Numbered from the stretch's first letter, positions 1-45,737 are shown. The stretch is 45,737 nucleotides of DNA from an uncultured Gemmatimonadota bacterium (GCA_903910555.1 CAIVZZ010000009.1:1-45737), one strand, 5' to 3'. Notes: generated by a model from the sequence alone, not told the origin. Translations and numbers: made by a program.

Positions 1-50
1 ACCTTCGCCTTGAACTCGGGGGCATGGTTCCGGCGGGATCGTTTCGACAT
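1..50 (-). CDS. IS3-family transposase OrfA, N-terminal fragment (runs off the window)
   Basis: The reverse strand from 50 down reads MSKRSRRNHAPEFKAKV, the typical opening of IS3-family OrfA proteins. OrfA carries the helix-turn-helix that recognises the IS ends and is normally joined to OrfB by programmed frameshifting. The ATG at 50-48 follows a GGAGGAG ribosome site by a few bases. Only 16 full codons are present, so the remainder of the protein, including its leucine-zipper region, lies outside the window. Recognition rests on this short N-terminus plus the terminal repeat just upstream. Confidence 0.8.
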   Translation of the reverse strand, partial: MSKRSRRNHAPEFKAK

Positions 51-141
51 CGGGGACTCCTCCAGTGGTGAGCAAACTTTCGCTCGGGGAGCCCGCTTGT
101 CCACCTATCTCAGCTGTTCAGAAAACCGGGGCCACTTCTGA
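1..141 (-). mobile_element. Left-hand IS3-family insertion sequence, 5' end only
   Basis: Read on the minus strand from about 141 downwards, the segment starts with a terminal repeat (AGAAGTGG, then CCCCGGTTTTCTGAACAG), a leader of about 60 bases, a strong GGAGG ribosome site and a transposase start. The same terminal motif, in the form AGAAGTGGCTCCGCTTTTCTGTACAG at 45597-45621, opens the IS fragment at the other window end. These read as the imperfect left and right terminal repeats of one IS type. The exact outer boundary (139-141) and the target duplication cannot be fixed because the rest of the element is outside the window. The insertion removes the start of the HEAT-repeat gene that begins again at 142. 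Confidence 0.8.
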
Positions 142-168
142 GTTGCCGCTGCGTGCGGCGTCGCAGCG

Positions 169-942
169 ATGCTCATGACGGCGGTGCTTCCCGCGCAGAC
201 GATCGCGCGGCGTATCGCGGCAGTGAAGGACGGCACGGTGCGCATGTCGTTTGCATCGCGCGCTGATGTCTGCGGTAATGGCGCCGGCAACATCAGTACC
301 GGCGACGGTTCGCATCGAACGATTCGCTCGAACGGCAACGGCAGCACATACACGACGTCGCGCCGCAACGAGTGGGAAGATGACTGCGAAGCCGGACCCG
401 TCCGCGTTGCGATAGATATCGCCGATGGCAGACCGATCGCGCTCCGCACGTATGTCGGCGGCCGCTGGCGTGCGGGAACGGACATCACGGATCTTGGAAC
501 CGTGCCCGTGAAAGACGCAGCCGATTATCTGCTCGACAATCTCGCGCGAAGTGAAGGGAAGGTCGCCGGCGAAGCGATTTTTCCGGCGACGCTCGCGGAC
601 AGCATGACCGTGTGGCCCCGTCTGCTTTCGCTCGCGAAAGACGACACGCGCTCGAAGAACGTCCGCACACAGGCGGTCTTCTGGGTGAGCCAGGCCGCTG
701 GCGAAAAAGCGACCGCCGGATTGGTCGAAGTCGTCGGTGATGCAGCCGCGGATCAGGACGTGCGCCTTCAGGCCGTGTTCGCACTATCGCAGCGTCCGAA
801 AGAAGAAGGGATCCCCGCGCTCCTCGACATCGCGAAGAACAGCAAGGATCCGCGGATTCGGAAACAGTCGATTTTTTGGCTGGGACAGAGCGGCGATCCG
901 AGGGCGATTGCTTATTTCGAAGCTGTACTGACGAGGAAGTAG
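169..942 (+). CDS. Secreted HEAT-repeat protein, 5' end cut by the IS
   Basis: The C-terminal half (about residues 130-257) contains degenerate HEAT-like helical repeats. Recurring phrases such as RTQAVFWVSQ, RLQAVFALSQ and RKQSIFWLGQ are spaced about 35 residues apart, typical of protein-binding alpha-solenoids. The frame is open back to 142 and reads VAAACGVAAML before the first ATG, which continues into a signal-peptide-like stretch ending near LPAQT. The true start and the first part of the signal peptide are therefore missing, and the in-frame TGA at 139-141 lies in the IS terminus. Translation could restart at ATG 169 or 175, but export would probably fail. The ligand and role are unknown; HEAT proteins of this kind often scaffold envelope or sensory complexes. 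It converges on tdk across a snap-back repeat. Confidence 0.75.
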   Translation: MLMTAVLPAQTIARRIAAVKDGTVRMSFASRADVCGNGAGNISTGDGSHRTIRSNGNGSTYTTSRRNEWEDDCEAGPVRVAIDIADGRPIALRTYVGGRWRAGTDITDLGTVPVKDAADYLLDNLARSEGKVAGEAIFPATLADSMTVWPRLLSLAKDDTRSKNVRTQAVFWVSQAAGEKATAGLVEVVGDAAADQDVRLQAVFALSQRPKEEGIPALLDIAKNSKDPRIRKQSIFWLGQSGDPRAIAYFEAVLTRK

Positions 943-1151
943 TGAGGAGTGAGGGGCGGAAGATCAGTGAGGAGTGAGGGGGAAGATCAGTGAGGAGTGA
1001 GGGGGAAGATCAGTGAGGAGTGAGGGGGAAGATCAGTGAGGGGGCTTGAGTCCTCGACGCTGAACTTCCCCCTCACCCTTTACTGATCTTCCTTCTCACT
1101 CCTCACTGATCTTCCTTCTCATCCTTTACTGATCTTCCTTCTCACTCCTCA
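943..1151. repeat. Snap-back repeat between convergent genes (direct repeats facing their inverse)
   Basis: About four head-to-tail copies of a 23-base unit built on GTGAGGAGTGAGGGG plus GAAGATCA are followed, after a spacer near 1045-1070, by about three copies of its reverse complement (TGATCTTCC, then TTCTCACTCCTCAC). The arms can fold into a very long hairpin that reaches from the stop codon of the HEAT gene to the stop codon of tdk, and it includes both stops at its ends. It probably ends transcription from both sides. The same phrase recurs at 10705-10757. Confidence 0.85.
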
Positions 1152-1769
1152 CTACAGCAATTTCAGCTCGCCCGATTCCTCCGCCGGCAGGATCATATGG
1201 CAATTCCTGCACCTCGCCTCGTACGCTTCCGCGCCGCCGACCATCACCTGCGGTGAATCGTAGCGCGCCGGCTTTCCGTCAATCAATCGCTGATTGCGGG
1301 TGGCCGGCGCGCCGCACAATACGCAGATCGCGTGCAGCTTGTCCACCACTTCAGCCACACACATCAGCTGCGGCATCGGGCCGAACGGCTCGCCCCGAAA
1401 ATCCGTGTCCGTCCCGGCGAGAATCACGCGCCGGCCGCGATTCGCGAGCGAGTTCGCCAGCGCGACGATCCCGCTGTCCAGAAACTGCACTTCATCAATC
1501 GCAACAACCTGCGCGAGCGGATCGAGTCGCAGCCCGATCTGCTCCGTAGAATCCACCGGAATCGCCTCGATCGTGCGGCCATCGTGCGAGCCGACCGCGT
1601 ACACACCGTTGTAACGGTTGTCGAGATGCGACTTGAACACCTGCACACGCTTCTTCGCGATCAGCGATCGACGTACGCGGCGAATGAGTTCCTCGGATTT
1701 CCCGCTGAACATCACGCCGGCGATCACCTCGATCCAGCCGCCGTTCAGCTGAAACGAGCCAGACGTCAT
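1152..1769 (-). CDS. tdk: Thymidine kinase
   Basis: This is a cytosolic salvage enzyme that phosphorylates thymidine (and deoxyuridine) with ATP to give dTMP. The 205-residue length fits type II thymidine kinases. The P-loop [12 protein letters not shown] lies at about residues 19-30, the Walker B-like DEVQFLD at about 92-98, and the C-terminal lobe carries the zinc-site cysteines (VLCGAP, CRNC). The start ATG (1769-1767) overlaps the stop of the upstream DEAD-like gene as ATGA, so the two are translationally coupled. A thymidine phosphorylase gene of the same salvage pathway is in this window at 27297. Identification is secure. Confidence 0.96.
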
Positions 1770-3352
1770 TTTTCTCTCCGCGGCGGACGACCCTTATCAC
1801 CCCGATCGTCACGCTTCGGGCCGCGCGACGGCGGTCCGGAGCTGCGCGACGACGATGACGGACCACGATCCACGCGGGCGCCGCGCGTGAACGGCGGACG
1901 GTCGCCGGCTTTCGCCGGACGATCGCTCCGTTCGCCACGATCACTGCTCGGACGATCGCTGCGCGGACGATCGTTGCCGAATGACTTCTCGCCACGCGGC
2001 GGTCCGCCGAACGATCTCTCACCGCGCGGAGGGCCTCCGAAAGACCGCTCACCGCGCGGCGGGCCGCCGAACGAACGCTCGGCGGGCGGGCCACTGCGCG
2101 AGCGCTCGCCACGCGGCTTCTCACGATCGAAACTGCGCTGCGGCGGACGTCCTTCTGCGGCACCTTCCGGCTTCTTTGGCTCTGCGCGTGCGGCTTTGAG
2201 TTCCGCGCGCAGTTCCTCGCGACCGGCGAGCTTCGCCGTTGCTGCTTCTTCGGCGGCGCGCTCGTACAACCGAAGCGCTGCGCCTGCGATCTCCAAACCG
2301 TCATACTCCGCGAGCAGCGGTTCCAGTGCGACAATTTCACGCGCCGGCAATCCTGCCGCGAGCAGCGCACGCAGCGCATGGCGATTTTCTTCTTCACGCT
2401 CGCGAGCGGCACGCGCCGCGCGCGAACGCTCGTACGGCATCAACACGACACCCTGTGTGAGCTCACGGAGCGCAGCCTGCTGACGCGACGAAATCAGTGC
2501 GACGAGACGCGCCGGATGCGCGCTGAGCGCAGCCGTAAGCGCACCGGCCTCGGGCAACCCGACGAATACCACGAGCGCCGTGTACAGGCCGACATCGCCA
2601 CGCGTGATTTTCACAAGTTCGGAATCGGCCGGATAGCCGAGTGCTTCGAGCGCGGTGCGCGCCTGGCCTTCGCCACGCGCGTCGGTGACGACGATTGCGG
2701 CCGACGGCGGGTCGACATCGTCAAAGAGTTCGCCGAGCGCTGCGAGCGGTGAGCCGCTTGAAATGATGCGGACGTAGATCGTCGGCGGGGTGCCCGGCGC
2801 GATCGGAATCGGCGGGACCACCGGCACAACCACTCGGCGTGCCTTATGCATGTAACGCTCGAGGAGATTCTCGACGATCTGCGTCGGTTCCCCGGCGGTG
2901 AGAATCCGCGCGCTGCCACGCGGCAGCTCGGCCATCAAAGCGCCCAGCGGCTCACCGTGGGCCTCGTATTCGTCTGCCGCGGCAAGGAGCAGCGTGTGCA
3001 CATCGCCGAGCTTCAGCGCGGACGCTGCGAGCAGCTCGGCGAGCAAAGCCGGCGTTCCGACGACAACTTGTGGCGGCGCATCCTTGATGAGGCGCGCACC
3101 GCGTGTCGCGTTTGTGACGGGAACGACGCGGAGGCCGACCGTGGCGGGCAGGGCGCGGAGTTCGCGCGCCAGCGCAATCGCGGCAACCGAGTCTGGTACA
3201 GTGACGATGAGCTGCGGGGCCGCGAGTTCGCGGTCCGAACGTTCGAGCGCACCGGATGCGCGTTGTGCTGTCTGGGCCCAATCAGGGGCAAAAAAGTGCG
3301 CCACATGGGCGCTGCGCACGGCTCCTGCCGTTTCGCGCTCGGTCTCGGTCAC
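1766..3352 (-). CDS. Degenerate DEAD-box helicase-like protein with Arg/Gly-rich tail
   Basis: The order of motifs resembles a DEAD-box RNA helicase: [13 protein letters not shown] (motif Ib-like), AADEYEAHG where DEAD would be, [11 protein letters not shown] where SAT would be, then a second-lobe-like region ending in [18 protein letters not shown]. No Walker A (GxGKT) is visible and motif II is altered, so ATP-driven unwinding is doubtful. The C-terminus, about 150 residues, is low-complexity and basic, with repeated [10 protein letters not shown] units and many RG/RS/RD pairs. Such tails bind RNA and promote condensates in true helicases. A frame open back to a TTG at 3454 exists, but GTG 3352 has a GAGG ribosome site and leaves room for the promoters shared with the divergent aminotransferase. 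It may be an RNA-binding scaffold; the function is inferred only. Confidence 0.7.
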
Positions 3353-3475
3353 TGCAGCCTCGGTTGTCAATGGCGCGATGTGCGCCGCATGGATATCGTT
3401 CGTTCCTGCCTGAAATCTAGCGAACGTACGCGTCCCGCAAAGGATTCCACTCAAAATATCGAGCGCCAGAGCCTG

Positions 3476-4687
3476 ATGACGGACGCCTCCGCTTTCACGC
3501 CCTCAGCAAACGTCGCCCAGCTCAAGGAATCGGCGACAATTGCCGTGTCGCAGAGGGCCAAAGCCTTACGGGCGGCCGGACGCGAAATCATCGATTTGGG
3601 GGCCGGCGAGCCCGATTTCGACACGCCCGCCTTCATAAAGGTGGCCGCCCAGAAGGCCATCGACGCGGGCGCGACGAAATACACGGCGGTCGACGGGATT
3701 CTGCCGCTGCGCCAGGCGATTGCAGCGGAGGCTAACCGCCGCTGGCAGGGCGCCGACAAGGTCACCGCCGCGGAAGTCGTTGTGTCGACGGGATCAAAGC
3801 AGTCCCTGTTCAATGCCTGCTTCACGCTGTTCGGCCCCGGCGACGAAGTGCTCGTTCCGACGCCGGCGTGGGTGAGTTATCTCGAAATGGTCGCGCTCGC
3901 GCGCGCGACGGCTGTGCCGGTGATGGGGAATCCCGAGCGCGGTTTCAAGGTGACGGTCGCGATGCTCGAGAGTGCGGCGACGCCGCGCACGAAGGGGCTC
4001 ATGCTCAACTCACCGTCGAACCCGACGGGCTCGGTGTATTCGCCCGAGGAGCTGCGCGCGATTCTCACGCTCGCGCACGAGCGCGGCTGGTGGGTGCTGA
4101 GCGACGAAATTTATTTGCGGATCGCGTACGGATCGCCGGCGAGTTCCGCGCTCGATGTGGCGCCGTCGCGCGAGCGGCTGGTTGTGGTGAACGGCGTTGC
4201 GAAGGCGTACGCGATGACTGGATGGCGCATCGGCTGGACGATTTCGTCACCGCAGCTCGCTGCTGCGATGACCGCTTTCCAGTCGCACACGACATCGAAT
4301 GCGGCTACGGTGAGTCAGCACGCCGCGCTCGCCGCGCTCTCGATGCGCACCGAAGCTGATGCCGCGGTGACCTCGATGGTCGCACAGTTCGAGGCGCGAC
4401 GTGATGCGGCACTCGCAATTTTGCGCACCGAGCCGCGGATCCATGTACTCGATCCCAAAGGCGCCTTTTATTTGTATTTGCGCGCGCCCGGTGCGGGGAA
4501 GAGTGCCAGTGGTTCCGATGCGGGCGGCGCGTTCGCCACGCATCTGCTCGAGAAAGCGAATGTTGCGATTGTGCCGGGTGCGGCGTTCGGCACACCCGAT
4601 TGGGTTCGCGTATCGTATGCGGCCGAACAGGCGCAGGTTGAGGAAGCAATGCGACGGCTGGTGGCGGCGTTCAGAGAGCTCGCGTAG
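3476..4687 (+). CDS. aspC: Class I pyridoxal-phosphate aminotransferase (aspartate aminotransferase-like)
   Basis: Cytosolic PLP enzyme of fold type I, 403 residues, most like the Ib aspartate/aromatic aminotransferases that move an amino group between aspartate (or aromatic amino acids) and 2-oxoglutarate. Visible landmarks are DLGAGEPDFDTP near residue 40, NSPSNPTGSVY for carboxylate and PLP contacts, SDEIY, and VNGVAKAYAMTGWRIGW, in which the lysine forms the Schiff base and the arginine binds the substrate carboxylate. The start is the ATG of MTDASAF; the open frame upstream is not coding. It faces the DEAD-like gene divergently and leads a run of three plus-strand genes. Substrate preference cannot be read from the sequence, and the gene symbol is a family-level label. 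Confidence 0.88.
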   Translation: MTDASAFTPSANVAQLKESATIAVSQRAKALRAAGREIIDLGAGEPDFDTPAFIKVAAQKAIDAGATKYTAVDGILPLRQAIAAEANRRWQGADKVTAAEVVVSTGSKQSLFNACFTLFGPGDEVLVPTPAWVSYLEMVALARATAVPVMGNPERGFKVTVAMLESAATPRTKGLMLNSPSNPTGSVYSPEELRAILTLAHERGWWVLSDEIYLRIAYGSPASSALDVAPSRERLVVVNGVAKAYAMTGWRIGWTISSPQLAAAMTAFQSHTTSNAATVSQHAALAALSMRTEADAAVTSMVAQFEARRDAALAILRTEPRIHVLDPKGAFYLYLRAPGAGKSASGSDAGGAFATHLLEKANVAIVPGAAFGTPDWVRVSYAAEQAQVEEAMRRLVAAFRELA

Positions 4688-4719
4688 GTCCTGACAGAAG
4701 CTGAAACAGGAGAGCTGCC

Positions 4720-5232
4720 TTGGAGATCGCGGTACACGTTGAACATTCTGAATCCAGTGCTGCGCAGCTTCCGTCCATCGAATATCGGTGGGACGCAGAC
4801 ACGGATATTCTCACCGCGCTTCTGAACGGTGGCCCGAAGGGAACCGGAATGTCCGGTTCCGTTGAGGTTGAGGGCTCGGATGGATCGTGGCTGATTTTCG
4901 ACGTGAGCGGCGGCCGGATTGCCGGCGTGGAAGTCGCCGTGTGGCCCGATGTTCGGAAGGTGGGCGGGCTCACCGCGCCCGCGGATGCCGTGCCGAGCTA
5001 TGTGACGATCCCGTCCCGCCCGTCGCAGCCGGGCGTCGCGTCGCTGGAGATAGACACGCGTCTGGCTGCCGACGCGGATCCATCGGAGCGCACGATTCAC
5101 TTTCGTTTTGGTGCGGCGCGCTCCGTGCGTGCCGTGCACATCGCGCAAGATTTGATCTTGGACGTGGACGATTCGAATCACATCGCCGGCGTCTGGCTGC
5201 TCAACGTGCCCCCGTTCCCCACAGAGAAATGA
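4720..5232 (+). CDS. Duplicated DUF2283-like protein
   Basis: 170 residues starting at a TTG preceded by AGGAGAG. The protein appears to be two copies of one fold. Residues about 20-75 (IEYRWDADTDILTALL ... LIFDVSGGRIAGVEV) and about 108-165 (ASLEIDTRLAADA ... LILDVDDSNHIAGVWLL) both show an acidic beta-hairpin followed by a D-x-(D/G)-x-x-x-IAGV-(E/W) ending, as in the small DUF2283 family. The family has no settled biochemical role. It sits 32 bases after the aminotransferase and overlaps the next gene, so it is probably co-transcribed. The domain call is by eye and only moderately certain; the gene itself is well supported. Confidence 0.65.
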   Translation: MEIAVHVEHSESSAAQLPSIEYRWDADTDILTALLNGGPKGTGMSGSVEVEGSDGSWLIFDVSGGRIAGVEVAVWPDVRKVGGLTAPADAVPSYVTIPSRPSQPGVASLEIDTRLAADADPSERTIHFRFGAARSVRAVHIAQDLILDVDDSNHIAGVWLLNVPPFPTEK

Positions 5233-5507
5233 TCACGACCATCGTTCTCGTTAGAGCCGAGCCGCGCCAGATTCCGCAGTGCGCGAAGCATCTCGCTGCA
5301 ATTGACGGGGTGACGGATGTCTACTCGGTGTCAGGCGAGTGGGATCTCGTGGTGCTGGTGAAGGTGCCGCAGTACGACGACATCGCGAAGATCGTGACGG
5401 AGAAATTTCCGCTGGTGCCGGGGATTGTGCGGACGACCACGCTGACGGCGTTCAAGGCTTATTCGAAGGCAGACCTTGAGCAGGGGTGGGATATCGGCAG
5501 CGCTTAA
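5229..5507 (+). CDS. Stand-alone Lrp/AsnC effector-binding (RAM) domain protein
   Basis: 92 residues that correspond to only the C-terminal alpha-beta domain of Lrp/AsnC regulators: TTIVLVRAEPRQIPQ, then IDGVTDVYSVSGEWDLVVLVKV and a C-terminal VPGIVRTTTLTAFKAY. The DNA-binding helix-turn-helix is absent. Stand-alone RAM proteins form ring-like oligomers and bind amino acids, possibly modulating full-length Lrp proteins or enzymes. The ATG overlaps the preceding stop (ATGA), so translation is coupled. Its place beside an aminotransferase suggests amino-acid sensing, which is an inference. Confidence 0.85.
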   Translation: MITTIVLVRAEPRQIPQCAKHLAAIDGVTDVYSVSGEWDLVVLVKVPQYDDIAKIVTEKFPLVPGIVRTTTLTAFKAYSKADLEQGWDIGSA

Positions 5508-5512
5508 CTGCA

Positions 5513-5642
5513 GATGCAGAATGCAGAAGAGGAATGCGGGATCCGGATAAGAAATGAGAGGCGAGTTTGAACGCGGGACCCGAATCCCACATTCACCTCG
5601 CCTCTCTCATCTCATCCGCATTCCTCTTCTGCATTCTGCATC
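5513..5642. repeat. Snap-back repeat with perfect 27-bp arms between convergent genes
   Basis: The 27 bases at 5513-5539 are exactly repeated in inverse at 5616-5642 (outer arm begins GATGCAGAATGCAGAAGAGG). Inside them a second, slightly imperfect pairing joins GAGAGGCGAG (near 5554-5564) to CTCGCCTCTC (near 5596-5607). The apex is a GC-rich loop. The element begins six bases after one stop codon and ends 33 bases before the opposing one. It likely ends transcription from both sides. Its sequence is unrelated to the other snap-back elements. Confidence 0.88.
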
Positions 5643-5674
5643 AAGCAGGTAAATCCCGCATCCTCAATCTCCGT

Positions 5675-6616
5675 TCACTTGGGCTTGGGTGCGTCGAGGC
5701 ACCATCCCTGCTTCACCCGCAGCACTTCCTGCCATCTCCCGCCCTTAAAGCTCAGCACCACGAGATCGTTGTCCGACGCATACTTCCACGCCTCGACAAT
5801 AATTTCGTCGGCGCCGTCGCCGTTGAAATCGACGTGGTTCACGAGCCGCTGAAACTCGATGGTCTTGGCGTTGCCTTTCACGGCGTGCGCGTACGTCACT
5901 TCGTATCCGTTCGCGCCGCTGTCGGCGAGCGCGAAAATGTGACCGGTTCGCACGGCGCCGTGTGCTTCACCGGCGTTCGGATCGATAAACGAAATGAGCA
6001 GCGTCGGTGCCTTCGACGCGCCGGTCATGACCATGCGCGCATGAAAATCAATTGAGTCGAGTTCCGCCGCGGAGAGGCCGACGCGCGTTCCTACGTCGTG
6101 TCCGAGCTTGCGCCCGAGCTTCTCCATATCCGTCGCCGTCATGAGCTTCGCGGGTTCCGGATGCGGCGGCGTCAGCGGGCCGCTGAACGCGATGAACTCA
6201 ACCGTCGGATCGGTTCTCGGCTTGTTGAACGCGAGCTGCACGAGTGACATCGGCTTCACCGCTGCACAGCCCGGCAGTGAGTACGCGGTGTCGCCGGTGA
6301 CCGTGAGTTCGCCCGGATCGCCGCCCGCAACGTAGAACGGATATTTCGTGCCCGCCGCCATGTACTGCGCGTCGAGCTGCTTCCAGTCGCTCTGCGTCAG
6401 GCCGATCGGTTTGATCGCACCGTTTACAACCGCCGCGATCGGCATCATACGCGGGCTGTCGCGGTCGCCGAACACTTGAAAGAGAAACTGAGGCTTGGCG
6501 GCGAGATTGAGCGCAGGAACGCCGTCCGGCACGATCGCCAGCGCGGGATCTTTCGCCGGGTTCGACTTCTCGCACGCGGTCGCCGCGAGTAGAATGACGA
6601 CGGCGATACGATACAT
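5675..6616 (-). CDS. Putative lipoprotein with FG-GAP-like calcium loop
   Basis: 313 residues from the ATG of MYRIAVVILLAATACEKS. The short hydrophobic segment ends in a cysteine at residue 15, consistent with a lipoprotein signal, although the -3 position is not ideal. A start ten codons earlier (6646) is also possible. The mature part has no recognised enzyme motif. Near the C-terminus, NHVDFNGDGADEIIVEAW is a typical D-x-N-G-D-G-x-D-E calcium-binding loop of FG-GAP/integrin-like repeats, followed by a beta-strand-rich end (LVVLSFKGGRWQEVLRV). An envelope-associated binding role is plausible. It is divergent from nurA, and the two genes almost share their start region. Confidence 0.7.
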   Translation of the reverse strand: MYRIAVVILLAATACEKSNPAKDPALAIVPDGVPALNLAAKPQFLFQVFGDRDSPRMMPIAAVVNGAIKPIGLTQSDWKQLDAQYMAAGTKYPFYVAGGDPGELTVTGDTAYSLPGCAAVKPMSLVQLAFNKPRTDPTVEFIAFSGPLTPPHPEPAKLMTATDMEKLGRKLGHDVGTRVGLSAAELDSIDFHARMVMTGASKAPTLLISFIDPNAGEAHGAVRTGHIFALADSGANGYEVTYAHAVKGNAKTIEFQRLVNHVDFNGDGADEIIVEAWKYASDNDLVVLSFKGGRWQEVLRVKQGWCLDAPKPK

Positions 6617-6644
6617 CGGACGTGACACGCGTGAGTGGGAGCGC

Positions 6645-7655
6645 ATGGCTTCAACGTACGATTTTGCGGTTGGCGGAACAAGCATCAGAGACGCACTCCG
6701 CGCTCTGAAAAATGCGTCAGTTCCGGGTGACGAATCCGGGTCCTCAATCGTCACGCCTGCCGGGCCCGCGCTCGAACTGACACCTGCCGACGCGACACCG
6801 CCGCGCCTCGAGCCGGCGGAGCCGATCGAGAGCGATCCGACTGCGGTTCGTGAAGTCGGAGAGCCGGTTGTGGCGTTTGCGGCATTTCTCGATGGAATCC
6901 AGACGAGCCGCGCGCTCTATCCCGACGGCGACAGCACGCCGCTCGTGCACGGGACGGTCGCGGCGGTCATTCGTCAGCGCGCAGACCGCGCGCTGCATAC
7001 ATGGGGCGGTGCGCCGCTGATTTCGCGAGCATTCCATGCCCCGGTTGCGCTGCTCAGCCCGCGCCTCGTCGCACGCTTTCACGCCGCGAATATTCCGATC
7101 GAAGACACGCTAGAGCCGGGCGACGCGCCCGACGCGCGCCATCCAATGGAGCTGCTCGCGCTCGCGCGAAACGCAGTACAGCGGCGGCGGGAATTGCTGG
7201 AGATCGAACTCGCCGAGCGATGGACCGATTCCGAAACGGCGCCGCTGTTTGTCGACGGCGGGATTTCCGGTGCTGGGCGCGCGTCGCAGAGCGTGCTCTC
7301 GGTCGGCGTAGTGAAGTCGCACCGTACGCTGTACACGGCTGGCGAATCGCTCGCCGTGATCACCGCGCTCAAAGCGGCAGCGCGGAGTGCGGCGTTCGAG
7401 ATCCGTCCGAAATACCGGAGCACCGTCGCGAGCTGGTATCTGCGGCTGCGCGATGCGCGCGGGCGCGATCCGTTCTTTGGTCTGGTGAGGGTGGAAATCG
7501 CGCGCGAGTCTTTCACGTCCGCGCGCGCCGATGAAGTTTCGCGCTGGGTGCTCGCGGAACGGTCGCCCGTGTCGCTCCCGGATAAGCGCTGGAGCACGAT
7601 GGCGTACGGGATTCGCGACTGCGAGGAATACCTGCGCGCCCTGACGGGCGCGTAG
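6645..7655 (+). CDS. nurA: NurA-family 5'-3' nuclease
   Basis: 336 residues. NurA is a manganese-dependent nuclease with an RNase H-like fold that partners the HerA translocase in DNA-end resection. The expected landmarks are present: an acidic strand AAFLDGIQTSR (Asp about residue 83), a central LFVDGGISG with a second conserved Asp (about 204), GVVKSH, and a C-terminal half ending in VRVEIARE. The start ATG follows a GGGAG ribosome site and overlaps the leader of the divergent lipoprotein gene. herA follows after 41 bases. The family call is strong because the nuclease motifs and the herA neighbour agree; biochemical activity is inferred from the family. Confidence 0.85.
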   Translation: MASTYDFAVGGTSIRDALRALKNASVPGDESGSSIVTPAGPALELTPADATPPRLEPAEPIESDPTAVREVGEPVVAFAAFLDGIQTSRALYPDGDSTPLVHGTVAAVIRQRADRALHTWGGAPLISRAFHAPVALLSPRLVARFHAANIPIEDTLEPGDAPDARHPMELLALARNAVQRRRELLEIELAERWTDSETAPLFVDGGISGAGRASQSVLSVGVVKSHRTLYTAGESLAVITALKAAARSAAFEIRPKYRSTVASWYLRLRDARGRDPFFGLVRVEIARESFTSARADEVSRWVLAERSPVSLPDKRWSTMAYGIRDCEEYLRALTGA

Positions 7656-7684
7656 ACGGCAGACCGCAGACGGCGGACGACAGT
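7656..7684. repeat. Short phrase repeat between nurA and herA
   Basis: Three imperfect copies of a GCAGAC/GCGGAC phrase (acGGCAGACcGCAGACgGCGGACgac) fill the 41-base gap. It has the same repeated-phrase style as the larger intergenic elements but no inverted copy, so it is not a hairpin. It does not interrupt the probable operon. Confidence 0.6.
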
Positions 7685-7696
7685 AACTTCATACCA

Positions 7697-9646
7697 ATGT
7701 CAATTCTCGGCCGTGTAGTCGCCACAGAGCGCAAACCAAATACGCCTCACGAATTCCATTTCTGGACCGCGCTCGATTCGCCGGTCGGAATTGGAACCAT
7801 CGTGCGGGTCGAGAGCGCGCAGCCGGTGAGCGGCGCGCTCCCGGTCGTGTACGGCGTTGTCGTCGAAGGATTCGGCTACACCGATGTCGAGACGCCGCTG
7901 CATGAAGTGCTCGGCTACGACGGCGAGCCCGGCGGCGATCCCGGCGCCCCGACGCGCCGCACAGAAATTCGTTTGTATTCCGCAGCGGTGCTCCGCCATG
8001 TGCCGGAAGAGCCGCTGCAGCCGGTTGCGATGGGAACCGTGCATTTGGCGAGCGACGCAGATGTCGCGATCGCGCTTCGTATGGACGCCTATCTCACGCC
8101 GGGTGCGAGCACCGGCATTCCGGTCGGACTCTACCGCTCGGGTGCGACGGCGTCGCCGGTGTATCTCGATGCAGATTTTCTGCTCGGACCTGAAGCGGCG
8201 CATCTCAACATCAGCGGCGTCTCCGGACTCGCAACCAAGACGAGCGCGGTCGAGTGGCTGCTCGCGTCGATCTTCGCACATTTTCCCGAGAAGAAAGGGC
8301 GCGTCGCGGCGGTGTGCTTCAATGTGAAAGGTCCCGATCTCTGCTTTCTCGATCAGCCGGCCGCGAAACTCGATGATGCAGATCGCGCGCTGTACGACCG
8401 GCTCGGCGTCCCCGCGGAACCGTTCAAGGACGTCGAGTACTACGCGCCCTACACGGCGAAAGGTTTTGCGCTGAACACGCTGCGATCCAACGAAGCGCTC
8501 GCATACAATGTGAAGCCGCTCACGTGGGGACTGCGTGAAGTGCTGCAGTACGCCGAGGTGCTGCTCAACAAGGATGACGTCGACGCGAAGGCGGACGCGC
8601 TGATCGACTTCATCAAAGAGCGCGTCGTCGATCAAGAGTTCACCGATCCAAAATATCTGACGAGCGCGCACCGCGTGCAGTCGTTTGGCGAACTCGAGCG
8701 CTGGTTCCGCGATCTCCTCAGCGGAATGGAGAAACAAAACGCCGAATCGTGGCGCACGCATCACGTCGCGACGATTCGAAAAGTTCGCAACCGTCTCACG
8801 AATATCTCGACGCGCTGCCGCGGTCTCGTAACGGACGACGGCACGGTGAGTGATTTGCCGTTCGGCGAATTTCGCGATCGCGCGGTGTATGTGGTTGATG
8901 TCGCGAATCTCGAAGCTGACGCGCAGGATCTCATTTTCTCGCGGATCGTCTCGCAGCTGCGCGAACATCTCGAGAAGCGCGACCTCGGCGTCGAGCATGT
9001 GATTGTGTTTGTAGACGAACTCAACAAGTACGCGCCGAGTGACGGACCCGACACCTACGTGCGCGCGATGCTGTTGGATATCGCAGAACGCGGGCGCTAT
9101 CTCGGTCTCGTGCTCTTCGCCGCGCAGCAGTTTCGCTCGCAGGTGCACCGCCGCGTCGTTGGCAACAGCGGCACGGCGCTGTTCGGGCGGATGGATCCGG
9201 ATGAACTCGCGACGCCGGGGTACGCGACCCTTTCGCCGGCGACGCGCACAAAGCTCTCCACGCTGGAGAAGGGCCAGTTGATGGTGCGCCACCCGCACTT
9301 CTCGCAGCCGGTATTCGTTCGCTTCCCACGGCCGGCGGTGCTGTCGGGGCGTGAAGGCGTTGAGCGTTTTCCGCAGGCACCGGAGCAGACGCTCGAAGAG
9401 GCGATTACGCGCTCATTGCGCGCGCTCGACAACACGGTGACGCTCGACTGGGTGAAGGAGACCGTCGCGCTCGCAGAGGAAGAGGAAGTGCTGCGAGCAC
9501 GCAACCGCACGCTCCAGGCGAAGCCGGACGACGTGAAGGCGTTTTTCCGAGCGCAGCTGAAGCGGCGCGTGCGTTCGGAACCGACGGATGCGCCGCCGCG
9601 CCAGCCGCTGAAGAAATCACCGACCGACGATCCCTACGGTTTCTGA
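7697..9646 (+). CDS. herA: HerA-family DNA translocase ATPase (DUF87)
   Basis: 649 residues. HerA proteins are hexameric FtsK-like ATPases that pump DNA towards the NurA nuclease. An N-terminal beta-barrel of about 100 residues (HAS-barrel position) precedes the ATPase core. The P-loop is the variant ISGVSGLATKTS (about residues 171-182), a form seen in bacterial DUF87 proteins in place of GSGKS. Walker B is IVFVDELNKYAP (about 434-445), and an arginine-rich sensor region follows (FAAQQFRSQVHRRVVGN). The last 100 residues form a charged helix that may contact NurA. It converges on the next gene with a 13-base tail overlap. The pairing with nurA makes the assignment firm. Confidence 0.9.
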   Translation: MSILGRVVATERKPNTPHEFHFWTALDSPVGIGTIVRVESAQPVSGALPVVYGVVVEGFGYTDVETPLHEVLGYDGEPGGDPGAPTRRTEIRLYSAAVLRHVPEEPLQPVAMGTVHLASDADVAIALRMDAYLTPGASTGIPVGLYRSGATASPVYLDADFLLGPEAAHLNISGVSGLATKTSAVEWLLASIFAHFPEKKGRVAAVCFNVKGPDLCFLDQPAAKLDDADRALYDRLGVPAEPFKDVEYYAPYTAKGFALNTLRSNEALAYNVKPLTWGLREVLQYAEVLLNKDDVDAKADALIDFIKERVVDQEFTDPKYLTSAHRVQSFGELERWFRDLLSGMEKQNAESWRTHHVATIRKVRNRLTNISTRCRGLVTDDGTVSDLPFGEFRDRAVYVVDVANLEADAQDLIFSRIVSQLREHLEKRDLGVEHVIVFVDELNKYAPSDGPDTYVRAMLLDIAERGRYLGLVLFAAQQFRSQVHRRVVGNSGTALFGRMDPDELATPGYATLSPATRTKLSTLEKGQLMVRHPHFSQPVFVRFPRPAVLSGREGVERFPQAPEQTLEEAITRSLRALDNTVTLDWVKETVALAEEEEVLRARNRTLQAKPDDVKAFFRAQLKRRVRSEPTDAPPRQPLKKSPTDDPYGF

Positions 9647-10689
9647 GCGGTTCCCCTGGGATCTGCGCGCAAAAATCCGAAGTCGAGCAGGACATGGTCT
9701 TCGATCGACGCGACACGGTCGAGTAGATCTTTGGACGGGATCATCGCGGTCACACCGTGCACTTCGGAAAAGACCAGTACGGAAGGTTCGACCTCCCGAA
9801 AGAGCGTCGTGACATCCACCGTCGCGACTTTTCGCAGCGCCGACGGAACCTGGGACAGATGAAGTTCGGCGCGCCGGATCTGATACGATTTCGCATCGAG
9901 CAGAATCGTTCCGTTCACGTCGGGTGATGAAATGCGGGCCGAGGAACGAAAGTCGATGCGAACGGCATCGCCCTCTGCGGTGTGCACCTCGCCGCCGTAA
10001 CGAAAGCAGTGGTTCTTCACGAAGTCATCGCTCGCGAAATCGCTGAGCGTCGGCAGGTGCATCGAGCGCTGCCGCGTGATGAAATCGGTGGAGACGACGC
10101 GGCCGGGATGATAGGTCCAGCCCGGTTTATCGCTCCGCAGCATCGTGGTGTCGGTGTGCATCGCCTCGAGCACACTGTCGCCGCGGAACGAATAGTTCGT
10201 GCGCTCTTCGTGGTATGCGTACGGAAAGGAATCGGCGAGGAGCCGGTACTGCTGCGCATTTTGCTCGAGCTGCTGAAAAATGATGTAGAACTCGCGGTCT
10301 TTCACCGGATCGGGCGCGCCGGGCGCGACGCACGGGGCATCGCCTCGGATCTGCACCGTGGCGAGACGAACCTGCACTTCAGAAAGCTCCACGCGCACTC
10401 GTGTTGTTGTCGAATCACGCGGAATCGTGACCGAAATCTCGGATGGCGCGAACCCCAGATGGGTGACCCGCAGGCGGTATACACCCGGCGGAAGCCCCTG
10501 AAATGCAAATCGTCCGGCATCGTCGGTGAACGTCTGCCGTCCCACGGGCTGCACGGAGACCATCGAATGCCCGAGCGGCTCCTGGTCGACTCGCGCGACG
10601 ACCACACCCGTCAGCAGCCGTCCACCGTTCCCCTGCGCGCCAACGGCCACGGGGAGCGCAATGAAGACCGCGAGCAGACGTCGGAGCAT
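9634..10689 (-). CDS. Secreted protein with N-terminal carboxypeptidase-regulatory-like domain
   Basis: 351 residues with a clear signal peptide (LLAVFIALPVAVGAQ, cleavage near residue 18). Residues about 27-105 form a carboxypeptidase-regulatory-like beta-sandwich (LLTGVVVARVDQEPLGHSMV ... FTDDAGRFAFQGLPPGVYRLRVTHLGF), the same N-terminal module used by many TonB-linked outer-membrane proteins. The rest is beta-rich with no catalytic motif seen (FYIIFQQLEQNAQQYRLL; NGTILLDAKSYQIRRAEL). It has no TonB-plug or barrel, so it is probably periplasmic or surface-bound. It is inserted on the opposite strand between herA and sbcD and is probably unrelated to DNA repair. Confidence 0.78.
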   Translation of the reverse strand: MLRRLLAVFIALPVAVGAQGNGGRLLTGVVVARVDQEPLGHSMVSVQPVGRQTFTDDAGRFAFQGLPPGVYRLRVTHLGFAPSEISVTIPRDSTTTRVRVELSEVQVRLATVQIRGDAPCVAPGAPDPVKDREFYIIFQQLEQNAQQYRLLADSFPYAYHEERTNYSFRGDSVLEAMHTDTTMLRSDKPGWTYHPGRVVSTDFITRQRSMHLPTLSDFASDDFVKNHCFRYGGEVHTAEGDAVRIDFRSSARISSPDVNGTILLDAKSYQIRRAELHLSQVPSALRKVATVDVTTLFREVEPSVLVFSEVHGVTAMIPSKDLLDRVASIEDHVLLDFGFLRADPRGTAQKP

Positions 10690-10704
10690 CCGCGAAAGCT
10701 ACCT

Positions 10705-10757
10705 CAATCCCCCTCACTGATCTTCCCCCTCACTCCTCACTGATCTCCCCCCTCGCC
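10705..10757. repeat. Direct phrase repeats related to the 943-1151 element
   Basis: Two to three tandem copies of CCCCCTCACTGATCTTC and CCCCCTCACTCCTCACTG lie between the divergent secreted-protein gene and sbcD. The phrase is the same as in the 943-1151 snap-back, in its pyrimidine-rich orientation, but without an inverted partner. It lies in the 82-base promoter region of both genes. Confidence 0.75.
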
Positions 10758-10771
10758 GCTAGATTTCCACT

Positions 10772-11968
10772 GTGCGCCTTCTTCATCTCTCCGACCTGCA
10801 CCTAGGCTTTCGGCAGTTCCAGCGCACCACGCCCACCGGTATCAACCAGCGGGAGTGGGATGTCGCGCAGTCGTTCACGCGCGCCATCGACCGCATCATC
10901 GAACTGCGTCCGGACATCCTGCTGATTGCAGGCGACGTGTTTCACACGGTGCGCCCGACGAATCCGGCGATCCTCCATGCATTCGCCCAGTTCTCGCGAC
11001 TCATGCGCGAGCTGCCCGACGCGATCGTTGTCATTGTCGCTGGAAACCACGACATGCCGAGGTCGAGCGAGACGCTGTGCATCCTGCGGCTGTTTGCACC
11101 GCTCGGAATTCATATTGCGGATAGCGAGGCCCGGCGGCTCTCTTTTCCCGAAAAGAACCTTTCAATCCTCGCGGTGCCGGACATGCCGCGCGGAAGTGTG
11201 GCGCTCGATCCAGATCCAACGGCACGCTTCAATCTCCTCGTGATGCACGCCGAGATCGAAGGCGCGGTGCCGGCACTGCCGGCGGATTCGGATCGCGCCT
11301 CGCGGCAGATTCCCGTCGCCGACATTCTCAATCCCGCGTGGGACTACGTCGCGCTCGGCCACGTGCACATCTACATGAAGATGGGGCCGAAAGCGTTTTA
11401 CTCGGGATCACTCGACTACACGAGTCCGAATGTGTGGCCCGAAGTCGAAGCCCAGCGTGCGCAGAAACTTCCAGGCAAGGGGATGATCGAGCGCGATCTG
11501 GAGACCGGGAAACAGACATTTCACCCGCTTCGTGTCGCGCGCGAGTTTCTCGACCTTCCGCCGGTCGCCGGGCGCGGATTTTCAGCCGCCGATTTGGACA
11601 AAGCAATTGCCGAGGCGGTCGCGCGCGCGCCAGGCGGGATCGAAGGGAAGGTTGTCCGTCTGGTCGTTCGCGACATCCCGCGGCATATCGTTCGCGAACT
11701 CGATTACACCGCGCTGCGCGAGTATCGCCGCGCCGCGCTGCATTTCGATGTCGACGCGCGGCGACCCGAAGTGGTGCGCAACGCCGTAAGCGGCGGACCG
11801 GGGCGGCGTCCCTCGCTCGCCGAGATGCTGCGCGAGAGTCTGCGCAATCGGGTGCTCGCGTCGGATATCGATCGCGATCAGCTCGTCGAACTCGGCGCCC
11901 ACTATCTGCGTGAAGCGGAGCAGGTCGCGAGCACGCGCGCGCTGCCGTCGGCGGTAGAGGAAGCGTGA
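10772..11968 (+). CDS. sbcD: SbcD/Mre11-family exonuclease
   Basis: 398 residues from a GTG. SbcD is the manganese-dependent nuclease subunit of the SbcCD complex, which trims double-strand ends and opens DNA hairpins. All phosphoesterase motifs are visible: LSDLHLGF (about residues 6-13), AGDVFHT (about 52), AGNHDMPR (about 91), MHAEIEG (about 155) and LGHVHIYMK (about 193). The C-terminal cap region follows. The stop overlaps the sbcC start by four bases, so translation is coupled. SbcCD activity on hairpins is of interest here because the window is rich in long inverted repeats. Confidence 0.95.
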   Translation: MRLLHLSDLHLGFRQFQRTTPTGINQREWDVAQSFTRAIDRIIELRPDILLIAGDVFHTVRPTNPAILHAFAQFSRLMRELPDAIVVIVAGNHDMPRSSETLCILRLFAPLGIHIADSEARRLSFPEKNLSILAVPDMPRGSVALDPDPTARFNLLVMHAEIEGAVPALPADSDRASRQIPVADILNPAWDYVALGHVHIYMKMGPKAFYSGSLDYTSPNVWPEVEAQRAQKLPGKGMIERDLETGKQTFHPLRVAREFLDLPPVAGRGFSAADLDKAIAEAVARAPGGIEGKVVRLVVRDIPRHIVRELDYTALREYRRAALHFDVDARRPEVVRNAVSGGPGRRPSLAEMLRESLRNRVLASDIDRDQLVELGAHYLREAEQVASTRALPSAVEEA

Positions 11969-14415
11969 GACTCAATCGTCTGCGCCTCCTGAATTTCCGG
12001 CAGCACGCCGATACCGAAATCGAATTCGATTTGGGGCTCACCGGAATTATCGGCGCGAACGGCTCGGGAAAATCGACGATTCTCGAGGCGGTTGCGTGGG
12101 CGTTGTACGGCGGCGATACGGCGCGCGGCGGAAAAGATTCCATCCGTTTCACCCGTGCGCCGGCGCGCGCGTCTGTGCGCGTCGAACTCGACTTCGAACT
12201 CGGCGGCCATCGCTACTCGGTCGTCCGCGGCCTCACGATGGCGGAGCTGTACCTCGACGGCGCGCAGCAGCCGATTGCCGATTCCGTAAAATCGGTCGGC
12301 GAACTTCTGCAGCGGCGCCTTGGGATGTCGCGCTCGGAATTCTTCAATACGTACTTCACCGGCCAGAAAGAGCTCGCGGTCATGGCGATGCTCAGCGCGA
12401 CGGAACGCGCGCAATTTCTCTCGCGCGTGCTCGGCTACGAAAAACTCCGCACCGCACAAGAACTTTCCGATGTTCGCCGCCGAGAACTGCGCAGTGAAAT
12501 CACCGGGATGCGCAGCGGCATGCCCGACGCTGCGCTCGTGACGGGGCAAATCGCTGAAGCGGATCTGCGCCTGCGTGAGACGACGGCACGGCTCGCCGGA
12601 GTCGAAGTAGACAGGACCCGCCTGCAAGGCGACGTCGACGCGCTCGCTCCGAGGTGGATCGACGCGCAGCGCCAGCGCGATGAATCACAGAAGCTCGAGG
12701 GCGATCTGCGCGTCGCACAGAGCGAGCTGCAGGGTTTCGAACGCAGCGCGGAACGGTTGACCACGGAGCTTCAGCACGTTTCCGCGGCGCGTGAAGCGCT
12801 GATGCCGCTCGCCGCAGAGCTCGCGCCATTCCACGAACTCGGCAATGAGCTCGCGCAAATGCGCGACCTCGCCGTGTTCGATGGAAAACGGCAGGCGTGG
12901 CTCGAGCAGGAGCGATCACTGGCGGCGGAGCTCGAGGCGCTGCGAGAACAGCGCGCCGACGTTCAGTCCGCGCCGGCGATGGAAGAGCAGGTCACGGCCG
13001 AGGTTGAGGCAAAGCGGCGCGCGCATGAAGAAGTGCAGGGGAAGCTCGAGCTGCGCCGGACGGAATGGGTCCGCGACCGCCAGGAGGCCGAGACGCGCCG
13101 CAACGCGCTACGCGTGCAGTACTCGGACCTGCGCGATCAACGCGAGAAACTGGTTGCACTTGGCGATCAGGGAACGTGTCCGACCTGTCAGCGTCCGCTC
13201 GGTGATCACTATCGTCAGGTGCTCGACTTGTTGGACAGTCAGCTCGAGACCGTGAGCGCCGATGGGTCGTATTTCAAATCGCGGCTCGAACAGCTTGAGG
13301 CGATGCCCGAAGATGTGGCCGCGCTCGATGAGCAGAGGCGGAAACTTCAGAGCGAAGCGGGCGCGCTCCAGGCGCGGCTCGCGCGGGTGCAGCTGAGCGT
13401 GCAGCAGCTCGAACAGGTCGGGCGCGAGCTCACGGCAAAGGAACAGCGGCACGCGACTCTCGTGAAGGAACTTGGCGAGATCCCCGGCGGTTATGATCGT
13501 GCGCGGCATACGGCGGTCGAACAGGATTTCGAGCGCCTGGCCGCGCTGAACACGCAGGCCAACCGCCTGAACACGCAGGTCGAGCGCGAGCCGGCGCTCA
13601 GGCGTGAACAGGACAGCGTGACGCGCAGCATCGCGGCCGTTACGGCAAAGCGCGAAGAACTGCTGCGGCGCCGCACTGCGCTCGCGCTGTCTGAGGAAGA
13701 GTTCGTGATGCTGCGAGATCATCACACCGACGCGGCGGCACAGCTGCATGCGGCGACTCTGGCGTCGATGAACGCGAACAGCGAGATGGCGCTGGCGCGG
13801 GCGGCGCTCGAGCGGGCGAACGCCGCGCAGAGCGATCTCGATCGCACGGAGAAGAAGCTCGAGACGATGGAAATCGAGAAGAAGCTGCACGACGAGCTGC
13901 ATCGCGCGTACAGCGATCTGCGGACCGATTTGAACTTCGCGATGCGTCCGGAGTTGTCGGAGCTGGCGAGCGCATTTCTTACCGAGCTCACGGACGCGCG
14001 CTACACGGAGCTGGAGCTCGACGACAAATATCGGATTGTCGTGCTTGAGGAAGGTGTGCCGAAGCCGGTGATCTCGGGTGGCGAAGAAGACATGGCGAAC
14101 CTCGTGCTTCGCCTGGCGATATCGCAGATGATTGCGGAGCGCGCGGGGCAGTCGTTCTCACTGCTTGTACTCGACGAGATTTTTGGATCGCTCGACGATA
14201 CGCGGCGGCACCATGTGGTCGAACTGCTGCGCGGCCTGCAGGACAGATTCGAGCAGGTCATTCTCATCACGCACATCGAGAGCGTGCGCGACGGGCTCGA
14301 TCAGGTGCTCGAAGTGAGCTACGATGAGAACAGCGGTGCGGCGATCGTGAAACGTGGCGCGGCGGGGCCGGCGGGTGCTCTTGAGCTGGCAACGGCGGGG
14401 ACGAGCGAAGCATGA
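11965..14415 (+). CDS. sbcC: SbcC/Rad50-family ATPase
   Basis: 816 residues from a GTG with an AGAGGA ribosome site. It is an SMC-like ATPase that gates and positions the SbcD nuclease. The N-terminal lobe has Walker A GANGSGKSTILEA (about residues 31-43) and the Q-loop region FTGQKELAV. Two long coiled coils flank the zinc hook CPTCQRPLG (about 404-412). The C-terminal lobe has the signature ISGGEEDMANL (about 702) and Walker B LLVLDEIFGSLDD (about 732). It is shorter than the E. coli protein and closer to archaeal Rad50 length because the coiled coils are shorter. The last codons and stop lie in a sequence repeated at 45.4 kb. Confidence 0.95.
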   Translation: MRLNRLRLLNFRQHADTEIEFDLGLTGIIGANGSGKSTILEAVAWALYGGDTARGGKDSIRFTRAPARASVRVELDFELGGHRYSVVRGLTMAELYLDGAQQPIADSVKSVGELLQRRLGMSRSEFFNTYFTGQKELAVMAMLSATERAQFLSRVLGYEKLRTAQELSDVRRRELRSEITGMRSGMPDAALVTGQIAEADLRLRETTARLAGVEVDRTRLQGDVDALAPRWIDAQRQRDESQKLEGDLRVAQSELQGFERSAERLTTELQHVSAAREALMPLAAELAPFHELGNELAQMRDLAVFDGKRQAWLEQERSLAAELEALREQRADVQSAPAMEEQVTAEVEAKRRAHEEVQGKLELRRTEWVRDRQEAETRRNALRVQYSDLRDQREKLVALGDQGTCPTCQRPLGDHYRQVLDLLDSQLETVSADGSYFKSRLEQLEAMPEDVAALDEQRRKLQSEAGALQARLARVQLSVQQLEQVGRELTAKEQRHATLVKELGEIPGGYDRARHTAVEQDFERLAALNTQANRLNTQVEREPALRREQDSVTRSIAAVTAKREELLRRRTALALSEEEFVMLRDHHTDAAAQLHAATLASMNANSEMALARAALERANAAQSDLDRTEKKLETMEIEKKLHDELHRAYSDLRTDLNFAMRPELSELASAFLTELTDARYTELELDDKYRIVVLEEGVPKPVISGGEEDMANLVLRLAISQMIAERAGQSFSLLVLDEIFGSLDDTRRHHVVELLRGLQDRFEQVILITHIESVRDGLDQVLEVSYDENSGAAIVKRGAAGPAGALELATAGTSEA

Positions 14416-14452
14416 GGGGCGACTTCGCGATCAGCGAGCGAGGGGGCGAACG
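14405..14452 (+). repeat. Dispersed repeat at the sbcC 3' end (copy 1 of 2)
   Basis: The 21 bases 14405-14425, starting GCGAAGCATGAGGGGCGAC, are identical to 45371-45391, and the six bases upstream differ at one position. Both copies are followed by degenerate GAGCGAGGGG / GGAGTGAGGGG phrases. This copy includes the last three codons and the TGA of sbcC, so the coding end has either absorbed or donated the repeat. Confidence 0.75.
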
Positions 14453-14455
14453 CTG

Positions 14456-15430
14456 ATGGTCGCGCGCGCCGATCTCCCACCCGGCCTCAGGCTCGAAGGG
14501 CCGTTTCCGATTTTGTCCGCGGATATTGCGCCGATGAATCTGTTGTTCAGCGAGACATTTACCGAGCGCTACCGGCGCGACGGACTGGTTGGTGTGCGCG
14601 TGCCGCCGTTGAATCCCGCGATCTGGCAGTACGCGGTGGCGGACGCGGGCGAGGGTGCGATGCTCTGGCGTGATGGGCGCGGCGCGATTGCGGCGTTCAA
14701 TATTGCGCATCGCTCGGGCATCGAAGGGTGGATGGGCCCGCTCGCAGTGCGCGACGATTGTCAGGGGGCGGGGCAGGGGAAGAACATCGTCATCACCGGA
14801 CTCGAGCTGCTGAAACGTTCTGGCTGCGAAATCATCGGCCTCGAAACGATGCCGCGCACGATGGACAACATCGGTTTCTATTCCGGCATTGGCTTCACGC
14901 CGGCGCGGCTCACGGTGACGCTGACGGTTGATGCCGTGACCTCGCCGCGGCCGCCGCGACTGCTGTCGTCATTGCGCGGAGCGGCGCACGACAGCGCGCT
15001 GCTCGAGTGCGCGATGCTCACGCGCGAGATGCTGCCGGGGATCGACTACACACGTGAGATCGAGCTGACGCACGAGCTTTCGCTCGGCGATACGCTGCTG
15101 ATGTACGACGGCAATGCGCTTGCCGGCTTTGCCGTTTGTCACGCCGCGCCGCTGGTGGAAGGGCGCTCGCGCGAGGAACTGCGCGTGCTGAAACTTCTTG
15201 CGCGCGACGATTCGATTTTCGATTTGATGCTCGTGCAGCTCGCCGATCTTGCCAGGCGAAGTCAAACCGCGCGCGTGGCGATCCGGCTGCAGGGAGACTA
15301 CGCGGCGGTGTATCGGCGCCTGTTGCGATTCGGCGCGCGCGTCCGCTGGACTGATTTGCGGATGGTCTTGGCAGGCTACGAGGAACGCCCGCCGAAATTC
15401 GGAATCGCCCTGTCGAACTGGGAAATTTAA
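14456..15430 (+). CDS. GNAT-family N-acetyltransferase
   Basis: 324 residues. The N-terminal half carries an acetyl-CoA-binding GNAT fold: GWMGPLAVRDDCQGAGQGKNI is motif A with the pyrophosphate loop (Q-G-A-G-Q-G), and MPRTMDNIGFYSGIGF is motif B. The C-terminal half (about 170-324) resembles a second, degenerate acetyltransferase domain (DTLLMYDGNALAGFAVCH) without the binding loop, so the protein looks like a tandem GNAT. The start is the ATG of MVARADL, 40 bases after sbcC. The substrate is unknown. It probably shares the sbcDC transcript, and its stop overlaps the opposing small membrane gene. Confidence 0.8.
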   Translation: MVARADLPPGLRLEGPFPILSADIAPMNLLFSETFTERYRRDGLVGVRVPPLNPAIWQYAVADAGEGAMLWRDGRGAIAAFNIAHRSGIEGWMGPLAVRDDCQGAGQGKNIVITGLELLKRSGCEIIGLETMPRTMDNIGFYSGIGFTPARLTVTLTVDAVTSPRPPRLLSSLRGAAHDSALLECAMLTREMLPGIDYTREIELTHELSLGDTLLMYDGNALAGFAVCHAAPLVEGRSREELRVLKLLARDDSIFDLMLVQLADLARRSQTARVAIRLQGDYAAVYRRLLRFGARVRWTDLRMVLAGYEERPPKFGIALSNWEI

Positions 15431-15585
15431 GTTTTCTTAGGAGAACCGCGCACCACTATCCGCCATATAAGCAGGAATACTCCGGCGGTTAGCAACAGAT
15501 GGATATACCCCGGCGCCTCGAACATGAACGTCCCGACCGCCCACAACACGAGCATCGCGACCGCGACAACAATTCCGAGATCCAT
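15427..15585 (-). CDS. Small membrane protein, lmo0937 family
   Basis: 52 residues starting at MDLGIVVAVAML, with AGGA seven bases upstream. Two hydrophobic helices, about residues 3-20 and 25-43, are separated by a short loop (MFEAPGYIH) and followed by a basic tail (RGSPKKT). This pattern, with the WAVG...IHLLL signature, matches the tiny lmo0937-type membrane proteins, which are often stress-induced and have no known biochemical role. An upstream extension to 15636 is possible, but it would begin inside the promoter of the ncRNA on the other strand. Confidence 0.72.
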   Translation of the reverse strand: MDLGIVVAVAMLVLWAVGTFMFEAPGYIHLLLTAGVFLLIWRIVVRGSPKKT

Positions 15586-15620
15586 AGACCGTCCTGTTAC
15601 CGAAGTTACCGGGATCGTGA

Positions 15621-15649
15621 TTGACGCATGCTGCACTCCAACCTAGCTT
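15621..15649 (+). promoter_or_regulatory. Promoter of the ncRNA gene
   Basis: TTGACG (15621-15626), a 17-base spacer, and TAGCTT (15644-15649) form a sigma-70-type promoter with a near-perfect -35 and a weaker -10. The predicted start at about 15656-15657 lies a few bases before the closing stem of the RNA. Confidence 0.6.
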
Positions 15650-15655
15650 CTTTCA

Positions 15656-15857
15656 CAGCAGGAACGAAGAGGCCTACTTTTTGAGCCGATAAGTCCTCCG
15701 AGTGGGTTCGATATGCTTTGTTGACGTCATGCCCGCACGGCGGGAAGGCGGAAGGCAGGGTGAGGGCCTCATACATTCGACAGGGCTTCAAAAACTCCTC
15801 TTCGTTCTCCTATCAGTGAAAGCTCGGCGCCGAAAGGCGCCGGGCTTTTGCTTCTTA
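15656..15857 (+). ncRNA. ssrS: Structured small RNA, probable 6S RNA
   Basis: A complete non-coding transcription unit about 200 bases long. Eleven bases at 15662-15672 (GAACGAAGAGG) pair perfectly with 15797-15807, closing a long RNA domain. Just inside the 5' side is UUUUUGAGCCGAUAAGUC, which matches the conserved UGAGCCGAUA of proteobacterial 6S RNA. The interior can form a long imperfect rod, as 6S does when it mimics an open promoter for RNA polymerase. A promoter stands upstream and a strong intrinsic terminator follows. No open frame of note lies within. The 6S assignment rests on one conserved motif, size and shape; another structured RNA is possible. It does not fit tmRNA, RNase P RNA or SRP RNA. 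Confidence 0.55.
15821..15857 (+). terminator. Intrinsic terminator of the ncRNA
   Basis: An 11-base-pair stem AGCTCGGCGCC (15821-15831) / GGCGCCGGGCT (15836-15846), with one G-T wobble, is capped by a GAAA tetraloop and followed by TTTTGCTTCTT. The T-run is on the plus strand, which fixes the direction. Confidence 0.9.
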
Positions 15858-15861
15858 AGTG

Positions 15862-16135
15862 GGAGATTTGAGGGGTGAGTTGAGAATGAGAGGTGAGTGG
15901 GAGTTGAGAATGAGAGGTGAGTTTGAGTGGGAGGGATGAGTTGGAGCACGCTCAGTCGGAGTCTGAGAGATGAGAGTGAGGTTGAGTGGGAGTTGAGTGG
16001 AAGTTGGATCCCACTCAAGCTCACACTCGCCCCTCAAACTCCCACTGAGCGTACTCCAACTCATCCCTCCCTCTCGAACTCACCTCTCATTCTCAACTCC
16101 CACTCACCTCTAACTCACTCTCACACTCTTCTCGG
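15862..16135. repeat. Very large snap-back repeat upstream of the pterin operon
   Basis: Bases 15901-15946 pair with 16054-16099 with only two mismatches over 46 positions (the outer part starts GAGTTGAGAATGAGAGG). Pairing continues inwards through GCTCAGT/ACTGAGC and outwards through GAGAGGTGAGTGG. The left arm is almost pure purine plus T in GAGTTGAG and GAGAGGTGAG phrases, and those phrases are also directly repeated within the arm. The region of about 270 bases has no coding potential. It lies between the ncRNA terminator and the PTPS gene, about 20 bases before the start codon, so any transcript entering the operon from upstream must pass through it. Confidence 0.88.
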
Positions 16136-16156
16136 GGAGAGGTTAGGATTCGACGT

Positions 16157-16570
16157 ATGCCTCAGGTTACCGTCACCCGCCTATTGCGCTTCAACGCCGC
16201 CCACCGCGTCCACAATCCCGCTCTGAGCGACGAAGAAAACATCCGCCTCTTCGGCAAATGCAACAATCCGAATTGGCATGGCCACAACTATACCCTCGAA
16301 GTCTCCGTCACCGGCGAGCCTGACAGCATCACCGGCTATGTCGTCGACCTCGGCGTCGTGAAGAAAATCGTCGAGCGCGAATATGTGGATCTCGTCGATC
16401 ACAAAAACTTCAATCTCGATGTTCCATTCATGGCTGGCGTGAATCCGACCACCGAAAACATCATCGTCGCGTGCTGGCGCCGGCTCGAACCTGCGCTAAA
16501 GCCGGCGCAGCTCACGCATCTGCGCCTCTGGGAAACGGAGAACAACTATGTCGACTACGAAGGGCGCTAA
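16157..16570 (+). CDS. ptpS: 6-pyruvoyl-tetrahydropterin synthase (PTPS/QueD family)
   Basis: 137 residues. The enzyme family converts 7,8-dihydroneopterin triphosphate to 6-pyruvoyl-tetrahydropterin (PTPS) or 6-carboxy-tetrahydropterin (QueD). Here the zinc and catalytic segment is [14 protein letters not shown] (Cys about 35, His 41 and 43), followed by [13 protein letters not shown] and NPTTENI, with a C-terminal [11 protein letters not shown]. This is strikingly like animal PTPS ([31 protein letters not shown]) and unlike the C-x-x-x-HGH form usual in QueD. It is followed by folE with a 23-base overlap and an SDR gene, so a tetrahydrobiopterin role is favoured. Automatic naming would probably give queD. 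No other queuosine genes are in the window. Confidence 0.85.
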
Positions 16571-17240
16571 CCCCAACGGCAAGCCCAAGGCAAAGTCCAA
16601 GGGCAAGTCCAGGGCGCATACCAATGGCGCGTCGTCCATCATCGGGACACGCGTGCTGCGCGGCGAGTGCACCGCCGAGCTCGAGAGCATGGTCAAGAAC
16701 GAACTCGGCCTGCTTGGCGAAGACCCGACTCGCGAAGGACTCCTGCGCACCCCGCATCGTGTGGCGGAATCGATGCTGTGGCTGACGCGCGGGTATGAGA
16801 TGGACGTCAATGAAATCGTCGGCGAGGCGGTCTTCGAGGAGGCGCACCAGTCGATGGTCGTGGTGCGCGACATCGAGCTCTATTCGCTCTGCGAACATCA
16901 CATGCTCCCTTTTTTCGGAAAGGCGCACATCGCATATATCCCCGACGGACGGATCGTCGGACTGTCAAAGCTCCCGCGTATCGTCGAGATGTTTGCCCGC
17001 CGCCTGCAGGTGCAGGAACGGCTCACGGAGCAAATCGCGATCGCCATTCAGGACGTGCTCAAGCCAATCGGCGTCGGCGTCGTGATCGAAGCCTACCACC
17101 TGTGCATGATGATGCGCGGCGTCGAGAAGCAGAACTCCAAGACGATCACCTCCGCGATGCGCGGCTCGTTCCGCGACGATGCAAAGACTCGCGATGAGTT
17201 TCTGCGTCTCGCGTACACGCCGTCCACGCCGCTCCGTTAA
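16548..17240 (+). CDS. folE: GTP cyclohydrolase I
   Basis: 230 residues. It opens GTP to 7,8-dihydroneopterin triphosphate, the entry point to folate and biopterin and the substrate of the preceding enzyme. The core is complete: [17 protein letters not shown], the zinc ligands in [13 protein letters not shown] (Cys about 116, His about 119) and in [14 protein letters not shown] (second Cys about 186), and the [11 protein letters not shown] loop. An extra lysine-rich, low-complexity N-terminus of about 30 residues ([17 protein letters not shown]) precedes the fold. It starts inside the previous gene, which shows strong translational coupling. Confidence 0.95.
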
Positions 17241-17247
17241 GAAACGC

Positions 17248-17982
17248 ATGAACAACTCCGCTCAGCAGAGCCGGCTCGACGGCGTCACGGCCGTCGTCAC
17301 GGGTGCCTCGCGCGGCATCGGCGCGGCAATAGCGCGATCGTTTGCGGCCGCGGGCGCGCGCGTCGCTCTGGTCGCGCGCGATGCCGGCTCGCTCGCGGAG
17401 CTCGCCACCGAGATTGGTGGCGGCGCGTTCGCCGTTCCGTGCGATGTCACGCGCAGCGATCTGGTACCCGCGGCGGTGAAACAGATCAATGCGACCTTCA
17501 ACGCGCCCGTAAAGATCCTCGTCAACAACGCCGGCCTCTTTCGCGTTGGCGCGGCGCACCTGTTGCCGGAAGCGGATTTGATGTCGATGCTCGAGGTCAA
17601 TCTCGTCGCGCCGCACATGTTCGTCCGCGAATTTCTTCCGGCAATGCTCGCGGCGAAAGCAGGACATGTCGTCACGATCGGTTCTGTCGCGGATCGTACG
17701 GCGTACGCGGGGAACGCCGGCTATTCAGCTACGAAATTCGGCGTACGCGCGATGCATGAGATTCTGCGCGCAGAAATACGCGGCACAGGTGTGCGTGCGA
17801 GCCTTGTCTCGCCGAGCGCGACGGACACGCCAATCTGGAATTTGCTCGCACCGGCGCAGCGCGAAAAATTTCCGAAAGCTGAAGAGATGCTGCGGCCGGA
17901 GGACGTCGCGGCTGCCGTGCTCTATGCGGTAACAGCGCCACCAACAGTGAACGTCGACGAGCTCAGGCTCACCCGGGCGTAG
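17248..17982 (+). CDS. Short-chain dehydrogenase/reductase, possible sepiapterin-type reductase
   Basis: 244 residues of classical SDR fold. The nucleotide-binding TGASRGIGAAIA (about residues 18-29), NNAG (about 92) and the catalytic YSATKFGV (Tyr about 158, Lys about 162) with an upstream serine (TIGSVADR) are all present. The arginine after TGAS and the ARDA segment favour NADP(H). It begins seven bases after folE in the same operon. A PTPS and a GTP cyclohydrolase upstream make a sepiapterin-reductase-like last step to tetrahydrobiopterin plausible, but SDR substrates cannot be told from sequence alone. Its end overlaps the opposing gene by 14 bases. Confidence 0.85.
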   Translation: MNNSAQQSRLDGVTAVVTGASRGIGAAIARSFAAAGARVALVARDAGSLAELATEIGGGAFAVPCDVTRSDLVPAAVKQINATFNAPVKILVNNAGLFRVGAAHLLPEADLMSMLEVNLVAPHMFVREFLPAMLAAKAGHVVTIGSVADRTAYAGNAGYSATKFGVRAMHEILRAEIRGTGVRASLVSPSATDTPIWNLLAPAQREKFPKAEEMLRPEDVAAAVLYAVTAPPTVNVDELRLTRA

Positions 17983-18601
17983 CGCGCCGAAGCTCGTTCA
18001 GCACCGGCGTCGCGATCCGCTCGCCGACCCACTGATCCCGATCGCGCGCGAGCAGCTCGATTCCGTCCGGCACTTTCAGACCCGCGTCTGTCACGAGCCG
18101 CCCGCCAGGTGCGAGCGCCTGCACAGCCGACCGCATCAGTTCGGCCGAGACCTCGAAATCAAACGCCGCTCCGCGGAGGGAGCCCTTCGCGAGAGGCAAA
18201 ACGTCGGGGCGGCCGCGGATCGACATGACCGCGTCATCGATGCGACCTGTGACTGAGAGCGCGATGAACTGCGAATCGGGTGACATCTCGAGGAACGACT
18301 TGATGAAATACTGGCCGACTCCGTCGACGAGATAGAGTCCGCCGCGTTCGTCGAGCCCGAGCTGCGCGGCGCGCCGAATCGTGTTTTCCTCGGAAAACGT
18401 CTCCGGCACGAGCGTCGGTACGGGAAATCCACCCGCCATCTCCAGCGCCCCCTGGTGCACGCGAAACTCCGCGAGGCAGATGGAACAGCCGAGCGTTCCC
18501 TCGATCACGTAGCGCGCATGCGTTACGGCCGTCGTCGTGACGAGCGGATTGTCGTCGTGCAAATGCGGGCAGCGAAGCTTGTCGAGCAGTTCAACGAACA
18601 T
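17969..18601 (-). CDS. Protein with Trm112-like zinc domain and methyltransferase-like region
   Basis: 210 residues. The N-terminus (MFVELLDKLRCPHLHDDN ... GTLGCSICLAEFRVHQG) resembles the Trm112/UPF0434 zinc ribbon, with cysteines at about residues 11, 39 and 42. Residues about 90-205 look like a reduced Rossmann methyltransferase fold (PDSQFIALSV ... AVQALAPGGRLVTDAGLKV), but no S-adenosylmethionine loop is visible. Trm112-type domains activate methyltransferases, so a fusion of activator and degenerate partner is a reasonable reading. It lies 45 bases after the acyl-CoA synthetase gene on the same strand and could be the last gene of that operon. Confidence 0.6.
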   Translation of the reverse strand: MFVELLDKLRCPHLHDDNPLVTTTAVTHARYVIEGTLGCSICLAEFRVHQGALEMAGGFPVPTLVPETFSEENTIRRAAQLGLDERGGLYLVDGVGQYFIKSFLEMSPDSQFIALSVTGRIDDAVMSIRGRPDVLPLAKGSLRGAAFDFEVSAELMRSAVQALAPGGRLVTDAGLKVPDGIELLARDRDQWVGERIATPVLNELRRATPG

Positions 18602-18646
18602 TGGTTCCCGGTTCTCCCGTCTGCGCTAAAAGGCTGAGGATCGTGG

Positions 18647-20482
18647 TCAGGCCATTCGTGCGTCCGCTGAATCATACAACGAATCGATGAGCGCTTTGTA
18701 GTCCTTGTCGATTACCCGTCGTTTCACTTTCAGCGTCGGCGTCAGTTCGCCGCGCTCGACCGAGAAATCGTGTTCCAAGAGCGCGATTTTCTTCGGCGCC
18801 TCGAATTTCGCGAGTCCGGCTGTTTGCTTCGCGACTTCTTTTTCCATCTTCGCTTTGATCGTCGGCATCTCAAGCAGCTGCGACCGCTGAGTCCAGATGA
18901 TGTTCTTGCGCCCTGCCCACCGTTCGAGCTGGTCCCAGTTCGGCACGACGAGCACCACTGGAAACTTACGCTTGTCGCCGATCATCACGGCCTGACTCAC
19001 GTACTTGTTCGTTTTGATGGAGTTCTCGATCGGCTGCGGTGCGATATTCTTGCCGCCCGCGGTTACGATGATGTCTTTTTTGCGGTCGGTGATGCGCAAA
19101 TAGCCGTCATCGAGCACGCCGATGTCGCCGGTGTGAAACCAGCCGTCCGAGTTAATCGCTTCCTTTGTCGCGTCGGCGTTCTGATAGTAACCGGCCATGA
19201 TGTGCCGGCCTCGCGAGAGGACTTCACCGTCGGCGGCGATGCTCACCTCGACGTTCGGAAAGGGCCGGCCAACCGTGCCGATCCTGAACGCGGCTGGCGT
19301 GTTGGTGGAAATCACGGGCGATGTTTCCGTCAGACCGTAGCCCTCGAGAATTGTCAGCCCGGCCGCGTAAAAAAACTTGTTGATCTCGGGTGCCAGCGGC
19401 GCGCCGCCGGAAACGAAAAACCGGAGCCGCCCGCCGGTGCGCTCCTTGAGTTTGCTGAACACGAGTTTCTGTGCGAGCGAGTACTTCATCGCGAGCCAGC
19501 CGCCGGGCTTTCGCCCTGCAAGCACTTCATCGGCCCATTTATCAGCCACTTCGCGTGCCCAGAAGAAAATCCGCTTCTTGGCCGATCCACCTGACAGCGC
19601 GTTCTCGAGCACGCGCGCATACATCTTCTCATAGAGCCGCGGGACCGACATGCACAGCGTCGGCCGCACCTCGGACATGTTCAGCGGCACTGTGTCGATC
19701 GACTCGGCATACGCGATAGACACACCCGCGGTCCAAAACAAATAGTCGCCCGACCGCTCGAACACATGCGAGAGCGGCAGAAACGACAGTGCGACGTCGG
19801 CGAGAGTGAACGGAAGAACCGTCAGCGCCGTGCGCGAGTTGAAATAGAGATTGTCGTGCGTGAGCATCACGCCCTTCGGAAGTCCCGTGGTGCCCGACGT
19901 ATAAATCAGCGTGGCCAGATCGTTCGGCTTCACCGCGAGCGCGGCCGATTTCCACGCCGCGCGGCGTTCGGCGCTGTCCACCGCGGCGCCCATCGCCTCC
20001 ACCTCGGCCAGTGTGTGGTCGACACCGGCCGCTTTTGTATTCGCGAAGGTGATCACATGACGCAGCCCCGGAACCTGCGAGCGAATCTCCTCGATCTTTC
20101 CGGCCTGCGCGTCGCCCGACACAAAAATCGCCACCGAGCCGGAGTTCATCAGGATGTGCGTGATCTGCGCAGCGGGAAGCGTCGGATACACGGGGACATC
20201 CGCCATTCCGAGCGACAAGCACGCCCAGTCGGCGAACGCCCACTCGGGCCGGTTTTCGGAGAGGATTGCGACGCGGTCGCCGCGTGTGACGCCGAGTTCC
20301 TGCAATCCTAGCGCGAGCAGCGTGACACGCTCGCGCACTTCGGCGTGCGAAATCGGCTGATATGTGCCGTCTCGTTTTACCTGGTATGCGTCGTCGCGAT
20401 GAAACTTGTCCAGCACCTCGAAGAACAGCTCGGTCAGCGTGCCAGGCACGCTATTTGATGAGCGGCCGGAGTTGGACAACAT
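18647..20482 (-). CDS. Long-chain fatty-acid-CoA ligase (AMP-forming)
   Basis: 611 residues of the ANL superfamily. It activates fatty acids via an acyl-adenylate to acyl-CoA. The adenylation loop LIYTSGTTGLPKGVMLTH is at about residues 191-208, followed by FLPLSHVFER, EGYGLTETSP (about 386) and the hinge/A8 segment WFHTGDIGVLDDGYLRITDRKKDII; the catalytic lysine region is GKNIAPQPIEN. Length and motif spacing match the FadD15/long-chain group. The first ATG overlaps the preceding lipoprotein gene by 32 bases; a GTG at 20449, one base after that stop, is the alternative. Chain-length specificity is not readable. Confidence 0.92.
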   Translation of the reverse strand: MLSNSGRSSNSVPGTLTELFFEVLDKFHRDDAYQVKRDGTYQPISHAEVRERVTLLALGLQELGVTRGDRVAILSENRPEWAFADWACLSLGMADVPVYPTLPAAQITHILMNSGSVAIFVSGDAQAGKIEEIRSQVPGLRHVITFANTKAAGVDHTLAEVEAMGAAVDSAERRAAWKSAALAVKPNDLATLIYTSGTTGLPKGVMLTHDNLYFNSRTALTVLPFTLADVALSFLPLSHVFERSGDYLFWTAGVSIAYAESIDTVPLNMSEVRPTLCMSVPRLYEKMYARVLENALSGGSAKKRIFFWAREVADKWADEVLAGRKPGGWLAMKYSLAQKLVFSKLKERTGGRLRFFVSGGAPLAPEINKFFYAAGLTILEGYGLTETSPVISTNTPAAFRIGTVGRPFPNVEVSIAADGEVLSRGRHIMAGYYQNADATKEAINSDGWFHTGDIGVLDDGYLRITDRKKDIIVTAGGKNIAPQPIENSIKTNKYVSQAVMIGDKRKFPVVLVVPNWDQLERWAGRKNIIWTQRSQLLEMPTIKAKMEKEVAKQTAGLAKFEAPKKIALLEHDFSVERGELTPTLKVKRRVIDKDYKALIDSLYDSADARMA

Positions 20483-21254
20483 AAATTACCGGACTGCCGG
20501 GAACGGGAAGACCGCGGTAGCGAACACTCGCAACAACAGTGATCGAATCCGCCGTGGTCGGCAATAAGGTCGATCTCACGCGCAGTGTGCGCGACCCGAT
20601 GCCGCCGGCAGCCGTCGTATCGAGCAGCGTCGGCTGACTCGCCGTTGTCCAGAGCGACGCGATGCTGGTATCGGTGAGCGCGAGCGTCCGGCCGTGATAC
20701 AAAACCTGGTAAGAGACCAGCCAGCCCTGCGTCCCCTGAATGCCGCCGACGGTGTCGCGCGTGGCAACCTGCAGAGTCAGCGCACTCGAGACGTTGCTCG
20801 GGTTATCGGGAAGCGCATAGTTGATCGTGTCGGGAAGCGACGTCACAAACACCGAGTCCGGCCGCCGTGCGACGATCAGCGTCTCCGGACTCGTTTGCAG
20901 TCCGCCGACCGACGCGATCAATCGCACAAGCCCGCTCCGGAGCTGTGCGGTGACCACTCCGGTGGTCGGGTCGATCGTCACGCCAGAATCGAGCGCGAAG
21001 AACGACAACACGGGATTCGCCACCACATTGCCGGCCGCGTTGAACGCGATCGCGTGCAGATGTCCGGCGTGGCCGAGTGAATCGCGCAGCGTGTCGCCGG
21101 TGACAACCGCCGGGTAGGGAAGCGAATCAAACTCGAGCGCCGTGACGATCGTCGGGCTCGTGCCGATTTCGGTGCAGCCGCCGACGATCGCGGCGATCGC
21201 CACGGCGATGGGCGCCGCGAACCGCGCCCAAGCCGCCGCCTTCAACCGCATCAC
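20451..21254 (-). CDS. Lipoprotein with Ig-like beta domains
   Basis: 267 residues with a convincing lipoprotein signal: a positive start, hydrophobic AAPIAVAIAAIVGGC and lipobox VGGC with Cys 27. The mature part is beta-rich and serine/threonine-rich. Residues about 35-130 resemble a bacterial Ig-like (Big_2-type) module (ALDSGVTIDPTTGVVTAQLRSGLVRLIASVGG), and a second beta-sandwich follows. It is probably a surface protein with a binding or structural role. The start overlaps the parA stop by four bases (ATGA), which couples it to a cytoplasmic ATPase gene, an unusual pairing. Confidence 0.75.
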   Translation of the reverse strand: MMRLKAAAWARFAAPIAVAIAAIVGGCTEIGTSPTIVTALEFDSLPYPAVVTGDTLRDSLGHAGHLHAIAFNAAGNVVANPVLSFFALDSGVTIDPTTGVVTAQLRSGLVRLIASVGGLQTSPETLIVARRPDSVFVTSLPDTINYALPDNPSNVSSALTLQVATRDTVGGIQGTQGWLVSYQVLYHGRTLALTDTSIASLWTTASQPTLLDTTAAGGIGSRTLRVRSTLLPTTADSITVVASVRYRGLPVPGSPVIYVVQLRPLIK

Positions 21255-22021
21255 TTCTTGAGACGCTCCGCGAGGAGCGCTGCGAGATGGATGTACGCCT
21301 GCGATCCCGGATCACTCGGCGCGCGCAGCACCGCAGGCTGTCCAGCCGCGAACGCTTCGCTCACCGCGGCACTGCGCGGGATCACGAGGTCGAACACCAT
21401 GCTCTTTGGGAGATGGCCGCGCAGATATTTCTCCGTGCGCTCGCACGCCGGATTCCCCGCCTCGTACATCGTGAGGAGAATCCCGTCGAGCGTGAGCTGC
21501 GGATGATGCGCGACAACATCTTGAATTCCGCGCAGAATCTGCGGCGTCGTCTGAAGAACGAGCGGCTCGCACTGGAGCGGCACCAGCACGCGATCGCTCG
21601 ACGCGAGCGTGCGGCGCGTGATTGGTCCAAGTCCGGGCGGCGTGTCGACGACGACGATATCGCAGCGCTCGCGTGCGGCCTCGAGCATTTTCGGGAGAAG
21701 ATCACCCTCGGCGATCCGCTTGGCGTAATCCGAGTGATCGGCGTCGTCGCTGACACTGCCGACGAGCATCACGCGGAGCCACGGGAGCGCGGTCGGCAGG
21801 ATGACGTCTTTCAGCGGGCGTGTGCCGTTGAGATAGTCCGCGAAGCCGTGCGAGCCGTGCCCTTTCTTGAGCGCGGCGCCGTAGCGCACGGAACCCTGCG
21901 GGTCGACGTCCACGATGAGCGTCTTGAGCCCGCGGCGCGCGAACGCCGCTCCAAGATTGACCGCTGTGGTGGTCTTGCCGACGCCGCCCTTCTGGCTGAC
22001 TACTGCGAGAATCTGACCCAC
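21251..22021 (-). CDS. parA: ParA/Soj-type ATPase without ParB
   Basis: 256 residues from a GTG. The deviant Walker A SQKGGVGKTTTAVNLG is at about residues 9-24, DVDPQGSVRYG is the switch region (about 38-48), and DIVVVDTPPGLGPIT is the Walker B segment. ParA ATPases form dynamic gradients on the nucleoid that move plasmids, chromosomes or protein clusters. No parB or parS-like array is beside it. Instead it sits between a TPR gene (nine bases upstream) and a lipoprotein gene (overlapping), so it may be an orphan ParA that positions a protein cargo; true chromosome ParAB is expected near the origin. The symbol names the family only. Confidence 0.88.
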   Translation of the reverse strand: MGQILAVVSQKGGVGKTTTAVNLGAAFARRGLKTLIVDVDPQGSVRYGAALKKGHGSHGFADYLNGTRPLKDVILPTALPWLRVMLVGSVSDDADHSDYAKRIAEGDLLPKMLEAARERCDIVVVDTPPGLGPITRRTLASSDRVLVPLQCEPLVLQTTPQILRGIQDVVAHHPQLTLDGILLTMYEAGNPACERTEKYLRGHLPKSMVFDLVIPRSAAVSEAFAAGQPAVLRAPSDPGSQAYIHLAALLAERLKK

Positions 22022-22030
22022 GTTTTTTTC

Positions 22031-22486
22031 TTATCCCTCGCCAGGCGGCGTCGTGCCGCTTGTTGGATTGCGCATCTGCTCAAGCGTCGCTTGAGCGTGG
22101 CGAATCCAGCGTTCGGCTTCTTCGCCCGAAGGCGGCTGAGAGAGAAATGCCTGCAAGTGCTTCTCCGCGCCGGCATTGTCGCCGCGCTTTACGAGGAGAA
22201 ATGCCAGTCCGTAATGGGCGCCGGATAGCGCCGGGTCGATTTCAAGTGCCCGCCTATAGGCTCGCACAGCCTCTTCCAAGCGGCCGGTTCGCGAAAACGC
22301 GATCGCCATGTTCTGCAGCACACGCAGATCGTTTGGCGTGTCGCGGAGCGCGAGCCGGTACGACGTCAGCGCCGCGTCATAGTCACCCTGACGCTCCAGC
22401 ACCAATGCCTCGTTAAGATAATCGAGGCGCTGCGGACGTACGTCGCTCTTTGTGGTGCCGCCGAGCAGGCGACTGAACCATGACAT
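22031..22486 (-). CDS. TPR-repeat protein
   Basis: 151 residues with about three tetratricopeptide repeats: EALVLERQGDYDAALTSYRLALRDTPN (about 29-55), LQNMAIAFSRTGRLEEAVRAYRRALEIDP (about 58-86) and AHYGLAFLLVKRGDNAGAEKHLQAFL (about 90-115). TPRs mediate protein contacts. There is no signal peptide, so it is cytoplasmic and could be the partner of the ParA encoded nine bases downstream. It heads the minus-strand operon and is divergent from the phosphoribosyltransferase gene, with 53 bases between the two starts. Confidence 0.85.
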   Translation of the reverse strand: MSWFSRLLGGTTKSDVRPQRLDYLNEALVLERQGDYDAALTSYRLALRDTPNDLRVLQNMAIAFSRTGRLEEAVRAYRRALEIDPALSGAHYGLAFLLVKRGDNAGAEKHLQAFLSQPPSGEEAERWIRHAQATLEQMRNPTSGTTPPGEG

Positions 22487-22539
22487 TTGTTAAAGGACGC
22501 TCTTGTGGGCGTTTTGGCACACGGGCTATAGCTTCCAAA

Positions 22540-23049
22540 ATGCCCAAGAAGAAGCCCGCTCGTCCAGCTAAAGATGTGTTCAATGTCGATTGGCCGCTCT
22601 TTGGCGAGCTGTCGCGGGCGCTGGCGCTGAAAGTCGCGCGGGAATACGACCCGGATCTGGTCATCGGCATCGCGACCGCAGGCGTTGTGCCCGGCGCAGC
22701 TGTCGCGGCGATGCTCGACCGGCCCTTTCACTCGATGCTCGTGAGCCGGCGCTATCAGACGGAGACGGTGCGCGAGACGCCGGCGGTGTTCGGCGCGGCT
22801 CCATCCGAAGTGCGCGGGAAAAACGTGCTGATTGTCGATGAGACGTGCGGATCGGGCGCTACGCTCCGCCTCGCGATCGCATCGGTATTGAACGCCGGCG
22901 CCGAGGATGTTCGCTCAGCGGTCAGCTTCAAGACCGGAGACTACAAACCTGACTTTTTCGGGCTTGAGACCGAGAGTACGATCGTTCTCCCGTGGGACAA
23001 GGAGATCATCGTTGATGGTGAGCTGCTGCCGAATCCCAAATACGAGTAG
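22540..23049 (+). CDS. Phosphoribosyltransferase-family protein
   Basis: 169 residues from the ATG of MPKKKPARP. The PRPP-binding loop NVLIVDETCGSGATLRLA (about residues 106-123) and the preceding LVIGIATAGVVPGAAVA region define a type I phosphoribosyltransferase fold. The closest look is to xanthine-guanine-type or uncharacterised purine phosphoribosyltransferases (hood motif LVSRRYQTE, C-terminal VLPWDKEI). The base specificity cannot be assigned. The gene stands alone on the plus strand between two minus-strand operons, and its stop directly abuts the stop of the V4R gene. Confidence 0.82.
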   Translation: MPKKKPARPAKDVFNVDWPLFGELSRALALKVAREYDPDLVIGIATAGVVPGAAVAAMLDRPFHSMLVSRRYQTETVRETPAVFGAAPSEVRGKNVLIVDETCGSGATLRLAIASVLNAGAEDVRSAVSFKTGDYKPDFFGLETESTIVLPWDKEIIVDGELLPNPKYE

Positions 23050-23622
23050 CTACGCCAGATCCGCCGCCGCCTCATCATAGCTCGCCCCAGCCGCCATCCG
23101 ATCGTACAAATGCCCCATCACCTCTGCCGAGCCCACCAGGAACCGGCACTGGTGACTCCCGCTCGATCGGCACTCCACCTCGAGCACTGCGAGCGGGGCT
23201 TCAGCGGTGCGGCCAAAGAAATCAGCGAATAACCCCGTGCTGTAGTGGCACGCCGGATAGGGCAGTCCGCCGGCGCCATCCGCCTCCGCCCAGTCGCTTG
23301 AATCGACCATCGCGACCACATCGTGCAGCGGCGTGATCGTCAGCGAACCCCATCCCATGTCGCGAAAAAAATCGGCGGCGTGCGACTGGTATGCGTCCAC
23401 GTCGAGCTGATCCGCGCCGGCAATGCCGCGCGAATCGAGCCAGTTCTTGAACGATGAGAAAACCGAGTCGCCGCCGGCGTACCCTGCTTCCTGCAGGAAT
23501 GTCGCGTATGCGCCGCCGGTGTCGCGAATGAGAGCCGCGCGCAGTGCGCCGAGCGAAGCGCGCGGAAATGCGACCAACTGCGACGACGAGAGATCGACGT
23601 TATTTGCCATTGCCGTAGTCAT
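23050..23622 (-). CDS. V4R (4-vinyl-reductase-type) small-molecule-binding domain protein
   Basis: 190 residues. The C-terminal part (about 95-178) has the V4R pattern: a helical start, then YPACHYSTGLFADFFGRT, APLAVLEVECRSSGSHQCRFLVG with the paired cysteines typical of the domain. V4R domains bind hydrocarbon or tetrapyrrole-like ligands and serve as sensors or as subunits in bacteriochlorophyll and aromatic pathways. Here no output domain is attached. It is the last gene of a probable operon after ligA (17 bases apart). Confidence 0.78.
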   Translation of the reverse strand: MTTAMANNVDLSSSQLVAFPRASLGALRAALIRDTGGAYATFLQEAGYAGGDSVFSSFKNWLDSRGIAGADQLDVDAYQSHAADFFRDMGWGSLTITPLHDVVAMVDSSDWAEADGAGGLPYPACHYSTGLFADFFGRTAEAPLAVLEVECRSSGSHQCRFLVGSAEVMGHLYDRMAAGASYDEAAADLA

Positions 23623-23639
23623 TTCGGTGAAAGAAACCT

Positions 23640-26440
<2,801 letters not shown>

Positions 26441-26447
26441 CGTCTCC

Positions 26448-27245
26448 CTAGAGCTTCTTGAGGCGTTCGGCCGCTTTCTTCTTGTACAGCGGGTCGTTGA
26501 ACTCACGCATGGGTGCTGGAATGATCAGGCTGAACTGCTCGCGTGCTTTGACTTTGTTGCCGCGGTCTGCGTAAACCCCGCCGAGATCAAGATGATGCAC
26601 GAGCCGGTCCGGGTCGAGCTTCACGGCCTTTTCGAGATAACGCTGCGCTTCGTCCCAGCTCGCTTGCGCAAAGACTTCGGCACCGAGGAACTTCTTCGCG
26701 AACGCGCGTTCCAGCCCGTTCACTCTCATGACCTCGGCGTTCCAGCTTCCCATCACGTGCAGCGCACCTGCATGGAGCGAATCGTATTTCAGCGCTTCGA
26801 GCGCCTCGATCCGGATCATTTTTGCGTAACGAATCCGGTCCATCGTGCCGAGACTGAGCGCTTTGCGGCCGAGCGCGCGGGCGAGCGCGAAATGGCCGTC
26901 GGCGTCGTGCGGCTTTACCGTGATCGCGGCTTCGGCGTGGCGCTGCGCGGCGGCCTGGAGCGAGTCATGCGCCGGACCGCGATCGAGTCCCTCCGCGAGG
27001 TCAATTTCAGTCCGTGACGCTTTGCACAGTGCTTCGTAGTTCTTAGGTTCGACTGAGAGCGCCAGGCGATATTGATCGAGTGAAGTTTTTGCCTGACGGT
27101 CGGCATATGCGCGGTCCCCGAGAGCGATGTGATCGCCGGCGGTCTGCGCAGCTGCTTGTGCGGTTTGTGCTTTCAGGCGCGGCCCGGCGGCGAACGCCAC
27201 GGCGCACGAAAAAAACAGGCCGGCCATCCTCAAACGAATCAACAT
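26448..27245 (-). CDS. Secreted TPR protein, possibly RMD-like
   Basis: 265 residues from the ATG of MLIRLRMAG, with a signal peptide (LFFSCAVAFAAGPRLKAQ). Several TPR-like helix pairs follow: RQAKTSLDQYRLALSVEPKNYEALCKAS (about 50-78), AEAAITVKPHDADGHFALARALGRKA and AQRYLEKAVKLDPDRLVHHLDLGGVYADRG. The middle (IRIEALEALKYDSLHAGALHVMGSWNAEV) resembles the regulator-of-microtubule-dynamics type of TPR protein, also found in bacteria. The open frame continues upstream only as the complement of the thymidine phosphorylase gene and is not coding. It heads the TPR-GAF-ligA-V4R operon. Confidence 0.82.
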   Translation of the reverse strand: MLIRLRMAGLFFSCAVAFAAGPRLKAQTAQAAAQTAGDHIALGDRAYADRQAKTSLDQYRLALSVEPKNYEALCKASRTEIDLAEGLDRGPAHDSLQAAAQRHAEAAITVKPHDADGHFALARALGRKALSLGTMDRIRYAKMIRIEALEALKYDSLHAGALHVMGSWNAEVMRVNGLERAFAKKFLGAEVFAQASWDEAQRYLEKAVKLDPDRLVHHLDLGGVYADRGNKVKAREQFSLIIPAPMREFNDPLYKKKAAERLKKL

Positions 27246-27296
27246 GCGCGACGGCTCCGGGCTTATGAACGTAGGTAATATGGCCAAATCCGGTTG

Positions 27297-28628
27297 ATGA
27301 CGCTTCGCGATTTGATCGAGCGAAAGCGTGATGGCGGTCACATTGACGCAGCCGACTGGCACGCGTTCGCGCGCGACGCGGCGGCTGGCACAGTCCCCGA
27401 CTACCAGATATCGGCGCTGCTGATGGCGATCTACTTCCGCGGCCTCAGCGACGACGAAACCGTCGCGCTGACGGAGGGGATGCTCAAGAGCGGGCGGATG
27501 CTTGAGCTCTCGCACCTGAAAATGAGCCGGGTCGACAAGCACTCGGTTGGCGGCGTGGGTGATAAAGTGTCGATCGTGCTCGCGCCGCTCGTTGCAGCGT
27601 GCGGTGTTGCCGTTCCGATGCTTTCTGGCCGTGGGCTGGGCCATACGGGTGGAACGCTCGACAAGCTGGAGTCGATCCCGGGATTCAACACGCGGCTCTC
27701 GCTGTCGCAGGCGGCGGCGCAGGTCGAACGGATCGGCGTGGTGATAATCGGGCAGACTGCCGAGATCGCGCCGGCGGACCGCACGCTCTATTCGATGCGC
27801 GATGCGACGGCGACGGTGGAAAGCATCCCGCTGATTGCGTCGAGCATCATGAGCAAGAAGCTCGCTGAGGGGCTCAACGGGCTGGTGCTGGATGTGAAAA
27901 CGGGCGCGGGCGCGTTTCTGCAGTCGCTCGAGGACGATCTCGCGCTGACGAAGACGATGATCGCGCTTGGTGCGCGGCATAACTGTCCCGTGGTCGCGCT
28001 GCTGACGGATATGGATTCGCCGCTCGGTGTGGCGTGCGGAAATTCGAATGAGATTATTGAGTCGGTGAATTCGTTGAAGGGCGGCGGGCCGGCGGATTTG
28101 CGCGAGCTGGTGCTGCGCTTTGGCGCGGAGATGCTCGTGCTCGGCGGTGTGACCGCTGACTTTGCGGATGCGCAGACGCGGCTGGAGCGGGCGATATCGA
28201 GCGGGAAGGCGCTCGAGAAGTTCCGCGAGATGGTCGCGGCGCAGGGCGGGAACGCGTCGGTTTGCGACGATCCGGCGGCGCTCGTTCCCGCGGCGAAGGT
28301 GCGCGAGGACTATCTCGCGTCGCGCGATGGCATCGTGCAGCGCGTCGAGCCGCGCGCCGTGGGGAAGGGAATCACGGCGATGGGCGGCGGGCGCACGAAG
28401 ATGGCGGACGCCGTCGATCCGTCTGTTGGATTTCAGATTCTTGCGAAGCCGGGTGATCGCGTGACGCGCGGACAGCCGCTGGCGACGATTCTTGCGCGTG
28501 ATCCGGAGTGTGCGGCGATCGGGCGTGCGGCACTCGATGCCGCGTTCGTGATCGGCGATGCGGACGTCGTGCGGCGGCCGCTCATTTCGCATCGAGTCAC
28601 CGGGGCCGGGGTCGAGGTAATCTCGTAG
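27297..28628 (+). CDS. deoA: Thymidine/pyrimidine-nucleoside phosphorylase
   Basis: 443 residues. It splits thymidine (or uridine) with phosphate to the free base and (deoxy)ribose-1-phosphate. The family signature is clear: KMSRVDKHSVGGVGDKVSIVLAP (phosphate loop, about residues 74-96), SGRGLGHTGGTLDKLESIPGF (about 111-131), then SIMSKKLAEG and the DVKTGAGAFLQS motif that follows it. The C-terminal domain carries TAMGGGRTKMADAVDPSVGFQ and a lipoyl-like flap (AKPGDRVTRGQPLATILA). Thymidine and pyrimidine phosphorylases cannot be separated by eye. It is divergent from the TPR gene. Confidence 0.93.
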   Translation: MTLRDLIERKRDGGHIDAADWHAFARDAAAGTVPDYQISALLMAIYFRGLSDDETVALTEGMLKSGRMLELSHLKMSRVDKHSVGGVGDKVSIVLAPLVAACGVAVPMLSGRGLGHTGGTLDKLESIPGFNTRLSLSQAAAQVERIGVVIIGQTAEIAPADRTLYSMRDATATVESIPLIASSIMSKKLAEGLNGLVLDVKTGAGAFLQSLEDDLALTKTMIALGARHNCPVVALLTDMDSPLGVACGNSNEIIESVNSLKGGGPADLRELVLRFGAEMLVLGGVTADFADAQTRLERAISSGKALEKFREMVAAQGGNASVCDDPAALVPAAKVREDYLASRDGIVQRVEPRAVGKGITAMGGGRTKMADAVDPSVGFQILAKPGDRVTRGQPLATILARDPECAAIGRAALDAAFVIGDADVVRRPLISHRVTGAGVEVIS

Positions 28629-28698
28629 TTTTACAGAAGAACTCTGTGCTTGCCCCAACGCGTAGCAGCAGTACAGTTTTCAAAATCAGGAGGCACTA

Positions 28699-28932
28699 AT
28701 GCAAAAGTTTATGAAGATGGCGGCGCTCGGCGCGGCCGGTGTGGCTGGTGGAACGTTCGTCGCGTATTTCGCGCTGATCGCCGTGTTTCGGCCGGTCGCG
28801 AACGGCGGATTCGATGGCGTGCTCTGGGCGACGGTGACGATCGCGATGGTGGTTCCCGTCGCGGTTCTCGCAGGCGCGCATCTCGCGTTCGCCAAGCAGC
28901 TGAAAGACGGTTCCAGCCCCATGCCCAGATAG
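28699..28932 (+). CDS. Small two-helix membrane protein
   Basis: 77 residues with an excellent ribosome site (AGGAGG seven bases before ATG). Two transmembrane helices are predicted by hydrophobicity, about residues 8-30 and 42-64, and the C-terminus is short and polar (QLKDGSSPMPR). No family was recognised. It ends one base before the VOC gene, with which it must be co-translated, and follows deoA by 70 bases. Confidence 0.7.
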   Translation: MQKFMKMAALGAAGVAGGTFVAYFALIAVFRPVANGGFDGVLWATVTIAMVVPVAVLAGAHLAFAKQLKDGSSPMPR

Positions 28933-28933
28933 T

Positions 28934-29815
28934 GTGAGCATCGACTACGGCGTCGCGCCCGGAGGCTATCGGCTTCCGGAAGCGACGCGGCTGGGGCCGG
29001 TGAAACTGCAGGTCTCCGATCTCGCACGCTCCGTTGCGTACTACGAGAGCGTGATCGGTCTCCACACAATCAGCCGTGGGCTCGGCCACGCCCGGCTCGG
29101 CGCGCAGGGCGACGATTCCATGCTCGTCGGACTGACCGAGCGTGCCGGTGCGACGCCCGTGCCGCGCCGCGGCCTGCTCGGACTGTACCACTTTGCGATT
29201 CTCGTTCCCGATCGCGCCGTGCTCGGACGTTTTCTCCGGCACGTTGCTGCGCTCGGCGTGCACGTCGGCACGGCCGATCATCTGGTGAGCGAGGCGCTGT
29301 ACCTCACCGATCCCGACGGGCTTGGCATCGAGGTGTACGCCGATCGCCCGCGCGATACGTGGAAAAAGCTCGACCGGCAGATCGCGATGGCGAGCGATCC
29401 GCTCGATGTCGAGAGCCTGCTCGACGCGGGTGGTGATGCCCCGTTCACAGGATTGCCCTCAGGAACGGTGATCGGGCATGTGCATCTGCATGTCGGCGAT
29501 ATCGAACGCGCCTCGCATTTTTATCACGAGGGGCTCGGGTTTGATAAGATGGTCTGGAATTATCCCGGCGCGCTTTTTCTTGCCGCCGGTGGATATCACC
29601 ATCACCTCGGCACGAACACGTGGGCGGCCGGTGCTCCGCCGGCTTCGGACGGCGACGCGCGGCTGCTCGAGTGGGAGGTACAGGTGCCGACTGGGGCCGA
29701 TGCTGATGCGGCGCTGGCCAACCTCGAGTCAGCGGGTCACACCGTCGATCGTGATGCGGGCGGCGGAACCGTGAACGATCCGTGGGGGACGAAGGTTCGG
29801 GTTCGCGCGACGTAA
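28934..29815 (+). CDS. Two-module VOC-family dioxygenase-like protein (CatE type)
   Basis: 293 residues from a GTG. It is built of vicinal-oxygen-chelate modules: the first at about residues 18-135 (LGPVKLQVSDLARSVAYYESVIGL ... YHFAILVPDRAVLGRFLRHV ... LTDPDGLGIEVYADRP), the second at about 175-290 (GHVHLHVGDIERASHFYHEGLGF ... GGYHHHLGTNTW). Metal ligands are visible in HFAIL, GIEVY, HVHLHV and the HHHL stretch. The arrangement matches the CatE/YfiE catechol-2,3-dioxygenase-like group. The aromatic substrate is unknown. It converges on gyrB across a snap-back repeat. Confidence 0.88.
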   Translation: MSIDYGVAPGGYRLPEATRLGPVKLQVSDLARSVAYYESVIGLHTISRGLGHARLGAQGDDSMLVGLTERAGATPVPRRGLLGLYHFAILVPDRAVLGRFLRHVAALGVHVGTADHLVSEALYLTDPDGLGIEVYADRPRDTWKKLDRQIAMASDPLDVESLLDAGGDAPFTGLPSGTVIGHVHLHVGDIERASHFYHEGLGFDKMVWNYPGALFLAAGGYHHHLGTNTWAAGAPPASDGDARLLEWEVQVPTGADADAALANLESAGHTVDRDAGGGTVNDPWGTKVRVRAT

Positions 29816-29818
29816 AAG

Positions 29819-29956
29819 CTTTCCCACGGATTACGCAGATTTCGCGGATAACAACCGCAAAAAGATTTTGGGGGAACTGCAACTTCGGCGCGAGCCGTCG
29901 TAGCAGTTCCCCCAAAGGCTTTCAAATCCGCGAAATCTGTGAAATCCGTGGGAAAG
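29819..29956. repeat. Snap-back repeat between convergent VOC and gyrB genes
   Basis: The outer arms (29819-29849 and 29926-29956, starting CTTTCCCACGGATTACGCAG) are inverse copies with three mismatches in 31. A perfect inner pair of 14 bases, TTTGGGGGAACTGC (29867-29880) / GCAGTTCCCCCAAA (29903-29916), closes a 22-base loop. The arm phrase ACGGATT.CGCAGATTTCGCGGAT is an internally repetitive design like the other elements but with an unrelated sequence. The element reaches nearly from stop to stop. Confidence 0.88.
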
Positions 29957-29965
29957 CAGTTGCCG

Positions 29966-32069
<2,104 letters not shown>

Positions 32070-32417
32070 TTACCGCCCCCCCTCGCGCAAGAGTTCCCAG
32101 CGAATCTTTTTGATCGGATCGCGCCCGGTCCGCGCGTTGATTTTCGCCAGCAACGATAGCTCCATCATCGAGAGCTCGGCCATCCATCCGTGCGTCTTCA
32201 CGCCAACAAATAACGTGCCGTCCTCGGTGACCGTGCGCGGCTCCGTCACGCCCGCTATCTGCGGCCCCACGAACGACGCCCACTCCACCAGCACCTGCGC
32301 ACGTTCGACGCGCGCGTCGAGCCCTGCAGAGCGCAGAAAGCCCTTCAGCACGTCGGCAATGGGTTCGGGCTTGCCCACGTCGCCCCATGCCCTCGGCTTA
32401 CGCTTTTCGTAGCTCAT
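32070..32417 (-). CDS. dciA: DciA-type (DUF721) replicative helicase loader
   Basis: 115 residues of DUF721. DciA is the ancestral bacterial loader of the replicative helicase DnaB where DnaC or DnaI is absent. The family hallmarks are the N-terminal KPEPIADVLKGFLRSAGL and the KH-like core with VEWASFVGPQIAGVTEPRTV and DGTLFVGVKTHGWMAELSMME, then LLAKIN. It lies 18 bases after recF and upstream of gyrB, which is the usual replication neighbourhood for this family. Confidence 0.88.
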   Translation of the reverse strand: MSYEKRKPRAWGDVGKPEPIADVLKGFLRSAGLDARVERAQVLVEWASFVGPQIAGVTEPRTVTEDGTLFVGVKTHGWMAELSMMELSLLAKINARTGRDPIKKIRWELLREGGR

Positions 32418-32435
32418 GGTTTCCTCACGCGTGCC

Positions 32436-33572
32436 TCACGAAGCAACTCTCGCGAAAACACCGTCGCGAACCGTCCAGCGCTCGAGGCGCGTGAACGCGG
32501 CGGGAATCTCATCCTCGCGCGGCACGCACAGAATCGTCTGGCCGAGTCCTGTCGCCGAACTTTCTTCGAGCAGCGCGAGCACTCGCGATGCACGCTTCCG
32601 GTCGAGCTCCGCGAACGGATCGTCGAGCAGCAGCACAGGCTGCGCGCCACCGCGTGTGCGGAAGGTCGCCGCTTCGAGCAGCCGCAGCGCTATTGCCGCG
32701 GTGCGCTGCTGGCCTGCGGATCCGACGAGACGCAGATCGCGCGTGCCGAGCGTCACCGCGAGATCGTCGCGGTGCGGGCCGGCGTGCGTGATCATGCGAC
32801 GCGCATCGTGGTCCCTTCCTTTGTGCAGCGCTTCGGCGAGCGCCGCGCGAACGTCAGCAGCAGCGGCAAGCGGCGACTCGTACTCGATCTGCATCTTCGC
32901 ACGCTCGCCAATGTCCGCACAGAGCCGCGTGAACTCTGTGGCGCCCTCCGCGACCCAACCGCGCCGCTCTTCGACAATCACCGCGCCGTGCTCTGCAAGC
33001 GCCGGTTCCCACGCGGCAACGCTCGAGTGGCGCGCGCCCGGGCGCGCGGCCTCTCTGAGCGCTGCGTTGCGCCGTGCGAGCGCCGCGCGATACTGCCGGA
33101 GCGCAGCGAGATAGCGCTTCGAGCTCAGGGCGAGCGCGATGTCGAGATAGCGGCGCCGCTCTGCCGGCGCGCCGGCTATGAGCGCAATATCCGCGGGGGA
33201 GAAACAGACCGACGGAAGCGCCCCGAGCGCGTCGGTCAGGCGCGGCGTATCGACGCCGTCGAGCATGATCCGTTTTTTCCCTGTGCGCTCGACGCCGATG
33301 CCGACGCGGTTCACCGCTGCGCCTGCCGAAACACAGCCGATGTGAAATGCGGTCGCGCCGAATCGCGTGAGATCCCGATCACGCACGCCGCGCATAGAGC
33401 GGAGCAGCTCGAGGTATGCAATGGCTTCGAGAAAATTCGTTTTTCCCTGACCATTGTCGCCGACGAGCGCGATGCCGTCGGGCGGGATCGTCAGCTCGGC
33501 GCGCTCGATGTTGCGAAAGTCGCGGATCGCAATCGAAGAGAGCGTGACACGCGACGCCTGCGTCACTTGCAA
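32436..33572 (-). CDS. recF: DNA replication and repair protein RecF
   Basis: 378 residues. RecF is an SMC-like ATPase that helps load RecA at gaps. The N-terminus has the typical SSIAIRDFRNIERAEL, the Walker A is VGDNGQGKTNFLEA (about residues 37-50), the signature is LVGSAGQQRTAAIALRL (about 282) and Walker B is PVLLLDDPFAELD (about 308). The first possible start is TTG 33572; a GTG two codons on (33566) is equally good, with neither having a strong ribosome site. Unlike the common dnaA-dnaN-recF order, the gene upstream is an enoyl-CoA hydratase. Confidence 0.95.
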   Translation of the reverse strand: MQVTQASRVTLSSIAIRDFRNIERAELTIPPDGIALVGDNGQGKTNFLEAIAYLELLRSMRGVRDRDLTRFGATAFHIGCVSAGAAVNRVGIGVERTGKKRIMLDGVDTPRLTDALGALPSVCFSPADIALIAGAPAERRRYLDIALALSSKRYLAALRQYRAALARRNAALREAARPGARHSSVAAWEPALAEHGAVIVEERRGWVAEGATEFTRLCADIGERAKMQIEYESPLAAAADVRAALAEALHKGRDHDARRMITHAGPHRDDLAVTLGTRDLRLVGSAGQQRTAAIALRLLEAATFRTRGGAQPVLLLDDPFAELDRKRASRVLALLEESSATGLGQTILCVPREDEIPAAFTRLERWTVRDGVFARVAS

Positions 33573-33597
33573 ACGCTCACAGGTTATTCAAGCTGCT

Positions 33598-34377
33598 TCA
33601 AGCGCCGCGAAACGCCGGCGGCCGCTTCTCGAGGAATGCCTTCGTACCCTCGCGCATGTCGAACGTCTCATCGAGCGAGCCGAAGAGACGCGCTTCGAGG
33701 CGCAGGCCGTCGTCGAGCGTCGCGTCGAGGCCGACGTCCACGGCTTCGATCGCACGTGCGATGGCAACGGGAGCGTTTTTGAGAATCGCCGCAGCCATCG
33801 CGCGCGCTGCGCCGGGCAGCGCGTCCGGTTCGACCACAGCATTGGCGAGGCCGATGCGCGCGGCTTCGGTGCCGTCGATCGGATCGCCGGTGAGAATCAG
33901 CTGAAGCGCCGGGCCTCGTCCCACGAGCCGCGGGAGGCGCTGTGTGCCGCCATATCCGGGTATGAGTCCGAGCTTGACCTCTGGCAACCCGAACTTTGCC
34001 TGCGTCGACGCGATGCGCACGTGGCAGGCGAGCGCGAGCTCGCAGCCGCCGCCGAGCGCGAAACCGTTCACAGCGGCGATGACCGGTTTGGCGGAGAGTT
34101 CGATGCGCCGGAACACGCCCTGTCCGAACCGCGCAAACTTTTCGAGTTCGCCCTGTTCGGCAACAGCGAGCCGCGAGATATCTGCACCAGCGACGAACGC
34201 GCGTCCGGCACCGGTGAGCACGATCACGCCGACATCTTTGTTTGCGGTGAGTTCATCGATCATGGCCGAGAGCTCACGCATCATCGCGTCGTTCAGCGCG
34301 TTGAGCTTGTCCGGCCGGTTGATCGTGACCGTAGCGATACGATCGGAAATCTCGAGCAGCAGAAGTTCGTAAGCCAT
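33598..34377 (-). CDS. Enoyl-CoA hydratase/isomerase family protein
   Basis: 259 residues of the crotonase fold, which adds water across 2-enoyl-CoA in beta-oxidation or related pathways. The N-terminal TINRPDKLNALNDAMM, the oxyanion-hole segment AFVAGADISRLA (about residues 60-71) and NGFALGGGCELALACH (catalytic Glu, about 112) plus LPEVKLGLIPGYGGTQRLPRLVG (second Glu, about 132) are intact. Both catalytic glutamates are kept, which points to a true hydratase. The acyl-CoA ligase at 18.6 kb could act in the same pathway. It is 25 bases upstream of recF and probably co-transcribed. Confidence 0.92.
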   Translation of the reverse strand: MAYELLLLEISDRIATVTINRPDKLNALNDAMMRELSAMIDELTANKDVGVIVLTGAGRAFVAGADISRLAVAEQGELEKFARFGQGVFRRIELSAKPVIAAVNGFALGGGCELALACHVRIASTQAKFGLPEVKLGLIPGYGGTQRLPRLVGRGPALQLILTGDPIDGTEAARIGLANAVVEPDALPGAARAMAAAILKNAPVAIARAIEAVDVGLDATLDDGLRLEARLFGSLDETFDMREGTKAFLEKRPPAFRGA

Positions 34378-34425
34378 GGAAGAAATCTATGCCCTCCGCG
34401 CGTTTCCCGCAGTAAGTTTCCGGCC

Positions 34426-35460
34426 GTGGAACCCATCCGCTCCGTTCAATGGTCCCCCGACGGCCGCGCGCTGAGAATCATCGATCAGCGGCGGCTCCCG
34501 CTGGAGTTCGTCGAGCGCGACCTGCACACGCTCGAAGACATCCGCGACTCGATTACGACGCTGGCCGTGCGCGGCGCACCCGCGATTGGCGTGGCCGCCG
34601 CGATCGGGCTCGTGGTCACGATGCAGCCATTCGAGCAGGAACCTCCCGTTTTGTTTCGCGCGCGACTGCAGGCGCACGCGGCGGTGTTGAACGCGTCGCG
34701 CCCGACGGCGGTGAACCTCTCGTGGGCGCTCGCGCGCATGGCCGCATGTTCTGACGCGCATCTCGCAGCGAACTCGAGCGAGCTGCTCATGAAGCTTCGC
34801 GCAGAAGCGACGCGTATTCTCGAAGAAGACCGCGCGATGTGCGAATCCATCGGCGCGCACGGCCTTCAGTTCGTTCCGGACGGCACGCGCGTTCTCACAC
34901 ATTGCAATGCCGGCGCGCTCGCGACGGCTGGCATCGGCACGGCGCTCGCGCCGGTATATCTCGCGCATCGCGCAGATCGCCAGGTATTCGTTTTCGCTGA
35001 TGAAACGCGTCCATTGCTTCAGGGCTCGCGCCTCACGGCGTGGGAGCTTTCGCGGGCTGGAATCCCGGTGACGATTCTCACCGACGGCATGGCCGCGAGC
35101 CTGATGCGCGACAATGAAATCGACATCGTGCTGGTCGGCGCCGATCGCATCGCGGCGAACGGCGATACCGCCAACAAGATTGGCACGTATTCGGTCGCGG
35201 TCGCGGCGCGGCATCACGGGATTCCATTTTACGTCTGCGCGCCGTGGTCGACGATCGATCGCGCCACGCCCAACGGCGCTGCGATTGTCATAGAGCAGCG
35301 CGATGGCGCTGAAGTACGGTCTCTCCTTGGCACGACCGTTGCTCCAATAGGCGCGGCCGTCCGCAATCCGGCGTTTGACGTTACACCCGCCGAGCTGATC
35401 ACCGGCGTCATCACCGACAAAGGCGTCTATCGCGCGCCATATTCATTTACATACGTATGA
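34426..35460 (+). CDS. mtnA: Methylthioribose-1-phosphate isomerase
   Basis: 344 residues from a GTG (VEPIRSVQW). It turns 5-methylthioribose-1-phosphate into the ribulose form in methionine salvage and is related to eIF2B-alpha. Landmarks are TTLAVRGAPAIGVAAAIGL (about residues 45-63), RPTAVNLSWAL, VLTHCNAGALATAGIGTAL with the catalytic Cys (about 160), DETRPLLQGSRLTAWEL and VGADRIAANGDTANKIGTY with the catalytic Asp (about 240). No other salvage gene is in the window. Its stop overlaps the glpK start (ATGA), so the two are coupled. A ribose-1,5-bisphosphate isomerase role is less likely at this sequence. Confidence 0.93.
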   Translation: MEPIRSVQWSPDGRALRIIDQRRLPLEFVERDLHTLEDIRDSITTLAVRGAPAIGVAAAIGLVVTMQPFEQEPPVLFRARLQAHAAVLNASRPTAVNLSWALARMAACSDAHLAANSSELLMKLRAEATRILEEDRAMCESIGAHGLQFVPDGTRVLTHCNAGALATAGIGTALAPVYLAHRADRQVFVFADETRPLLQGSRLTAWELSRAGIPVTILTDGMAASLMRDNEIDIVLVGADRIAANGDTANKIGTYSVAVAARHHGIPFYVCAPWSTIDRATPNGAAIVIEQRDGAEVRSLLGTTVAPIGAAVRNPAFDVTPAELITGVITDKGVYRAPYSFTYV

Positions 35461-36932
35461 AATGCGTTCTCGCGATTGACGAAGGAACCACCGGGACGAC
35501 CTGCCTGGTCATCACGGCCGATGGTCGTGTCGCCGGGCGTGGGTATCGTGAAATCACGCAATATTTTCCGGAGCCCGGTCAGGTTGAGCACGATGCCGAG
35601 GAGATTTTTTCGCGCACGCTCGACGCTGCGCGCGAGGCGATCGCGCAAAGCGGTTTGGTTCCTTCCGCCCTTGGGATCACCAACCAGCGTGAGACCGTCG
35701 TGCTCTGGAATCGCGCGACCGGCGTCCCCGTTGGGCGCGCGATTGTCTGGCAGGATCGTCGAACTATGGCCCGGTGTGCCGCACTTGCGGCACAAAAACA
35801 GGCGATCCACGACGCCACGGGTTTGGTCATCGATCCTTACTTTTCCGCGACGAAACTCGAGTGGATGCTCGAGCACCGCCTCGGCGCCGCGAATCGGTCA
35901 CATGAGCAGCTCGCGGCGGGGACGATCGACAGTTGGCTCATTTGGAAACTCACAAATGGCGCGGTGCACGCGACCGATCCGACCAACGCGTCGCGCACGA
36001 TGCTGTACGATATCAACTCGCATAAATGGAGCGCGCCGCTCTGCACGCTGTTTTCTGTTCCGGAGTCGATTTTGCCGGAAGTGCGGCGGTCGAGCGGAGA
36101 TTTCGGCGTAGCAGCCGCCGAGCATTTAGGGCATGCAATTCCGATCCTTGGCGTTGCGGGCGATCAACAGGCTGCGCTTTTCGGTCAGGGCTGCTGGACC
36201 GCCGGCACGAGCAAGAACACCTACGGCACCGGCGCATTTCTCCTGCTGAACACCGGAGCGGCGCGGCCAAAGGGCGGCGGCGGGATGTTGACCACCATCG
36301 CATGCGATGCAACGGGCGCGCCGGCGTACGCGCTCGAGGCGAGCATTTTCATTGCCGGTGCGGCGGTGCAGTGGCTGCGCGATGGACTCGGCATCATCGG
36401 ACGCGCAGGCGAAAGCGAATCGATGGCGCGCGCGATTGAATCGAACGACGGCGTGTATTTCGTGCCCGCGCTCACCGGGCTCGGCGCGCCCGACTGGGAA
36501 CCGCACGCACGCGGCACGATCGTCGGCCTCACGCGCGGCACGACGCGCGAGCACCTTGTGCGCGCGGCGCTCGAGGCGATGTGTTTCGGCACCGCAGACG
36601 TGCTGCATGCAATGCGCGAGGCGAGCGGCGCGCCGCTCGACGTACTGCGCGTAGACGGTGGCCCAACGGAGAACGGCTGGCTGATGCAATTCCAGGCTGA
36701 CGTGCTTGGCGTTCCGGTCGAGCGTCCCGACGTGATCGAGACGACGGCGATGGGCGCGGGCGCGCTCGCGGGGATCGCGGCGGGTGTGTGGCCGAATGCA
36801 GAATCGTTCATCGAGTCGCGGAAGTACACGCGGTTCACGCCGGGTGACGGCAGCCGGGCTGCGCAGGGTGCGATCGCCGGATGGCATCGCGCCGTTCGTG
36901 CGGCGGTCTCGTGGGCGCGGGACACGCAGTAA
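35457..36932 (+). CDS. glpK: Glycerol kinase
   Basis: 491 residues of the FGGY family. It makes sn-glycerol-3-phosphate from glycerol with ATP. The N-terminal phosphate loop AIDEGTTGTTCLVI, EHDAEEIF, GITNQRETVVLWNRATG, IVWQDRRT and the second-half GVAGDQQAALFGQGCW and KNTYGTGAFLLLNTG are all typical, as is the C-terminal VDGGPTENGWLMQFQADVLGVPVERP. Slightly shorter than the E. coli enzyme, but no motif is lost. No glycerol facilitator or glpD is next to it, and a cytochrome-biogenesis-like gene follows six bases later. Confidence 0.95.
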   Translation: MKCVLAIDEGTTGTTCLVITADGRVAGRGYREITQYFPEPGQVEHDAEEIFSRTLDAAREAIAQSGLVPSALGITNQRETVVLWNRATGVPVGRAIVWQDRRTMARCAALAAQKQAIHDATGLVIDPYFSATKLEWMLEHRLGAANRSHEQLAAGTIDSWLIWKLTNGAVHATDPTNASRTMLYDINSHKWSAPLCTLFSVPESILPEVRRSSGDFGVAAAEHLGHAIPILGVAGDQQAALFGQGCWTAGTSKNTYGTGAFLLLNTGAARPKGGGGMLTTIACDATGAPAYALEASIFIAGAAVQWLRDGLGIIGRAGESESMARAIESNDGVYFVPALTGLGAPDWEPHARGTIVGLTRGTTREHLVRAALEAMCFGTADVLHAMREASGAPLDVLRVDGGPTENGWLMQFQADVLGVPVERPDVIETTAMGAGALAGIAAGVWPNAESFIESRKYTRFTPGDGSRAAQGAIAGWHRAVRAAVSWARDTQ

Positions 36933-36938
36933 GGCCGT

Positions 36939-38270
36939 TTGACGCAGCTCGCCGCACTCTCGCTGTGGATCGCGCTGCTGATGGCCGCGTGGTGCGTCAC
37001 GCTTGCGCTGCAGGGCGCATTCGTCGGACGCGGCTCGCTCATTGAGAGCGCGGCGCGCGGACTGCACGTTTCGTTCGCGTATACGGTGATTGCTGCCGCG
37101 GGGCTCATGACCGCGCTCTTGGGCGACGACTATTCATTGAAGTACGTCGCGATGCATTCCGGGCAAAACGTCGAGACCTTTTATAAGATCTGCGCGTTCT
37201 GGTCGGGTGGCGGCGGCGAACTGCTGCTCGCGGCGCTGATGCTCGCTGCGGTGGGATCGATTGCGGCCCGTGTTGCGTTGCGTCGCGATGCCGATCGTGC
37301 ACGCGCGGCATGGACCGTAGCGGCGATCGGATTGATGCTGGGGGTGCTCCTCGCGTGCGCCGTGTTCAGCGCCAACCCGCTCGCAGTGCTCCCGCGGACG
37401 CAGCAAGACGGTCGCGGACTCGATCCCATGCTGCGCAATCCGGCGATGATCGTACAGCCGCCGCTGATGCTGCTCGGCGCGGCGTGCACCGCGGTGTCTG
37501 CAGCGATCGCGATCGCCGCGTCGATGCGAAGCAGCTTCGACGCGCCGCTGTTCGCACGGCTGCGCGCGATGCTGACGATTTCGTGGGGGCATCTGTCCGC
37601 TGCATTTCTCGTTGGCGGCCACTGGGCTTATGTATCACCCGGCATCCGGGCACTTGGAGAAAAGAGTCCCGCTGTGGTTGCAGCGTTGGGCGCGTGGGCG
37701 CTGCTCACGATCGCTCTCGTCGCGTTCGAGTTTCGCCGCGGCGCGCGCGCGTCGTACACGGACGCCCATGTGATGCGGCGTCGCGCCGGCTATTTGGTCG
37801 GCGCGGCGGGCGCGGTGCTCTGCGCCGCGATGTTCGCGGCGCGTCCGCTCACAAAAAACTACGACGCGCAGATCGGCGACGGCCAGCTGTATCGTGCCCG
37901 GGATTCGTGGGGTCACGAATGGACCTTTGCGAGCCAGGGTGCGAGCCGGCTCGAACGGCAGGGTGACGATGTCACCGCCGTTGCCCTCCTTCCAATGCGC
38001 GACGGTGTGCGGCAGCCGTTTATCTCGAGCGAGAGCCGTCAGTATTTTACGGGCGGAGGCCTCGACGTTTTCGCCGCGGAGGCAGTGCCGGGAATTCGAA
38101 GCACCGTCGCGGAGGATGTGTTCGTCATGCTCTCCGACGCGGGCGAAGGGAGTTCGGTTCTCAGAATCAGTTTCCGGCCGCTCGTTGAACTCGGGTGGAC
38201 GGGCGGGGTACTTCTGGCACTTGCAGGAATGTTGCTCTTCTGGCCGCCGCGCGCGGAGATTGCGACATGA
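36939..38270 (+). CDS. Short CcmF-like cytochrome c biogenesis membrane protein lacking the WWD motif
   Basis: 443 residues from a TTG with AAGG just upstream. Multi-pass membrane protein (about ten hydrophobic helices). Segments line up with CcmF: ETFYKICAFWSGGGGELLLAALML (CcmF has YKxxALWxxxEGSLLLW), DPMLRNPAMIVQPPLMLLG (NPLLQDPxxxxHPPLLYLG) and the C-terminal EDVFVMLSDAGEGSSVLRISFRPLVELGWTGGVLLALAG. The heme-handling WGGWWFWDPVEN box of CcmF is absent, replaced around residue 208 by SWGHLSAAFLVGGHWAYVS, and about 200 residues are missing compared with normal CcmF. It may be a reduced or repurposed heme-handling subunit. The next gene encodes a CcmI-like peptide, which supports the family call. 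Confidence 0.72.
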   Translation: MTQLAALSLWIALLMAAWCVTLALQGAFVGRGSLIESAARGLHVSFAYTVIAAAGLMTALLGDDYSLKYVAMHSGQNVETFYKICAFWSGGGGELLLAALMLAAVGSIAARVALRRDADRARAAWTVAAIGLMLGVLLACAVFSANPLAVLPRTQQDGRGLDPMLRNPAMIVQPPLMLLGAACTAVSAAIAIAASMRSSFDAPLFARLRAMLTISWGHLSAAFLVGGHWAYVSPGIRALGEKSPAVVAALGAWALLTIALVAFEFRRGARASYTDAHVMRRRAGYLVGAAGAVLCAAMFAARPLTKNYDAQIGDGQLYRARDSWGHEWTFASQGASRLERQGDDVTAVALLPMRDGVRQPFISSESRQYFTGGGLDVFAAEAVPGIRSTVAEDVFVMLSDAGEGSSVLRISFRPLVELGWTGGVLLALAGMLLFWPPRAEIAT

Positions 38271-38437
38271 CGCCGTTGGCCATCGGAGCGCTGCTCGCTG
38301 TCGCCGCGATGGTGTGGGTGATCGCGCCGATCTTTAGTGAAGAGCCGGAAGTTCGCGCGCGAAGCCGCGCGCCGTCACAGGCTGAAGATGAAGCGGCCGA
38401 AGCCGCGATTCGCAGATGGAGAGAACCGAAAGCATGA
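38267..38437 (+). CDS. CcmI-like small membrane peptide
   Basis: 56 residues starting with the ATG that overlaps the previous stop (ATGA). One transmembrane helix (about residues 4-22, LAIGALLAVAAMVWVIAPIF) is followed by a charged tail (EEPEVRARSRAPSQAEDEAAEAAIRRW). The shape matches the N-terminal membrane anchor of CcmI or the short proteins found between cytochrome c maturation genes. Coupling to the CcmF-like gene supports this. Confidence 0.65.
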   Translation: MTPLAIGALLAVAAMVWVIAPIFSEEPEVRARSRAPSQAEDEAAEAAIRRWREPKA

Positions 38438-38444
38438 TCCGTTC

Positions 38445-39473
38445 ATGATGCGCTCAATGAGAATCGCGGTTGGCGTGGTGGTCGCCGCGCTTTGTGCGGC
38501 GGTGTCCGCAAGCGCGCAGGGCACGGGCGAGATTCGCGCGCGAGTCCTCGACGACGCCGGCGCGCCCGTGTCGGATGCGCAGATCGAGTTGAACCCGGGC
38601 TCGCGGCGTGCACTTTCGGAAAATGACGGCGGCTTTCTTTTCACGCAGGTGAAGGCCGGCGCGTACACGCTGCAGATCCGCCGGATTGGCTACCAACCCG
38701 TCACGATCCAGGTGACAGTGAGCGCCGGCGCACCGGCATCGCCGGCTGTCGCACTGGTCGCGATTCCGCGCGTGCTCGATTCGATTCGCGTTTTTGAAAA
38801 AGAGTATGGACTCCGCTACACCGGGACGGTGATCGACGAGCGCGGCGCGCCGATCGAGGGCGCGGTGGTCATGGTCCCCGGCAAGGCGCGCGAGCTGCGC
38901 ACCGATGCCAGCGGTCGATTTTCGGTGGACGGATTCCGCGTGGGCACCGTGCTCGCGCGCGTGCGAAAGATCGGCTACGCGCCGCAGCTGCACTCGCTGC
39001 AGATGATGAACTCGAAAATCGACAGCATCCGCATGAAGCCGCTCGCGCAGAACTTGTCGGCCGTCCAGATCAATGCGCAGAGCGGGTTCGGCAAAGACAC
39101 ATTTGCGTACCGCGATCTCGATGAGCGGCTGCGCTGGAAGGGCGAGAAGTCGTATGTCGTTTCGCGTCAGGAGTTCGACCAGCAGGGCACTACCGACCTC
39201 TCGAACGCGATTCGCTACTCGGTGACCGGCGGGAAATTCGGCGGCACGCTCTCGCATCCGATGCCCGACGGCTGCGTAATCATCAATGGCGAGCGCGCGC
39301 TGAGAGACTGGCCGCTGACGGCCTTCTATGCCGATGAAGTCGAAACGGTGGAAGTGTATCCGCCGAAATCGGACCCCTCCGGCTCTCTTGAGGCGCGCGG
39401 CTGCGATCCGAAGAAGCAGACCTACGTGATCTGGATGCGGTCGAACTCCAAGCGCTTCCCGCCGAACCCGTAG
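38445..39473 (+). CDS. Secreted protein with two carboxypeptidase-regulatory-like domains and plug-like end
   Basis: 342 residues with a signal peptide (VGVVVAALCAAVSASAQ). Two beta-sandwich modules follow: about residues 28-105 (EIRARVLDDAGAPVSDAQIEL ... FLFTQVKAGAYTLQIRRIGYQPV) and 125-200 (YTGTVIDERGAPIEGAVVMV ... RFSVDGFRVGTVLARVRKIGYAP). The C-terminus (DGCVIINGERALRDWPLTAFYADEVETVEVYPP) has the TonB-plug-like ending but no beta-barrel. A protein of the same type is cut by the IS at the right end of the window. It starts seven bases after the CcmI-like gene and ends the operon. Confidence 0.8.
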   Translation: MMRSMRIAVGVVVAALCAAVSASAQGTGEIRARVLDDAGAPVSDAQIELNPGSRRALSENDGGFLFTQVKAGAYTLQIRRIGYQPVTIQVTVSAGAPASPAVALVAIPRVLDSIRVFEKEYGLRYTGTVIDERGAPIEGAVVMVPGKARELRTDASGRFSVDGFRVGTVLARVRKIGYAPQLHSLQMMNSKIDSIRMKPLAQNLSAVQINAQSGFGKDTFAYRDLDERLRWKGEKSYVVSRQEFDQQGTTDLSNAIRYSVTGGKFGGTLSHPMPDGCVIINGERALRDWPLTAFYADEVETVEVYPPKSDPSGSLEARGCDPKKQTYVIWMRSNSKRFPPNP

Positions 39474-39485
39474 CCGGGTTGGCTG

Positions 39486-39827
39486 TCAGGGCTCGGTGAA
39501 CTTCGCCGGCTGCTCGAATGTTCCGTCGACGACTTCCACGAAGTTTCGCTCCTCGCGCAGAATGAAGCGCTTCTGCTGCGCCATCTCGAGGTTCTTGCTT
39601 CCCTCGGGATCGACTTTGATTCGCGCCTTGTAGCGCTCGTAGGCGGCGAGGCTCGCGAACGAGATCATCGCCCATCCGATGTCATTCGTTCCCTCGTAGG
39701 GCAGGAAGTATCCCACCAGGTGTCCTCCGCAGCGCGGAATGACGCGGCCCCACGTTTCGGCGTACGTCTTGAATGCGTCGCGCTGAAACGGGTCGATCTG
39801 ATAGCGAATCAGGCAGGCGATTGTCAT
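39486..39827 (-). CDS. NIPSNAP-family protein
   Basis: 113 residues: [57 protein letters not shown] is the compact alpha-beta barrel of NIPSNAP proteins, with the usual dimeric ferredoxin-like topology. The bacterial function is unsettled. It is divergent from an ArsR-type regulator, with 51 bases between the starts, so that regulator probably controls it. Confidence 0.85.
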
Positions 39828-39843
39828 GCCGAGAATATGCGGC

Positions 39844-39872
39844 TTGCCTGACGGACACGCTTCGTCTATGAT
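39844..39872 (+). promoter_or_regulatory. Promoter for a leaderless ArsR-type regulator transcript
   Basis: TTGCCT (39844-39849), 17 bases, and TATGAT (39867-39872). The predicted start, six to eight bases after the -10, falls on the A of ATG 39879, so the mRNA would have no leader. No ribosome site lies in the six bases before the ATG (CAAAGT). Confidence 0.6.
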
Positions 39873-39878
39873 CAAAGT

Positions 39879-40583
39879 ATGGATGTCAAAGAGCTGGATG
39901 AGGGCGCGGTCTCGAGAATTGCCGCCGCAATCGGCGAGCCGGCGAGAGCGCGGATGCTGTACGCGCTGCTCGACAATCGTGCGCGTACGAGCACGGAACT
40001 CGCGATGCTCGCCGACGTCAGCCCGTCCACGGCGAGTGTGCACCTCAGTCGCTTGAAAACAGAGCAACTGGTGCGCGTGCTCGTGCAGGGAAAGCATCGG
40101 TACTACAGCCTCGCGAGCCCCGACGTTGCCGGCGTGCTCGAAGGGCTCAGCGTGCTCGCCGGCGGATCGCGCGCCGAGTTCGTGCCGAACACGCCTAATC
40201 GGCTGCGCGCCGCGCGCAGCTGCTACGATCATCTCGCGGGTACGCTCGGCGTCCTTCTATATGATCGGTTCGAGTCGACCGGGCTGCTCGAGCCCGCGCC
40301 GCGCGGTCGCGATGATTCGCGCGAGCTCACGCCGAAAGGAGTGAAGCTGTTCGAAGCGATGGGCGTCGATGTGAACGAAGCCCGAGCGTCGCGCCGTCGC
40401 TTTGCGTTCGCGTGTCTGGATTGGAGCGAGCGTCGCGCGCACCTCGGCGGCGCGATCGGCGCGGCGTTTCTCGGTGCCGCGCTGAAGAAGCGGTGGTTCT
40501 CTTCAGTGCGTGACAGCAGGGCAATTGTGGTGACCGCGCTCGGATCCCGCGAACTGGCGGCGCGCTTTGGAATCCGCGTTTAG
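39879..40583 (+). CDS. ArsR-type winged-helix regulator with a C-terminal domain
   Basis: 234 residues. The N-terminal 90 residues form a winged helix of ArsR type ([53 protein letters not shown], wing [13 protein letters not shown]). The C-terminal half (about 105-234) contains the conserved [22 protein letters not shown] and [15 protein letters not shown] found in a subset of ArsR proteins whose signal is unknown. No metal-binding Cys pair of the classical ArsR/SmtB type is seen. It is divergent from the NIPSNAP gene and is predicted to regulate it and itself. Confidence 0.88.
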
Positions 40584-40622
40584 CACAACGCACAACTCTA
40601 TTTCTCTCACTCTTTGATCTAA

Positions 40623-40901
40623 ATGCGCGACAAGCAGCCACCCCTTGAGCTCTCCGACAAAGCCCGCACACAGGCGATCACCTCGATCCGCCGCTATTTC
40701 GACGAGAACATGGACGAGAAGATCGGCGATCTAAAGGCCGCGCTCTTTCTCGACTACATATTGGCCGAGCATGGGCCGGCGATCTACAACCAGGCAATCG
40801 CAGACGCGCGGAAGTTTTTTGAGGAGAGGTCAGCGGACCTCGGCGCTGTGGGATATCACGCCGAGTTTCCGTACTGGGTAGCCGCGAAGAAGGCCCGCTG
40901 A
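40623..40901 (+). CDS. DUF2164 protein
   Basis: 92 residues. The core LSDKARTQAITSIRRYFDENMDEKIGDLKAALFLDYILAEHGPAIYNQAIADARKFFEER is typical of DUF2164, a small helical family with no assigned function. It follows the ArsR gene by 39 bases on the same strand and ends 12 bases before the stop of the opposing propeller-like gene. Confidence 0.85.
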   Translation: MRDKQPPLELSDKARTQAITSIRRYFDENMDEKIGDLKAALFLDYILAEHGPAIYNQAIADARKFFEERSADLGAVGYHAEFPYWVAAKKAR

Positions 40902-40913
40902 CGCGTCGAGCGT

Positions 40914-42842
40914 TTAGTGGAGCGGAACGCGGGCTATTCGAGAATCGTTATACGCGACGTACACGACGCCCTTGCCGAATCCGAGCAGGCGCTGGCCGGT
41001 CGGAAAATGCACGAGCTCGCGGATTTTTCCGTCGGGGCCGATGACGTAGTAGCCGTCGGCCGTCCCCGGAGAAATAATTTTTGCGGGGAGCCAGATCGTT
41101 CCGTCGGACGCAGCCCTCGCGCCGCGCGTCGCGAACGGTGGTTTGAACCGCGGAAAGCTGTCGGGGTCGAGGCGTACGATCGTCATCATCGATGACACGG
41201 CCATGTTCTTCATCACTGAATCGGACCTGTGCGCCAGATTCATAAACACAACTTTGTCTGAGTCGGTCACCGCATGTCGCGCGTACGGAATCGGCGGCGT
41301 CGACCGGACCTTGCCGTCCGGTGCGATCCAGTCGATGTGCAGGTCCGCGCCGCGCACGATCGCGAGTGTTCCATCCGGCATCATCACCCAATCGTCGATC
41401 GTCGGAAACGGCGTCGCCTTGGTGCGCGCGTTCATTTTGCCCGGCGTCGATGGGTTCGCGTCCATTAGCGTGGTCGTCCCCGCTACACGTACGTGCGCGA
41501 CGGGAATGGTACCGCCCGTCTTCGAGTCGAACGCGACGAGCGCGAGCGAATCGGGGCTTCCAGCCTCCATTCCCGAAGCGGTCTGACGCATGATCTGCTC
41601 TGCTGGCTGAAATATCAGCCGCCCCACACGATCAACGGCGATGCCGCTGATCGCGGCAAGCGCAGAATATCCGCCCGGCATGGGTCTCGTGCCAATCACC
41701 TTTCCGGTCGGATCAATGACGAGCATGTCGCTGCGGCCATTGTCGAGCACAAGTGTGGTATCCGCAACCGCTGCAAAAAGCGATTCGGGCTGGCGATAGT
41801 CAGTTGCGCCGGTTCCCGCGTGGCCGATCAGCGTGGCCTTCGCGAGCTTCGCGTCGAACAGGACGATACGCGCCGTTGGCGACTCCGGGCCGCCGAATGC
41901 CGAATCGAGCATTGCCTGGCCACGCCCGTTGCGCCCACAGCGCGCGTTCATCGCGTTCACCGCGTTCGTCATAATCGAACGCATCATTCCGTTCATAGGC
42001 CCACGCTGCACGACGAGCACCCGGCCGTCGCTCAGCTCACGCACCGACGCAATGTTCCAAAACGGTTCGCTCGCGATCACTGACGGAGCGCCGAATGTTC
42101 GCTCAGGTGTCGACCCCGCCGCGTGTGCGACGGGCGGCGTCGCAGTAGCTGCGGCGTTGGGAGCCGCGGGCGCAACCGGACAAGGCGCCGCCGACGCAGC
42201 CGCACCGTCGCGGGTGATGATCCAATTGAGCGCCGGATTCGTACCACCCGTCACATCACCGTTCTTCGCGACCGCAAAGCGCAGTTCCTCGCGCGCGTTC
42301 GCGCGCATGCATCCCATGCAGACGATCACCACAGGATCCGAACTGATCCGCCTGACCGTCAGCATGCCATCGCCGCCGTTCCGAATATTGATAAAGCGGA
42401 TCGTCGTGCTGTCTCCCGCCGCGGGATGCGTCGCGCGCACGAGCTGCTCCATCATCGCGATCGAAGTGCCGATCGTCGGATAGCCATTCGTCGGCCCCAT
42501 GCGCAGCGCGGCTCCCTTCGCCGCGGGATCCGCACGCGCCGCCGACATCGCGTCATTGTCGAATACAATGATTCCCGAAAACATCATCGGCGAATCGTCG
42601 ACAGTCTTCACGCGCGACGCCGATCCGTCCGGCCGCAGCGTCAGATCGTAGTTCACATGAATCGCCTGTTGGCCCTGCGTGACACGCAGATCGCCGGTAA
42701 GCGAGTTCGTACGCGCCGTAAATCGTTCAACGGCGACGGTGTCGAGTCCGTTTGTAACGACGAACGTCGAGGGAGTCGCGGCTTGCGCATGTGCACGAGC
42801 AGCCGTGACGGCGAGGCATAGGACGCACAAGATTTTATGGTG
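40914..42842 (-). CDS. Secreted beta-propeller-like protein
   Basis: 642 residues from the ATG of MHHKILCVLCLAVTAARAHAQ, with a signal peptide (a start six codons upstream, at 42860, is possible). The N-terminal about 200 residues are a beta-rich module of unknown family with a lone CMGCMRAN cysteine pair. A low-complexity Ala/Pro linker (APCPVAPAAPNAAATATPP) follows. The C-terminal about 380 residues have repeating blade-like units (ARIVLFDAKLAKATLIGHAG; DMLVIDPTGKVIGTRPMPGG; HIDWIAPDGKVRSTPPIPYA; GYYVIGPDGKIRELVHFPTG), as in six-bladed propellers of the NHL or TolB kind. It is a probable periplasmic binding protein. Confidence 0.78.
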   Translation of the reverse strand, partial: HHKILCVLCLAVTAARAHAQAATPSTFVVTNGLDTVAVERFTARTNSLTGDLRVTQGQQAIHVNYDLTLRPDGSASRVKTVDDSPMMFSGIIVFDNDAMSAARADPAAKGAALRMGPTNGYPTIGTSIAMMEQLVRATHPAAGDSTTIRFINIRNGGDGMLTVRRISSDPVVIVCMGCMRANAREELRFAVAKNGDVTGGTNPALNWIITRDGAAASAAPCPVAPAAPNAAATATPPVAHAAGSTPERTFGAPSVIASEPFWNIASVRELSDGRVLVVQRGPMNGMMRSIMTNAVNAMNARCGRNGRGQAMLDSAFGGPESPTARIVLFDAKLAKATLIGHAGTGATDYRQPESLFAAVADTTLVLDNGRSDMLVIDPTGKVIGTRPMPGGYSALAAISGIAVDRVGRLIFQPAEQIMRQTASGMEAGSPDSLALVAFDSKTGGTIPVAHVRVAGTTTLMDANPSTPGKMNARTKATPFPTIDDWVMMPDGTLAIVRGADLHIDWIAPDGKVRSTPPIPYARHAVTDSDKVVFMNLAHRSDSVMKNMAVSSMMTIVRLDPDSFPRFKPPFATRGARAASDGTIWLPAKIISPGTADGYYVIGPDGKIRELVHFPTGQRLLGFGKGVVYVAYNDSRIARVPLH

Positions 42843-42885
42843 CATCAACAGAATAAGCATCCAATAGTCGCGGAGCGCGAGTCGC

Positions 42886-42921
42886 GTAACGCATTTGCGC
42901 CACCCGTGATAACGGGTTACT
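42886..42921. promoter_or_regulatory. Inverted repeat between divergent propeller-like and diguanylate cyclase genes
   Basis: CCCGT (42903-42907) and ACGGG (42912-42916) flank GATA, and an outer GTAAC/GTTAC pair (about 42886 and 42916-42920) extends it. The 107-base region between starts could host an operator. The evidence is symmetry alone. Confidence 0.3.
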
Positions 42922-42949
42922 TAGCACAGCCTCTTCCGTCCTCTATGCA

Positions 42950-44692
42950 ATGACCCGGAAACTCCCCGCTATCGTGCTCGTCGCAACGCTCGCGCTCGCC
43001 GCATGCGAAGGTTCGCATACCGACGGCGTGCGCTCGATCGCCGGCTCGTGGGCCTTTCATCCGGGCGACGATACCAGCTGGGCATCGGCAAAATTCAACG
43101 ACTCCGCGTGGACGCATCTCCAAGTCCCCGGCAGCTGGGGCCGCCAGGGTCAGCAAGATGTGTCCGGCATCGCGTGGTATCGGCTCCGCGTCAGCCCAAC
43201 GTGGCCCACGGATCAACCACTCGGCGTCACGATCGGAAAAGTTCACGCCGCGTACGAGCTCTATGCCGATGGAGTGAAAGTCGGCGGCGTCGGTCAGCTC
43301 CCGCCGAATCCCGAGCAGGTCTACGATCGCCACGCGACATACATCATTCCTTTCAACGCGTCGCGGCAGTCGATCACGCTCGCGCTGCGCGTGTGGCGAC
43401 CGGAGAATCGGCACCCTGGTGAAGCCGGGCCGACGGGCGGCCCGTTCGAAATCGGACCGCTCGCAACGCTGCTCGAGCGCGCGAAACTTCTTGAAGTCGA
43501 CCGGCTCGTCTTCTTCTGCGTGTTCATGGCCGTCGCGATCTATCTGCTCGGCCTCTGGCTGCTCCGTCCGAAATCCAAAGAGTACGGATACTTCGCAGTA
43601 GTCGCGCTCTGCGCGGCGACGTACGTCTTCTTGCTGACGCAGTGGAAGTACACACTCACGTCAGACTTCGTCTTTCTGAAGAAGACGGAGCACATGATGC
43701 TGTACCTCACGCCGATTTTCCTCACGGAGTTCCTCGGCGAATTCCTCGGACGGCCGCGAAATGTGTGGGTTCGCGCCGGAGAAATTGCGTTTGCCGTTGG
43801 CGGGCTCGCGGTGCTGCTCTCTCCGGGATTGGAATTCGCGCTCTGGCTTCTGCCGTTTCTCGAGGGGTATTCGTTCATCTGCGGAATCGTCGCCCTCGCC
43901 ATGCTCGGCTGGTGGTGGCACAAAGGCGATCACAACGCCGGCGTGGTGGGGAGCGGAGTGCTCGCGATGGTCATCGCGATGACGCACGACGCGTTTGTCG
44001 ATCGTGGATTGATTGTCGGGCCGAGGTTTGCGGCGTATGGGTTCGTTGCGATGGTGACGGGGCTCGCGCTGCTGCTTGGCGTTCGCTTTCATCGCGCCGT
44101 AGAGGGAATCGCGAACATGTCGCGCGAACTCGAGGGCCGCGTGAAGCAGCGGACCACCGAACTCGCCGATGCATACAGCAGGATGGAGGAACTCGCGCTT
44201 CACGATCCTCTCACGAATCTGCTAAATCGCCGCGCGATCACCGAGCGGGCGTCAGCTGGATTGTCGCTCGCGCATCGCAGGAAAGCTGCGTACAGCGTCG
44301 CGCTGATCGATATCGATCATTTCAAGGCGATCAACGACACGCACGGGCACGAGGCGGGTGATCGTGTGCTCGTAGCAGTTTCTGAGGCGCTTGGCACCAC
44401 GGCGCGTGTGTCGGATGATGTTGCGCGGTGGGGCGGGGAAGAATTTCTCGTCCTGCTGCCGGATGCGGACAAAGCGGCGTCGCTGCTTGCGGCAGAGCGG
44501 CTGCGCGCGGCGATCGCGTCGATGATTATCGGTGCGAACGCGCTTCGCGTTGCGGCGACAGTCAGCGTTGGAGTCGCAACTTCAGATGGAACGTCGGAGC
44601 AGACGACGCCGTTTGAGGAACTCGTGCGCCGGTCGGACGAGGCGCTCTATCGCGCGAAGGAATCCGGGCGGAATCGGGTGAGCGCCGCGTAG
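42950..44692 (+). CDS. Lipoprotein-type membrane diguanylate cyclase
   Basis: 580 residues. A lipobox (LALAAC, Cys 19) ends the signal. Residues about 25-165 resemble a jelly-roll ligand-binding module of the GH2-N or 7TMR-DISM extracellular kind (SWAFHPGDDTSWASAKFNDSAWTHLQVPGSWG). Seven or so transmembrane helices lie at about 185-390, then a coiled coil (SRELEGRVKQRTTELADAYSRM) and a GGDEF domain at about 420-575. The active loop is RWGGEEFLVLLP, with DIDHFKAINDTHGHEAGDRVL, so c-di-GMP synthesis from GTP is expected. No RxxD inhibitory site stands clearly before the GGEEF. An extracytoplasmic ligand probably controls it. The C-terminal gene end converges with the SdpI-like gene. Confidence 0.85.
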   Translation: MTRKLPAIVLVATLALAACEGSHTDGVRSIAGSWAFHPGDDTSWASAKFNDSAWTHLQVPGSWGRQGQQDVSGIAWYRLRVSPTWPTDQPLGVTIGKVHAAYELYADGVKVGGVGQLPPNPEQVYDRHATYIIPFNASRQSITLALRVWRPENRHPGEAGPTGGPFEIGPLATLLERAKLLEVDRLVFFCVFMAVAIYLLGLWLLRPKSKEYGYFAVVALCAATYVFLLTQWKYTLTSDFVFLKKTEHMMLYLTPIFLTEFLGEFLGRPRNVWVRAGEIAFAVGGLAVLLSPGLEFALWLLPFLEGYSFICGIVALAMLGWWWHKGDHNAGVVGSGVLAMVIAMTHDAFVDRGLIVGPRFAAYGFVAMVTGLALLLGVRFHRAVEGIANMSRELEGRVKQRTTELADAYSRMEELALHDPLTNLLNRRAITERASAGLSLAHRRKAAYSVALIDIDHFKAINDTHGHEAGDRVLVAVSEALGTTARVSDDVARWGGEEFLVLLPDADKAASLLAAERLRAAIASMIIGANALRVAATVSVGVATSDGTSEQTTPFEELVRRSDEALYRAKESGRNRVSAA

Positions 44693-44708
44693 CGAGGCCG
44701 CGGCGGCG

Positions 44709-45335
44709 TCAGCTTTCTGAGAACGCCGACGTCCCGAACGAACCGATCACCGTGAGTACGACGCTGCCAATCGCGACGCGCTCCATCCACACGCCGGGCA
44801 TCGCAGCGAGCGCAATCCAGAGCACGCCGGACGCGACCATCAGGTACCCGGCAATGCGATGGGTACGCGCCCAATTCGCGTCGCTCGTCTCGCTCCATGG
44901 CGTTCTGATTCCCACCCAGGAGTTCGCTCTGAGACGCGGCAGGACATTGCCGATGCATATGAGAAATACGCCGAGGAACGCCGGTCCGACGCGCTGGATA
45001 GGGATTGAATAGCCGAGTGCAGATGCGAGGGTGACGGCGTGAACCGCAAAAGCCAATCCCACCGCGGCGATTGAAATGATGTTGTAGCTCGGCGAGAACT
45101 TTTTGTAGTCATCGTTGAGCAGGTCGGCGCGCGGCAGCATCCGAAAGAGCACGGTGAACACGAGCATCATCGCCGGCAGCATGAACGCGCCGAATGGACG
45201 ATCGGCCCATCCATTTGGCTCTCCGTCCATCCCCCAGTGAATCACGATGCGATCGGGCAGCTGCGAGTAGAGCGCAATCGAGAGCCCGAATGCGATAACG
45301 GTGAGAATTGTCGGAATCCATTTTCGCATGGTCAT
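44709..45335 (-). CDS. DUF1648/SdpI-family membrane protein
   Basis: 208 residues from the ATG of MTMRKWIPTIL. Six hydrophobic helices. The start (LPDRIVIHWGMDGEPNGWADRPFGAFMLP) is the DUF1648 motif, and the C-terminal half (FLICIGNVLPRLRANSWVGIRTPWSETSDANWARTHRIAGYLM) is the SdpI family core. SdpI in Bacillus gives immunity to the SDP toxin and controls its own operon by sequestering a repressor; no toxin gene is seen here, so immunity is only a family-level idea. A TATACT (complement of 45344-45349) just before the start could make the transcript nearly leaderless. Confidence 0.88.
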   Translation of the reverse strand: MTMRKWIPTILTVIAFGLSIALYSQLPDRIVIHWGMDGEPNGWADRPFGAFMLPAMMLVFTVLFRMLPRADLLNDDYKKFSPSYNIISIAAVGLAFAVHAVTLASALGYSIPIQRVGPAFLGVFLICIGNVLPRLRANSWVGIRTPWSETSDANWARTHRIAGYLMVASGVLWIALAAMPGVWMERVAIGSVVLTVIGSFGTSAFSES

Positions 45336-45370
45336 CTCATGCAAGTATAGGCGCCGTGGAACAGGGACGG

Positions 45371-45412
45371 GCGAAGCATGAGGGGCGACTTGGCGAGGAG
45401 TGAGGGGCGACG
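45371..45412 (+). repeat. Dispersed repeat (copy 2 of 2), before the SdpI-like gene
   Basis: The 21 bases 45371-45391 are identical to those at the sbcC 3' end (14405-14425) and are followed by GGAGTGAGGGGCGAC phrases like those of the 943-1151 element. It lies between the SdpI-like gene start and the stop of the truncated plug-domain gene. Confidence 0.75.
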
Positions 45413-45415
45413 CGA

Positions 45416-45594
45416 TTATTTCGTCCAGACCAGGACGAGTCCACACGAGCTCGCCTTGTATTGCACCGGAGCCGCGGCACCCGAAGCGTAGACCTCGATT
45501 CCATGAATCGCCGCTGGCGAGATATCATCGAGTTGTGAGCCGAATTGACTGCCATTGAGATAGATCGCGGGTCCGCAGAGGCCGCCGGTCGTGG
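45416..45594 (-). pseudogene. C-terminal remnant of a plug-domain/regulatory-like protein, cut by the IS
   Basis: The minus strand reads about 58 codons to a TAA at 45418-45416. The protein (CGPAIYLNGSQFGSQLDDIS, then IHGIEVYASGAAAPVQYK) is the TonB-plug-like C-terminus seen at the end of the 38445 gene (DGCVIINGERALRDW, VETVEVYPP). The reading frame stops being homologous at 45594, where the IS terminal repeat TGAGAAGTGG starts, so the IS replaced the N-terminal part. It is likely non-functional unless the missing half lies beyond the IS. Confidence 0.75.
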
Positions 45595-45737
45595 TGAGAA
45601 GTGGCTCCGCTTTTCTGTACAGCTTTTCAGCTTGAGATAAGTGGATTCACGGGCGGGGTCAGGCCGCTCTCCGAATTGAGAGTGGCGTGAAGTATGCTTC
45701 GTCCGGCGTTTGATCCGCGAGGCTCGAGTGCGGCCGG
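45595..45737 (-). mobile_element. Right-hand IS3-family insertion sequence, 3' end only
   Basis: The fragment starts with the terminal repeat TGAGAAGTGGCTCCGCTTTT at 45595. A second matched piece, TTGAGATAAGTGGA, resembles CTGAGATAGGTGGAC of the left-hand copy. It then runs into the end of orfB on the minus strand. Left and right fragments are in the same orientation, and their terminal sequences agree as the two ends of one IS type. Confidence 0.8.
45659..45737 (-). CDS. IS3-family transposase OrfB, C-terminal fragment (runs off the window)
   Basis: The minus strand from 45736 reads RPHSSLADQTPDEAYF and then TPLSIRRAA before the TGA at 45661-45659. The RPHSSL..QTPDEAYF motif is the well-known end of IS3-family OrfB, the DDE integrase part. 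The catalytic residues are outside the window. Confidence 0.85.
   Translation of the reverse strand, partial: RPHSSLADQTPDEAYFTPLSIRRAA

Follow-up and report, generated by a model that had tools for sequence, protein, structure and literature searches.

A conserved nurA-herA-sbcD-sbcC gene cluster in Gemmatimonadota is a probable DNA-end-processing module

The window, a 45,737-nucleotide stretch of DNA from an uncultured Gemmatimonadota bacterium, carries the four open reading frames nurA, herA, sbcD and sbcC on its plus strand (Table 1). nurA and herA are separated by 41 bp, and the start of sbcC overlaps the stop of sbcD by 4 nucleotides. The clustering of these genes on one strand, which is found here and in most relatives, is interrupted in the window by one gene on the opposite strand. 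An earlier note, made from the sequence alone, had described four genes at these positions, intact landmark motifs in all four proteins, and a lone, unrelated opposite-strand gene between herA and sbcD; all of this is confirmed by the open reading frames, by profiles, by motif positions and, for NurA and HerA, by AlphaFold models. Because the opposite-strand gene splits nurA-herA from sbcD-sbcC, a single transcript for all four genes is improbable, and the two pairs are probably two transcription units in this genome. A promoter scan gave no sigma-70-like site. The genes that flank the cluster are housekeeping genes (aspartate aminotransferase, GTP cyclohydrolase I, and others). The genome that contains the window is 3.2 Mb. 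The host is a soil-type bacterium of the phylum Gemmatimonadota, and its nearest named relatives are Gemmatimonadaceae/Gemmatimonadota metagenome-assembled genomes.

Table 1. Genes and protein motifs of the cluster, with nucleotide positions in the window (Drad, D. radiodurans)
Feature	Position	Strand	Description	Evidence
nurA	6645-7655	+	RNase H-fold nuclease, 336 aa	Profile match, AlphaFold model, catalytic columns
NurA Asp83	6885-6899	+	Motif I; Drad D53	
NurA Asp204	7248-7262	+		
NurA Lys224	7308-7322	+	Drad K201	
NurA Asp313/Arg315	7575-7592	+	Arg315 = Drad R309	
herA	7697-9646	+	HAS-barrel + RecA-like hexameric dsDNA translocase, 649 aa	D. radiodurans HerA match, model
HerA P-loop GVSGLATKTS	8216-8245	+	Lys181/Thr182 = Drad K175/T176	
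HerA Walker B FVDELNKY	9008-9031	+	D440/E441 = Drad D487/E488	Invariant column
Opposite-strand gene in the herA/sbcD gap	9634-10689	-	Signal-peptide-like, carboxypeptidase-regulatory-like domain	Pfam PF13620
sbcD (mre11)	10772-11968	+	Metallophosphoesterase nuclease, 398 aa	Pfam, NCBIfam, PDB, motifs
sbcC (rad50)	11965-14415	+	SMC-like ATPase, 816 aa	Pfam, NCBIfam, PDB, motifs
SbcC Walker A	12052-12078	+		
SbcC zinc hook CPTC	13177-13188	+		
SbcC signature	14074-14103	+		
SbcC Walker B	14161-14196	+		

SbcD and SbcC match the Mre11/SbcD and Rad50/SbcC models of Pfam and NCBIfam directly. SbcD has the metallophosphoesterase motifs DLHLG, GD, GNHD and GHVH, and SbcC has Walker A, Walker B, the signature and a zinc-hook CxxC. 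In a search of the PDB, archaeal-type Mre11 and Rad50 score best for these two proteins, above Thermotoga SbcCD.

Searched alone, the NurA protein of the window matches no entry of Pfam, NCBIfam, PADLOC or PHROG, and a search of the whole genome with the Pfam NurA model likewise gives no match. Of 32 syntenic relatives, 5 match PF09376 (best E value, 9.9e-5), and the window protein does not. A NurA family profile built from the 32 relatives matches D. radiodurans NurA (7f6d_H) with an E value of 5.5e-16 and T. maritima NurA TM1739 (1zup) with an E value of 1e-7. The AlphaFold model of the window protein (pLDDT 90.8, pTM 0.90) has the RNase H-like NurA fold: it aligns with 1zup over 249 residues at 3.3 A (Z 19.2), with 7f6d_G at Z 18.8, and with archaeal NurAs at Z 9 to 14. 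Based on profile and structure together, we conclude that the first open reading frame is nurA, and the possibility that it is something else, which the lack of a Pfam match had raised, is ruled out. The catalytic residues are also conserved. D83 is kept in 31/32 relatives, and K224 and R315, the counterparts of the K201 and R309 that D. radiodurans NurA requires for catalysis (PMC9960219), are kept in 32/32. NurA is only 55 to 56% identical to its counterparts in congeners, compared with 84% for HerA, and is thus diverging faster.

The matches of HerA to curated models are only weak, but a search of the PDB finds D. radiodurans HerA with an E value of 2.8e-47. Its AlphaFold model aligns with 7wrw over 507 residues (Z 32.5), and residues 2 to 556 superpose on the D. 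radiodurans protein, so that both the HAS-barrel and the RecA-like domain are present. The residues for ATP binding and hydrolysis are in place in Walker A, in Walker B and at the arginine finger: K181, T182, K211 (Drad K217), D214 (Drad D220) and D440/E441 are invariant in 18/18 aligned sequences, as is R467, which corresponds to the trans-acting arginine finger R513 of D. radiodurans. The earlier note had flagged GLATKTS as a variant P-loop that deserved activity tests. We find no ground for taking it to cast doubt on activity. All 40 relatives inspected carry G[VI]SG[LV]ATKT, and the motif has the same form in D. radiodurans HerA, which binds ADP-Mg through K175/T176 (PMC9960219). GxSGxATKT is therefore the usual P-loop of this HerA branch and one that binds ADP; it is ruled out as a sign of inactivity, and a false lead is removed.

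The residues that line the pore give a different picture. D. radiodurans HerA needs the pore arginines R495 and R552 for translocation (PMC9960219), and these align with S448 and T506 in the window HerA. Both positions are non-arginine throughout the subfamily to which the window HerA belongs and non-basic in most of it, while more distant Gemmatimonadota HerAs have mostly kept the arginines. The window protein thus lacks the D. radiodurans-type pore arginines, which are a feature of one characterized enzyme and not part of the definition of the HerA family. Conserved basic residues lie close to these positions (R456, R516 and K518), and such residues, R456 for example, could substitute for the arginines.

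The gene between herA and sbcD does not belong to the module. It is absent from a near relative whose HerA is 94% identical (L173), in which herA and sbcD are ~350 bp apart, and from two sister loci (L031 and L032), which indicates that it is a lineage-specific insertion and rules it out as a functional part of the cluster. In other clades the same gap holds unrelated signal-peptide-like proteins, some of them DUF6263-like.

The gene association on which the earlier note turned is conserved across the phylum and extends to Armatimonadota. Of 32 close Gemmatimonadota loci, 30 have sbcD-sbcC downstream on the same strand and 28 have nurA no more than about 5 kb upstream. In a named set, which shares part of its genomes with these 32 loci, nurA is upstream of herA in 62/69 loci and sbcD-sbcC is downstream of herA in 44 of the 47 loci that have enough flanking sequence; the three exceptions comprise two loci of cyanobacterial lineage and one from Chthonomonadia. 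Such conservation excludes a chance arrangement. The order nurA-herA-sbcD-sbcC is also that of two Armatimonadota loci (L160 and L162), and a third (L168) shows herA-sbcD-sbcC. A second order, herA-sbcD-sbcC-nurA, is found in distant Gemmatimonadota families: in L054 the genes touch or overlap and HerA is 33% identical to that of the window, and L059 and L060 share this order. That the cluster occurs in two gene orders and in more than one phylum speaks for a functional link between the genes.

NurA and HerA are also inherited together. Of 150 Gemmatimonadota genomes, 95 encode both proteins, 6 encode HerA only, none encodes NurA only, and 49 encode neither. In the window's own order the pair is near-universal and single copy (81/90 genomes). 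The nine genomes of this order that lack HerA have lost nurA as well, with aspC, sbcD and sbcC still in place, and their genus labels suggest several independent paired losses. The retention of SbcCD in these genomes indicates that the four proteins need not form one machine. Eight of the nine are also without a strong AddAB-type match, so that the NurA-HerA pair is dispensable.

We searched for RecB/AddAB-type nuclease domains with the PDDEXK_1 model (PF12705), a model that detects controls including E. coli, B. subtilis and Corynebacterium. The genome that contains the window has no PDDEXK_1 candidate and hence no RecB/AddAB nuclease domain. Its only UvrD-type helicases are two proteins of 773 and 717 aa, too short for AddA/RecB; RecJ and RecQ are present. 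Strong PDDEXK_1 matches occur in 10/90 genomes of the same order, one of which (G019) is counted by its PDDEXK_1 match and does not have a confirmed AddAB pair, compared with 55/60 genomes outside the order (Fisher p about 1e-24, phylogeny not taken into account); much of this contrast could stem from one or two events. Of the four congeners sampled, three combine strong matches with the cluster, and an adjacent AddB-AddA pair is confirmed in L090, a congener, and in L092, another member of the family. The absence of recBCD/addAB envisaged in the earlier note therefore holds for the window's own genome and most of its order, but it does not extend to the 55 genomes outside the order or to the three congeners. 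Since these congeners and many distant relatives have both systems, strict mutual exclusion is ruled out, and the cluster is not strictly a replacement for AddAB.

On balance, the interpretation in the earlier note is supported in part. We think it probable that NurA-HerA and SbcDC constitute a DNA-end-processing module, and that this module most likely serves as the principal ATP-driven end resectase in a bacterium that lacks AddAB. SbcDC (Mre11-Rad50) would recognize broken, blocked or hairpin DNA ends and open them. A HerA hexamer would thread onto the opened end and, through ATP hydrolysis, pump duplex DNA into a NurA dimer, which would cut the 5' strand and sometimes both. A RecFOR-type pathway would load RecA onto the 3' tail so produced, and RecJ and RecQ would provide a parallel route. 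We infer the HerA6-NurA2 assembly, the pumping, the polarity of resection and the involvement of SbcDC by analogy with characterized systems, and by the same analogy the four proteins are likely to cooperate in end processing. This reading is supported by the ATP- and translocation-dependent resection of the 5' strand by D. radiodurans NurA-HerA (PMC9960219). Counted against it are the coexistence with AddAB in some relatives, the dispensability of the pair in nine genomes of the order, the lack of conservation of the D. radiodurans pore arginines and the opposite-strand gene between the two pairs. More tentatively, and with somewhat less than even confidence, we suggest that across Gemmatimonadales NurA-HerA-SbcDC may largely have taken over AddAB's role as principal double-strand-break resectase (and destroyer of linear DNA), and that its HerA subfamily, shared with Armatimonadota and Cyanobacteria, may grip DNA without the pore arginines that are essential in D. 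radiodurans.

The experimental record does not point in one direction. Mutants of T. thermophilus HerA (HepA) are sensitive to UV and heat (PMC5448004). Deletion of nurA-herA in D. radiodurans raises resistance to UV and mitomycin about 10-fold (PMC9960219), and T. kodakarensis HerA-NurA degrades both strands, a result that led its authors to doubt a role in resection and, in this 2026 study, to propose an antiviral one (PMC12977600). NurA-HerA might therefore pump and degrade both strands of linear duplex DNA, such as phage or foreign DNA or broken chromosome arms, and so form an innate barrier like that of the RecBCD nuclease, with SbcCD opening hairpins and recombination being secondary. 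HerA is the motor of the Sir2-HerA and HerA-DUF4297 defense systems, and our AlphaFold models match these systems as well as the TdpAB pair; the faster divergence of NurA than of HerA and the repeated losses, which show that the pair is not essential, would also fit. However, a single-copy pair in a housekeeping neighborhood, present in nearly the whole order, is unlike the patchy distribution of defense islands. The plasmid and viral collections searched contain no HerA of this type, only 26 to 35% relatives, and the PADLOC HerA matches are weak and nonspecific (HerA models, E values of 0.009 and 0.072; the mad8 model, 4.6e-10), with none for NurA and with no Sir2 or DUF4297 partner for HerA. 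A mobile or defense element is thus unlikely. We give linear-DNA destruction as the principal function perhaps a one-in-several standing. Of the role in defense raised by the earlier note, location and collections speak against a dedicated system; they do not speak against a RecBCD-like dual role.

The pairs might also be merely neighbors, NurA-HerA being one machine and SbcCD another that cleaves hairpin or protein-blocked ends, with synteny reflecting common ancestry of the region. Such independence would explain why SbcCD is kept where nurA-herA is lost and why the pairs are separated, by an unrelated gene in the window and by 0.7 to 3 kb of other sequence in many relatives. Nevertheless, the genes are associated again in other phyla and in different orders, and such an association has been reported in Oceanithermus (PMC5448004). 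Hyperthermophilic archaea normally have these genes clustered, and there Mre11 makes physical contact with HerA, as known from Sulfolobus (PMC2288612). We consider two independent neighbors quite improbable, more so than linear-DNA destruction, and a cooperating end-processing module remains the reading that we prefer.

The role of HerA-NurA, as a resectase in recombination or as a defense enzyme that destroys DNA, is the subject of an ongoing argument (PMC9960219 versus PMC12977600). An order in which the pair is near-universal, is linked to Mre11-Rad50 and occurs mostly without AddAB offers a natural test of that argument, with relatives that have lost the pair, or NurA alone, as controls.

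Among known systems, the window pair most resembles D. radiodurans NurA-HerA (7f6d, 7wrw and 7wrx), with which it shares the fold, the GxSGxATKT P-loop, the DELNKY Walker B, the arginine finger (R513/R467), the catalytic lysine and arginine of NurA, and the adjacency of nurA and herA. It differs in that its HerA is only about 30% identical, has S448/T506 in place of R495/R552 and carries an additional C-terminal extension of roughly 100 aa, and in that SbcCD adjoins the pair. The Sir2-HerA, HerA-DUF4297 and TdpAB systems likewise combine a HerA-fold motor with a nuclease partner, which in TdpAB also has a NurA-like fold, but the structural match to them is weaker than that to D. radiodurans HerA and NurA, and the window pair has a housekeeping location. 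Archaea are where such an arrangement is best known: the herA-mre11-rad50-nurA cluster of Sulfolobus and Pyrococcus groups the same four families, and archaeal Rad50 and Mre11 are the best-scoring PDB entries for the window SbcC and SbcD. In contrast, the gene order in the window is nurA-herA-sbcD-sbcC, and its NurA and HerA belong to the bacterial branch and are 11 to 17% identical to archaeal structures in alignments. Bacterial NurA-HerA is already characterized, and a bacterial cluster with sbcD and sbcC downstream of herA (hepA) was already reported in 2017 for Oceanithermus profundus (PMC5448004). That report concerns one Deinococcota species without an analysis of distribution or AddAB, whereas the cluster described here is order-wide in Gemmatimonadota and is also found in Armatimonadota; the open-access papers that we searched contain no description of it in Gemmatimonadota. 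What is new here is the breadth of the cluster, its second gene order, the repeated paired loss of nurA and herA, and a HerA subfamily without the pore arginines of D. radiodurans.

In some Gemmatimonadales, herA, sbcD, and sbcC are retained without nurA (L048, L156, and L159, three of the loci of relatives that were compared with the window), and no nurA was detected in these Gemmatimonadales, including by an unfiltered hmmsearch. Directly 5' of herA, these loci encode a protein of ~170 to 190 amino acids, one example of which has a weak likeness to DUF2283, and in L048 its gene overlaps herA by a few bases. This protein may be an alternative HerA partner. In comparisons of the window with its congeners, NurA has diverged much more quickly than HerA, at 55 to 56% identity versus 84% for HerA.

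Coordinates of the genes discussed
Feature	Locus	Position	Strand	Remark
562-aa protein gene	window	1766-3454	-	weak DEAD-helicase match, E 0.008
nurA	window	6645-7655		
herA	window	7697-9646		
~170-190-aa protein gene	L048	8486-8995		upstream of herA
~170-190-aa protein gene	L156	9504-10004		upstream of herA
~170-190-aa protein gene	L159	9356-9940		upstream of herA

The interval separating herA from sbcD recurrently houses unrelated signal-peptide-like genes, one or two at a time and in part DUF6263-like, in different clades (L111, L113, L114, L140, L144, and L163); in other clades, herA and sbcD are adjacent. Upstream of the nurA-herA-sbcDC cluster lies an aspartate aminotransferase gene, and divergent from it is the gene for a 562-aa protein, which is conserved in this arrangement in many relatives.

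HerA relatives are also encoded on four viral contigs of 38 to 47 kb each (L183 to L186), with ~30 to 35% identity to the window HerA. In the alignment that contains the window HerA (A2), both pore arginines are retained by the majority of HerAs from other families of Gemmatimonadota, which are more distant. The window's own HerA subfamily lacks these two residues, which are essential in the HerA of D. radiodurans.
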